Below are positions 1-44,970 of a stretch of DNA of 44,970 bases, piece by piece. The position numbers were made by a program, and so were the translations under genes. Position 1 is the stretch's first letter. Each line of letters begins with the position of its first letter. The notes beneath the pieces were generated by a model. The model was not told the DNA's origin. It made no database searches and saw nothing but the letters and a program-made list of their open reading frames with translations. The stretch lies in contig VGZO01000035.1 in NCBI GenBank assembly GCA_016872555.1, positions 1-44,970 of the forward strand. Direction: 5' to 3'. This stretch comes from Planctomycetota bacterium. GTDB lineage: Bacteria; Planctomycetota; Planctomycetia; Pirellulales; UBA1268.

Positions 1-168
1 CCGGGACGTCGACCTCGGTTAGTCGACGCCGGGACGTCGACCTCGGTTAGTCGACGCCGGGACGTCGACCTCGGTTAGTCGACGCCGGGACGTCGACCTC
101 GGTTAGTCGACGCCGGGACGTCGACCTCGGTTAGTCGACGCCGGGACGTCGACCTGAATTAGTCGACG
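1..168. repeat. Six 28-bp direct tandem repeats, each with an internal hairpin
   Basis: Six head-to-tail 28-bp units lie at 1-28, 29-56, 57-84, 85-112, 113-140 and 141-168. The first five are identical as read; the sixth differs in a few bases (gaatt in place of cggtt). Each unit contains CGTCGAC, an 8-base loop, then GTCGACG, so it can form a 7-bp stem. On the minus strand the loop carries a TAA; in the sixth unit this TAA is the stop codon of the HD-domain gene. The array reaches the window edge, so its full length is unknown. It has no spacers, so it is not a CRISPR array. It may be a tandem terminator array, a slippage expansion of the gene end, or a contig-end assembly artefact. Confidence 0.9.
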
Positions 169-872
169 CTCTCGGCGTCGAGCGCTCGGACCGCAGCGAT
201 CGCCTCGTCGAGCGACGGGCTCGCGCCGCCGCGCACGCGACCGCGCCGGTCGGCCTCGGCGAGCAGCTCGAGGTCGGCGAAATCGGGATGGCCCTCGAGG
301 CGGAGCCGGGCCCGGTGGCCGAGCGTGCCGGCGGCGCGGGACCGCGCCGCGGGAAGAGATTCGACGAACCAGCGCGTGCGCTCGGTGACCAGGCCGGCGA
401 GCGCCGCGAGGGCCGCGGCCACGGCATCGCCCCGGTCGATCGCCCGGCCGACGTCGAAAACCAGCGCCGCGGTGAGCAGCTCCTCGTCGTAGGGACGCTC
501 GACGCGAACCAGTTCGAACACCTGCAGCGTGTGCTCGAGCGCGTCGCCCTCGGGATGCTTGACCGGATCCTGCTTGACCGACGCGAGCATCCGCACCAGC
601 GCCGCGATGTCGTCGAATCGATCGCCGGCGAGGGCCGGCGGGTCGCTGGCCGCTTTTTTCAGCTCGGCCCCGGCGGCACGGCGGATCTCGCCATGGTCGG
701 GAAGCCGCTCCTCCGGCACCCAGGCCCGGGCCACGCGGCGCGCGGCCCGGAGCCGGGCGCGGTGGGAGTCGCCGGCGCTGCCGAGGATCCGGCCCGCCTC
801 GGCGGCGATCCGCCGCCGCAGCTTGTCGGGCGCGGCGCCGTCGGGCGGCCCGGGATCGGGGGGCGTCGTCAT
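159..872 (-). CDS. Degenerate HD-domain protein
   Basis: The protein is 237 aa. Residues about 100-200 resemble the HD domain that follows tRNA nucleotidyltransferases and related phosphohydrolases: HPEGDALEHT (His106, His114), then a hydrophobic helix and LVFDVG where the family has LLHDVG. The first residue of the HD doublet is Phe139 and the second is Asp140, so metal-dependent phosphohydrolase activity is doubtful. The start was chosen at 872 because its ATG overlaps the TGA of the upstream S46 peptidase gene (ATGA), which implies translational coupling. The stop codon lies inside the last copy of a tandem repeat. No signal peptide or membrane segment is seen. The function is unknown; an inactive or altered HD protein is the best description. 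Confidence 0.7.
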   Translation of the reverse strand: MTTPPDPGPPDGAAPDKLRRRIAAEAGRILGSAGDSHRARLRAARRVARAWVPEERLPDHGEIRRAAGAELKKAASDPPALAGDRFDDIAALVRMLASVKQDPVKHPEGDALEHTLQVFELVRVERPYDEELLTAALVFDVGRAIDRGDAVAAALAALAGLVTERTRWFVESLPAARSRAAGTLGHRARLRLEGHPDFADLELLAEADRRGRVRGGASPSLDEAIAAVRALDAESVD

Positions 873-3631
873 TCCTTGCCCGCCTCCGGCACCGCCCGCC
901 AGCGGATCCCGCGCAGCTTCGCCGCGGTGGCGTAGGTGGCGAAGCCGAGCGGCTTCGAGGGGATCACCTCGGGCCGCACCGAGATCGTCCGCCCCTCGAG
1001 ATCCTGGGAGACGACCTGCTCGTCGTCGATGAAGCACTCGATGCGCTGCGGCGTGACCCGGACGCGGATCGCGTACCAGCGGCCATTCTTGAACTCGCGG
1101 AACAACGTGGTGTCGTTGTGGGCGGCATCGCGGCCGTCGATGTTTGACAGCCCGACGACTCCGCCGCCCCAGCCGCCGACGATGAAGCTGCAGGGGTCGT
1201 CGCCGACCGGGAAGGTGACGCCGCAGAAGAAATCACTGCCGTCGACGCGCTGCGCCTCGCAGGCCAGCTCGTAGTGCTGCGTGGGAAACTCCTTGGTCCA
1301 GGTGATCCCGCTCATGTCGGCGCCGATCCCGATGCGGATCGCGCCGTCCTCGACGCGCACGTCTCCCTCGCCCCCGAACGCCGTGCTCCGCCAGCCGCCG
1401 AGCGCCTCGCCGTCGAACAACGGCTTCCAGCCGGCTGCCGCCGCGGCGGCCGGGGTCGCCGATCCGTCACCGCGCAACTCCCGCACCAACGCCGCGGCGC
1501 CGTAGACCTTCTCCAGGGCGGCTAGGATCCCGGCGGCGTCGACGCTGACCGCCCGCGCCAGGGCGTCGTCGTAGGCGACGTCGAGGACGAGCGAGTGGAT
1601 GTTGCCGTCGAAGATCAGACCGACCAGCTCGCCGCGGGCGTTGACGACGGGGCTGCCGGAGTTGCCGCCGATGATGTCGGCTGTGCAGACGAAGTTGAAC
1701 GGCGTCTGCAGGAACGCGCCGTCCTTCTCGAGGTCGGCGCGCTTCTCGCGCCACCGCGCCGGCAGGTCGAAGGGGGGCGTCTCGCGCTTCTCGTCGGCGC
1801 GGTCGAAGAGGCCGGCGTAGGTGGTGTGGGCGGGGACGGTGCGGCCGTCCTGGCGGTAGCCCTTGACCGTGCCATACGCCAGGCGGAGCGTGAACGTGGC
1901 GTCCGGGTACAGGGCGTCACCCTCGCTGGCAAACCGCGCCCGGGTGATGTCGCCGTGGGCCTGCCGCTTCACCTCACCCGCCTTCTCGACGACCGCCCGC
2001 AGGCGGCGCGACTCGGCATCGACCAGGGCCGCGAGCACGACCATCGGATCGCCGCTCTTCTCGACGGCGGCCCGGCCCCCCTTCAGCCCCGCGTCGTAGA
2101 GTTCGCGGCGCGTGTCGCGGGCCGGCTCGGCGCCCGCGGCGGTCGGCCGGGTTCCGAGGAACGAGCCGCGCACCAGTTCGGTCGCGCGCTGCCGCGGCGA
2201 CTTCCCGGACAGCACCTTCTCCACCAGCTCGTCGGCCCCGCCGAGCGTCGCCGCGAGGAACGACAGCGAGTCGGTGAGCTTGGCGATCTCGAGGTCGTCG
2301 TGGATCGGCTCCTTCGAGAACAGCTGCATCTCGAGCGACTCGCGGTTGGAGTCGCGGAACTCGCGGAGCCGCTCGCCGCTCGGCTTCGCCTGCTCCTCGG
2401 CGGCGCGGAGGATCGTGCGGGCGTTGGCGAAGAACTTGCTGTTGAACGCCAGGCCCCCCTCGAGCAGCGCGTGGCGGCGTGCCACCGCGTCGAGATCCTT
2501 CTCGACCTCGACGATCCGGTCGTAGGGGTTGCCGGTGCGGGCGGCAGGCAGCTTCGCCACGCTCGCCCGGTCGCGGGCCTCCCCGCCGCGGCGCGCGGCC
2601 ATGATCCGCGGATCGAGGAGCCCGGCGTAGACACCGGACCGGGCCTTCCGTGAGTTCTGCACGCCGAACAGATCCTCGGCGACCTGCCGGGCCTGCTCCG
2701 GACCCTGCCCGGCGTAGGCGGTGTAGAGGACCTCGAGGCGATTGAGGTTGGCGAGCGACCAGGGCATCTGCCGGTCGCGCATCGCCTCCAGCTCCCGGAT
2801 CGTGTTGGCCCGATCGGTGTGGCCGGGATGACCCGAGACGAACACCACCTCCCCTTCGGTCACCGGCGCCGAGGCCCAGACGAGGTGGTGGGGCACCTTC
2901 GCCGGCGCGCCGTTTTCGTAGGCGCGGAACAGGCACATGTCGAGGTTGTAGCGCGGGTACTCGAAATTGTCGGCATCGCCGCCGAAGAAGGCGATCTGCC
3001 GCTCCGGGGCGAACACGAGCCGGACGTCGGTGTATTTCTTGGCGCGGTAGAGATGGTAAGCGCCTCCCTGGTAGAGCGTGACGACGTCGCTCCGCAGCCC
3101 CGTGGCGGCCAACGACTTCTGCTCGATCTCGGCCATTGCCTTCCGCCGCGCGGCGAACGCCCCTTCGGCATCCATTCCCGGCGCGACCGCCGCCTCGACG
3201 GCCGGCGTGACGTCTTCAATCGACACCAGCACGTTGAGCTCGAGGTCGAGGCATTTGAGCTCGTCCTCGCGCCGCGCGGCGATGAACCCGTCGCGGTAGT
3301 AGTCGTGGCGCTCGTCGCCGAGCTTCTGCAGGCTGTCGGCACCGACGTGGTGGTTGGTGAGCACGAGCCCGTCGGCCGAGACGAACGACCCCGATCCACC
3401 GGAGTTGAACCGGACCGATGCCTGCTGCAGGTGCGTCAGCCATTCCGGCGACAGCTCGATGCCGTGGTCGCGCTTCAGTCGCTCCCGCGGGGGGTGGCTG
3501 TAGAGCCACATCCCCTCGTCGGCCGGCGCGACCGAGCCGGCCACGACGGCGAGTGCGACCGCGACCACGCAGGGTGCGGACCGAAGCAGGAGGGCGACAA
3601 GCCGGGACTGGGAACAACGCGGCGCAGGCAT
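869..3631 (-). CDS. Secreted S46-family peptidase fused to a DUF1080 domain
   Basis: The protein is 920 aa with an N-terminal signal peptide (hydrophobic stretch about 11-35, likely cleavage near SVAPA-DEG). Residues about 38-700 match peptidase family S46 (dipeptidyl-peptidase 7/11 type): TNHH at 92-95 supplies the catalytic His, GGDADN around 217-222 the Asp, and GGNSGSPV the Ser (Ser658). These enzymes release dipeptides from the N terminus of oligopeptides in the periplasm. Residues about 725-915 form a second domain like DUF1080 (3-keto-disaccharide hydrolase/LamG-like jelly roll), starting at GWKPLFDGEALGGW. S46 proteins are usually about 700-720 aa, so the DUF1080 tail is an extra module, perhaps for carbohydrate binding or hydrolysis. 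The start is preceded by GGAGG about 10 bases upstream. It is divergent from comM. Confidence 0.88.
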   Translation of the reverse strand: MPAPRCSQSRLVALLLRSAPCVVAVALAVVAGSVAPADEGMWLYSHPPRERLKRDHGIELSPEWLTHLQQASVRFNSGGSGSFVSADGLVLTNHHVGADSLQKLGDERHDYYRDGFIAARREDELKCLDLELNVLVSIEDVTPAVEAAVAPGMDAEGAFAARRKAMAEIEQKSLAATGLRSDVVTLYQGGAYHLYRAKKYTDVRLVFAPERQIAFFGGDADNFEYPRYNLDMCLFRAYENGAPAKVPHHLVWASAPVTEGEVVFVSGHPGHTDRANTIRELEAMRDRQMPWSLANLNRLEVLYTAYAGQGPEQARQVAEDLFGVQNSRKARSGVYAGLLDPRIMAARRGGEARDRASVAKLPAARTGNPYDRIVEVEKDLDAVARRHALLEGGLAFNSKFFANARTILRAAEEQAKPSGERLREFRDSNRESLEMQLFSKEPIHDDLEIAKLTDSLSFLAATLGGADELVEKVLSGKSPRQRATELVRGSFLGTRPTAAGAEPARDTRRELYDAGLKGGRAAVEKSGDPMVVLAALVDAESRRLRAVVEKAGEVKRQAHGDITRARFASEGDALYPDATFTLRLAYGTVKGYRQDGRTVPAHTTYAGLFDRADEKRETPPFDLPARWREKRADLEKDGAFLQTPFNFVCTADIIGGNSGSPVVNARGELVGLIFDGNIHSLVLDVAYDDALARAVSVDAAGILAALEKVYGAAALVRELRGDGSATPAAAAAAGWKPLFDGEALGGWRSTAFGGEGDVRVEDGAIRIGIGADMSGITWTKEFPTQHYELACEAQRVDGSDFFCGVTFPVGDDPCSFIVGGWGGGVVGLSNIDGRDAAHNDTTLFREFKNGRWYAIRVRVTPQRIECFIDDEQVVSQDLEGRTISVRPEVIPSKPLGFATYATAAKLRGIRWRAVPEAGKE

Positions 3632-3724
3632 CGGCGGACAACCTCCGGGACGTGGACCGCGAACGCCACCGTCCGCGATCCAGAAAGCCTATCCGATCGC
3701 GGCACCCGGGCCGATCCCAAGCGG

Positions 3725-3752
3725 TTGACAGAAGAATGTACTTCTGTACACT
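3725..3752 (+). promoter_or_regulatory. Candidate promoter of comM
   Basis: TTGACA at 3725-3730 and TACACT at 3747-3752 are separated by 16 bases and lie about 30 bases before the comM start codon. The -35 matches the bacterial housekeeping consensus exactly; the -10 matches 4 of 6. Confidence 0.6.
3737..3750. promoter_or_regulatory. TGTAC-N4-GTACA inverted repeat over the comM promoter
   Basis: A perfect 5-bp inverted repeat (TGTAC, spacer TTCT, GTACA) lies between the -35 and -10 and overlaps the -10 of the comM promoter, which is where a repressor would sit. The core GTAC-N4-GTAC resembles the cyanobacterial LexA box (RGTACNNNDGTWCB) but mismatches both outer bases. That similarity is only suggestive in a planctomycete. 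Confidence 0.4.
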
Positions 3753-3781
3753 TTGCGGCCGGGGCAGCCGAGGACAACGCC

Positions 3782-5320
3782 ATGCTCGCGAGATTGCACA
3801 CGTTTTCCCTGCTCGGCATCGACGCCGTGCCGGTCGATGTCGAAGTCGACGTTTCGACCGGCGCCCTGCCGGCGACGGTGCTCGTCGGGCTCCCCGACGC
3901 GGCGATCCGCGAGAGCACCCACCGCGTCGCCCGGGCGATGGTCAACTGCGGCTTCCACCGGCCGACCGATCGGATCGTCGTGAATCTGGCCCCGGCTGAG
4001 CTGCCGAAGCAGGCGGCGACGTTCGATCTGCCGATCACGTTGGGGATCCTCGCCGGCAGCGGGCAATTCTCGGCGGAGCGTTTCCGCGACTACGCGGTCG
4101 TCGGCGAGCTGTCGCTCGAAGGCCTCACGCGACCGGCGCGCGGGGCCCTCTCGATGGCGATCTCGACCGCCCGCCAGCGCAATCTCCGCGGCGTCGTCGT
4201 GCCGGCCGCCAGCGCCACCGAGGCGGCCGTTGTCGAAGATGTGGAGGTGATCCCGGTATCGACGCTCACCGAGGCGGTCCGCTTCTTCGCCGGGGACCTC
4301 GACATCCCGCGGACGCCCTCGCGGGTCGACGAGTACTTCGACCGGTTCGCCACCTACGACATCGATTTTTCCGACGTCCGCGGGCAGGAGGCGGCGAAGC
4401 GGGCGATCTGCGTGGCCGCGGCGGGGGGGCACAACATCGCCATGCTCGGCCCACCGGGGGGCGGGAAGACGATGCTCGCCAAGCGCGTGCCCACGATCCT
4501 GCCGCCGCTGTCGGCCGCCGAGTCGATCGAGACGAGCCGGATCTACAGCGCCCTGGGTTTGCTCGCCCCTGGGCAGCCGTTGATCGTCACGCGCCCGTTC
4601 CGCGCGCCGCACCACACGATCTCCGAGGCGGGATTGGTGGGCGGCCGGTCGGTGCCGATGCCGGGCGAGATCAGTCTCGCCCACAACGGCGTCCTGTTCC
4701 TCGACGAGTTGCCCGAGTTCAACCGGCGGACGCTCGAGGTTCTCCGGCAGCCGCTCGAAGAGGCGTCGGTGACGATCAGCCGGGCCCGGTCGACGACCCG
4801 GTTCCCGGCCGATTTCATGCTCGTGGCCGCGTTCAACCCCTGCCCCTGCGGCTACCGCGGCGATCCGCGCCGCCAGTGCCAGTGCACGACGCCCCAGGTC
4901 GAAAAATACATGGGGCGGATCTCCGGCCCGCTGCTCGACCGGATCGACATCCACATGGAGGTGCCGGCAGTGCCGTTTCGCGAGCTGTCGAGCAGCCGTG
5001 CCGGCACGTCGAGCGGCCAGATGCGTGAGACGGTGCTCGCGGCGCGCGCCCGGCAGGCGGAGCGCTTCGCCGGCCTGCCCACGCGGTCCAACGCCCGGAT
5101 GACGGCCCGCCAGATCCGCGAGCTGTGTCCGCTCGACGGCGCTGCCGTCGAACTGCTCCGCGGGGCGGTCACCGACCTCGGCCTGTCGGCGCGGGCCCAC
5201 GACAAGATCCTGCGCGTGGCGCGCACGATCGCCGACCTCGACGGCGCCGAACGGATCTCGTGTGCGCACGTCAGCGAAGCGATCAATTACCGGATCCTCG
5301 ACCGGCGGCTGTGGACCTGA
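3782..5320 (+). CDS. comM: ComM/YifB-type Mg-chelatase-like AAA+ ATPase
   Basis: The protein is 512 aa, the usual family length. The N-terminal part (1-180) is the ChlI-like/Lon-fold domain with the family phrase TVLVGLPDAAIRES. The AAA+ domain follows: Walker A GPPGGGKT with Lys229, Walker B VLFLDE with Asp308, and then the Cys-rich NPCPCGYRGDPRRQCQC motif typical of YifB/ComM. The C terminus carries the Mg-chelatase C domain (ARQAERF to AINYRILDR). In other bacteria ComM is a hexameric helicase that promotes branch migration during natural transformation and recombination. The start at 3782 fits both the conserved N terminus and the promoter about 30 bases upstream. The gene stands alone, divergent from the S46 peptidase. 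DNA uptake by this organism is inferred, not shown. Confidence 0.93.
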   Translation: MLARLHTFSLLGIDAVPVDVEVDVSTGALPATVLVGLPDAAIRESTHRVARAMVNCGFHRPTDRIVVNLAPAELPKQAATFDLPITLGILAGSGQFSAERFRDYAVVGELSLEGLTRPARGALSMAISTARQRNLRGVVVPAASATEAAVVEDVEVIPVSTLTEAVRFFAGDLDIPRTPSRVDEYFDRFATYDIDFSDVRGQEAAKRAICVAAAGGHNIAMLGPPGGGKTMLAKRVPTILPPLSAAESIETSRIYSALGLLAPGQPLIVTRPFRAPHHTISEAGLVGGRSVPMPGEISLAHNGVLFLDELPEFNRRTLEVLRQPLEEASVTISRARSTTRFPADFMLVAAFNPCPCGYRGDPRRQCQCTTPQVEKYMGRISGPLLDRIDIHMEVPAVPFRELSSSRAGTSSGQMRETVLAARARQAERFAGLPTRSNARMTARQIRELCPLDGAAVELLRGAVTDLGLSARAHDKILRVARTIADLDGAERISCAHVSEAINYRILDRRLWT

Positions 5321-5566
5321 GCCATCGGGCCAGTCCGCCCCACGGAGCCGGTGGCCCCGTGCAACCCGGGCTCACACGGCGGCAAGCCCAAATGGCCGGA
5401 AGACGGTTCTGAAGCGGCACGGGTGCGGCGGGCTGACCTACCGGGAGGCCCCGTACGAGCCGCACGAGGCGGAAGCTGCCCGCCGCGACCCGCCACTCCC
5501 CGCAGGACGACCTGGGCCTTCAAGCGCTCTTCCCGCCGGTGGGCGTGGTGTGGCACGATCCGCGAC

Positions 5567-6358
5567 ATGCTTCTTCCCGCTCGGTTTGACGATCGTTCCC
5601 CTGCGCACGGCCACGACGACCGCCGCGGCGCGGGCACGACCGTCCGGTCGCTGTCGCGATGGGCCGCCGGTCTGTTCGCGCTCGGCCTGGTGCTGCTGCC
5701 GCTCGATCTCCCGGTCGCGCGGCTCGTGCGTGCCGGCATCCTTCCGGGCGAGGTGAACCGACTGCTCGGGATCAGCGAGGCGTTCGCCCACGGTTGGGGC
5801 GTGGCGGCGATCCTCCTGGTGGCATTCGCGCTCGATCCCCGGCTCTGGCATGCCGGCGCCGAATCGCGAGGCGAGCGCTGGAGGCCATCGCTGGCCGGCA
5901 TCCGACTGGTGGCGATGGCGGTCGTCGGCAGCCTGTTTGTCAACGTCATCAAGCTCGCGGCGCGGCGCGTGCGGCCGCGCGTGGCCGATCTCGACGCGGC
6001 AAGCGGCGTGTTGGCGACGTTCGACGCCGCGCTGCTGGCAGTGCCCGATCCCGGGTCGGCGGACCTCCTCAGCTTCCCGTCGGGCCACGCGGCTGCGGCG
6101 GCCGGGCTGGCGGCGGCGCTGTCGTGTCGGTATCCCCGGGGGACGGCGCTGTTCGTGCTGTTCGCGACGCTCGCGGCCCTGCAGCGAGTCGGTTCTGCCG
6201 CTCATTATCCGAGCGACATCTGCTGTGGAGCCGCGCTGGGCTGCCTCGGTGCGGCCGTGTCGCTTCGTGTGAGCGGGGCTGTCGGCCGGGAAGCGCGACT
6301 GACGCGCGGCGAGCCGGCCGGAGCCGGATGCAAGCGGCGGCCTGATATACTCAGGTGA
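5567..6358 (+). CDS. PAP2-family membrane phosphatase
   Basis: The protein is 263 aa with several hydrophobic segments (about 28-48, 66-86, 105-125 and in the C-terminal third). The three phosphatase motifs of the PAP2 / acid phosphatase superfamily are visible: K-x6-RP (KLAARRVRP), PSGH in SFPSGHAAA, and R-x5-H in LQRVGSAAHYPSD. The family removes phosphate from lipid phosphates such as phosphatidic acid, phosphatidylglycerol phosphate or undecaprenyl pyrophosphate. The substrate cannot be told from sequence. The first methionine that gives a sensible protein was chosen; the reading frame stays open upstream but without family similarity. The gene is monocistronic as far as can be seen. Confidence 0.85.
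   Translation: MLLPARFDDRSPAHGHDDRRGAGTTVRSLSRWAAGLFALGLVLLPLDLPVARLVRAGILPGEVNRLLGISEAFAHGWGVAAILLVAFALDPRLWHAGAESRGERWRPSLAGIRLVAMAVVGSLFVNVIKLAARRVRPRVADLDAASGVLATFDAALLAVPDPGSADLLSFPSGHAAAAAGLAAALSCRYPRGTALFVLFATLAALQRVGSAAHYPSDICCGAALGCLGAAVSLRVSGAVGREARLTRGEPAGAGCKRRPDILR
6346..6351 (+). promoter_or_regulatory. Candidate -10 element of the response regulator gene
   Basis: TATACT (5 of 6 to TATAAT) lies 55 bases before the start codon and overlaps the end of the PAP2 gene. No convincing -35 is seen. Confidence 0.4.
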
Positions 6359-6406
6359 TCGCCGCCCCGGCGTGCGGTGGTGCCTCCCCCCTTCCACGAC
6401 ACTCCC

Positions 6407-6907
6407 ATGCCCCTCCCCAAGCGTTCCGCGGCCAAAAAAGCCGTCCGCGGGAAGAAGATCTCCGAGGTGCAGGCCGATGGCGCGGGCCCGGCGGAGGCCT
6501 CTCCGGGTGAGGACACGGCACCGGTTTCAGCCCGGCAGAGCCGCCGGATCCTCCTCGTCGACGACGACGAGGAGATCGTGGAATCGATGCGCGCGGTCCT
6601 CGAGTCGAAGGGTTACCAGATCATCGTCGCCCGCGACGGTAACCAGGGGCTCCTGCTCGCCGAGCGCGAGACTCCCGACCTGATCGTGCTCGACATGATG
6701 ATGCCCAAGCGGAGCGGATTCCTCGTCCTCGAGCAGCTCCGCCGCAGCCGTCCGGTGCCCGTCAAGGTCGTGATGATCACCGCCAACGAGGGCAGCCGCC
6801 ACCGCGCCTACGCGGAAATGCTCGGCGTCGACGACTACATCCGCAAACCGTTCGCGATGGATCGACTGCTGGCGACGGTGCAGCGGCTGCTCGCCGACGG
6901 CGGCTGA
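6407..6907 (+). CDS. Single-domain response regulator with a basic N-terminal tail
   Basis: The protein is 166 aa. Residues 1-45 are Lys/Arg/Ala/Pro-rich and probably disordered. Residues about 46-165 form a CheY-like receiver: the acidic cluster DDDEE at 52-56, phosphoacceptor Asp96 in VLDMMMP, Thr125 in MITAN and Lys147 in RKPF. There is no output domain, so it probably acts by protein contact, as CheY or Spo0F do. No histidine kinase gene is adjacent, making it an orphan regulator. A GTG at 6377 in the same frame could add 10 residues; the ATG is preferred. Receiver identity is certain; the partner and target are not known. Confidence 0.88.
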   Translation: MPLPKRSAAKKAVRGKKISEVQADGAGPAEASPGEDTAPVSARQSRRILLVDDDEEIVESMRAVLESKGYQIIVARDGNQGLLLAERETPDLIVLDMMMPKRSGFLVLEQLRRSRPVPVKVVMITANEGSRHRAYAEMLGVDDYIRKPFAMDRLLATVQRLLADGG

Positions 6908-6994
6908 AGGCCGCGCGCCCCGAGAGGGCAGGCAAGCGCCGTCGTCGTGGCAAACCGGGGCGACCCGGCATGCGGTCGTCCGTTCCGGCTGCGA

Positions 6995-7023
6995 TTGACC
7001 CGCCCCGGGGTCGTTCATACATT
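6995..7023 (+). promoter_or_regulatory. Promoter of dnaG
   Basis: TTGACC at 6995-7000 and TACATT at 7018-7023 with an ideal 17-base spacer form one of the clearest promoters in the window. Transcription would begin near 7030, so an in-frame GTG at 7032 would leave almost no leader; this supports the later start at 7068. Confidence 0.65.
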
Positions 7024-7053
7024 CCGCCGGCGTGCATGAGGCGGTCGGTTTTC

Positions 7054-7060
7054 AGGGGAG
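7054..7060 (+). promoter_or_regulatory. Ribosome binding site fixing a TTG start for dnaG
   Basis: AGGGGAG lies 7 bases before TTG 7068, an ideal Shine-Dalgarno placement. It decides the start against the longer GTG-initiated reading at 7032. Confidence 0.55.
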
Positions 7061-7067
7061 CTGGTCA

Positions 7068-9020
7068 TTGCCTTCGCACCCGTCGTTCTCGTCCACCGAT
7101 GCCGATGCCACCCGCGTGCCGTCGGCTCCAACGCGCCGGTCGCCGGCCGGCGCCGGAGCACCCGGCGCCGGAGCACCCGGCGGCGGTGACACGCCGCGCG
7201 ACGGTCACGACGCCAAGGAGCGCGTCCGCGAGGCGACCGACATCGTCGATCTGGTCGGGTCGTACCTCGCCCTCCGCCGCACGGGCAAGACGCTCGTCGC
7301 CCGGTGCCCCTGGCACGACGATTCGCGCCCCAGCCTGTCGGTGAATCCCGAGCGGCAGACGTTCCGGTGTTGGGTCTGCAACATCGGCGGCGACGCGTTC
7401 AGCTTCCTGATGCGGATGGAGCGCCTCGAGTTCCGCGAAGCACTGGAAATGCTCGCCCAACGGGCCGGGATCGCGCTGGGGCGCGGCGATGACCAGCGCT
7501 CCGGCGAACGGGCCCTGCTCCGCGGGGCGCTGGAGTGGGCCGCGGGCCGCTATGCCTCCTGCCTCGCCGACGCACCCGAAGCGGCGGCGGCCAGGGCGTA
7601 TCTCCTCGAGCGCGGGCTGTCGGCGGCGACGATCACCCGGTTCGGCGTCGGATTCGCACCGGCCGGCTGGGATTGGCTCCTCCGCCAGGCCGCCGCCGCC
7701 GGACATTCCGTCGAGATCCTCGAGCAGGCGGGGCTGGTGATCGCCCGGGGGGAACGTCCCGGGCACTACGACCGGTTCCGCGAGCGTGTGATGTTTCCGA
7801 TCCGCGATCCGCAGGGCCGCTGCATCGCCTTCGGCGGCCGCGTGCTGCCGGGAAGCTCGGCAGACGTCGCCAAGTACATCAACAGTCCGGAGACGCCGCT
7901 GTTTTCCAAGAGCGGCACGCTGTACGGGCTCGACAGTGCCCGCGAGGCGATCGCCCGCTCGGGCCGGACGGTCGTCGTCGAGGGCTACATGGATTGCCTC
8001 GCCGCCCGGCAGGCGGGACACGGCGACGTGGTGGCGGTCCTCGGCACCGCCGTCGGCCAGCGTCATGCCCGGCTGCTCCGGCGCCACGCCGATCGGATCG
8101 TGTTGGTGCTCGACGGGGACGCGGCCGGCCGGCGGCGCGCCGACGAGGTGATGGATCTGCTCCTCACAGAGCCGGTCGACCTGAGGATCGCCCGCCTCCC
8201 GTCCGGCAGCGATCCGTGCGATCTGGTCATGTCCGACGGTGGATCGGCCCTCGGCGAGGTCGTCGATGCCGCCGTGGACGCGCTCGACTATCGCCTCGAC
8301 ACGAGCCTCGAACGTCTCGGCGACCGGCCCGCCGATCACGCGATCATCGCCGCGGTCGAGAGCGTCCTGACACCGCTGGCGCGGGTCTCCGCCGACGGGC
8401 CGCTCACCGACGGCCAGCGCCGTCTCCGCGAGGATCGGGTGCTCGGGAGGCTGTCGCGGCGCTTCGGTCTCGACACCGCCGGCCTCCGCCACCGGCTCGA
8501 GGAGCTGCGCGGCGGCGCACGGGCAGCGGCGGACCGACGCGATCCCGACGCTCCGCCGGATCGCGACGAGGATCCGGTGCCAGCGCTCACCCCGTGGGAC
8601 CGCGAGGTCCTCGAACTGGTCCTCGCGCTTCCCGACGGCAGCGGGCTCGTCGGCCGTCTCGGCGCCGACGACCTCGACTCACCGACCGGGCGCCACCTGC
8701 TCTCGGTCGCCGCCCGGTGCTGCGCGGGCGACGGCCGGGTCGCCCTCCACCGGCTCCTCGACGCGATCGACGACGAGCGCCTGCGCGGCGTCCTCGTCGG
8801 TCTCGACGAGGACGCCGCGGCGCGCCCCTTGCCGCCGGCCGAGCGGCTGGTCCACTGGGAGGAGAGCTGGCGCCGGCGGCGCGCCGACCACCTCACCCGT
8901 GCCAGCGTGAACGTCCTCAAGAGCGCGACCCTCGACGCGGGCGCGGAAACGGAACTGTTGGAGCGGCTCGTCGCCGAGCGGCGGGCCGCCGAGGGCATGT
9001 CCGAACCCAAGGAGGGGTGA
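7068..9020 (+). CDS. dnaG: DNA primase DnaG
   Basis: The protein is 650 aa from a TTG start. After a Pro/Ala/Gly-rich tail containing a short duplicated GAGAP segment, the CHC2 zinc-binding domain shows Cys80, His83, Cys101 and Cys104 (RCPWH to CWVC). The primase core follows: the YxxFRxRVMFPI region, FGGRVL, KYINSPETPLF, and the TOPRIM motifs EGYMD (about 304) and LVLDGDAAG. The C-terminal third is a poorly conserved helical region that should contact the replicative helicase. DnaG makes the RNA primers for replication. It lies directly before rpoD, the same order as in the E. coli macromolecular synthesis operon, with a 100-base gap. An alternative start is GTG at 7032 (12 residues longer). 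Confidence 0.95.
   Translation: MPSHPSFSSTDADATRVPSAPTRRSPAGAGAPGAGAPGGGDTPRDGHDAKERVREATDIVDLVGSYLALRRTGKTLVARCPWHDDSRPSLSVNPERQTFRCWVCNIGGDAFSFLMRMERLEFREALEMLAQRAGIALGRGDDQRSGERALLRGALEWAAGRYASCLADAPEAAAARAYLLERGLSAATITRFGVGFAPAGWDWLLRQAAAAGHSVEILEQAGLVIARGERPGHYDRFRERVMFPIRDPQGRCIAFGGRVLPGSSADVAKYINSPETPLFSKSGTLYGLDSAREAIARSGRTVVVEGYMDCLAARQAGHGDVVAVLGTAVGQRHARLLRRHADRIVLVLDGDAAGRRRADEVMDLLLTEPVDLRIARLPSGSDPCDLVMSDGGSALGEVVDAAVDALDYRLDTSLERLGDRPADHAIIAAVESVLTPLARVSADGPLTDGQRRLREDRVLGRLSRRFGLDTAGLRHRLEELRGGARAAADRRDPDAPPDRDEDPVPALTPWDREVLELVLALPDGSGLVGRLGADDLDSPTGRHLLSVAARCCAGDGRVALHRLLDAIDDERLRGVLVGLDEDAAARPLPPAERLVHWEESWRRRRADHLTRASVNVLKSATLDAGAETELLERLVAERRAAEGMSEPKEG
7150..7179. repeat. 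Two 15-bp direct repeats in the dnaG 5' end
   Basis: A 15-bp unit is repeated twice in frame within the low-complexity 5' end of dnaG, coding for the repeated GAGAP residues. It is probably a slippage product in a disordered tail. Confidence 0.6.
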
Positions 9021-9120
9021 GGATGCCCGCCTCGTCGCTGCAATCGGACCGTTCAGGCGCTGGCCAGAGCGGTTCCGGGGGGCGGTGTGCGAGGGGCGGT
9101 AGGATGGAAGGAGGCCCTGC

Positions 9121-10896
9121 ATGAACCACGTGACCACCACCTCGATCGATGACCGTGACCTCGCCGCGTTGCCCGCGGTCGACGGCCCCGACGCACCGCC
9201 GGGCGGCGGCAGCCCATCCGACCCCGCGCTGCCGCGCGGCACGGCGACGGGGATCGATGCCGACCTCGAGGCGCTGATCGTCACCGGGCGGCGTCAGGGC
9301 TACCTGACGTTCGACCAGGTCAACGCCTACCTGCCCGACGAAGCGGTCGATCCCGAGAAGATCGACACGCTGCTGGTGGCGCTCGAGGAGAAGGGGATCG
9401 ACCTCGTCGACACGCCGCCGGTCGCCCCGAGCCCCGCGGCTGCCGCGAGCGGCGCGCCCGCTCCGGCCGCGCCGCGGCCGGCACCGGCACGGCGCGACGA
9501 GGCGATCACGACCGCGCCGTCGAATGCCGGCAACGATCCGATCCGGATGTACTTGGCGCAGATGGCGGAGATCCCGCTCCTCACCCGCCCCGAGGAGATC
9601 GCGCTGGCGAAGCGCATCGAGGTCACCCGCAAGCGCTTCCGCCGGGCGATCCTCGGCTGCAGCTACTCGCTCCAGACCACCGTCGACACGCTCCGGCGGG
9701 TCCACGAAGGGAAGCTCCCCTTCGACCGCACGATCAAGGTGTCGCTCACCGAGCGGCTCACCAAGGAGCAGATCCAGGCGCGGATGCCGCACAACCTGAC
9801 GACGCTCGGCCACCTCATCGAGCGCAGTCGCGCCGACTTCCGCCGCCTCATCAGCCGCCGGACGACGGCCGACGAGGGGCGGCTGGCCCGCAGCCGTTTC
9901 CGCCGCACCCGGGCCAAGTCGCTCTCGCTCGTCGAGGAGCTGTCGCTGCGCACGCGCCGCGTGCAGCCACTGCTCAAGCTGCTCCGCGGGATGTCGACAC
10001 GGATGGACCGCCTTCAGCAGAGCCTGCGGGCCGACGACCTGTCGCGTGACGACCGGGCCGACATGCGCAAGGAGCTCCGAGACCTGATGCTCTCGACACT
10101 CGAGAGCCCACGGTCACTGCGGAAGCGGGTCGTCCTCCTCGAGCGGTTGCAGCAGGAGTACGAGGCGGCGAAGCGCTCGCTGTCGGCGGCGAATCTCCGC
10201 CTCGTCGTGTCGATCGCGAAAAAGTACCGCAACCGTGGCCTGTCGTTCCTCGACCTCATTCAGGAGGGAAACACCGGCCTGATGCGCGCGGTCGACAAGT
10301 ACGAGTACCGGCGCGGCTTCAAGTTTTCGACGTACGCAACGTGGTGGATCCGGCAGGCGATCACCCGGGCGATCGCCGACCAGGCGCGGACGATCCGCAT
10401 TCCGGTCCACATGATCGACGTTCTCTCGAAGCTCCGCACCGCGGGCAAGAAGCTGCTCCACGAGTTGGGGCGTGAACCGACCGCCGAGGAGATGGCGGCG
10501 GCGACTGGCACGCCCCTCGAGGAGGCAAGGCGCGTGCTCGACATGGGGCGGCAGCCGATGAGCCTCGACCGTCCGGTGGGTGAAAGCGAAGACGCGAGCT
10601 TCAGCGAGTTCGTCGAGGACGTCGGCGTCGAGAGCCCGGCGCAGGCGGCCACGAGCGGCCTGCTCCGTGACCGGATCGAGTCGCTCCTCAAGACCCTCAC
10701 CTACCGGGAGCGGGAGATCATCCGCCTGCGCTACGGCCTCTCCGACGGCTACACCTACACGCTCGAGGAGGTGGGGCGGATTTTCCGTGTCACCCGCGAG
10801 CGTGTCCGCCAGATCGAGGCCAAGGCCGTCAAGAAGCTCCAGCATCCGGTGCGGTCGCGCCAATTGGAGAGCTTCCTCGGTGGCATACCGCGCTGA
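9121..10896 (+). CDS. rpoD: Primary sigma factor RpoD (sigma-70/sigma-A)
   Basis: The protein is 591 aa. Region 1.1 is recognisable at about 45-100 ([21 protein letters not shown]), region 1.2 begins at DPIRMYL (Asp139), and a long, charged non-conserved region runs to about 345. Region 2 starts at [17 protein letters not shown] (about 357) and includes the -10 reading segment [14 protein letters not shown]; region 3 follows, and region 4.2 ends the protein with the helix-turn-helix [25 protein letters not shown]. All marks of a primary, not alternative, sigma factor are present. GGAGG precedes the ATG by 7 bases. A TAGGAT just upstream is too close to be a promoter, so the gene is probably cotranscribed with dnaG. 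Confidence 0.95.
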
Positions 10897-11020
10897 CCCC
10901 CGGCGCATGTGAGCGGTGGCCGTTCGACGGCTGGGCTGCCGGGCGACCGTCTGCCGTCGCCGCCTGCGGGCGGCGACGGCATGGCGGAGTCGACGTCGTG
11001 GACGCGCGTCGCGCGTCTGC

Positions 11021-11026
11021 TACACT
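11021..11026 (+). promoter_or_regulatory. Candidate -10 element for the zinc-ribbon gene
   Basis: TACACT lies 38 bases before the start codon. A weak TGGACG at 10999-11004, 16 bases upstream, could be the -35. Confidence 0.4.
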
Positions 11027-11064
11027 CCCCGCTGAGCCCCAGACCACCTCCGGTCAGTCGTTTC

Positions 11065-11772
11065 ATGCCCCTCGCCGTCACAGCCGACGCGATCCGCACG
11101 CTCCACCGCATGCAGCGGCAGCTCGCCGACCTGCGCGAGCAGATCGAGGCCGGGCCGCGGCGCGTCGCGGCCCGTGAGAAGCTCCTCGCCGCGGCCGAGG
11201 TCCGCCACACGACCGCCACCGACGACGTCCGCAAGGCGAAGATGGCGGCCGACCAGAAGCAGCTGCAGCTGAAGACGGCCGAAGCGAAAATCCGCGATCT
11301 GGAAGGCAAGCTCAACGCCTGCAAAACCAATCGCGAGTACCAGACGCTCAACGACCAGATCGCTGCGGACCGGATGGCGACGAAAGTCCTCGAAGACGAG
11401 ATCCTCGAGGCCCTCGAACGGATCGACACCGTCCGCAAGCTCGTGCCGGCCGCCGAGGCCGAGGTGGCGACGACCCGCAAGGCCCTCGCCGAGGCCAGGG
11501 CCGAGGTCGATGCCAAGGCGGCCCAGTTGGCCGCCGAGGTGACGCGGATCCAGCATGATCTGGAGGCGGCCGAGCAGGAGCTGCCCGAGGACTCGCGCGA
11601 CGTCTATCGCCGCGTCGTCCGCAGCAAGGGAGCCGATGCCATGGCACCGGCCGAGGGCGAGAGTTGCAGTGGCTGCTCCCAGCAGATCACCGGCAACATG
11701 GTGGCCGAGCTGGCCCAGGGAAGGGTCGTGGCCTGCCGCAGTTGCGGCCGCCTGCTCTATCTGGCGAAATAG
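11065..11772 (+). CDS. Coiled-coil protein with C-terminal C4 zinc ribbon
   Basis: The protein is 235 aa. Residues about 5-180 form a long charged helical hairpin (heptad-like, rich in Ala, Glu, Lys and Arg), with the conserved phrase ACKTNREYQTLNDQI near the turn. The C terminus carries a zinc ribbon with Cys201, Cys204, Cys224 and Cys227, matching the C4-type zinc ribbon family (COG1579), which is widespread but poorly characterised. A nucleic-acid or ribosome-associated role has been suggested for relatives. It sits between rpoD and greA on the same strand, consistent with an information-processing role. The ATG at 11065 was chosen because similarity begins there and a candidate -10 lies 38 bases before it. 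Confidence 0.85.
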   Translation: MPLAVTADAIRTLHRMQRQLADLREQIEAGPRRVAAREKLLAAAEVRHTTATDDVRKAKMAADQKQLQLKTAEAKIRDLEGKLNACKTNREYQTLNDQIAADRMATKVLEDEILEALERIDTVRKLVPAAEAEVATTRKALAEARAEVDAKAAQLAAEVTRIQHDLEAAEQELPEDSRDVYRRVVRSKGADAMAPAEGESCSGCSQQITGNMVAELAQGRVVACRSCGRLLYLAK

Positions 11773-11786
11773 GGGCTCCGGCCCCT
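11771..11786 (+). terminator. Stem-loop at the end of the zinc-ribbon gene
   Basis: AGGGGC, loop TCCG, GCCCCT: a 6-bp stem that overlaps the stop codon. Only a short TT follows, so it is at best a weak intrinsic terminator. Confidence 0.35.
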
Positions 11787-11792
11787 TACCCC

Positions 11793-11815
11793 GGCCGGGT
11801 GAGGCCTCCCCGGCC
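11793..11815 (+). terminator. Second stem-loop before greA
   Basis: GGCCGGG and CCCGGCC form a 7-bp GC stem with a 9-base loop, about 44 bases before the greA start. With the preceding hairpin it could terminate or attenuate transcription between the two genes. No U-tract follows. Confidence 0.35.
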
Positions 11816-11858
11816 ACCGTGAGTGCCGGTTCTTTTCTCACCGAGTGGAACGCTGCCG

Positions 11859-12341
11859 ATGTCCGACCGAATCCCGATGACCCGCGCCGGTTACGACAAG
11901 CTCAAGACCGAGGTCGAGCACCTCGATACCGTCGAGATGCCCCGGATCGCCGCCCGTGTCGCCGCTGCCCGGAGCGAGGGGGACCTCAGCGAGAATGCCG
12001 AGTACCACGGCGCCCGCGAGAGCCAGGGGATGCTCCAGGCGAAGATCAACCTCCTCCGCGACAAGCTCGCGCGGGCGGTGATCGTCGAGCGGCCGAAGGA
12101 AGCGACCGACGAGGTGGTGTTCGGGGCGACCGTGACCGTCAAGGACCTTTCGTTCGGCGACGAGGAGGTGTTCGTCCTCGTCGGCGCCGGCGAGGAGGAC
12201 TACGACGCGGGCAAGATCAACGTCGCCAGCCCGCTCGCCCAGGGGCTCCTTGGCCGCAAGGTCGGCGAGAAAGTCGACATCCAGGTGCCGGCCGGCACGA
12301 TGCGCTTCGAGATCCTCGGCGTCCGCTTCGAGGACGAATGA
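11859..12341 (+). CDS. greA: Transcription elongation factor GreA
   Basis: The protein is 160 aa, the usual length. The N-terminal coiled-coil finger contains the acidic tip region SEGDLSENAEYHGAR, where the Asp and Glu residues help RNA polymerase cleave backtracked RNA. The C-terminal FKBP-like domain ends with PAGTMRFEILGVRFED. GreA binds the secondary channel of RNA polymerase. An upstream in-frame start (11823) would add 12 residues unrelated to the family; MSDRIPMTRAGYDKL is the typical N terminus. It ends 10 bases from the stop of the convergent YggS-like gene. Confidence 0.95.
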   Translation: MSDRIPMTRAGYDKLKTEVEHLDTVEMPRIAARVAAARSEGDLSENAEYHGARESQGMLQAKINLLRDKLARAVIVERPKEATDEVVFGATVTVKDLSFGDEEVFVLVGAGEEDYDAGKINVASPLAQGLLGRKVGEKVDIQVPAGTMRFEILGVRFEDE

Positions 12342-12351
12342 CCACGGCGGG

Positions 12352-13086
12352 TCAGGCGGCGGGGCCGAGCCCCTCCCAGAGCGCTGAGCCGATCCGCACG
12401 ATCGTCGCCCCTTCGAGGATCGCGTCCTCGAAGTCGTCGCTCATCCCCATCGACAGCTCGGTGAGCCCGGGAACGAGCGGACGGAGCCGGTCGCGGAGCT
12501 CCCGGAGGGCGGCGAATTGACGCCGGGCGCGTCCGGCCGGGACACCGGGCTCCGGCGCCGATGCCATCCCCATCAGTCCGCAGGCGACCACCGAGCCGTC
12601 GGCGGGCCAGCCGGCCAGGAGCGGTTCGACCTCCTCCGGCGGCAGGCCGGTGCGGGCGGCGCTGCCGGTGAGATCGACCTCGACGAGGACGCGCGCGATG
12701 TGATTTGCCGAGCGCGCCTCGCGCCAGAGGCTGTCGAGCAGCCGTGGGCTGTCGAGAGAATGGATCAGGTGGCAGACGGGGAGCGTGCGCTGCACCTTGT
12801 TGCGCTGCAGGTGCCCGACGAGGTGCCAGCGAACGCTGTCGCCGAGGTCGGCGAGCGACGCGGCACGCGCCCAGAGCTGCTGCGGACGGCTCTCGGCCAG
12901 GTCGCCACAGCCGGCCATCACCAACTCGCGCGCCCGCCCGGGATCGACCGACTTGGTCACCCCGACGAGGCGCACCGCCTCGGGCGGGCGGGCCGCCCGG
13001 TCGCAGGCGGTCGCGATCCGTTCGCGGACCCGCTCCAAATTGCCGCGGACCGTCGCCATGCCCGCGCCTCGCGCCGTTCCCGTCAT
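12352..13086 (-). CDS. YggS/PROSC family PLP-binding protein
   Basis: The protein is 244 aa, a TIM-barrel of the alanine-racemase fold I/III type that binds pyridoxal phosphate without known catalysis and helps vitamin B6 homeostasis. Landmarks are [10 protein letters not shown] with the PLP lysine at Lys45, the phrase [19 protein letters not shown], and the C-terminal [28 protein letters not shown]-like block. The start at 13086 was chosen because ATG overlaps the TGA of the upstream gene (ATGA). A second methionine at 13059 (MATVRGN) is closer to the usual N terminus and may be the real one. It is transcribed with the unrecognised 591-aa gene. Confidence 0.9.
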   Translation of the reverse strand: [244 protein letters not shown]

Positions 13087-14858
13087 TCGATCTCGATCGA
13101 CCGGCCGACACGGCCCCGCGGCTTGATCCGGCCGACGACCAATTCGCACGATACGTTGCAGCCGAGCAGCGTCCGGTTGCGGGGCTCGTCGAGGGCCCGG
13201 TACACGAGCCACTGTTCGACGCCCGCCTGCACACGGTAGCCGACCGCCTCGTGCCGGCCGAGGATCCGCCGCGTGTCGGCGATGGTCAGCTGCCGCCACG
13301 TCACCGGCCCGGCGGCGCGGCGCCGGTCGCCCTCGATCCACAGCGGTGCATACAGCCTGCCACCGCTGCCGGCGTGACGGAGCCGGAGCACGCTGTCGCT
13401 GTCGGCTGATCCGACGACGACCGCCAACTCGCCCGGAGCCGGTGCCACGGTCCACTCGGGTAGCGCCAAGGGCAGCAGCGCGGCACGCGGCTTGCCGTCG
13501 GCGAGCAGCCGCTCGCGCGTCTCGTCGTTCCCGGCGGCGGAGAACGTCGGGGCGATCGACAGCCGCGACTCGGCGGTCAGCGCCCCCTCGGCGCCGGGCA
13601 GGATGACGGCGTCACCGAACAGCACGACCCGGTCGGCCGCGAGGACGACGACCTGCCGCTGCAGTTCGCCGCCGCCGGCGAGAGACCGGGCGATCTCGAG
13701 GAACGTGCCGTGCCTGCAGGGGGCGCAGCTGGAAAACCGCCACGGCCCGTCGGCGGCGACGGCAACGCCGTCGATCGCGACGTCCAATGGCCACGGCCCG
13801 GAGACGAGCAAACGCCGGCCGACGGCCACTTCGAGCCACGGAGTCTCGCGTTGCCAATCGACGAACACGCGGAGGTCATCGGCGCCCCATCCGGATCGGA
13901 TCACCGCCTGGCAGCCGTCGGCGAGCGGCAGTTCGCGGGGCAGCAGTCGCCCCGCCTGCCGTTCTTCTCCGGCCTTCGTCCCACGCTGGATCCGGTGGAC
14001 GGTGGCGCGCGCCCGGCGGCCCTGCCCCGCGACCGCAGCCACGAGTGACTCCAGCGCGGGCCCGGTCCGGCCGTCAGGCCCCGGGCAACGGGCCTGCGGG
14101 CCGAGCAGCGCCAGGGCCGTCCGGCAGGCGGACCGGAAGCGGGTCTCGGTCGCGCGGTTCCAGGCGGCCTGGCCACCGCAGGCGTCGACGGCCGCCCGCG
14201 TGTCGGCCCAGCTCGCGACCCGCGCCACCCGTGCGCTCCCCGACGGCCCATGGCCGGCGAGCAGCGCGCCGTCGTCCCCGGTCGACCGCGCGATGTCGGC
14301 CTCGATGGCCGCGCGGGCCTGGTCGCCGAGACGCCGCACCGCGTCGACGTCAGCCAACAGCGTGCCCGCGACGAGAAGGCACCGGGCGGCGCCAGCGTCG
14401 CCGCCGGCGAGCGCGTCGCGGGCCGGGCCCACCGCCTCCTCGAACGCCGCGTGAAGGGGGTATTCGCGGGGATCGTGCGATCGTCGGAGACGCGTCGCCA
14501 CGGCGATTCCCCACGCCACTCCTTCGGTCATCAGCCACCGGTCGATTCCGGTGCTGGCCTCGGCATGGGCGACGCACTTGGCGAGGCAGGCCTCGAGGCG
14601 CCTGCCGTGCCGGCCCGGGTCGCCGATCGCAACGGCGAGGCGCCGCAGCCATTTTCGGCCATCATCGCGCGAAACCGCGGCGGCCAGCGCGGCGAGCCGT
14701 CGCTCCGTCTTGCGGCGCGTCACCCGTGGGGCGCTTCCGTGCCCGCTGGCAAGCGCGCCACGTTCGCCATTGCCGCCGAGGTAGCCGTTGGGCGAGGCCG
14801 TCAGGCGGCCGTTGCCCGTCGTCGCTCCGTGATCGCCGGAAACCCCCCGCCGCGCCAT
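13083..14858 (-). CDS. Unrecognised 591-aa protein, helical N half and beta-rich C half
   Basis: I do not recognise a family with confidence. Residues about 50-300 are Ala/Arg-rich and look alpha-helical. From about residue 330 the sequence becomes beta-rich (VFVDWQRETPWLEVAVGRRLLVSG type strands) and ends with WRQLTIADTRRILG and VGYRVQAGVEQWLVYRAL. A helical toroid followed by a beta-sandwich recalls heparinase II/III-like and related polysaccharide lyases, but no catalytic motif can be named and the match is by overall texture only. No signal peptide is seen; the first 40 residues are low complexity. It overlaps the YggS-like gene by 4 bp, so the two are translationally coupled. It is divergent from the YdjY gene. 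Confidence 0.7.
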   Translation of the reverse strand: MARRGVSGDHGATTGNGRLTASPNGYLGGNGERGALASGHGSAPRVTRRKTERRLAALAAAVSRDDGRKWLRRLAVAIGDPGRHGRRLEACLAKCVAHAEASTGIDRWLMTEGVAWGIAVATRLRRSHDPREYPLHAAFEEAVGPARDALAGGDAGAARCLLVAGTLLADVDAVRRLGDQARAAIEADIARSTGDDGALLAGHGPSGSARVARVASWADTRAAVDACGGQAAWNRATETRFRSACRTALALLGPQARCPGPDGRTGPALESLVAAVAGQGRRARATVHRIQRGTKAGEERQAGRLLPRELPLADGCQAVIRSGWGADDLRVFVDWQRETPWLEVAVGRRLLVSGPWPLDVAIDGVAVAADGPWRFSSCAPCRHGTFLEIARSLAGGGELQRQVVVLAADRVVLFGDAVILPGAEGALTAESRLSIAPTFSAAGNDETRERLLADGKPRAALLPLALPEWTVAPAPGELAVVVGSADSDSVLRLRHAGSGGRLYAPLWIEGDRRRAAGPVTWRQLTIADTRRILGRHEAVGYRVQAGVEQWLVYRALDEPRNRTLLGCNVSCELVVGRIKPRGRVGRSIEIE

Positions 14859-14961
14859 GACCTTCCCTTGGCCCCGCCAGCAGGGGCGGGGGACCGTTGG
14901 AGGAACGTGCCGAAACGGGGGTATCGTACTGGTCTGCACCCCCTCCATCCACAGGCCCGAC

Positions 14962-15717
14962 ATGCTTCCTTTCCCGCAGTTGCCACGCCGGTCTTTCCTC
15001 ACGCTCCTCGGTACCGCCGCCGTGGCGCTGGCCGCTTGCCGGCATCCTCTCCTGGCCGACGAGGAGGCCAGCCCGCCGCCGGTCGATCGTCACCCGGAGC
15101 TCGAGCGCCTTGCCCCGGCCGAGGAGGTGTGGATCGACCTGCCCGCGAAGCGCGTCGTCGTCGGCGGTCTGGTCGTCCTCGACGAGGGGCCGCTCGAGTT
15201 CTTCGCCTGCCCGCGGCACACGAAGGAGCACGAGTCGATCGTCGCCGTCAACGCCTCGGCGCGCCTCGTCCACGCCGCCCTGCTGGCGATCGGCCTCGAG
15301 CCGGGGAAGCCGGTGTCGTTCGATCCGGAGTACGCCGCCGCCAGCGGTCCGGCACTGCGGCTGACGATGCGCTGGAAGGACGCGGCCGGCGGCGCCCACG
15401 AGGCCGACGCGCGCAGCTGGGTGCGCGAGACGCGCACCGGCAAGGAATTGGCCACCGACTGGGTGTTCGCCGGGAGCGGACTGTGGACCGACGCCGACGG
15501 CCGCGAGCACTACCAGGCCGATGCCGGCGACTTCATCAGCGTCTCCAACTTCCCCACCGCGACCCTCGATCTGCCGATCGAGAGCTCGCAGTCCAACGAG
15601 GCGCTGTTGTTCGACGTCTTTCCCGGCCGGGTGCCGCCGGTCGGCACGGTGCTCGATATCGTCATCACCCGCGCCGTGCCAGCGCGACCGGCCTCCGCGC
15701 CGCCCGCCGGGCGCTGA
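14962..15717 (+). CDS. Tat-exported YdjY-domain protein
   Basis: The protein is 251 aa. The N terminus has a twin-arginine signal (PRRSFLTLLG) followed by a hydrophobic stretch ending AACRHPLLA; the Cys is a possible but weak lipobox. The body matches the YdjY domain: WIDLPAKRVVVGGLVVLDEGPLEFFACPRHTKEHESIVAV, then the NASARLVHAALLAIGLEPGKPV segment. The family is frequent in planctomycetes as secreted proteins of unknown function. Export as a folded, perhaps metal-binding, protein is inferred from the Tat signal. A TATCGT at 14922 could be a -10. The gene ends exactly against the stop codon of the convergent hemQ gene. Confidence 0.8.
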   Translation: MLPFPQLPRRSFLTLLGTAAVALAACRHPLLADEEASPPPVDRHPELERLAPAEEVWIDLPAKRVVVGGLVVLDEGPLEFFACPRHTKEHESIVAVNASARLVHAALLAIGLEPGKPVSFDPEYAAASGPALRLTMRWKDAAGGAHEADARSWVRETRTGKELATDWVFAGSGLWTDADGREHYQADAGDFISVSNFPTATLDLPIESSQSNEALLFDVFPGRVPPVGTVLDIVITRAVPARPASAPPAGR

Positions 15718-16674
15718 TCACGCACCGGCGTGCGGATGGCCTCCCGGAGCAGTGCCGCCGACTCCGCAGTGGGCGAGGATCGCCGCTGGGGTGGCGACGT
15801 AGCCGGTGTAGAACGGCCCGAACTCCGCGTACCGTGCGCTCGCCTCGTCGAAGCGCATCGTGTAGACGATCTCCTTGAGGAAATCGGGGCGGCGTGCCCA
15901 CAGCGTCACGCCCCACTCCCAATCATCGAGACCGACGCTCACGGTGATCAGCTGCGTGACGCGGCCGCCGAACGTCATCCCCGTCCGGCCATGCTCGGCC
16001 ATCAGTTTGCTGCGCTCGGCGAACGGGAGCAGGAACCAGTTCTCGCCGACTTCGCGCTTCTTGTTCATCGGGTAGAAGCAGGCGTTGGGCCAGGGGGGCA
16101 GGTCGGGTTCGATCCGCGCCTTGCGCATCGCCCCCTCCCGGGCCGCGTAGCCGGCGACCTTGGCCTTGTAGCCTGGGCTGTCGGCGACCTCCCCCTCCTC
16201 GAGCAGGCGCTGGCCGTACTGCTCGACGGTGGGGACGTACTCGCTGACCTCGGTAATGCCGATGAACGACCAGGTTGCCACCAGGGCTGCGCCAAGGGGC
16301 CCGGCGAGCAGACGCTGGTGGATCCCCTCGACGACCAGGGGCGACGGATCCATCACCATCACGGCGAAATCGGCCTTGTGCCCGGGAACGATCCAACTCT
16401 GCATCCGCCGTGGCTGGCCGGGGGCCGCGGGGTCGAGCGCTGCAGAGAACGCCGCGATCCCCTCGGTGACCTGCCGCGGCGACAAGCCGGCGAGCCGGGC
16501 GCGGTCGAAGGAGTAGAAAAGGTGGCTGACGTGCCAGCCCGTCGACGGCTCGATCGAGACCGTGTCGTCGGCGGCGTGCCGGGCAGCCGCGCCGTGGGGG
16601 GCGCCGGCGGACGCCGGCGGACGGGATCCGGCGGAGGAGGGCCGCGCGGCGGAATCGGTCGGGCTGGTAGTCAC
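15718..16674 (-). CDS. hemQ: Coproheme decarboxylase HemQ (chlorite-dismutase fold)
   Basis: The protein is 318 aa including a 40-residue Ala/Pro/Ser-rich N-terminal tail. The chlorite-dismutase-like fold follows, with the coproheme-decarboxylase signature YPMNKKR (Tyr201, the catalytic tyrosine) and AEHGRTG (His228, proximal haem ligand). The 27-residue spacing equals that of Tyr145 and His172 in the S. aureus enzyme. HemQ catalyses the last step of the coproporphyrin-dependent haem pathway. The start is GTG 16674, supported by GAGGAGG 8 bases upstream; the open frame continues upstream without similarity. No other haem gene is in the window. It is divergent from the WXG100-like operon across 184 bases. 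Confidence 0.92.
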   Translation of the reverse strand: MTTSPTDSAARPSSAGSRPPASAGAPHGAAARHAADDTVSIEPSTGWHVSHLFYSFDRARLAGLSPRQVTEGIAAFSAALDPAAPGQPRRMQSWIVPGHKADFAVMVMDPSPLVVEGIHQRLLAGPLGAALVATWSFIGITEVSEYVPTVEQYGQRLLEEGEVADSPGYKAKVAGYAAREGAMRKARIEPDLPPWPNACFYPMNKKREVGENWFLLPFAERSKLMAEHGRTGMTFGGRVTQLITVSVGLDDWEWGVTLWARRPDFLKEIVYTMRFDEASARYAEFGPFYTGYVATPAAILAHCGVGGTAPGGHPHAGA

Positions 16675-16800
16675 GGAGTCGGCCTCCTCGGGCGGAAAGC
16701 GGGCGCGGGTCGAAAGCCACCGCGAGTGTAGGCGCGACCGCCCCGGCCCCAAAACGCCGTGCGCCCCCCCGGCCCGGCTGCCTGTCCAGGGGCGATCGTT

Positions 16801-16820
16801 CCGCGGTAAGATGACCGCGG
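16801..16820. promoter_or_regulatory. Perfect inverted repeat on the -10 of the WXG100-like operon
   Basis: CCGCGGT, a 6-base spacer, then ACCGCGG is a perfect 7-bp inverted repeat. The spacer together with the last T of the left arm forms TAAGAT (16807-16812), a good -10 hexamer placed 46 bases before the first gene. A protein bound here would block transcription, so it is a candidate operator. No clear -35 is seen. Confidence 0.45.
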
Positions 16821-16858
16821 CGGGGAGGAAGCACGGGCGCCGGCGGGAGGAACCGACC

Positions 16859-17131
16859 ATGGGACAGGCGATCGTCGATCCACAGGAGCTGCGGCGCTTC
16901 GCCGCGCGGCTGCGGCACTTCAGCACCGAGGTGATGACGCAGATGCAGACGGTGCAGCGCCAACTCAACGCCCTCGGGGCCACGTGGCGCGACCAGGAGC
17001 ACCAGAAGTTCGCCGAGGAGTTCGAGCAGCAGCTGGCGACCTTCGGCCGGTTCGTCGAGAGCACCGGAGAATACGTCCCCTACCTGATCCGCAAGGCGGA
17101 GCGGGTCGAGGAATACCAGCAGCAGCGCTGA
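16859..17131 (+). CDS. WXG100-like small helical protein 1
   Basis: The protein is 90 aa, predicted as a helical hairpin: helix 1 about 8-40, a turn at GATWRD (Trp43), and helix 2 about 45-88. Size, helical content and a mid-point Trp fit the WXG100/ESX superfamily, whose members are secreted as dimers by type VII-like systems. The canonical W-x-G is W-R-D here. A canonical C-terminal YxxxD/E export signal is not present in that spacing (YLIRKAE is the nearest). GGGAGG precedes the ATG. It is the first gene of a four-gene same-strand set that ends with an FtsK/EccC-like ATPase; that context is the main support for the assignment. Confidence 0.75.
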   Translation: MGQAIVDPQELRRFAARLRHFSTEVMTQMQTVQRQLNALGATWRDQEHQKFAEEFEQQLATFGRFVESTGEYVPYLIRKAERVEEYQQQR

Positions 17132-17168
17132 GCACGCGGAACCGAGCGGCCCACGACGGGGTGACAGG

Positions 17169-17777
17169 ATGTCCGGCCAAGCCGATGTCAAATCGATCGA
17201 CACCCTGGCCTTCGTGAAGGCGGCGGTGGCGTCGTTCGCGCACGAGACGGGCCAGGCGATCTCCGAGGTCGAGCTCGAGGGGCGCCGGGCGATCGAAGAC
17301 CTGACGATGGAGCGGGCCGCGCACTGGAAGGCCGAGGTCCGCCGTGCCGGCGAGGCGGTCAACGAGGCGATCAAGGAGTTGGAGCACTGCCGGGCCTTCA
17401 AGAAGGTCGGCGACGGCCAGCCGTCGTGCATCGAGGAAAAGAAGAAGCTCGACAAGGCGCGGGCGCGGCTGGCGTTCGCCGAGCAGAAGGCCGAGGCGGT
17501 GCGGCGCTGGACGCCGGTCGTCCAGCAGCAGTTCCGCGAGACGTGCGTGAAGCTCGTGCACTTCCGCGAGGTGGTCGACGTCAAGTGCCCCCGCGCGATC
17601 GCGGCGCTCGAGCGGATGCTCAAGGCTCTCGACGCCTACCGCGACGTCTCCGCTCCGCGCACCGGCGCGGCGGCCGGCGGCGGTGGCGGGGCGGCGCCGG
17701 TGACGCGACAGGTCGAGGATCCGCCGCCCGAAGGCGCGCCCCCGGCCGCCGACGCCGAGGGAGCCGTCGCACCATGA
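17169..17777 (+). CDS. Helical 202-aa protein of the WXG100-like operon
   Basis: The protein is 202 aa with no named family that I recognise. Residues 1-160 are almost entirely charged helix (Glu, Lys, Arg, Ala), with two tryptophans (AHWKAEV, VRRWTPV) and three cysteines. The last 40 residues are Gly/Pro/Ala-rich and disordered. The long helical N-terminal part recalls extended members of the WXG100 superfamily, such as the heads of LXG proteins, but no motif proves it. It has no signal peptide or membrane segment. Its stop overlaps the next start (ATGA), so it is coupled to the 77-aa gene. It could be a substrate, a chaperone or a structural partner of the ATPase. Confidence 0.7.
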   Translation: MSGQADVKSIDTLAFVKAAVASFAHETGQAISEVELEGRRAIEDLTMERAAHWKAEVRRAGEAVNEAIKELEHCRAFKKVGDGQPSCIEEKKKLDKARARLAFAEQKAEAVRRWTPVVQQQFRETCVKLVHFREVVDVKCPRAIAALERMLKALDAYRDVSAPRTGAAAGGGGGAAPVTRQVEDPPPEGAPPAADAEGAVAP

Positions 17778-18007
17778 AGCACATCGACCTCTCGAGCGGC
17801 GCTTCGAAGATGTCGCTGGCGCTCAAGCAGCTCGAGATCAAGTGGGACTCCGCGAAGGACACGTGGAACGACGCCACGAGCAAGGCCTTCCACAAGGAGC
17901 ACCTCGAGCCCCTCCGCCCGGACGTCAAGGAGACGCTCGAGGCGATCGGCCGTCTCGCCGAGGTGCTCGCCCGCGCCGCCCGCGACGTCAGCGACGAAGG
18001 CGGCTGA
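17774..18007 (+). CDS. WXG100-like small helical protein 2
   Basis: The protein is 77 aa with two predicted helices (about 11-30 and 33-72) around Trp31. The turn reads W-N-D followed by a Phe, like W-R-D in the first gene of the operon, so the two small proteins probably share an ancestor and may pair as EsxA and EsxB do. It is shorter than the usual 95-100 aa. The start at 17774 overlaps the upstream stop by 4 bp and GAGGGAG lies just before it. No export signal is recognised. The assignment rests on size, helices, the shared motif and the neighbouring ATPase. Confidence 0.65.
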   Translation: MKHIDLSSGASKMSLALKQLEIKWDSAKDTWNDATSKAFHKEHLEPLRPDVKETLEAIGRLAEVLARAARDVSDEGG

Positions 18008-18077
18008 CCGCCGCCACCCGTCGCGCCCGAAGCCGGCCGGTCGGGCGACGGCATCCGGCGCGGCACAGGAGCACGCC

Positions 18078-21000
18078 ATGTCCACCGAGACCGCCGCCAC
18101 TCCGACCGACACGACGCCATCCGCGGCCGCCGCGCCGGCATCGGGAAGCGCCCCCACCACGGCCCCCACGGCCTACGACCAGGCACGCCTGCGAGGAGCG
18201 ATCCAGGCGCTCCGTGACGCTGCCGCCCGGCGTGCCAAGCTCGAGCACGAGATCGTCGCCGAACACGAGCGTGAGACGACGGCGGCGCGCGACGAGGCGA
18301 CGGCCGCGATCGCCGCCACGACCGAGAAGCACCGCCGCGCGATCGCCGCCACGAAGAACGAATACGCCGATATCACGGCCCGCCTCGCCGCCCAGGGGGA
18401 GGCCGACTCGAAGAAGATCGACGAGCAGCGCCGCGCGAAGGTCGCGGCCGTCGAGCGCGCCTGGCAGGAACAGACGACGAAGATCAAGGAGGATCACGAG
18501 TTCGAGCAGGCCTCGGTGAAGGAGGTCTACAAGGAGAAGCGTGGCGATCCGGCGAAGCTGTTCGCCAAGACCGAGCAGGATCTCCAACGGATCGCCGCCC
18601 AACTCGACGAGGCGTTCGCGAAAGGGAAGGAGTTCCTCACGGGCTGCGGCGTGAAGCCCGCGGCGGCCGGTCCCGACGACCGGCCCGTCCCCGAGCGCGA
18701 CGGGATCCTCTCCGAGATCGAGTCGCTCCACGCCGGCGTGATTTCGCGGACGAAGGACCTTCTCGGGCTGGCCGCCGCGAAGACGATGTTCGGTGGGTTG
18801 AAGAAGGATGCCGCCCAGAGGGCCCTCGAGCTGTGGGGGGCCGTCGAGCGCGACGTCGCCCGTGGCCGCGCCCTGCTCCCCGCCGCCCGGGAGTGGCTGC
18901 CGCTGCGGCGCGACGAGCAGGCCCGGGCCCTCGAGGCGAGCGCGCGGAAGCAACTCGCCGATCTCGAGTCACGGGCTGCCAAGGCGATTGCCGACCTGAC
19001 CGCGAAGCGCGACGCCCAACTCGCTGACCTCGGCGAGAAGGTCAAGGCGGCGACGACGACGATCGAGTCGCGCTCGACCGGTGGCCGGGCCGATGCCGAT
19101 ACGCGCTACCCGGCGAAGGTCGCGGCGCTGGAGGAGGCGCTCGCCGCCGAGGTGGCCCGCCTCGAACAGGCGCGCGACGGCCGGTTGGCGGCCGCCGAGA
19201 AGAAACTCGCCGACCGGACCGCCGCCATGACGGCGCAGTGGCGGCAGGCCCGGGTCGACGCCGATGCCGTCTACGCCGCCGCTGGCGCCATCGACACGGC
19301 CGCCTTCCCGGAGTGGTCGGCGCTCGCCGACGGATCGGTTCCGCTGCCACACGACGCTCCGCCCGGGCTGCGCTTCGGCCGGCTCGACCTGTCGCTCGAG
19401 CGCGTGCCCGGCGGCGTCTCGGTCCGGCCCGAGCTCAACGCCTTCGGCCCGGTGGCGTGGACGCAGCCGGCGCTCGTCCCCTTCCCCGACGGCTCGTCGC
19501 TGGTGGTCAAGACCACCGCCGACCAGCGTGAGCCGGCCGGGGCCTTCCTCCAGGCCCTCACCCTGAGGATCGCGGCCGGCGTCCCGGCCGGCCAGACGAG
19601 GTTCACGATCATCGACCCGCTCGGCCTCGGCAAGCACTTCGCCGGGTTCATGCACCTCGCCGACCACGACGAGCTGCTGGTCACGAGCCGGATCTGGACC
19701 GAGCCGACGCAGATCGAGCAGCGCCTCGCCGACATCACCGAGCACATGGAGCTGGTGATCCAGAAGTACCTGCGCAACGAATACGACTCGATTGCCCACT
19801 ACAACGCCGATGCCGAGGTGCCGGAGCCCTACCGGTTCGTCGTCGTCGCCAATTTCCCCGCCAACTTCACCGAGACGAGTGCCCGGCGCCTGGCGAGCAT
19901 CGCCTCCAGCGGCGCCCGCTGCGGCGTGGCGACGATCGTCTCGGTCGACACCAAGCAGCCGTTGCCGGCCAATTTCAGCATGTCGGACATCGAGCAGTAC
20001 GCCACGGTGCTGCGCCTCGAGGACGGGCGCTTCACCTGGAACGACGCCGAGTTCTCGAAGTGGCCCCTGACGGTGGAGTCGGCACCCCCCGACGACGTGT
20101 TCACCGAGATCGTCCAGCGGATCGGCCGGGCCGCCAAGGCGGCCAAGCGCGTCGAGGTGCCGTTCGACCGCGTCGCGCCCCCCGAGGAGGCGTGGTGGAC
20201 CGGCAGCACGGCGCGCGAGATCGACGTCCCGCTCGGCCCGGCCGGGGCCAAGAAGATGCAGCACATGAAGCTCGGCAAGGGGACGAGCCAGCACGTCCTC
20301 ATCGCCGGCAAGACGGGCTCCGGCAAGTCGACGATGATGCACGCCCTGATCACCAACCTGGCGCTGACCTACAGCCCGAACGAGGTGCAGTTCTACCTCA
20401 TCGACTTCAAGAAGGGAGTCGAGTTCAAGGTCTACGACCACTACCGCCTCCCGCATGCGCGCGTGATCGCGATCGAGAGCGAGCGCGAGTTCGGCCTCTC
20501 GGTGCTCGAGCAGCTCGACCGCGAGCTGAAGCGCCGCGGCGACCTGTTCCGCGACCTCGCCGTCCAGGACCTCGCCGGGTTCCGTGCCACCGGCAATCCC
20601 GACCCGATGCCGCGCGTGCTGCTGATCATCGACGAGTTCCAGGAGTTGTTCATCGAGGACGACAAGCTCGCCCAGGATGCCTCGCTGATCCTCGACCGGC
20701 TCGTCCGCCAGGGGCGGGCGTTCGGAATGCACGTGCTGCTCGGATCGCAGACGCTCGGCGGCTCGTACAGCCTGCCGCGGGCGACGATGGGGCAAATGGC
20801 GGTGCGGATCGCGCTGCAGTGCAACGAGGCCGACAGCAGCCTGATCCTCTCCGAAGACAATTCCGCCGCCCGGCTCCTCACCCGCCCCGGCGAGGCGATC
20901 TACAACGACGCCAATGGCATGCTCGCCGGCAACAACCCCTTCCAGGTGGTGTGGCTCGGCGACGAGCGCCGCGAGCGCTACCTGTCGGCGCTGCGGCAGC

Positions 21001-22073
21001 TGGCCGACCGCCGCAGCGACATCCCCGCGCTCCCGCGGCTCGTGTTCGACGGCAACCAGGCCGCCGACCCGGCCGGCAACTCCCAGCTCGCCGAGCTGCT
21101 CGACAAGGGCACCGTCGGTGGCCGGCCCCAGATCGCGCCGGTGGCCTGGCTCGGCGACGCGATCGCGATCAAGGATCCGACCGCAGCGCTCCTCCGGCGC
21201 CAGGGGGGAGCCAACCTGCTCGTCGTCGGCCAGCGCGAGGACCTCGCCGTCAGCCTCCTGGGAATGTCGCTGATGAGCCTCGCGGCGGCCCACGATCCGC
21301 TCCCCGGGGGGCAGCTCGGCCGGACCGCGCGGTTCGTGCTCATCGAGCCGCCGGTCGCCGACGAGAAACCCGACCTCCTCCTCCGCGCGCTGGCCACCAA
21401 CCTCCCCCACGACGTCGAGGCGGTGACGGTGCTCGGTGTCGCCGACGCCTTCGCCGGCCTCGCCGCCGAGGTCAAGCGCCGGCTCGACGAGCAGGTCCTC
21501 GACGGCGAAGCGATCTTCGTCGTCGTCCGCGACCTCGCCCGGTACCGCGAGCTGCGCAAGAGCGACGGCGACTTCGGCTTCTCGTTCGGCGGTGACCAGA
21601 AGGCGGGCCCCGCGCAGAACTTCAACACCGTCCTCAAGGACGGGCCGACCGTCGGGATCCACACGCTGGTGTGGTGCGATTCGCTCACCAACCTGATGCG
21701 GACGTTCGAGCGCGGGGCGCTGAAGGAGTTCGAGCTCCGCGTCCTGTTCCAGATGAGCGCTTCCGACTCGAGCCAGTTGGTCGACAGCCCGTTGGCCAGC
21801 AAGCTCGGGCCGCAACGCGCCCTGTTCATCCACGAGGAGACGGGGACGCTGGAGAAGTTCCGCCCCTACGCGTTCCCGGCCGGTGAGTGGCTCGCCGGTG
21901 TCGCGGCCCGGCTCCGCGCCCGCCCCCAGGGCCGGGCGACCGAGCGCCCGCGTGTGGCCAAGCTCGCCGGCGGCGCGACCGCGGCGGCGAAGCCGGCCGA
22001 CGACGAATTCAACTTCACCAAGTTCCTCGACGACCCATCGCCGGCCGGCGGTGAGCCTCCCGCGGCCGGCTGA
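18078..22073 (+). CDS. FtsK/EccC-like multidomain ATPase with N-terminal coiled coil
   Basis: The protein is 1331 aa. Residues about 30-400 are a long coiled coil rich in Ala, Glu, Lys and Arg, with no transmembrane helix. Three FtsK-like modules then follow. Module 1 (about 430-690) has no P-loop; the equivalent region near 478-490 reads KTTADQREPAG. Module 2 is canonical: Walker A GKTGSGKST at 744-752 (Lys750), Walker B LLIIDE (Asp852), and the FtsK phrase GMHVLLGSQT. Module 3 has GQREDLAV at about 1051-1058 where a P-loop would be. Three tandem modules are the hallmark of EccC/EssC, the motor of type VII secretion, but those carry membrane helices. The two WXG100-like genes upstream support an ESX-like role. 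AGGAG precedes the ATG. A DNA or protein translocase of another kind is the alternative. Confidence 0.85.
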   Translation: MSTETAATPTDTTPSAAAAPASGSAPTTAPTAYDQARLRGAIQALRDAAARRAKLEHEIVAEHERETTAARDEATAAIAATTEKHRRAIAATKNEYADITARLAAQGEADSKKIDEQRRAKVAAVERAWQEQTTKIKEDHEFEQASVKEVYKEKRGDPAKLFAKTEQDLQRIAAQLDEAFAKGKEFLTGCGVKPAAAGPDDRPVPERDGILSEIESLHAGVISRTKDLLGLAAAKTMFGGLKKDAAQRALELWGAVERDVARGRALLPAAREWLPLRRDEQARALEASARKQLADLESRAAKAIADLTAKRDAQLADLGEKVKAATTTIESRSTGGRADADTRYPAKVAALEEALAAEVARLEQARDGRLAAAEKKLADRTAAMTAQWRQARVDADAVYAAAGAIDTAAFPEWSALADGSVPLPHDAPPGLRFGRLDLSLERVPGGVSVRPELNAFGPVAWTQPALVPFPDGSSLVVKTTADQREPAGAFLQALTLRIAAGVPAGQTRFTIIDPLGLGKHFAGFMHLADHDELLVTSRIWTEPTQIEQRLADITEHMELVIQKYLRNEYDSIAHYNADAEVPEPYRFVVVANFPANFTETSARRLASIASSGARCGVATIVSVDTKQPLPANFSMSDIEQYATVLRLEDGRFTWNDAEFSKWPLTVESAPPDDVFTEIVQRIGRAAKAAKRVEVPFDRVAPPEEAWWTGSTAREIDVPLGPAGAKKMQHMKLGKGTSQHVLIAGKTGSGKSTMMHALITNLALTYSPNEVQFYLIDFKKGVEFKVYDHYRLPHARVIAIESEREFGLSVLEQLDRELKRRGDLFRDLAVQDLAGFRATGNPDPMPRVLLIIDEFQELFIEDDKLAQDASLILDRLVRQGRAFGMHVLLGSQTLGGSYSLPRATMGQMAVRIALQCNEADSSLILSEDNSAARLLTRPGEAIYNDANGMLAGNNPFQVVWLGDERRERYLSALRQLADRRSDIPALPRLVFDGNQAADPAGNSQLAELLDKGTVGGRPQIAPVAWLGDAIAIKDPTAALLRRQGGANLLVVGQREDLAVSLLGMSLMSLAAAHDPLPGGQLGRTARFVLIEPPVADEKPDLLLRALATNLPHDVEAVTVLGVADAFAGLAAEVKRRLDEQVLDGEAIFVVVRDLARYRELRKSDGDFGFSFGGDQKAGPAQNFNTVLKDGPTVGIHTLVWCDSLTNLMRTFERGALKEFELRVLFQMSASDSSQLVDSPLASKLGPQRALFIHEETGTLEKFRPYAFPAGEWLAGVAARLRARPQGRATERPRVAKLAGGATAAAKPADDEFNFTKFLDDPSPAGGEPPAAG

Positions 22074-22077
22074 GGGA

Positions 22078-23202
22078 TCAGCGGGGCTTCTCGGCGGGGC
22101 GCCGGCCGATCGGGACATCGATCCGCACCCGCTGGCCGTCGCGCACGAGTTGCACCGGCACCGCGGTGCCGACCGGGGCCCGCGCGGCGAGGAGGAACAG
22201 CGTCCGCTTGTCCGCGACCGGCTTGCCGTCGAAGACGAGGATCACGTCACCGCGCCGGATCCCGGCCGCCGCCGCGGGCGACTGCTCGTCGACCGCCACG
22301 ACGAGCGCCCCTCCCTGCTCGTCGTCGGCGGGATCGTTGAGTTGCACGCCGAGGAATCCACGCTCCACCGGACCGCCATCGAGGATCGCGCGGCACACGT
22401 TCCGGGCCGTGTTGCCGGGGATCGCGAACGCGATCCCCTGGAAATCGGCGCCGACGATCGCGGTGTTGATGCCGACGATCTCGGCGTGGACGTTGACCAG
22501 CGGCCCCCCGGAGCTGCCCCGGTTGACGGCGGCATCGGTCTGGAGGAACTCCTGCCGCGGGTCGTCGAGGACTCCGCGGCGGCCGGTGGCACTGATGATG
22601 CCGTAGGTCAGCGTCCTGTCGAGCCCGAACGGATTGCCGATCGCCCACACCATCTCGCCGACCTCGAGGCGGTCGCTGTCGCCCCATGCCGCGGTCGGCA
22701 GCCCCTCGGCCTCGATCCGGAGCACGGCCAGATCGGTCGCCGGATCGGCGCCGACCAATTCGGCGTCGAAGCGCCGGCCGTCGGCGAGACGGACCTCGAT
22801 CGCCGTCGCCTGGGCGACGACGTGGTAATTGGTGATCACCACGCCGTCGGCTTCGACGATCACACCCGACGCGCTCGACTCGTCCTCGGCAAGCTGCGTG
22901 CGCGGGCCCCACAGCGCGCCGACCTCGTCGGCGACGAGGTGCACCGGGCGGCTGCCGGTGACGTTGACCACCGCCGGCCCGACGAGCCTGGCCAGCGACG
23001 TGAACAGCTTTCCGACCGGAGCCAGCTCCGCCCCGGCGGCGGCATCGCGGATCGCCGCCAGCTCCTCGCGCGTCCGGGCGTATTGGATCCGCCCGACGAA
23101 CGACGGCCAGCAGAGGAGCACGAGGACGGCGACCAGCGCGAGCACGAGCAACGGGGTGCGCAGCGCCTCCAGTCCCGGTGCGGCGGGGGGGCGTGGCGTC
23201 AT
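22078..23202 (-). CDS. Membrane-anchored HtrA/DegP-like serine protease with one PDZ domain
   Basis: The protein is 374 aa. A single membrane helix (about 15-37) anchors it. The trypsin-like domain shows the triad His127 (TNYHVV), Asp157 (ATDLAV) and Ser231 in NRGSSGGPL, where most HtrA proteins have NPGNSGGPL. One PDZ domain follows (about 275-365, RGFLGVQLND). The family degrades or refolds damaged envelope proteins. The ATG overlaps the TGA of cinA (ATGA), so the pair is coupled, and the gene ends 4 bases from the stop of the convergent FtsK-like gene. A link with the WXG100-like system is only positional. Confidence 0.9.
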   Translation of the reverse strand: MTPRPPAAPGLEALRTPLLVLALVAVLVLLCWPSFVGRIQYARTREELAAIRDAAAGAELAPVGKLFTSLARLVGPAVVNVTGSRPVHLVADEVGALWGPRTQLAEDESSASGVIVEADGVVITNYHVVAQATAIEVRLADGRRFDAELVGADPATDLAVLRIEAEGLPTAAWGDSDRLEVGEMVWAIGNPFGLDRTLTYGIISATGRRGVLDDPRQEFLQTDAAVNRGSSGGPLVNVHAEIVGINTAIVGADFQGIAFAIPGNTARNVCRAILDGGPVERGFLGVQLNDPADDEQGGALVVAVDEQSPAAAAGIRRGDVILVFDGKPVADKRTLFLLAARAPVGTAVPVQLVRDGQRVRIDVPIGRRPAEKPR

Positions 23203-24419
23203 CGCGCTCCTCCGGCCGGCCCCGGCGGCAGCCCGGCGGCCCCCGCTGCAAGCGTGGTCCGCACCAGATCGAGTGCCGTCCGCGCCGTCCACGACAGCCG
23301 GATCGTCGAGTCACCGCCGAGGCGGTGGCGCTTCCGCCGTTCGTCTCCCGGCCCAAGAAGCACGATCTCGACGGTGTCGCTGCCCTCGTCCCGGTCCACC
23401 GGTCCGACGACCAGCGCGTGGCTGGCGCCGCGCTGCCGTCGCCCCGCCGCGGCGGCGGCGACGAGCGCGTCGATGGCCGTCGTCGCCGGCAGGACCTCGG
23501 CGCCGCGAAACAGTCCGTCGCCGCGCCGCGCCCCGGCGGCGGCGGCCGCCTCGGCGAGCGCCCCGCAGGTGCCCCCCTCGACGGTCACCAGCGCGCCGCC
23601 GGCCTCGGCGAGGGCCGCCAACGCCGCGTCCTCGACCTCGTCGTCCTCGACGCCGAACACGAGCCCGCCGAGGCACTCGCGGATGATCCGCTCGGTAGGG
23701 GCGATCCGGGCCCGGCATGCGGCCTCGTCGGCACCGCGGGCGGCGATCCGCAGCGTGATCGTCGCGGCGTGGGCCGTGATCCCGACGAGCGGATCGCGTC
23801 CCCGGGCGACGAGATCGGGGAGCAGCGCCTCGATGGCGCTCTCACCGCGGCCGAAGCACTTGATGCGGCGAAAGACCATCGTGCCCCCCCCGGTGGCGGC
23901 GACGAGTGCCGGCACGACGGTGTCGCGCCACATCCGCTTCATCTCCGCCGGCACCCCCGGCAGGGCGAACACCCGGCAGGATCGGCCCGCCGTGCCGAGA
24001 TCGACGTCGAGCCCCGGCGCCGTGCCCTCGGGATTCGGGATCAGGCGGCTGCCGCGGGGAAACAGCGCCTGACGCCGATTCGATTCGGCCATCGCGACGC
24101 CGCGCTTGGCGAACCTGGCCGCGATCGCCTCGAGCGCCTCGGCCCGCTCCTCGAGCGGCTCCCCGGCGACGGCTGCGAGGACGTCGCGGGTCAGGTCGTC
24201 GGCGGTCGGCCCGAGGCCGCCCGTGACGAACACCAGATCGGCCCGACCGGCGGCTTCACGCAGCGCGCGGACGCCGTCGCCGAGGTCGTCGGGGACGGTC
24301 GTATGAAAGCCGACGGCGATCCCGAGGAACCCCGCCTCCCGCGCGATCCACTGGCTGTTGGTGTCGAGGCGTTGACCGGTGGTCAACTCGTCGCCGATCG
24401 CGATCACGTCAGCTCGCAT
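23199..24419 (-). CDS. cinA: CinA-like protein with degenerate amidohydrolase domain
   Basis: The protein is 406 aa, near the usual 410-420. The N-terminal MoaB/MogA-like domain is well kept (DVIAIGDELTTGQRLDTNSQWIA, FVTGGLGPTADDLT, FALPGVPAEM), and the CinA-specific linker domain follows. The C-terminal nicotinamide-nucleotide amidohydrolase (PncC) domain is eroded: the AESCTGG motif reads VEGGTCG (280-286), so the nucleophilic Ser is Gly282, and the later TGIAGP block is not recognisable. N-terminal ADP-ribose pyrophosphatase-type activity may remain; deamidation of NMN is unlikely. In other bacteria cinA is linked to competence and recA; here it is upstream of and coupled to htrA. Confidence 0.85.
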   Translation of the reverse strand: MRADVIAIGDELTTGQRLDTNSQWIAREAGFLGIAVGFHTTVPDDLGDGVRALREAAGRADLVFVTGGLGPTADDLTRDVLAAVAGEPLEERAEALEAIAARFAKRGVAMAESNRRQALFPRGSRLIPNPEGTAPGLDVDLGTAGRSCRVFALPGVPAEMKRMWRDTVVPALVAATGGGTMVFRRIKCFGRGESAIEALLPDLVARGRDPLVGITAHAATITLRIAARGADEAACRARIAPTERIIRECLGGLVFGVEDDEVEDAALAALAEAGGALVTVEGGTCGALAEAAAAAGARRGDGLFRGAEVLPATTAIDALVAAAAAGRRQRGASHALVVGPVDRDEGSDTVEIVLLGPGDERRKRHRLGGDSTIRLSWTARTALDLVRTTLAAGAAGLPPGPAGGAR

Positions 24420-24472
24420 GGCACCCCGATCCCGCCGCCGGCACCCCCGGGTCCACCGGGGCCACTGGTCAC

Positions 24473-24490
24473 TTTCCCCGCTGCGGGAAA
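24473..24490. promoter_or_regulatory. Inverted repeat between cinA and the oxidoreductase-like gene
   Basis: TTTCCC, a 6-base spacer, GGGAAA: a perfect 6-bp inverted repeat in the 82-base divergent intergenic region, 12 bases before the plus-strand start codon. It could be an operator or a small hairpin in the leader. Confidence 0.3.
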
Positions 24491-24501
24491 CAATTGCAAC
24501 G

Positions 24502-25767
24502 ATGCACCTCGGGCTTTTGGGTCATGATCGCCGCGTCGGGTGGCTGCTCGATGCGGCACCCGCGGCTGGCCATGCGCTCGGGCCGGTCTGCGACATCGAC
24601 CCCTCCCTGGCCGCGGCGCTCGGCGGCGGGCGGGCGACGCCGTGGGACGCGCTCCTCGATCCGGCCGCCTGCGACGCCGTCCTCGTCGGCACCGACGGCT
24701 GGCACGACGGCCGCGCCGACGCGGTGCGGGCGCTCGTCCAGGAAGGGCGGACGCTCGTCGTTTCCCACCCGCCCGATTTGTCGATGGTCTGGGCCTACGA
24801 GCTCGACATGATCCGCCAGGACACGGGGGCCGTCCTGATCCCGTTCCTTCCGGACCGGCGCCATCCCCTCGTCGGCCGCCTCCGGGCGCTGCTCGAGGCA
24901 TCCCTGGCCGGGGCCGGGGAGATCGGCACGCCAGAGACGCTGCTTTTCGAGCGGCGCCTCGCCGCCCGGGGGCGCGACGCAGTGCTCCGGGCGTTCGCCC
25001 GCGACGCCGATCTGATCCGCGCGATCGCCGGCGGGCCGCGGAGGCTCACGACCCTCGGCGGCGGCGACGGGGGACCCGGGCCGGACGACGGCCTGTGGAC
25101 GAACATCGCCATCGGCCTCTCCGGACCGGCGTCGCTGCCCGTCCGCTGGCAGGCGTCGCGAGGCGCCCCCGAGGGGCTCACGATTCGCCTGGTCGGGTCG
25201 GCTGGAGAACACCTCCTCGAGATTCCCGACGGCGCGTCGGCCGACTGCCGGCTCGACGGCGGCGCGGCGCTATCGCTCGATCGGGGTGCGGTGATCCTTG
25301 CCGACGTGGAGCGCGCGGTCGCCGCACGCGCTGCAAGTGCGCCGCCCGGCCGCGACGCCGCGGACACCGGGGCCGACGGTGCCACGATCGCGGCCGCGAC
25401 CTGGGACGATGCCGCCCGGGCGATCGAGTTGGCCGAGACGGTGCCGCGGAGCCTCGCGCGCGGCCGTGCCATCGACCTCCACCAGGAGGAATACACCGAC
25501 CTCGGCACGTTCAAGGGCATGATGGCTTCGGTCGGGTGCGGGCTGGTGCTCCTCGGCCTGCTGGTGGTGATCGTCGCCACGCTCCTGGCCGGCATCGCCC
25601 GTGCCGCCGGCTGGGATCTCCTCGAGCGGGTCGTCGCCGTCTGGCCCGCCGCGCTGCTGGCGATCCTCGGGGCGTTCCTCGCCCTCCAGGTGATCCCCCT
25701 CCTCGTCGGCCCCGACGACGGACGCACGCCCCGGGGGCCCGACTCCCCCCGCCGTCGCGATCCCTGA
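24502..25767 (+). CDS. Oxidoreductase-like (Gfo/Idh/MocA-type) protein with two C-terminal membrane helices
   Basis: The protein is 421 aa. The N-terminal 120 residues follow the layout of a Gfo/Idh/MocA Rossmann domain (MHLGLLGHDRRVG, CDIDPS, DAVLVGTDGWHDGRADAVRALVQEGRTLVV), but the glycine-rich loop is altered and the EKP motif appears as SHPP, so NAD(P) binding and catalysis are doubtful. Residues about 130-330 would form the second alpha/beta domain. Two hydrophobic segments at about 342-366 and 376-402 place the protein in the membrane, which is unusual for this family. The start is the ATG after an inverted repeat; the frame is open upstream without similarity. It is probably a planctomycete-specific membrane protein of unknown role. 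Confidence 0.65.
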   Translation: MHLGLLGHDRRVGWLLDAAPAAGHALGPVCDIDPSLAAALGGGRATPWDALLDPAACDAVLVGTDGWHDGRADAVRALVQEGRTLVVSHPPDLSMVWAYELDMIRQDTGAVLIPFLPDRRHPLVGRLRALLEASLAGAGEIGTPETLLFERRLAARGRDAVLRAFARDADLIRAIAGGPRRLTTLGGGDGGPGPDDGLWTNIAIGLSGPASLPVRWQASRGAPEGLTIRLVGSAGEHLLEIPDGASADCRLDGGAALSLDRGAVILADVERAVAARAASAPPGRDAADTGADGATIAAATWDDAARAIELAETVPRSLARGRAIDLHQEEYTDLGTFKGMMASVGCGLVLLGLLVVIVATLLAGIARAAGWDLLERVVAVWPAALLAILGAFLALQVIPLLVGPDDGRTPRGPDSPRRRDP

Positions 25768-25935
25768 CCCGCCCGCAGCCGGGGTGGAAGCCGGGGAAGC
25801 TGTGCGGGCCGGCGGAACCCGGGGGAATTCGCGAAGCCAGGGCGACCGATCAACCCTGGTGTCGGTCGCATCGCTCCGGCGCGGCACGAAGGCCGACAGT
25901 TCGCAGGTGCAGTCCGGGCGGGGAGTCGGCGCGTC

Positions 25936-27246
25936 ATGCAGCGAGTGGTCGTGCTTGGGGTCGTGGCGGCACTGGCCCTGTCCGCGGTCCCCGCTCGGGC
26001 AACCGAGACACGCCGCACGGCGATCGTCCGGGCGATCGAGGCGACCCGCGATTCCGTCGTCAACATCCACGGCCAGAAGCTCGTGCCCGGTTCGGAGGAC
26101 GATGCCACCGCCGAGCTCCGCCGCGTCAACGGCATGGGCACCGGGGTGGTCATCGATGCCCGGGGGTACGTCGCCACCAATTACCACGTCGTCGAGGGGG
26201 TGCGCCGCATCGAGGTGACGCTCGCCTCGGGGCGGACGACGACCGCGACGCTGGTGTCGCACGACCCGCGGACCGACCTGGCGGTGATCAAGATCCCCGC
26301 CGACGGCGGGCCGTTCCCGGTGATCCCGATGGGGACGTCGGCCGACCTGATGATCGGTGAAACGGTGCTCGCCCTCGGCAACGCCTACGGCTACGAGCAC
26401 ACGGTCACGCGCGGCATCATCTCGGCCCTCCACCGCAGCGTCGAAGTCAACCGCACGCAGCGGTACGACGACCTGATCCAGACCGACGCCAGCATCAACC
26501 CGGGCAACTCCGGCGGACCGCTCCTCAACATCGACGGCGAGATGGTGGGGATCAACGTCGCCGTCCGGGCGGGCGCCCAGGGGATCGGATTCGCGATCCC
26601 CGTCGACCGGGCGCTGGAGGTCATCACGGAACTGCTGTCGACCGAGCGCCTCGACCGCACCTGGCACGGATTGGTCACCAGGAGCTGCGGCAGCGAGGGG
26701 GTCCTCGTCGCGGGCCTGCAGCCGGAGAGTCCTGCGGCCGGCGCGGGAATCGTCACCGGTGACGTGATCCGCCGGATCGGTGACATGCCGGTGACCACGC
26801 CGCTCGACGTCGAGCGGGCCCTCCTTGGCCACCGCCCGGGCGAGACGGTTCCGGTCACGGTCGGCCGCGGCGGCGCCGAGACCCGGATCGACCTCGCCCT
26901 CGGGGCGGCGCGTCCGCGCGTGCTCTCCAAGGAGGAGCGCTGCTGGAACGAGCTCGGCCTCAAGGTCGAATTCCAGCCCTCGGGCCGGGTGCAAAAGCTC
27001 CAGTCACGCTACCGGGGTGGGTTGCTCGTGACCGACGTCCGCGACGGCGGCCCGGCGGCCGATCAGGGGATCCGCGTGGGCGACATCCTCGTCGGCCTCC
27101 ACGTCTGGGAGACGATCACGGTCGACAACGTCCTGTACGTGCTCGAGAAAGCGCGTGAGGACAACCTCGGCCAATTGAAGTTCTACGTCCTCCGTGGCCG
27201 CGAGACGCTCTTCGGCCACCTCACCAGCGACACGATGCTGCGGTAG
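25936..27246 (+). CDS. Secreted HtrA-like serine protease with two PDZ domains
   Basis: The protein is 436 aa with a signal peptide (1-22, cleavage after PARA). The trypsin-like domain has the complete triad His84 (TNYHVV), Asp114 (TDLAVI) and Ser192 in the canonical NPGNSGGPL. Two PDZ domains follow, at about 250-335 and 345-430, the second being more divergent. It is a DegP/DegQ-type periplasmic protease-chaperone. The ATG at 25936 gives a normal signal peptide. It is a second HtrA within 4 kb of the minus-strand one; they differ in anchoring and PDZ number, so they are not a recent duplication. The 168 bases upstream hold no clear promoter. Confidence 0.92.
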   Translation: MQRVVVLGVVAALALSAVPARATETRRTAIVRAIEATRDSVVNIHGQKLVPGSEDDATAELRRVNGMGTGVVIDARGYVATNYHVVEGVRRIEVTLASGRTTTATLVSHDPRTDLAVIKIPADGGPFPVIPMGTSADLMIGETVLALGNAYGYEHTVTRGIISALHRSVEVNRTQRYDDLIQTDASINPGNSGGPLLNIDGEMVGINVAVRAGAQGIGFAIPVDRALEVITELLSTERLDRTWHGLVTRSCGSEGVLVAGLQPESPAAGAGIVTGDVIRRIGDMPVTTPLDVERALLGHRPGETVPVTVGRGGAETRIDLALGAARPRVLSKEERCWNELGLKVEFQPSGRVQKLQSRYRGGLLVTDVRDGGPAADQGIRVGDILVGLHVWETITVDNVLYVLEKAREDNLGQLKFYVLRGRETLFGHLTSDTMLR

Positions 27247-27292
27247 CTTTCAGCTGTCTTTCGCCCCCCCGGGGCCCGCGGCACTGCCACGC

Positions 27293-27298
27293 TACAAT
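27293..27298 (+). promoter_or_regulatory. Candidate -10 element of thiL
   Basis: TACAAT (5 of 6 to consensus) lies 40 bases before the thiL start codon. No clear -35. Confidence 0.45.
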
Positions 27299-27338
27299 CC
27301 TCGGGCCGCGACATCGCGTCGCTCGAAGGACACCGACC

Positions 27339-28265
27339 GTGGAGCAGGATTTTCTCGACTGGCTGCTGCCGCGGCTGCCCGCCGATCCGCGCCTCGAGAT
27401 CGGCCCCGGCGACGATGCTGCCGTGATCCGCCCCCCTGCCGGGCGCCGGACCGTCGTCAGCGTCGACATGCTCACCGAGGGAGTCGATTTTCTCCTCGGC
27501 GATGACTGCAGCCCACGGCAGGTGGGGCGCAAGGCGCTGGCCGTGGGCCTCAGCGACCTGGCGGCGATGGCAGCCCGCCCCGAAGCGGCCGTCGTCGCCG
27601 TTTGTCTGCCACGCGGCGGCGCGGCGATCGCACGCGAGCTGGCCGACGGTGTCGCCGCGCTGGCGCGCGAGCACGACGTCGCCCTCGCCGGCGGCGATAC
27701 CAACGCCTGGGACGGCGGTCTCGTGGTCAGCGTCACGGTCATCGGCAGCGTCGCCCCGGGCCGGGCCTGGCGGCGCGCCGGGGCGCGCCCCGGCGACCGG
27801 ATCGTGGCCACCGGAGCGTTCGGCGGCAGCATCCTCGGCCGCCACCTCGACGTCCGGCCACGCCTCGCCGAGGCGGCGTGGATCGCCGAACGGTTCCCCG
27901 TCCACGCCGCAATCGACGTCAGCGACGGCCTGTCGCTCGACCTGTCACGGCTGCTGGCCGCCAGCGGGTGCGGCGCCGTCGTCGACCTCGCCGCGGTCCC
28001 GATCCATGCCGACGCCGTTCGCCTCGGCGCTCGCGACACCACGCCGCCGCTCGACCATGCCCTCGCCGATGGCGAGGATTTCGAGTTGCTGCTCGCGCTT
28101 CCCGCCGCGGCTGCCGACGATCTGCTCGCCGCCGACCGGCCATTTCCGACGCCTCTGACCGCGATCGGCACCGTCACCGCCGCCGCGGGCCTGCAGGCCC
28201 GTGGCGCCGACGGCCGGCTCGCCCCGCTCGAGCCCCGGGGATTCCTCCATGCATTCGGCGGCTGA
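27339..28265 (+). CDS. thiL: Thiamine-monophosphate kinase ThiL
   Basis: The protein is 308 aa, the usual length, in the PurM/AIR synthetase-like superfamily. ThiL uses ATP to phosphorylate thiamine monophosphate to the active cofactor thiamine diphosphate. Conserved blocks are visible: IGPGDDAAV near the N terminus, SVDMLTEGVDF, RKALAVGLSDLAAM, LAGGDTNA, and DVSDGLSLDLSRL. The start is GTG 27339 with GAAGGA 8 bases before it, and a TACAAT -10 lies 40 bases upstream. It overlaps tsaE by 17 bp, so the two are cotranscribed. Confidence 0.93.
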   Translation: MEQDFLDWLLPRLPADPRLEIGPGDDAAVIRPPAGRRTVVSVDMLTEGVDFLLGDDCSPRQVGRKALAVGLSDLAAMAARPEAAVVAVCLPRGGAAIARELADGVAALAREHDVALAGGDTNAWDGGLVVSVTVIGSVAPGRAWRRAGARPGDRIVATGAFGGSILGRHLDVRPRLAEAAWIAERFPVHAAIDVSDGLSLDLSRLLAASGCGAVVDLAAVPIHADAVRLGARDTTPPLDHALADGEDFELLLALPAAAADDLLAADRPFPTPLTAIGTVTAAAGLQARGADGRLAPLEPRGFLHAFGG

Positions 28266-28755
28266 GGCGCGTGCCGACCTCGTGGTCGGCAGCGAGGCCG
28301 AGCTCGACGCCGTCACGCGCCGGCTCGCGACGGCCCTCCCCGTGCCGGCGTTCATCGCCCTGCACGGCGATCTGGGCGCCGGCAAGACGCGGTTCGTCAA
28401 GGGACTGGCTGCGGCGAGCGGGCTCGATCCAGACCTCGTCGTCAGCCCGACGTACGGCCTGATCCACGTCCTCCCGCTTCCCGCCGGCTGCCCGGTGAGG
28501 CAGATCGTCCACGCCGACCTCCACCGCCTTGCCGGGCCGGAGGATCTGGCCGAGATCGGCTGGGACGACGCCACGAGAGGGGCTGCGTGGGTGTGCGTCG
28601 AGTGGGCCGACCGCGTCGGACCTGCCCTCCCCGCCGACCGCCTCGAGGTCGCGATCGAGATCCTCTCGGAGTGGACACGGAAGCTCACGATCCGCGCGAT
28701 GGGGCCACGCCACGCGGCGGCGGCGGCCGCATGCGCTCCCGGCAGCGGGCGCTGA
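28249..28755 (+). CDS. tsaE: tRNA threonylcarbamoyladenosine biosynthesis ATPase TsaE
   Basis: The protein is 168 aa. It has the P-loop GDLGAGKT (Lys46, Thr47), the family motif SPTYGLIHVL, HADLHRL, and CVEWADRV, typical of TsaE/YjeE. TsaE works with TsaB and TsaD in making the universal t6A modification on tRNAs that read ANN codons. It overlaps the end of thiL by 17 bp, a tight arrangement that favours translational coupling. The last 15 residues are Ala-rich and not part of the fold. Confidence 0.92.
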   Translation: MHSAAEARADLVVGSEAELDAVTRRLATALPVPAFIALHGDLGAGKTRFVKGLAAASGLDPDLVVSPTYGLIHVLPLPAGCPVRQIVHADLHRLAGPEDLAEIGWDDATRGAAWVCVEWADRVGPALPADRLEVAIEILSEWTRKLTIRAMGPRHAAAAAACAPGSGR

Positions 28756-28761
28756 ACCGCG

Positions 28762-29592
28762 TCAGCCGCGCCCCGCGTCGGCGTGTTGCGGCCGGGGCGC
28801 GAGTGCCGCCAGCTCGGCGGCCAGTGGCCCGTGGAGCGCCACCTCGAGCGCGGCCAGCGTTCGGGCCACCGGGACGCCGTCGAGGATCCGGTGATCGGCG
28901 AGGATCGTGACCACCGAGCGACCGGCGTCGTCGAGCGGGGTCGCCGTCAGGCTCGTGGTGAGGAACGACGGGTGATGGCGGTTGGCACATCCCTCGCCGG
29001 CGAGCATCGAGATGCTGAACGTGCCGAGACGAAGCGGACGCTTGCCGCCCGGGGAACCGACGTTGGCGCGGAGCACGACCCGCCGCAGCCAGGTGGGAAG
29101 GAGGAGGAGCTGCCGCTGCCGCGGGAACATCTCCTCCTCCGGGCCCTCGGCATGCCGCGTGATCTCGGCCTGCAGCGCCGGCAATGGCATCGCGTCCGGG
29201 GAGGCGATCCGCGCCCACCACAGCGATTCCGGGTCGAGGGCCGCAACCGCGGCCGGGGTGTCGGGGCCGCGCGGCCGGCTGACGGCGATCGAGGCCACGG
29301 AGATCGGGCTGGTGGCCCAGCAGGGCCGGCGCCAGGGCGTCAGCCAGCGCCGCGGCACGTACCAGCTCCGCAGTGCCGGCCGGTCGCGGGCGACGAGGGC
29401 GAACCCCTTCACCAACAGCGCGGTCCACCCGATCCGGGGAACGGCCCGGCGCCGCAGCCTGTCGACCTCCCCGAGCACCATCACCCGGTCGACGGGAAAG
29501 GTCGGCACGCGGCGTGACAGCCGGACGATGTCGCCGACCACCAGACGGTGGGCGTCGAGCGGTCGCGTCGTCACGGACAGTCGTCGGCCCAT
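28762..29592 (-). CDS. Stand-alone E2-type acyltransferase domain protein
   Basis: The protein is 276 aa. It resembles the catalytic domain of 2-oxoacid dehydrogenase E2 components (chloramphenicol-acetyltransferase-like fold): the C-terminal active-site motif H-x3-D-G is present as DHRILDG (His234, Asp238), preceded by the segment SLTATPLDDAGRSVVTILA. There is no lipoyl domain and no E1/E3-binding domain, and no E1 or E3 gene is nearby, so it is not part of a standard dehydrogenase complex. It may transfer an acyl group to another acceptor. ATG 29592 was chosen as the only sensible start. It is divergent from the isochorismatase-like gene. Confidence 0.75.
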   Translation of the reverse strand: MGRRLSVTTRPLDAHRLVVGDIVRLSRRVPTFPVDRVMVLGEVDRLRRRAVPRIGWTALLVKGFALVARDRPALRSWYVPRRWLTPWRRPCWATSPISVASIAVSRPRGPDTPAAVAALDPESLWWARIASPDAMPLPALQAEITRHAEGPEEEMFPRQRQLLLLPTWLRRVVLRANVGSPGGKRPLRLGTFSISMLAGEGCANRHHPSFLTTSLTATPLDDAGRSVVTILADHRILDGVPVARTLAALEVALHGPLAAELAALAPRPQHADAGRG

Positions 29593-29740
29593 CGCTCCAC
29601 TCGTCGTGCGGCCCCGCTGGACGACCGCGCCTCTGCGGCCTCACGCCCGCCATTGCATAGCCGATTCCCCGCCGGCTCGGCAACGCCGCTCGGCTCGGCA
29701 TCCACTGGGCGGTACCCGGTGGCCTGCCGCCGGGCCCTGG

Positions 29741-29746
29741 TAGAAT
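29741..29746 (+). promoter_or_regulatory. Extended -10 element of the isochorismatase-like gene
   Basis: TAGAAT preceded by TGG gives an extended -10 (TGnTAGAAT), 40 bases before the start codon. No clear -35, as is common for extended -10 promoters. Confidence 0.5.
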
Positions 29747-29786
29747 CACAACGAGGCTGTCCCTTTCTCTTCAGGACGTCTTCCCC

Positions 29787-30341
29787 ATGCGGCTCGATCC
29801 CGCCACGTCGCTGCTCGGCGTGATCGACATCCAGCAGCGTCTCCTCCCGGCGCTCCCCGGCGGGCCGGCGGCCGCACGCCGCACCGAGCGCGTCGTCCGG
29901 GCAGCGGGCCTCCTCGGCGTGCCTGCGGTGCTCACCGAGCAATACCCCAAGGGGCTCGGCCCGACGCCGGCGGAACTGGCCGACGTGCTCCCGCCGGCGG
30001 TGGCGAAGCTCACCTTCAGCGCTGCCGCCGAGGTGCGCGATGCGGTGGCGGCGGCCGCCGCGGCCCGCGGGGCGGTCGAGGGGATCGTGCTATGCGGCTT
30101 CGAGACGCACGTCTGCGTCGCGCAGACCGCGCTCGATCTGCTCGCCGACGGGTTCGCGGTGTTCATCGTCGTCGACGCACTCGCCTCGCGCCGCGCGATC
30201 GACCACGAGGTCGGCCTGCGCCGTCTCGAAGGTGCGGGGGCGGTGCCGGTGACGAGCGAGGCGGTGGTCTTCGAGTGGGCCCGCTCCGCCGAACATCCGC
30301 AGTTCCAGGCGCTGCGCCGCCTCGTGCTCGACATCGACTGA
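29787..30341 (+). CDS. Isochorismatase-like cysteine hydrolase
   Basis: The protein is 184 aa. The catalytic triad of the isochorismatase/nicotinamidase superfamily is visible: Asp14 (VIDIQ), Lys74 (AKLTFS) and Cys110 (GFETHVCV). The phrase GFETHVCVAQTALDL and the short length put it with the YcaC/ISOC1-type hydrolases and not with pyrazinamidases, since the metal-binding residues of nicotinamidase are not obvious. The substrate is unknown. It starts 40 bases after an extended -10. Confidence 0.85.
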   Translation: MRLDPATSLLGVIDIQQRLLPALPGGPAAARRTERVVRAAGLLGVPAVLTEQYPKGLGPTPAELADVLPPAVAKLTFSAAAEVRDAVAAAAAARGAVEGIVLCGFETHVCVAQTALDLLADGFAVFIVVDALASRRAIDHEVGLRRLEGAGAVPVTSEAVVFEWARSAEHPQFQALRRLVLDID

Positions 30342-30353
30342 CCGTCGCGGCCG

Positions 30354-31193
30354 TCAGCTCCCGGCGGCACGGAGGGCGCCGAGGTCGAGGGGCTCGGCCG
30401 CCGTCCCGGGCGTGACCCCTGCCTTGAGCCTGGCGATCTTCAGCGCCGCCGACGGTTCGCCGGGCTGCTCCCGGCCCGGAGCGCTGCCGAACCGGATCAC
30501 GCCCCCCTGCCGATCGACGAGATCCCAGCGGCCGTGCGGTCCGGGTGCCGGGCGGCACTCGACGAGGTCGAGCGCCTGCCACTGCGGGCCGACGGCGCTC
30601 ACCAGCGCCGCCGCCTCGTCGACCGAGGGATCGCCCCAGCGCGATCCCTCGGGTCCCTGCGGGCTGGTCGTCATACCGGTCACGCGGGGGTAGGCGGCGG
30701 CCGACTCGGCGGTGAAATCGGCGCTCGGGAGGAACACGCCGTCGGCGTCGATCGCCAGCAGCCCGCCGGGAATGCGGACCATCGCCACCGGCTCGCGGCA
30801 GACGACCGTGACGACGGCGGCCGGCGGATGGCTGACCTCGACGCGACTCACCTCACGGATCCAGGGGTGCATGTCGAAGGCCCGGGCGAGGAGCGTCGGC
30901 AGCCGCGCGTCGTCCACCGGCACGCCATGGTCGAGGCTCGCCATCCGCAGCGCCTCGGCGCGGACGTCGGCGCGGATCCAGGGGGCGAGCCCCTCGACGA
31001 CGACGTCGCCGGGATGGAGGAGCTGGTCCTCGCCCCAGCGCACCCGGTCGCCGAAGCGCCACCACGCCAGGGCGCCGGCGGCGAGCGCGGCGGCGAGGAT
31101 CACACCGGCGACGACGAGCGGCCGGCGCGGATCCCCGCCCGCGGGCTGGCCGTCGTCGCTCTCGGCTGCCGACGGCGGACGCCAGGGAGGCAT
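30354..31193 (-). CDS. ftsQ: FtsQ/DivIB-like POTRA protein
   Basis: The protein is 279 aa with a short cytoplasmic tail, one membrane helix (about 25-45), and a POTRA-type domain (about 58-130): VVVEGLAPWI, then HPWIREVSRVEVSHPPAAVVTVVCREPVAMVRI, and IDADGVFLP, which are FtsQ/DivIB landmarks. FtsQ bridges divisome proteins in FtsZ-dividing bacteria. Most planctomycetes lack ftsZ, so retention beside murB hints at a cell-wall role or a modified divisome. ATG 31193 has GAGG 9 bases upstream; a GTG at 31256, overlapping the murB stop as GTGA, would add 21 residues. The symbol is given for resemblance; the function is inferred. Confidence 0.75.
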   Translation of the reverse strand: MPPWRPPSAAESDDGQPAGGDPRRPLVVAGVILAAALAAGALAWWRFGDRVRWGEDQLLHPGDVVVEGLAPWIRADVRAEALRMASLDHGVPVDDARLPTLLARAFDMHPWIREVSRVEVSHPPAAVVTVVCREPVAMVRIPGGLLAIDADGVFLPSADFTAESAAAYPRVTGMTTSPQGPEGSRWGDPSVDEAAALVSAVGPQWQALDLVECRPAPGPHGRWDLVDRQGGVIRFGSAPGREQPGEPSAALKIARLKAGVTPGTAAEPLDLGALRAAGS

Positions 31194-31252
31194 GGACGAA
31201 GCCCTCGGGGCTGGGGCGGAACGGGCGGCAGGCGGGAGCGTGCCCGCCGCCG

Positions 31253-32179
31253 TCACCACGACTCGATCTGTGGCGCCAATTCGACGCCGAGGCGCTGCCG
31301 GACCTGGGTCCGGACCATTTCGACCAGGGCGCGGACGTCGTCGGAACTGGCGCCGGCCTGGACCGTGACGTAGTTGGCGTGGGTCCCGTGGATGCTCGCG
31401 CCGCCGACGCGCATTCCCCGGCAACCGGCCTGGGCGATGATCGACTCGGCGCTCGCGCCGAGCGGATCCTTGAACAACAGCGCCACGCTCCGCGTCCCCG
31501 AGGGCTGCCCGGCGCGCTCGACGATCCACTGCTTCTGCATCCGCTTGGTGAGCTGATCGGGATCCTCGACGTCGAGTTCCAACCGGCAGCCGAGGACGAT
31601 GCCGTCGTCGAGGTTGCTCCACCGCGACCCGAACGCCAGCCGCGCCCCCTCGCGTTCCTCGACCGAGCCGTCGGCCTGCATCACCGTGACGGCGCGGACG
31701 CGATCACCGATGTCGCCGCCGCGCGCCCCGGCGTTGCCGACCAATGCCCCGCCGACCGTGCCCGGAACCGCCACGAGCGTCTCCAGCCCGGCGAGCCCCG
31801 CCTGGACCGCGGCGGTCACGAGATGGACGAGCTTCGCGCCGGCACCGGCTTCGATCCGGCCGCTTCCCCCGTCGTCGATCGCGATCGCGCAGAACCCGGG
31901 GGCGGAAAGCCGGACCACCAGCCCGGGAAAGCCGGCGTCGGGGACGAGCACGTTGGAACCGCCGCCGATCACCCGCACGGGCAGGCCGAGCTCGGTCGCA
32001 CGGCGCACCAGCCGCGCCAGCGCCTCGCGATCGACCGGTTCGCAGAAATAGCGGGCGGCTCCGCCGACACCGAGCCAGGTGTGGACCGCCAACGGCTCTC
32101 CGGCCCCGACCGCGATCCCGAGGTCGTCGAACGGCGTGGCGGTGGCTGGCCCGGCGGCCGGCACCGACGGCGATGTCAT
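31253..32179 (-). CDS. murB: UDP-N-acetylenolpyruvoylglucosamine reductase MurB
   Basis: The protein is 308 aa. MurB reduces UDP-GlcNAc-enolpyruvate to UDP-MurNAc with NADPH and FAD in peptidoglycan precursor synthesis. The FAD-binding motif IGGGSNVLV is at about 71-79, PGTVGGALVGNAGARGGDIGD is the second conserved block, and the C terminus has KDPLGASAESIIAQAGCRG and THANYVTV. The catalytic Ser block usually reads GSxFKNP; here it appears as GTRSVALLFKDP with a small insertion. It lies between a MurE-like ligase and an FtsQ-like gene, a remnant of the mur/fts cluster. It supports a peptidoglycan wall in this organism. Confidence 0.92.
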   Translation of the reverse strand: MTSPSVPAAGPATATPFDDLGIAVGAGEPLAVHTWLGVGGAARYFCEPVDREALARLVRRATELGLPVRVIGGGSNVLVPDAGFPGLVVRLSAPGFCAIAIDDGGSGRIEAGAGAKLVHLVTAAVQAGLAGLETLVAVPGTVGGALVGNAGARGGDIGDRVRAVTVMQADGSVEEREGARLAFGSRWSNLDDGIVLGCRLELDVEDPDQLTKRMQKQWIVERAGQPSGTRSVALLFKDPLGASAESIIAQAGCRGMRVGGASIHGTHANYVTVQAGASSDDVRALVEMVRTQVRQRLGVELAPQIESW

Positions 32180-32270
32180 GGGATGATCCTCGAACGGTTG
32201 ACGCGACGCTCGGCGCCCGATGACGGCGATTGTCGCCGTCGGCCCGCCGGCTCGGCAAGCCGCCTCGTCG

Positions 32271-33764
32271 TCAGGCCGCGCGGCGCGCGGTGGGATCGGC
32301 CGCCAGTGCGAACCAGCCGGCGACGAGCGAGGCCAGGCCGAGGTGCGGCTCGCCGTCGTCGCCTCCGCCGGGACCGCGGCCGGGGTCGAAGCCCCGGCCG
32401 AGGACGACGACACAGTCGCGCCGGCGGATCCCGGCCAGCAAGCGGTCGACGCGCGCGTAGGCCGCGATCACCGACGGCGAAGGATCGTCGGCCAGGATCC
32501 CGTCGGGCACGACCACGGTCTCGTCGGACCAGCGCGCCACCAGCGCGCGGAACCGGCGCGGCGCGAGCCGGCGGGCCAGGCCGCGCTCGGCGAGGACCAC
32601 GAGCCGTCCGGCAGTCAGGCGGCGGAGGCTGGCGAGCGTCGCGACCAGCGCGTGGCGGCTGCTCGGCTGGTCGATGAACACGTGGCCGTCCTGGCCGCGG
32701 TCGATCCGCTCGACACGGCCGGCGACGCTCCCGATCGACTCGAGCCCGCGGACGACGTCGCTCAAGGCGATGCCGAGGCGGCGGCCGACCGCCGCGGCCA
32801 GCAGGGCATCGCAGACGAAAGCCTGGACGGGCGTGGCGACCGCCACCGGCGCGACCTCGTCGGCCGACTGGAGGAGGAACGTCTGCCCACCGAGCTGGCG
32901 TTCGACCGGGCTCGCCCACAGGGCAAGCCGGCCGCCATCTCCCCGGAGGCCGACGCGGATCGGCGCGGCACCGCCGCGCGCCAGCCACCGGGCGACCAGC
33001 CGCCGCGCGCCGGCGTCGTCGTGGCAGACGACGAGGTCGCCGTCGGGCACGAGGATGTCGAGAAGCCGCGCCTCGAGCGGTGGTGCGGCGCCGCGCCGCC
33101 GCGGCCGCGGCGGCACGACGTTGGTGACGACCGCCGTGGCGCAGCGGATCCCGGCGAGGACGCGCCGCGCGAGCATCGCCGCCGAGACCTCGACGACGAC
33201 ATGGGTGCAGCCGGCTTCGTGGAGCCGCGCCAGGCAGCCCGCCACCGCACTGGGGTCGGTGAGCCGGACGGGCGACGGGCCGGCGGCGTCGGGCTCGAGA
33301 CAGCCGAGGTCGGAGATCACCCCGACGCGGACGCCGGCCTCGGCGAGGATCCCGGCGGTCAGCCAGGCGGTGGTCGTCTTCCCGGCGCTGCCGGCGACGG
33401 CGATCAGGTGCATCGCGTCGGCCGGCGCACCGGCGAGGGCGTGGCAGATGCGGGCCATCGCCTCGTCGGCGTTGGCCACGAGGCACACCGGCGCGCCGTA
33501 CGCAGGCACCATCCGTTCGCTGACGATCCCGACGGCGCCCCGGGCGACGGCTTCGGCGAGCCCCTCGCCCCCTTCGCCGTCGGCCGTCGTCCTGACGACA
33601 TACACGTCGCCCGGGCCGCAGTCGCCGGCACGGTCGTGGCACCCGCGGGCGGGAATGTCGCGCCCGCCGACGAAACGGCAGCGCGGGAGGACGTCGTTGA
33701 GCCTCACCATCCGCCGGACGAACCCGTCGTCGCGGCGCGCGTCGATCCCCTCGTTGCCCGCCAT
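32271..33764 (-). CDS. MurE-like Mur ligase family protein, divergent
   Basis: The protein is 497 aa, close to MurE length. The order of domains fits Mur ligases: an N-terminal UDP-sugar-binding-like part (GDVYVVRTTADGEGGEGLAEAVARGAVGIVSE), the ATP site GSAGKTTTAW with Lys129 (GTNGKTT in typical MurE), a THVVVEVSAAMLARRVL block equivalent to the MurE EVSSHAL region, and the C-terminal domain. Two marks of real MurE are missing: the DHLDYH motif after TN (Thr214-Asn215) is replaced by VVPPRPRRRG, and no DNPR sequence is seen in the C-terminal domain. It could be a paralogue with another acceptor or an inactive ligase. The start is ATG 33764. The gene precedes murB with a 91-base gap. Confidence 0.8.
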   Translation of the reverse strand: MAGNEGIDARRDDGFVRRMVRLNDVLPRCRFVGGRDIPARGCHDRAGDCGPGDVYVVRTTADGEGGEGLAEAVARGAVGIVSERMVPAYGAPVCLVANADEAMARICHALAGAPADAMHLIAVAGSAGKTTTAWLTAGILAEAGVRVGVISDLGCLEPDAAGPSPVRLTDPSAVAGCLARLHEAGCTHVVVEVSAAMLARRVLAGIRCATAVVTNVVPPRPRRRGAAPPLEARLLDILVPDGDLVVCHDDAGARRLVARWLARGGAAPIRVGLRGDGGRLALWASPVERQLGGQTFLLQSADEVAPVAVATPVQAFVCDALLAAAVGRRLGIALSDVVRGLESIGSVAGRVERIDRGQDGHVFIDQPSSRHALVATLASLRRLTAGRLVVLAERGLARRLAPRRFRALVARWSDETVVVPDGILADDPSPSVIAAYARVDRLLAGIRRRDCVVVLGRGFDPGRGPGGGDDGEPHLGLASLVAGWFALAADPTARRAA

Positions 33765-33883
33765 CGTCGCCTCCGTGCGCTCGCCACCGCCGCGACGGCC
33801 GTCCCTCCTTGGACGAGCCTGATGCACCGGCTCCCGCATTGTCGGGAGGCGCGGCACCGGGTCAATGTCGACTCGCGTGGCGC

Positions 33884-33913
33884 TTGCCGGTGTGTCGCGC
33901 GGCGGGGTAGTGT
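33884..33913 (+). promoter_or_regulatory. Weak candidate promoter before the pseudo-receiver gene
   Basis: TTGCCG (33884-33889) and TAGTGT (33908-33913) are separated by 18 bases. If used, translation must start after about 33920, which agrees with the TTG at 33964. Confidence 0.3.
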
Positions 33914-33963
33914 CGCGGCGTTCAACTCCGCCGCGGCCGCCACGCCTTCCGGAGCCACCGGCC

Positions 33964-34800
33964 TTGCCCGTCCTGCCGAGCCCACCGTCGCCCCCCGCGC
34001 GCTTCGCGCTGTGGCTCGGCGCCATCGCCGGGGTGGAGCTGGAGCTGGCCCACGCCTGGCTGGAGACGATTCTCCCCGTCGTCGACGCTCCCGGTCCCGA
34101 GCAGTGGTTCCGGACCGGGGCCGGGCAGCGGCACCCGCCGGCACTGCCGCGGCCCTGGGTGGCGCTGGCTGCATTTCCCCGGCCGGGACTGTGGTCGGTG
34201 GCGGACATGACGGCCGTGGCGGCCAGCCTGCCGCTGGTGCCGCTGGTGGCGGTGACGACGAGCCTCGCCGAGGGGAGCAGGCGGAGCGGCGATTCCCTCG
34301 CCGGGATCGAGGAGGTGCCGTGGGTCGAGCTCCCCGGCCGCGTCTGGGGCTGGGCCAGCGGCGCGGCACGCCCCGCCGGTTGGCTTCCGGCGACGAGCCG
34401 CCGCGACGAACGCTGGCTCGTCGCCCCAAAGCGCCCGGCCACGGCGCGCAGGCCGGTCGCCGTCGCGGCCCCCGGGACGTCGCGGGAACAGCTCTGCGAC
34501 CTGCTCGACGCCGCCGGATTCGCCCCGCAACCACTCGACACGCCGCGCCCCCATCCCGGGTGCCCGGGGCCGGTGATCTGGGATGCCGGGGGGGTCGGGG
34601 AGGAATGTTGTTCCTGGTTGCGCCTCCTCACCGCCGATGGCCGCCGTGACGTCGTCGTCCTCGAGTCGTTTCCACGGGGCGACGGCGTGCGCCTGGCGCT
34701 GGAGGCGGGTGCGGCGGCCGTCCTACCCCGGGTCGTCGCGGCCGAGACGGTCGCCGGCACGCTGGGATGGATCACTGCCCGCGGTGCGGCGCCGGGCTGA
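33964..34800 (+). CDS. Protein with C-terminal pseudo-receiver domain
   Basis: The protein is 278 aa from the chosen TTG start. The first 170 residues have no recognisable family (Trp-rich and Pro-rich). Residues about 175-275 follow the beta/alpha pattern of a response-regulator receiver: VAVAAPGTSREQL, VIWDAGG with an Asp at the phosphoacceptor place, DVVVLESFPRGDGVRLALEAGAAAVLPR. The acidic pair at the first strand is absent and the conserved Lys is Arg, so phosphorylation is doubtful. An ATG at 33865 in the same frame would add 33 Pro/Arg-rich residues, but those codons have many A/T third positions unlike the rest of the gene, and GGAG sits 9 bases before TTG 33964. Confidence 0.6.
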   Translation: MPVLPSPPSPPARFALWLGAIAGVELELAHAWLETILPVVDAPGPEQWFRTGAGQRHPPALPRPWVALAAFPRPGLWSVADMTAVAASLPLVPLVAVTTSLAEGSRRSGDSLAGIEEVPWVELPGRVWGWASGAARPAGWLPATSRRDERWLVAPKRPATARRPVAVAAPGTSREQLCDLLDAAGFAPQPLDTPRPHPGCPGPVIWDAGGVGEECCSWLRLLTADGRRDVVVLESFPRGDGVRLALEAGAAAVLPRVVAAETVAGTLGWITARGAAPG

Positions 34801-34802
34801 CC

Positions 34803-34831
34803 TTGGAGGGGCGTGGCGCCCCGGCTAGCAT
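34803..34831 (+). promoter_or_regulatory. Candidate promoter of the zincin lipoprotein gene
   Basis: TTGGAG (34803-34808) and TAGCAT (34826-34831) have a 17-base spacer and lie about 30 bases before the start codon. Confidence 0.45.
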
Positions 34832-34860
34832 CCGGCCCCCCACAGCCCCGGCGACCGGCC

Positions 34861-35808
34861 ATGCCCCACCAGCTTCCCCGCTCCGCGGCCTTCGGACCGC
34901 GTCCCCGACGGGCACTGCCGCGGAGCGCGATCCGCGTGCCGTTGCTCGGCGCGCTGGTCGTCGCCGGCTGCGCCCACCTCGGATCGCCGCCGGCGTGGGA
35001 CACCGTCGTCCTCGAGACGACGAGTCTCGCCGACCCCCTCGCCTGGCACGGCGGCGAGGGGCTGCCCGACCGGACGCTGGTGATGGCAGGTCAATTGGTC
35101 GTCCACGCCGACTTTCCTCTCGCGGGCCAGCACCGCCTGATCCGCGACCTCGAATCGCTCCGCGCCGACGTCAGCCAGACGCTGTCGTTGCCCGTCTCCG
35201 ACGAACCGGTCCATCTCTACCTGTTCGGCACGCCGACGCGGTACGACGAATTCGCCGCCCGCCGCTTCCCGGGCTTCCCCGTGCGGCGCGCGTTCTTCGT
35301 CGAGACCGACACGACGCTGTCGGTGTTCGCCGCCTGGCAGGACCGGATCGCCGAGGATCTCCGCCACGAGACGACGCACGGCTACCTCCACGCAGTCGTT
35401 CCCACGATCCCACTGTGGCTCGACGAGGGGATCGCCGAGTACTTCGAGCTCCCGCGCGGCGCCCAGGGGGTCCACCGCGAGCACCTCACCCACCTCGCCG
35501 GCCGCCGCGCCGAGGGCACGCTGGCGATCGACCTGGCCCGGCTCGAGCCGCTCGCCGATCCCGGCGAGATGTCGCAGGACGACTACGCCGAGGCGTGGGC
35601 GTGGGTCCACTGGCTCCTCCACTCGACCCCCGCCCGGCGTTGCCTGCTCCAGGATTACCTCACCGACCTGCGCCGTGACGGCTCGACCGCGCCGCTGGCA
35701 GCCCGGCTGACGCACGTCGAGGGCTCGCCGCTGGCCTGCGCCGAGAACCTCCGCCAGCACCTCGCGACGCTCGCCGCCGGCGCCGACAACGCTCCGGTCG
35801 AACCCTGA
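34861..35808 (+). CDS. Lipoprotein with gluzincin-type metalloprotease motif (DUF1570-like)
   Basis: The protein is 315 aa. The N terminus has an Arg-rich region, a hydrophobic core (24-36) and a lipobox VAGC (Cys37), so it is probably a lipoprotein. The zinc motif HETTH (His169, Glu170, His173) is followed 16 residues later by WLDEGIAEYFE, where Glu189 would be the third ligand; this is the gluzincin layout seen in DUF1570-type proteins common in planctomycetes. The preceding segment VHLYLFGTPTRYDEFAARRFPG also fits that family. It is presumed to be an envelope protease with unknown substrate. A hairpin-forming repeat lies 20 bases after the stop. Confidence 0.82.
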   Translation: MPHQLPRSAAFGPRPRRALPRSAIRVPLLGALVVAGCAHLGSPPAWDTVVLETTSLADPLAWHGGEGLPDRTLVMAGQLVVHADFPLAGQHRLIRDLESLRADVSQTLSLPVSDEPVHLYLFGTPTRYDEFAARRFPGFPVRRAFFVETDTTLSVFAAWQDRIAEDLRHETTHGYLHAVVPTIPLWLDEGIAEYFELPRGAQGVHREHLTHLAGRRAEGTLAIDLARLEPLADPGEMSQDDYAEAWAWVHWLLHSTPARRCLLQDYLTDLRRDGSTAPLAARLTHVEGSPLACAENLRQHLATLAAGADNAPVEP

Positions 35809-35828
35809 ACGGCAACGGCGCGGCTCAC

Positions 35829-35899
35829 CTGTCCGTGGACAAAGCCCTCCCTGGCCTTTGTCCACTCAGGCGACCGCGGGAACCGCCGAGGGTTTCCCG
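35829..35899. repeat. Dispersed repeat, copy 1, with a 10-bp hairpin
   Basis: This 71-bp segment matches 38390-38459 in reverse complement. Its core GTGGACAAAG and CTTTGTCCAC can form a perfect 10-bp stem, extended by GCC/GGC pairs. It lies 20 bases after the stop of the zincin gene and in the same relative orientation to a stop codon as the other copy, so it may act as a terminator or mRNA 3'-end stabiliser. It has no U-tract. Confidence 0.75.
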
Positions 35900-35947
35900 G
35901 GTCGCCAGCGGCCGCATCCAGCGGCCGATGACTTTTTCCCCGGGCTG

Positions 35948-36907
35948 TCACGCGTCGGACACCGTCTTGGCGTACACCAGCCCCAGCGCCAGCGGTGCGA
36001 ACCCGAGCTTCGTGTACAGCGCGCAGCCTCCGGGATCGGCTTCGTGCGCCTGTCCTTCGACCATCTCCGCCCCCTCCTGCGCGAGGTCGAACAGCGCCTC
36101 GCCGAGCACGTGGTGCCCGAGGCCGCGGCGCCGAAGCGTTTCCGGCACGGCGACGCCGAGCAGCCCCCAGCGCAGCCCCGGAGCACAGCCCGCCAGTCCG
36201 TGACGGTCCCAGAACGTCGCGCTGGCGGCCACCATCCCGTCGGCGCCGACCAGCTCGTAGCGGCGCAGCGGGAGCCCGACGGTGGTCGCCGCCTCCCACC
36301 AATGCCGGTGCGGCGGCTCGTCGATCGCCCGCAGGAGCATCGAGCGGCGCAGCGCCAGCTGCGTGCGGCTCACCTGGGGGCGGTAGCCGGTGAGGCGGCG
36401 GCCGACGGCGGCGATCCGATCGGCGACGTGGTAGCCGCCGCGGCCGAAGACGCCGGTCAGCGCGGGGCTCGATTCGAGGATCCCCGGCAGATCGGCGCCA
36501 CCGTAGAGGCCGAGGTAGAAGGCGCGCTGCGCGCCTGTGCCGCCCCCCTGCAGCCGCCGCGCGCCGTTGCGGCGGAGATACGCCTCGCAGTGGCCGAGCA
36601 GCTCGTCGGCGATGCCCTCCTTGCGGGCGTGCGGCACCACCGCGACGAGAAACACGATCCCGAGGCCGCGGTCGAGGTTCCGCCCATCGGCGGTCGGGCC
36701 GAACCCGGCGTGGGCGAAGCCGACAGCCCGCGGGCCGTCGAACGCCAGCACCAACCCGGCCGGGTCGAACCACGGCTTGGCGAGGACCGCCCCCTCGATC
36801 AATTCGCTCGTCATCGGCTGCAGGGCACCGGGACCGAGCTCGGCGTCGCGCCACACGTCGGCGAGGCGCGGAGGATCGTCGTTGCGGAAGCAGCGGTACT
36901 CGATCAC
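35948..36907 (-). CDS. Double-GNAT acetyltransferase-like protein
   Basis: The protein is 319 aa with two GNAT-fold halves. The first half (1-155) has VVPHARKEGIADELLGHCEAYLRRNGARRL, with the acetyl-CoA pyrophosphate-binding loop R-K-E-G-I-A; the second (160-319) has VAVPETLRRRGLGHHVLGEALFDLAQEGA, with R-R-R-G-L-G, and ends with ALYTKLGFAPL. Such tandem-GNAT proteins acetylate small molecules or proteins; the substrate is unknown. ATG 36907 overlaps the stop of the Rieske gene (ATGA), so the two are translationally coupled. Confidence 0.85.
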   Translation of the reverse strand: MIEYRCFRNDDPPRLADVWRDAELGPGALQPMTSELIEGAVLAKPWFDPAGLVLAFDGPRAVGFAHAGFGPTADGRNLDRGLGIVFLVAVVPHARKEGIADELLGHCEAYLRRNGARRLQGGGTGAQRAFYLGLYGGADLPGILESSPALTGVFGRGGYHVADRIAAVGRRLTGYRPQVSRTQLALRRSMLLRAIDEPPHRHWWEAATTVGLPLRRYELVGADGMVAASATFWDRHGLAGCAPGLRWGLLGVAVPETLRRRGLGHHVLGEALFDLAQEGAEMVEGQAHEADPGGCALYTKLGFAPLALGLVYAKTVSDA

Positions 36908-37236
36908 GCCGCGTGATCCCCCGACGCGGGCACGAGGCGCACGAGGATCCGCCCGGCCTCCTCACGGACGTCGTGGACGGCCTGCCGGACGGTCGCCGAG
37001 AGGCGGTGGCGGCCGCTGACCGCGTCGAACTGCCAGCCGTGCCACGGGCAGGTGATCACGCCGTTGCACAGCCGCCCCCGGCCGAGCGGGCCTCCCTGGT
37101 GCGGGCAGAGCCCGTCGATCGCCGACCACTGCCCGTCGACATTGGCCAGCGCCACGATCCGGCCGCCCGCGACGCACTCGACGACCTCCCCGGGGGGGCA
37201 GTCGGCGGCGGCGGCGATGTCGATCCAGTCGCTCAC
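36904..37236 (-). CDS. Rieske [2Fe-2S] ferredoxin-like protein
   Basis: The protein is 110 aa. The two Rieske ligand pairs are C-P-H (Cys44, His46) and C-P-W-H (Cys63, His66), with spacing normal for the soluble ferredoxin subunits of oxygenases or the NirD type. It has no signal or membrane helix. It starts with GTG at 37236. No oxygenase gene is next to it; it is coupled to the GNAT gene by a 4-bp overlap. It is probably a small electron carrier of unknown partner. Confidence 0.9.
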   Translation of the reverse strand: MSDWIDIAAAADCPPGEVVECVAGGRIVALANVDGQWSAIDGLCPHQGGPLGRGRLCNGVITCPWHGWQFDAVSGRHRLSATVRQAVHDVREEAGRILVRLVPASGDHAA

Positions 37237-37302
37237 GTCTCGACCGCTCCACCGGGTGCCCCGCGGCGGAGCCCGGCCCGGGGTCAGCGACGCGGGGCCA
37301 CC

Positions 37303-38283
37303 TCAGGCCGTCGTCGTCGTGGGCAGGGCGGGAGCCACCCCGCTTGTCGCCACTGTAGCCTGCGACGACCGTCCCCGCCATCGGCGGTGGACCCACCAAT
37401 ACTGGCCCGGTGCGCGGCGGATCGAGACCTCGAGGAGGCTCGTGTACCACTGCGACAGCGCGTGGAGGCTGGCGACCTCGGGAGTCGCGTCGCGGGGATC
37501 GGCGATTCCCTCGACACGCAGGTCGTAGTCGAACAGGCCGCGGCGCCGCGTCGCCGAGCAGACGAGCACCGGCGCCTCGGCGGAGAGCGCGAACAGTCCG
37601 ATCGCCTTGTGGACGCTTGCCGGCCGGCCGAAGAACTCGACCCAGCACCCCTTCGGCCCCGCCGCCTGATCGCCGAGCAGGCCGATAACGCCATTCTCCT
37701 CGAGGGCCAGCGCCACGTCGGGTGCGCTCCCCTTCTTCGGCAGGATCACCTGCCCGCGCGACTCGCGGAACGCCGTCACGAACCGGTCGAGGAGCGGGTT
37801 GTCGAGCTCGCGGGCCACCGAGAAGATCCGCAGCCCGAACACGCCGAACAGGTACGCGGCCAGCTCGAAGTTGCCGAAGTGGCCGCCGAGGATCACCTTC
37901 GGACGCTCGCTCCACAGCACCCGCACGATCGTCTCCATGTCGGGGATCCGCAGGTGGCGCCGCCAGGTGGTCTTCTGGATCACGCGCGGCGCGTGGGCGA
38001 TCTCCACGACCATCAGCAGGAGGTGCTCCCACATCTGCCTGGTGATCGTCCGGCGGCCGGCGGCGTCGAGCGCGGGAAAGGCCGTCTCGAGGTTTTCCTC
38101 GACGACCGCGCGGCGGATCGGGACCCGCGCTGCGAGCACCGCGGCGATCCCCACCGCGGCGCGCTGGCAGACGTCGCGCGGCAGCGCCTGGACGACGCAG
38201 ATCACGACCCGTACCGCCGCATACACCAGGCGGTCGAGGCAGCGGGTGGCGAGGCTGCGGCGGGGGGTGGCGGGGGCCGACAC
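37303..38283 (-). CDS. LpxL/HtrB-family lysophospholipid or lipid A acyltransferase
   Basis: The protein is 326 aa. The family active-site motif H-x4-E is present as GGHFGNFE (His135, Glu140). Other conserved blocks are LARELDNPLLDRF-like (SVARELDNPLLDRFVTAFRES), GLLGDQAAGPKGCWVEFFGRPASVHKAIGLFAL and QYWWVHRRWR. One hydrophobic segment near the N terminus (about 20-50) would hold it to the inner membrane. LpxL-type enzymes add secondary acyl chains to lipid A; planctomycetes often carry lipid A genes. The start is GTG 38283, with GGAG 7-8 bases upstream. The C-terminal 20 residues are low complexity. Confidence 0.88.
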   Translation of the reverse strand: MSAPATPRRSLATRCLDRLVYAAVRVVICVVQALPRDVCQRAAVGIAAVLAARVPIRRAVVEENLETAFPALDAAGRRTITRQMWEHLLLMVVEIAHAPRVIQKTTWRRHLRIPDMETIVRVLWSERPKVILGGHFGNFELAAYLFGVFGLRIFSVARELDNPLLDRFVTAFRESRGQVILPKKGSAPDVALALEENGVIGLLGDQAAGPKGCWVEFFGRPASVHKAIGLFALSAEAPVLVCSATRRRGLFDYDLRVEGIADPRDATPEVASLHALSQWYTSLLEVSIRRAPGQYWWVHRRWRGRSSQATVATSGVAPALPTTTTA

Positions 38284-38389
38284 GGCCGGGCTCCGGGGGG
38301 GACGACGGGGGGATTGTCGTCACAACAGCCCCGGCGGGACCAGATCAGCCTGCCGCGCCGGCGCGGTCCACCGGGCTGCCGCTCTCCAT

Positions 38390-38459
38390 CGTGAAACCCG
38401 CGGCGTTTGCCACGGTCGCCTGAGTGGACACGGCCTCATTGGGCTTTGTCCACGGACAG
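38390..38459. repeat. Dispersed repeat, copy 2 (inverted relative to copy 1)
   Basis: This 70-bp segment is the imperfect reverse complement of 35829-35899. The hairpin core is kept but imperfect: GTGGACA and the opposing TGTCCAC still pair, with two mismatched or wobble positions and a GCC/GGC extension around a short loop. On the minus strand it begins immediately after the stop codon of the CPBP protease gene (38460), the same relation to a gene end as copy 1. Confidence 0.75.
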
Positions 38460-39287
38460 TCAGCCCTTGACCGGCCCGCCACCGGCGAGGACCAGAGCGA
38501 TGCTGGCGGCGTTGAACAGCCCGTGCAGGACGACGGCCGGCAGAAGCGAACCGGTGCGGAACACGATCCCCCCCAACACCATCCCGAACAGTGCCAGCGG
38601 CACCGGCGCCAGTCCCTGCCCGGCATGGGCGAGGCCGAAGGCCAGCGCCTGGAGGCAGATCGCCGCCCCGGCATCACCGCCGAAGCGCTCGACGAGCCAG
38701 CCCTGCAACACCCGGCGGAAGAGAAACTCCTCGACCAGCGGGGCGACGACCACTGCCGACAGGATCACCAGCGCGATCGCCGCGGGATCTCGATGGGTGG
38801 AGACGTAGTCGATGATCGGGTGGGCATAGGGCTGGATCCGGTCGAGGAGCGTGGCCAGCGCCAGCAGCGGCCACAACACCAGCCCCAAGCCGATCACGGC
38901 GAGCCGCAGGTCGTGCCGCCAGTCGGCCACCGTCATCCCCAGCTCGTCCCACGTCGCCCCGCGCGAGCGCAGGTGCCACAAGCCGACCAGCGCCGCCACC
39001 GTCATCCCGACGATGCTCGCCGCCAAGCGCGACGACAGCGGCGCGTCTTCGGGCACGACCGCGGCGGCGAGCACCTGGGTGACGATCACCGTGGCGAACA
39101 CCGCCGCCACGTCAACGCCGCTCCACCGCGCCGGTGGCGCGATCCGCGCCGCGAGGAGCGGCAGACCGCGACGGAGCCGCGCCGCCAGCGCCCAGCCGAC
39201 GACGAGGCTCGCCAGCGCCGCGGCGACCCAGAGGCCGGCGACGACCGGCGAACCCGCTTGGTCGAGAGGTTGTTCGAGCTGCTGCAT
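38460..39287 (-). CDS. CPBP-family intramembrane metalloprotease
   Basis: The protein is 275 aa with about seven or eight hydrophobic segments. The CPBP (CAAX protease/bacteriocin-processing, ABI) motifs are EE-x3-R (Glu186, Glu187, Arg191 in VEEFLFRR), FGLAHAG (His221) and HGLFNA (His255, Asn259). The family cleaves membrane proteins or peptides; eukaryotic Rce1 is a relative. The substrate is unknown. ATG 39287 is preferred over a TTG at 39293. The stop codon abuts a dispersed hairpin repeat. Confidence 0.9.
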
Positions 39288-39329
39288 GACCAATCCGTGG
39301 CGGGCGCCGGCGCCCGTCGCTCCGTGCTG

Positions 39330-39929
39330 TCAGGGCCCGCGCCGCGGCATGAGCACCGTCGCCGCCCGCGCCAGGTACTCGCCCCCCGACCAGATCGTCG
39401 CCACCACCGCCGCCCAGACGGCGATCGTCGCGAGGGCCGTCGGATCGAAACCACCCCAGGCCGCCGGCCCCATCCGCCGCGCCAGTTCGGCCGCCGCGGC
39501 CAGGCACTGCAGCAGCATCTTCGCCTTTCCCGACCAGCCGGCGGAGAAATCGTGCCCCGAGCGCTCCAGTTCGGCGCGGAGGGCGGTGACGAGCAGCTCG
39601 CGGACCACGACCACGACCGCCATCCACGGGGCGATCGCCGAGCCGTCGCGCCCGGCGAGCAGGATCCACACCCCGCAGACGAGCACCTTGTCGACGAGCG
39701 GATCGGCGATCCGCCCCAGCCGGCTCACCTGGTGGAACGTCCGCGCCCACCAGCCGTCGACCCAGTCGGTCGCGGCGGTGACGACGAACAGCCAGAACGC
39801 CGCTCCCGCCATCCCCGCCTCGATGACCGCGAACAGCGCCAGCGACGCCACGAGCCGCGCGGCGGAGAGGAGGTTGGGAACCGTCCAGACGCGGTCGAGA
39901 TCGTCCGGCGGCGGGGGCGACGACGGCAT
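39330..39929 (-). CDS. pgsA: CDP-diacylglycerol--glycerol-3-phosphate phosphatidyltransferase PgsA
   Basis: The protein is 199 aa with several membrane helices. The CDP-alcohol phosphatidyltransferase motif D-x2-DG-x2-AR-x8-G-x3-D-x3-D is complete: Asp55, Asp58, Gly59, Ala62, Arg63, Gly72, Asp76, Asp80. The short size and N-terminal NLLSAARLV block fit PgsA, which makes phosphatidylglycerol phosphate. Related enzymes (cardiolipin or phosphatidylserine synthase) cannot be fully excluded. It starts 6 bases after the stop of rimO on the same strand, so it is probably cotranscribed with it. Confidence 0.88.
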
Positions 39930-39935
39930 GGCGGC

Positions 39936-41369
39936 TCAGCCGTCGGCGGGGATGCCGGCGAGGTCGTAGCCGGAGGAGGCGACGATCTCGACCGGCAGGA
40001 TCCGCCCCGTGAGCGGCCGGCGCGGCGAGCTTCCCGGGGCCGTCACGTAGACCGTGCAATCGATGTCGGGGGCGTCTCCCTTCGAGCGTCCGATCCAGAC
40101 GTCGTCGCGCTGGCCCGACGGGCCGTCGACGATCACGTCGAGCGTCCGCCCCACCTGCCGGCCGGCATGGTCGTGGGCGATCGAGCGCTGCAGCGCCATC
40201 AGTTCGTCGCGCCGCGCCAGCTTCTCCGCCTCGGGGAGGTGGCCATCGAGCTTCGCCGACGGCGTGTCGGCCTCGAGCGAGTAGGGAAACACGCCGAGCC
40301 GCTCGAACCGCCAGCGCTCGACGAACGCCAACAACTCCTCGAATTGCCCGCGCGTCTCGCCGGGAAACCCGGTGATGAACGTCGTCCGGAGGACGAGGTC
40401 CGGGATTCGCGCTCGGAGGGCACCGAGCAGGTCCTCGATGGCGCCCTTCGTGACGCGCCGCTGCATCCGCTTGAGCACCGGGTCGGCGGCATGCTGGAGC
40501 GGCAGGTCGAGGTAGGGGAGGATCCGGGAGCTGGCCGCGATCCGGTCGACGAGCGCCGGCGTGAAATGGATCGGGTACAGGTACATCAGCCGGATCCACT
40601 CGATCCCGGCGACCCCCTCGAGGGCCCCGAGCAGCTCGGCGAGGCGTGGCTGGCCGTCGATGTCGATGCCGTAGAAGGTCGTGTCCTGGGCGACGATCAC
40701 CAGCTCCTTGACGCCGTCGGCGGCCAGCTCCTCCGCCTCGCGGACGACCGCCTCGATCGGCTTGCTGGCATGCTTGCCGCGCATCCGCGGGATCGAGCAG
40801 AACGTGCAGGTCCGGTCGCAGCCCTCGGAGATCTTCAGGTAGGCGACATGCCGCGGCGTGACGCGGAGCCGGTTGGAGTCGTCGAGGGCCCGGGCCGGCG
40901 CCGGCCGGAACACGCTCCGCTGCTCGCCAAGGCCGCCCACGAGCCGGTCGGCGGTGCGCGCGATCTCGTCGCGCGAGAAGACGCCGATCACGGCGTCCAC
41001 TCCCGGCACCTCGTCGAGGAGCGCCTCGCGCTGCCGCTCGGCGAGGCAGCCGGCCACGACCACGCCGCGCGTGCCGCCGCCGCGCTTGAGATCCACCATC
41101 TCGCGGATCACGCCGTACGACTCCTGGCGCGACGCCTCGAGGAACGCGCAGGTGTTGACGACGACGAGGTCGGCTCCACGCGGCTCCGCGACCAGCCGCC
41201 AGCCGTCGTCGCGGAGCAGCCCGAGCATCCGCTCGGTGTCGACGAGGTTCTTGGGGCAGCCGAGGCTGACGATCGCGTAGGTGCCGCGCGCGGGCCCGGG
41301 GGCGCCGGCGGGGCCGGCGGCGAGCGTCCCTGCCCCTGCCTGCTGCTCGACGATCGGAAGTTGGGTCAT
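39936..41369 (-). CDS. rimO: Ribosomal protein S12 methylthiotransferase RimO
   Basis: The protein is 477 aa. The N-terminal UPF0004 domain carries three cysteines for one [4Fe-4S] cluster (Cys38, Cys74, Cys108). The radical-SAM domain has C-x3-C-x2-C (Cys184, Cys188, Cys191) in [19 protein letters not shown], and a TRAM domain ends the protein. The phrases [15 protein letters not shown] and [12 protein letters not shown] separate RimO from MiaB. It adds a methylthio group to the conserved Asp of ribosomal protein S12. ATG 41369 was preferred to a longer reading. A TATCGT with upstream TG lies only 7 bases before the ATG, so a very short or absent leader is possible. Confidence 0.93.
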
Positions 41370-41516
41370 GGGTCCGACGATACCAGCGCCCGCCGCCGCC
41401 CCGCCAGCGGACCCCGGCAACGCTCACCCGCGACCGCTCTTGGGAACGATCGCCCGAGACGCCATCATGGTGGCCCCGGGTCGCTCGGGCCCTCGCCCCC
41501 TCCGGAACCCCGCGCC

Positions 41517-42380
41517 ATGGACGACGCTCGCCCCCTCGGCAGTCTCGACGAATGGGAGGAGGACCTCCTGCGCCGCTACCCGGAGCCGTCCGGTGCGGTC
41601 GCCGCCAAGCCAGGCGCCGCGTTTCGCGACTACGCCGCCGGCGCGCGGGCGAGCGTGCGCCGGTTCTACGAGCTCAACCACCGTCACCAGACGGTCGACT
41701 TCGTCCGCGCCAAGCGCGGAGAATACCTCGGCCGCGGCAAGATGCGGATGGGGATCTGGGAGGCGATGGAGTACCTCAACCAGCTCGTCGACGACAGCGA
41801 TCCCGACCTCGACCTCCCGCAGATCGAACACCTCCTCCAGACCGCCGAGGCGGTCCGCGCCACCGGCCGCCCCGACTGGTATGTCCTCGCCGGCCTCGTC
41901 CACGACCTCGGCAAGATCCTCTGCATCTGGGGCGAGCCACAGTGGGCCGTGGTCGGCGACACCTTCCCGGTCGGCTGCCGGTTCTCCGAGGCGATCGTGT
42001 TTCCCGAGTTCTTCGCCGCCAACCCCGACTCGGCCCGACCGGAATACCAGACGGAACTGGGCATCTACTCGGAGGGCTGCGGGCTCGACGCGGTCCTCCT
42101 CTCCTGGGGCCACGACGAATACCTCTACCACGTCGTCAAGCCCTACCTCCCCACGCCGGCGCTGGCGATGATCCGCTGGCACTCCTGCTACCCGATCCAC
42201 CGCGAAGGGGCCTACGCGCGGTTCCTCACCGACGGCGACCGCGCCCTGCTCCGCTGGGTGCGCGATTTCAACCAGTTCGACCTGTACACGAAGCGCGACC
42301 AGCGGATGGACGTCGCGGCGCTACGGCCCTACTACGAAGACCTGATCGGCCGCTACTTCCCTCCGAGCCTCGCCTGGTGA
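41517..42380 (+). CDS. miox: myo-Inositol oxygenase (MIOX)
   Basis: The protein is 287 aa, nearly the length of mammalian MIOX (285 aa). All di-iron ligands of this HD-type enzyme can be placed: His105 ([12 protein letters not shown]), His129-Asp130 (GLVHDLGK), His199 (SWGHDEYLY), His222 (IRWHSCYP) and Asp255 (FNQFDLYTK). The C terminus [18 protein letters not shown] is also the family ending. MIOX opens the ring of myo-inositol with oxygen to give D-glucuronate. No other inositol catabolism gene is adjacent. The start is the ATG at 41517; the same frame is open for 3 kb upstream but that part is antisense to other genes. Confidence 0.93.
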
Positions 42381-42460
42381 GCGCGGCCACCACGCAGCGC
42401 GAAACGCAGGCCTCCGCCCGGCGCTGCCGGACGGACCCATGGAACGGCCCCACACCGCAG

Positions 42461-43615
42461 TCAGGCGTGCGTCGTGGCGGCGCGCCTGTCGATGAGCCGG
42501 TCGAGCTCTTCCTTGAGCCGCGGCAGGATCGCGTCGTAGGGAAACGCACCGAGCTCCTCGCTCCGCCGCTTGAGATTGACGTGCGTCGGCCCGCACCACA
42601 GGCCGAGGTCGGCGTCGTCGGTCTCGCCCGGACCGTTCACACGGCAGCCCATCACCGCGATCGTGATCGCGTGGTCGACGGCGTAGGCCGTCATCTCCTT
42701 GACCTGCTTGGCCAGTTCGATGAACGCCTCGTTCTCGACCCGCGAGCAGCTCGGGCAGGAGATGATGTTGAGCGACGACAGACCGTAGTCGACCACGCTC
42801 CGCACGCGCCCCGCGGCGATGTCGGCGAGGATCGCGTTGGCGGCGGCGATCTCCTGCGGCTTGTCGGCATTGGGCACGGTCAACGAGACGCGCACCGTGT
42901 CGCCGATCCCGCGCGAGATCAACTGCTCGAAGGCGATCCGCGTCTTGATGATCCCGTCGGGGGGCATCCCGGCCTCGGTGACGCCCAGGTGGAGCGGCAC
43001 GTCGGGGCGTTCGGCGGCGAAGTGGCGGTTGACCTCGATGACCTTCGCCGGGTCGGAATCCTTGAGCGACACCGCGTAGCGCGTGAAGCCGATGCTGTCG
43101 AGCAGCGCGCAGTGCTCGAGCGCGCTGGCGAGCATCGGCCCGAGCGAGTCGTGATCGTCGAACAGCGCCTTCTTCGCCGGATCGACACTGCCACAGTTGA
43201 CCCCGACGCGCAGGGCGCAGTCGTTGTCGCCGGCGACCCCGGCGATGAACTTCACCTTCTCCTGCCAGGGTTTGGTCGTCTCGTGGTGGTAGAGATGGCC
43301 GGGGTTGTAGCGGAGCTTGTCGACGTGGGGGGCGACATCGGCGGCGAGCCGGTAATTCTCCTGGAGGTCGATGGCGAGGTTGGCCGGGGTGCCGGCGCGG
43401 ATCGCGGGGAGCGCGGCGGCGTCCTTCTTGCTGTCGACGGCGATCCGCACGACCCCGGCGCCGGCGGCATGCAGCGCGTTGGCCTGCTCGAGCGTGGCGG
43501 CGATGTCGGCGGTGTGGGTGGCCGTCATGCTCTGGGGGGCGATCGGGTGGCCGGCGCCGATCGTGATCCGGCCGATCCGCACTCCCCGCGTCGGATTCCG
43601 CTTGATCTTCTCCAC
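42461..43615 (-). CDS. ispG: 4-Hydroxy-3-methylbut-2-enyl diphosphate synthase IspG (GcpE)
   Basis: The protein is 384 aa. It shows the TIM-barrel part ([38 protein letters not shown]) and the C-terminal [4Fe-4S] domain with CPSC and CRVNGPGE. IspG catalyses the penultimate step of the MEP isoprenoid pathway. The length corresponds to the short bacterial form without the extra insert domain of plants and chlamydiae. The start is GTG 43615, supported by GGAGG 7 bases upstream. It is divergent from the SPOUT methyltransferase. Confidence 0.94.
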
Positions 43616-43701
43616 CGTTGTCCCTCCCGGCAGACTCTGTCGCGATCCCGATCCGTCCTTCCTCAAACGATAGCAGACCCGCGACCGGCGGCGAACGACC
43701 G

Positions 43702-44187
43702 ATGCGCTACGCTCCCTGTCTCCACGTCGTCCTCCACGAGCCCGAGATCCCCCCCAACACCGGCAACATCGGCCGGACCTGCGTGGCCGTCGGGGCCAAG
43801 CTGTGGCTCGTGCGCCCGCTCGGGTTCAAGCTCGACGACTACTACCTCCGCCGCGCCGGACTCGACTACTGGGAGGAGCTGGAGTGGGAGGCGGTCGATT
43901 CGTGGGACACGCTCGTCCCGGCCCTCGCCGCCGCCGGCGCGGGGACGCGCTGGCTGTTCTCCGCGCGCGCGACCACGACCTACACGACGGCGAGCTATTC
44001 GCGCGGCGACGTGCTCGTCTTCGGCAGCGAGTCGTCGGGGCTACCGCAGAGCCTCCAGGCGGCCCATGCCGCCACGCTCCTCACGATCCCCTCGCGCCCC
44101 CAGGTGCGGAGTCTCAACCTGTCGAGTGCCGCCGCGGTGGTGATCTACGAGGCGATCCGCCAGTGGGGCGGGCAGGTCGGCGGCTGA
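43702..44187 (+). CDS. trmL: TrmL-type tRNA (cytidine/uridine-2'-O-) methyltransferase
   Basis: The protein is 161 aa, the size of minimal SPOUT enzymes. Conserved motifs: [16 protein letters not shown] (motif 1), [11 protein letters not shown] (motif 2) and [19 protein letters not shown] (motif 3), which together form the SAM-binding knot. TrmL modifies the wobble base 34 of certain leucine tRNAs. It is distinguished from TrmH/TrmJ by its small size and the [18 protein letters not shown] segment. Confidence 0.92.
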
Positions 44188-44211
44188 CGGCTTCGACCGA
44201 AACGCCCCGGC

Positions 44212-44970
44212 TCACGGCCCGTCGGCCATGGCCCGCTCGTGGAGCGGCAGGTGGCGGTAGTAGACCTCGAGCATGCAAGTGCACAGGCTCGTCACGAACA
44301 GCCGCCCGCCGATGTGGCCCCAGCGATCGAGCGCCGGATCCCAGCTCCCCGCCTCCTTGCCGCGCTGCACCTGCTCGCGCGGCAGGACCTCGCGGAGGTC
44401 GGCATTCCAGCGGTCCCAGGCGGTGCCGCCGGCATGGTGGGCGACCTGCGTGAGGTAGTACCAGGCGTAGACATCCTTGTCGCCGCCGCCGAAGTCGAGC
44501 CGGCGCTCTGCCAGCAGACGTTCGAGTCCGGCCGTCACGCGCGGGTCGTCCGGCTTCCACGCCAAGTACAGCCGGCACAACAGCCCCTCCGCCGTGACCG
44601 CCGCCGTCACCGGCGACGCCGGTTTCGACTCGATCTCGCGCCGGTAGCCGTAGCGCGATCCCCCGTCGACCGCGACGCCGTCGACGAATCCGGCGAGGCG
44701 GTCGAACGTGTCGCGGGGCACCTCGATTCCCGCCGCGGTCGCGCTGACCAGCGCCATCATGTACCACCCGCTCACCGACATGTCGCCGTCGCGCCCCGGC
44801 TCGTATCGCCACCCGCCATCGGGCCCCTGCGCCGCCACCGCATAGGCCACCGCCCGCCGCGCCGGCCCCGCGAGCGTTTCGTCGCCGGTCATCGCCGCCA
44901 GCTCGCACAGCGCGATCGTCGCCTGCGCGTGCGAATACAGCGCATGCTGCGTCGGCAGCGCTCCGGGCTC
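44212..44970 (-). CDS. Prenyltransferase/squalene-oxidase-repeat protein (3' part, 5' end outside window)
   Basis: The coding frame runs from the stop at 44212 to the window end, so the N terminus is missing; 252 residues are visible. They show alpha-toroid repeats typical of the squalene-cyclase/prenyltransferase superfamily: AVAYAVAAQGPDGGWRYEPG, GWYMMALVSA, RYGYRR, AEGLLCRLYLAW, DVYAWYYLTQV. The upstream visible segment HALYSHAQATIALCELAAMTGD continues the same pattern. The acidic DxDD motif of cyclases is not in the visible part, so a catalytic role is not supported. Planctomycetes have many such repeat proteins of unknown function. An internal ATG at 44892 is not the start. Confidence 0.8.
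   Translation of the reverse strand, partial: EPGALPTQHALYSHAQATIALCELAAMTGDETLAGPARRAVAYAVAAQGPDGGWRYEPGRDGDMSVSGWYMMALVSATAAGIEVPRDTFDRLAGFVDGVAVDGGSRYGYRREIESKPASPVTAAVTAEGLLCRLYLAWKPDDPRVTAGLERLLAERRLDFGGGDKDVYAWYYLTQVAHHAGGTAWDRWNADLREVLPREQVQRGKEAGSWDPALDRWGHIGGRLFVTSLCTCMLEVYYRHLPLHERAMADGP

Follow-up and report, generated by a model that had tools for sequence, protein, structure and literature searches.

The DNA analysed here, to which we refer as the window, is a stretch of 44,970 nucleotides and corresponds to contig 35 in the assembly of a planctomycete whose genome comprises 4.47 Mb (162 contigs, 98% complete). It carries four genes, named P1 to P4, which the preliminary description had presented as a set lying on one strand with short gaps or an overlap. 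All four open reading frames were confirmed on the forward strand, with the following features:

16859..17131, + strand: P1, 90 amino acids, HP0062-like WXG100 protein with a WRD motif at W43-R44-D45
17169..17777, + strand: P2, 202 amino acids, long helical hairpin as predicted (residues 8-77 and 88-161), followed by a disordered tail (residues 162-202); no toxin domain
17774..18007, + strand: P3, 77 amino acids, second WXG100-like protein, with a WND motif
18078..22073, + strand: P4, 1331 amino acids, EccC/EssC-type FtsK-family ATPase
P4 residues ~1-410: coiled coil
18675..18977, + strand: membrane-segment site of P4 (~residues 200-300), bearing here the scar KTMFGGLKK, as located by alignment of orthologues with and without segments
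P4 residues 415-688: module 1, degenerate
P4 residues 700-960: module 2, active (Walker motifs)
P4 residues 1000-1284: module 3, degenerate

The intergenic distances P1-P2, P2-P3 and P3-P4 are 37, -4 and 70 bases respectively, the start of P3 lying within the end of P2 (ATGA, 4-base overlap). As GC3 is high (0.91-0.95) and dN/dS is low (0.056, 0.137, 0.043 and 0.182 for the four genes; NG86, against the locus L022 of the same genus), we conclude that the four genes are coding and under purifying selection.

P1 passes the Pfam cut-off for WXG100 proteins (E = 2.4e-10; 41 bits against 27.3). The best PDB match of a profile built from 26 P1 orthologues was the solved hairpin of HP0062 (3FX7, E = 3e-10), followed by EsxB/EsxA, in agreement with the expectation that P1 is a helical hairpin. 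W43, R44 and D45 are invariant among these 26 orthologues, forming the W-R-D motif of HP0062; in the family, all 62 members have WxD and none has WxG. P3, as judged from its sequence, is WXG100-like only: its Pfam WXG100 score is below the cut-off (21.2 bits against 27.3; E = 3.4e-4) and its profile comparison with P1 is weak (E = 0.007). Residues W24, W31 and D33 are invariant in 29 P3 orthologues, and WxD, in the form of the WND motif in the window, is present in 67/67 family members. The central tryptophan noted initially in the two small proteins was thus found, but the motif around it is not W-x-G, being WRD in P1 and WND in P3.

The AlphaFold model of P2 (pLDDT 85) predicts the expected helical hairpin, its two helices of ~70 residues each being modelled with pLDDT above 90. 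No known domain was found in P2 with Pfam, and the fold search returned generic coiled coils only, none of them at E 0.001 or better. A single long form was observed among 63 P2 orthologues (L089:1690-2745), in which a C-terminal Imm33-like (immunity-type) domain replaces the disordered tail (Pfam, 1.9e-7). A P2-P3 fusion was considered at another locus (L045) and rejected: because P2 is interrupted after residue 128 and the same frame runs to the start of P3, a frameshift is more likely.

P4 matches Pfam FtsK_SpoIIIE (E = 2.5e-33) as well as the T7SS EccC/EssC models, the latter below their strict equivalog cut-offs. Among the orthologues compared, the Walker A (GKTGSGKST) and Walker B (IIDEF) motifs are confined to module 2, modules 1 and 3 having lost both. 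Module 2 matches EccC PDB entries (E = 8.4e-41), profile comparison shows homology between modules 3 and 2 (E = 5e-8), and module 1 gives almost no sequence signal. The three-module FtsK-like ATPase initially proposed is borne out by the AlphaFold model of residues 415-1331 (pLDDT 81), the top Foldseek match of which is the three-ATPase cytoplasmic domain of T. curvata EccC (4nh0, E = 1.1e-28). VIA-align paired modules 2-3 with EccC D2-D3 (Z 22.6) and module 1 with the EccC5 DUF domain (Z 14.6), whereas the sequence of module 2 taken alone was closest to EccC D1 (65 bits, D2 scoring 56.5). Because structure and sequence pair the modules differently, P4 can be read either as D1-D2-D3 or as DUF-D1-D2, D3 then being absent. 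The suggestion that the four genes form a self-contained module related to type VII secretion is supported.

Gene order and co-occurrence in planctomycetes

The order P1-P2-P3-P4 on one strand was found in 59 of the 60 loci in which 1.5 kb or more of sequence precedes P4, including Singulisphaera and Phycisphaerales bins; the four genes are therefore conserved together, as the preliminary description had anticipated. Within the window's family, P4 is present in 22/24 genomes, the two genomes without P4 being 69% and 81% complete. Across the phylum, P1 was detected in 39 of 244 genomes (the window's own counted); P4 is present in all 38 other P1-positive genomes and in none of the four P1-negative genomes checked. 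P1 and P4 lie far apart on long contigs in 10 of these 38 genomes. Seven split genomes were examined: P1-P2-P3 are together in three of them, P1-P2 are together with P3 beside P4 in one, and in the remaining three (G056, G116 and G246) P2 and P3 were not found near P1 or P4. Such co-occurrence of P1 and P4 without linkage is strong evidence that they share a function.

In the window's family, the module is a core, syntenic and vertically kept locus. Chlorite-dismutase-family, HtrA and CinA genes flank it in more than 20 loci of this family. They were considered as functional partners and rejected, as the association is seen within the window's family only and distant loci are devoid of these genes. 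Two HtrA-type proteases (Trypsin_2 and PDZ domains) are encoded near each other in the window (22081-23199 and 25936-27243), and it is only in the window's family that both genes are kept next to the module. Elsewhere in the window, the C-terminal part of a 1318-codon open frame (38424-42377) is a myo-inositol oxygenase domain (E = 9e-106); the remainder has no Pfam match, and the frame as a whole may not be a single gene.

The patchy occurrence in the phylum (39/244), together with the lost anchor described below and a P2 protein without toxin, could point to a mobile T7SS-like element in decay, of which the window's module would be a remnant. However, no variation was seen in the Walker motifs or in the W and D residues, dN/dS is low, and every nearly complete genome sampled from the window's family has P4. 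Purifying selection largely refutes this explanation, to which we attach hardly any probability.

Predicted membrane segments in P4 orthologues, and type VII components

In the type VII systems studied so far, the EccC/EssC motor resides in the membrane, at the centre of the conduit. The P4 protein of the window has no hydrophobic segment (maximum 19-residue KD 1.37). In contrast, 50 of the 67 full-length P4 orthologues have membrane segments, mostly two, as predicted from hydropathy alone (KD 1.7-3.0). The segments are always located at one site in the N-terminal coiled coil (~residues 225-320 in orthologue numbering), and the 17 orthologues without segments are ~50 residues shorter there. 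The notion of a motor without membrane helix thus holds for P4 of the window but not for the family, most planctomycete members of which carry predicted membrane segments; a cytoplasmic location is not supported as a family trait. At least one predicted segment was present in each of the 23 orthologues of this set from outside the window's family, in all further P4 proteins collected across the phylum (L118-L137 and the split loci) and in every deep branch examined, the orthologues outside the window's family being known from genome sequence alone.

In a tree of the ATPase core, from which the segment columns were excluded, the proteins without anchor fall into three groups with four changes of state, at least three of which are forced by supported branches, and a tree in which all 17 form a single clade was rejected (p-AU 2.6e-85). 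The scars differ among the three groups ('KT[MI]FGGLKK', 'AGAGMMNVFGRKK' and 'GGGLTGLFSGNK'). As one protein (L099) has segments inside a no-anchor clade, the changes correspond either to three losses and one regain or to four losses. Because most planctomycete orthologues have predicted segments in the motor, the simplest reading is that the missing anchor reflects a repeated secondary loss, which would have occurred at least three times independently, including in the window's clade. That these changes are losses rather than gains is deduced from the nesting and from the presence of segments in all deep branches, and not from the root, which is poorly determined with an outgroup of saturated branches. 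No copy of the lost segment was found elsewhere in the window's own genome, the search recovering only the coiled coil of P4 itself. In the accessible part of the open-licence literature, we found no description of the anchor in planctomycete orthologues, of its repeated loss or of the family-wide fixed locus.

WXG100 proteins and an EccC-type motor are given as the two parts common to all type VII systems (PMC11217815). Of the other components, described initially as missing from the window, EssB/YukC was found in 0/30 genomes (B. subtilis control positive), and the ubiquitin-like component YukD/EccD was not found in the window's own genome and was found in 1/30 relatives (control positive). 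In the search for EccB, neither the 30 genomes nor any control genome gave a match.

The presence of the two common parts, the predicted membrane segments of P4 relatives and the existence of small one-helix proteins encoded separately beside plasmid motors (Dei_142 and Rps_203, see below) are all compatible with the window's clade also having a genuine secretion system, in which P4 would be docked to the inner membrane by a putative partner, and P1, P3 and P2 would be exported. Against this stand the absences of EssB and YukD/EccD reported above, the lack of a second copy of the lost segment in the genome, the fact that no conserved YxxxD/E secretion signal was found in the family sequences of P1 or P3, and an anchor that has repeatedly been dispensable. 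With EssB found in 0/30 genomes, YukD absent from the own genome and the anchor dropped more than once, it is doubtful that P4 serves classical secretion in the window's clade, and we consider such a secretion system rather unlikely. More likely, P4 of this clade acts in the cytosol or at the membrane surface; the initial proposal of a role other than classical secretion is mildly favoured by the recurrent loss of the anchor.

Relatives on plasmids and in described systems

Outside planctomycetes, a tblastn search of plasmids identified relatives of modules 1-3, which are full-length in Rhodococcus and Deinococcus (~29% identity) but partial in Caballeronia and Helicobacter. These plasmid FtsK proteins have no clear membrane helix, and small proteins encoded near them are recognised by the planctomycete P1 profile (E = 1.5e-23 to 3.5e-8). 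Directly next to FtsK lies a gene for a small coiled-coil protein that has a single membrane helix, at its C-terminus, in Deinococcus (Dei_142, L114:8243-8671) and in Rhodococcus (Rps_203, L117:11448-12059); it is possible that these two proteins are detached anchors.

The plasmid counterparts of P2 are longer helical proteins, some of which have a C-terminal domain. The P2 family profile matches the plasmid proteins weakly, with an E-value of 3e-4 in a tiny set. When compared with heptad-preserving shuffles, its score exceeds all of them for the Rhodococcus (0/418) and Deinococcus (0/500) proteins, and is not above shuffles for the Caballeronia (30/500) and Helicobacter (486/498) proteins. 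Because the shuffle test fails for the latter two, it is plausible, though unproven, in two of the four plasmid cases only, Rhodococcus and Deinococcus, that P2 is a toxin-less relative of the N-terminal carrier domain of effectors.

The plasmid loci differ in their other genes. At the Helicobacter locus (L116:7030-8441), a WXG100-like gene, a gene for a helical WHH-nuclease protein, an SMI1/KNR4-type gene and a small gene accompany FtsK; the HNH/WHH nuclease (Pfam, 1.1e-11) adjoins the SMI1/KNR4 protein, and the set looks like a toxin-immunity pair placed into the module. The Caballeronia locus encodes VWA, PP2C, Ser/Thr kinase and CARF proteins, i.e., the TerY-P set, and TerD or Hsp70/GrpE are found near the Rhodococcus genes. 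BLASTP with the VWA, PP2C, Ser/Thr kinase, CARF and AAA proteins of Caballeronia gave no match in any planctomycete locus, the window included.

These conflict-type surroundings (TerY-P triad, CARF, HNH nuclease) raise the alternative of a DNA-handling or defence module, in which P4 would pump DNA like FtsK/HerA and P1-P3 would serve as sensors or scaffolds, as in DndH, HerA-nuclease and CoCoNuT-type systems. The comparison of structures is compatible with this alternative, as FtsK motor domains and the conjugative TcpA score as high as EccC, and an association with CoCoNuTs is reported in PMC11090510. However, no PADLOC family covers the module, and its assignment to a known defence family was rejected, the PADLOC matches corresponding only to the shared FtsK/HerA ATPase domain. 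Moreover, the locus is core and syntenic in the window's family, without nuclease, modification or conflict-type neighbours, and its dN/dS (0.04-0.18) bears no arms-race signature. We therefore regard a DNA-handling or defence function as improbable.

The preliminary description had presented the architecture as new, yet the kind has already been reported. In a table footnote (number 6) of Zhang 2012 (PMC3482391), planctomycetes are named for a solo WXG protein with a three-module YueA-like ATPase in which only the middle module is active, and these are called 'mobile versions of T7SS'. The window's module resembles what this footnote describes in phylum, in the WXG protein and in the three HerA/FtsK modules with the middle one alone active; it differs by the two further genes P2 and P3 and, in the window's family, by being vertically kept and syntenic instead of mobile. 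The membrane segments of most planctomycete orthologues are not mentioned in the passage concerned. According to Bell 2024 (PMC11090510), which cites Anantharaman 2012 for stand-alone occurrence, the EssC homologue of Type III-A CoCoNuTs has an N-terminal coiled coil, no membrane helix and an active central module only, and is accompanied by a coiled-coil nuclease protein and two WXG100 proteins, one of them lacking the motif. The window's module is similar in the N-terminal coiled coil, the single active, central module, the two WXG100 proteins (one of them atypical) and the coiled-coil protein in the operon, whereas the lack of a membrane helix is shared by P4 of the window but not by most orthologues. 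Unlike the CoCoNuT modules as described there, it has no VWA genes and no McrBC/CoCoNuT genes around it, and its coiled-coil protein is devoid of a nuclease domain. In H. pylori, HP0062 (WRD) and the FtsK/SpoIIIE ATPase HP0066 (PMC4978471, PMC3397514) likewise pair a WRD-motif WXG100 hairpin with an FtsK/SpoIIIE ATPase; HNH/EndoVII-type nuclease genes are listed nearby in a published table, whereas the planctomycete locus has none. We assign the window's module to this HP0062/HP0066 and CoCoNuT-associated kind. With respect to EccC/EssC of T7SSa and T7SSb, the likeness lies in the fold and sequence of the active module and, for most planctomycete orthologues, in the membrane pair preceding the ATPases; in P4 of the window a coiled coil replaces FHA, and no EssB or YukD partner was found.

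Proposed mode of action

The gene content, the co-conservation, the single active module, the EccC-like fold and the predicted segments of relatives, with their loss here, were established by the comparisons above. On balance we favour, by no means with certainty, a stand-alone minimal type VII-like module in which the P4 motor would act on P1, P2 and P3 and from which the membrane hairpin was deleted in the window's clade. By likeness to EccC, P4 would be a hexameric ring motor of the FtsK/EccC type, with the middle module hydrolysing ATP and the outer modules binding partners. Outer modules of EccC bind the EsxB signal peptide (4n1a). The P1 and P3 hairpins may be an adaptor or substrate pair engaged by P4, and P2 may be a carried or scaffolding hairpin, comparable to the N-terminal carrier domain of effectors but without toxin. 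In planctomycetes generally, the motor would sit in the inner membrane through the segments of its coiled coil, in an EssC-like layout (cytosolic domain, membrane hairpin, ATPases), whereas in the window's clade, where the hairpin is deleted, it would be in the cytosol or at the cytosolic face. There, P4 would move or remodel P1, P2 and P3 with no transmembrane conduit. The lack of a conserved YxxxD/E signal in P1 and P3 and of a known partner channel for the diderm envelope counts against this overall reading. Because the hairpin was naturally lost at least three times while the four-gene set is still under purifying selection, we tentatively raise the further possibility that a membrane-independent type VII-type motor with its WXG100 partners constitutes a conserved cytosolic protein-remodelling machine.

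That close relatives keep the same motor and its WXG100 partners, some having membrane segments and others lacking them, suggests that the core function is separable from membrane passage, and provides matched natural pairs in which the action of the motor on WXG100 proteins could be tested. A kind of module described as mobile is, in one planctomycete family, a stable core locus.
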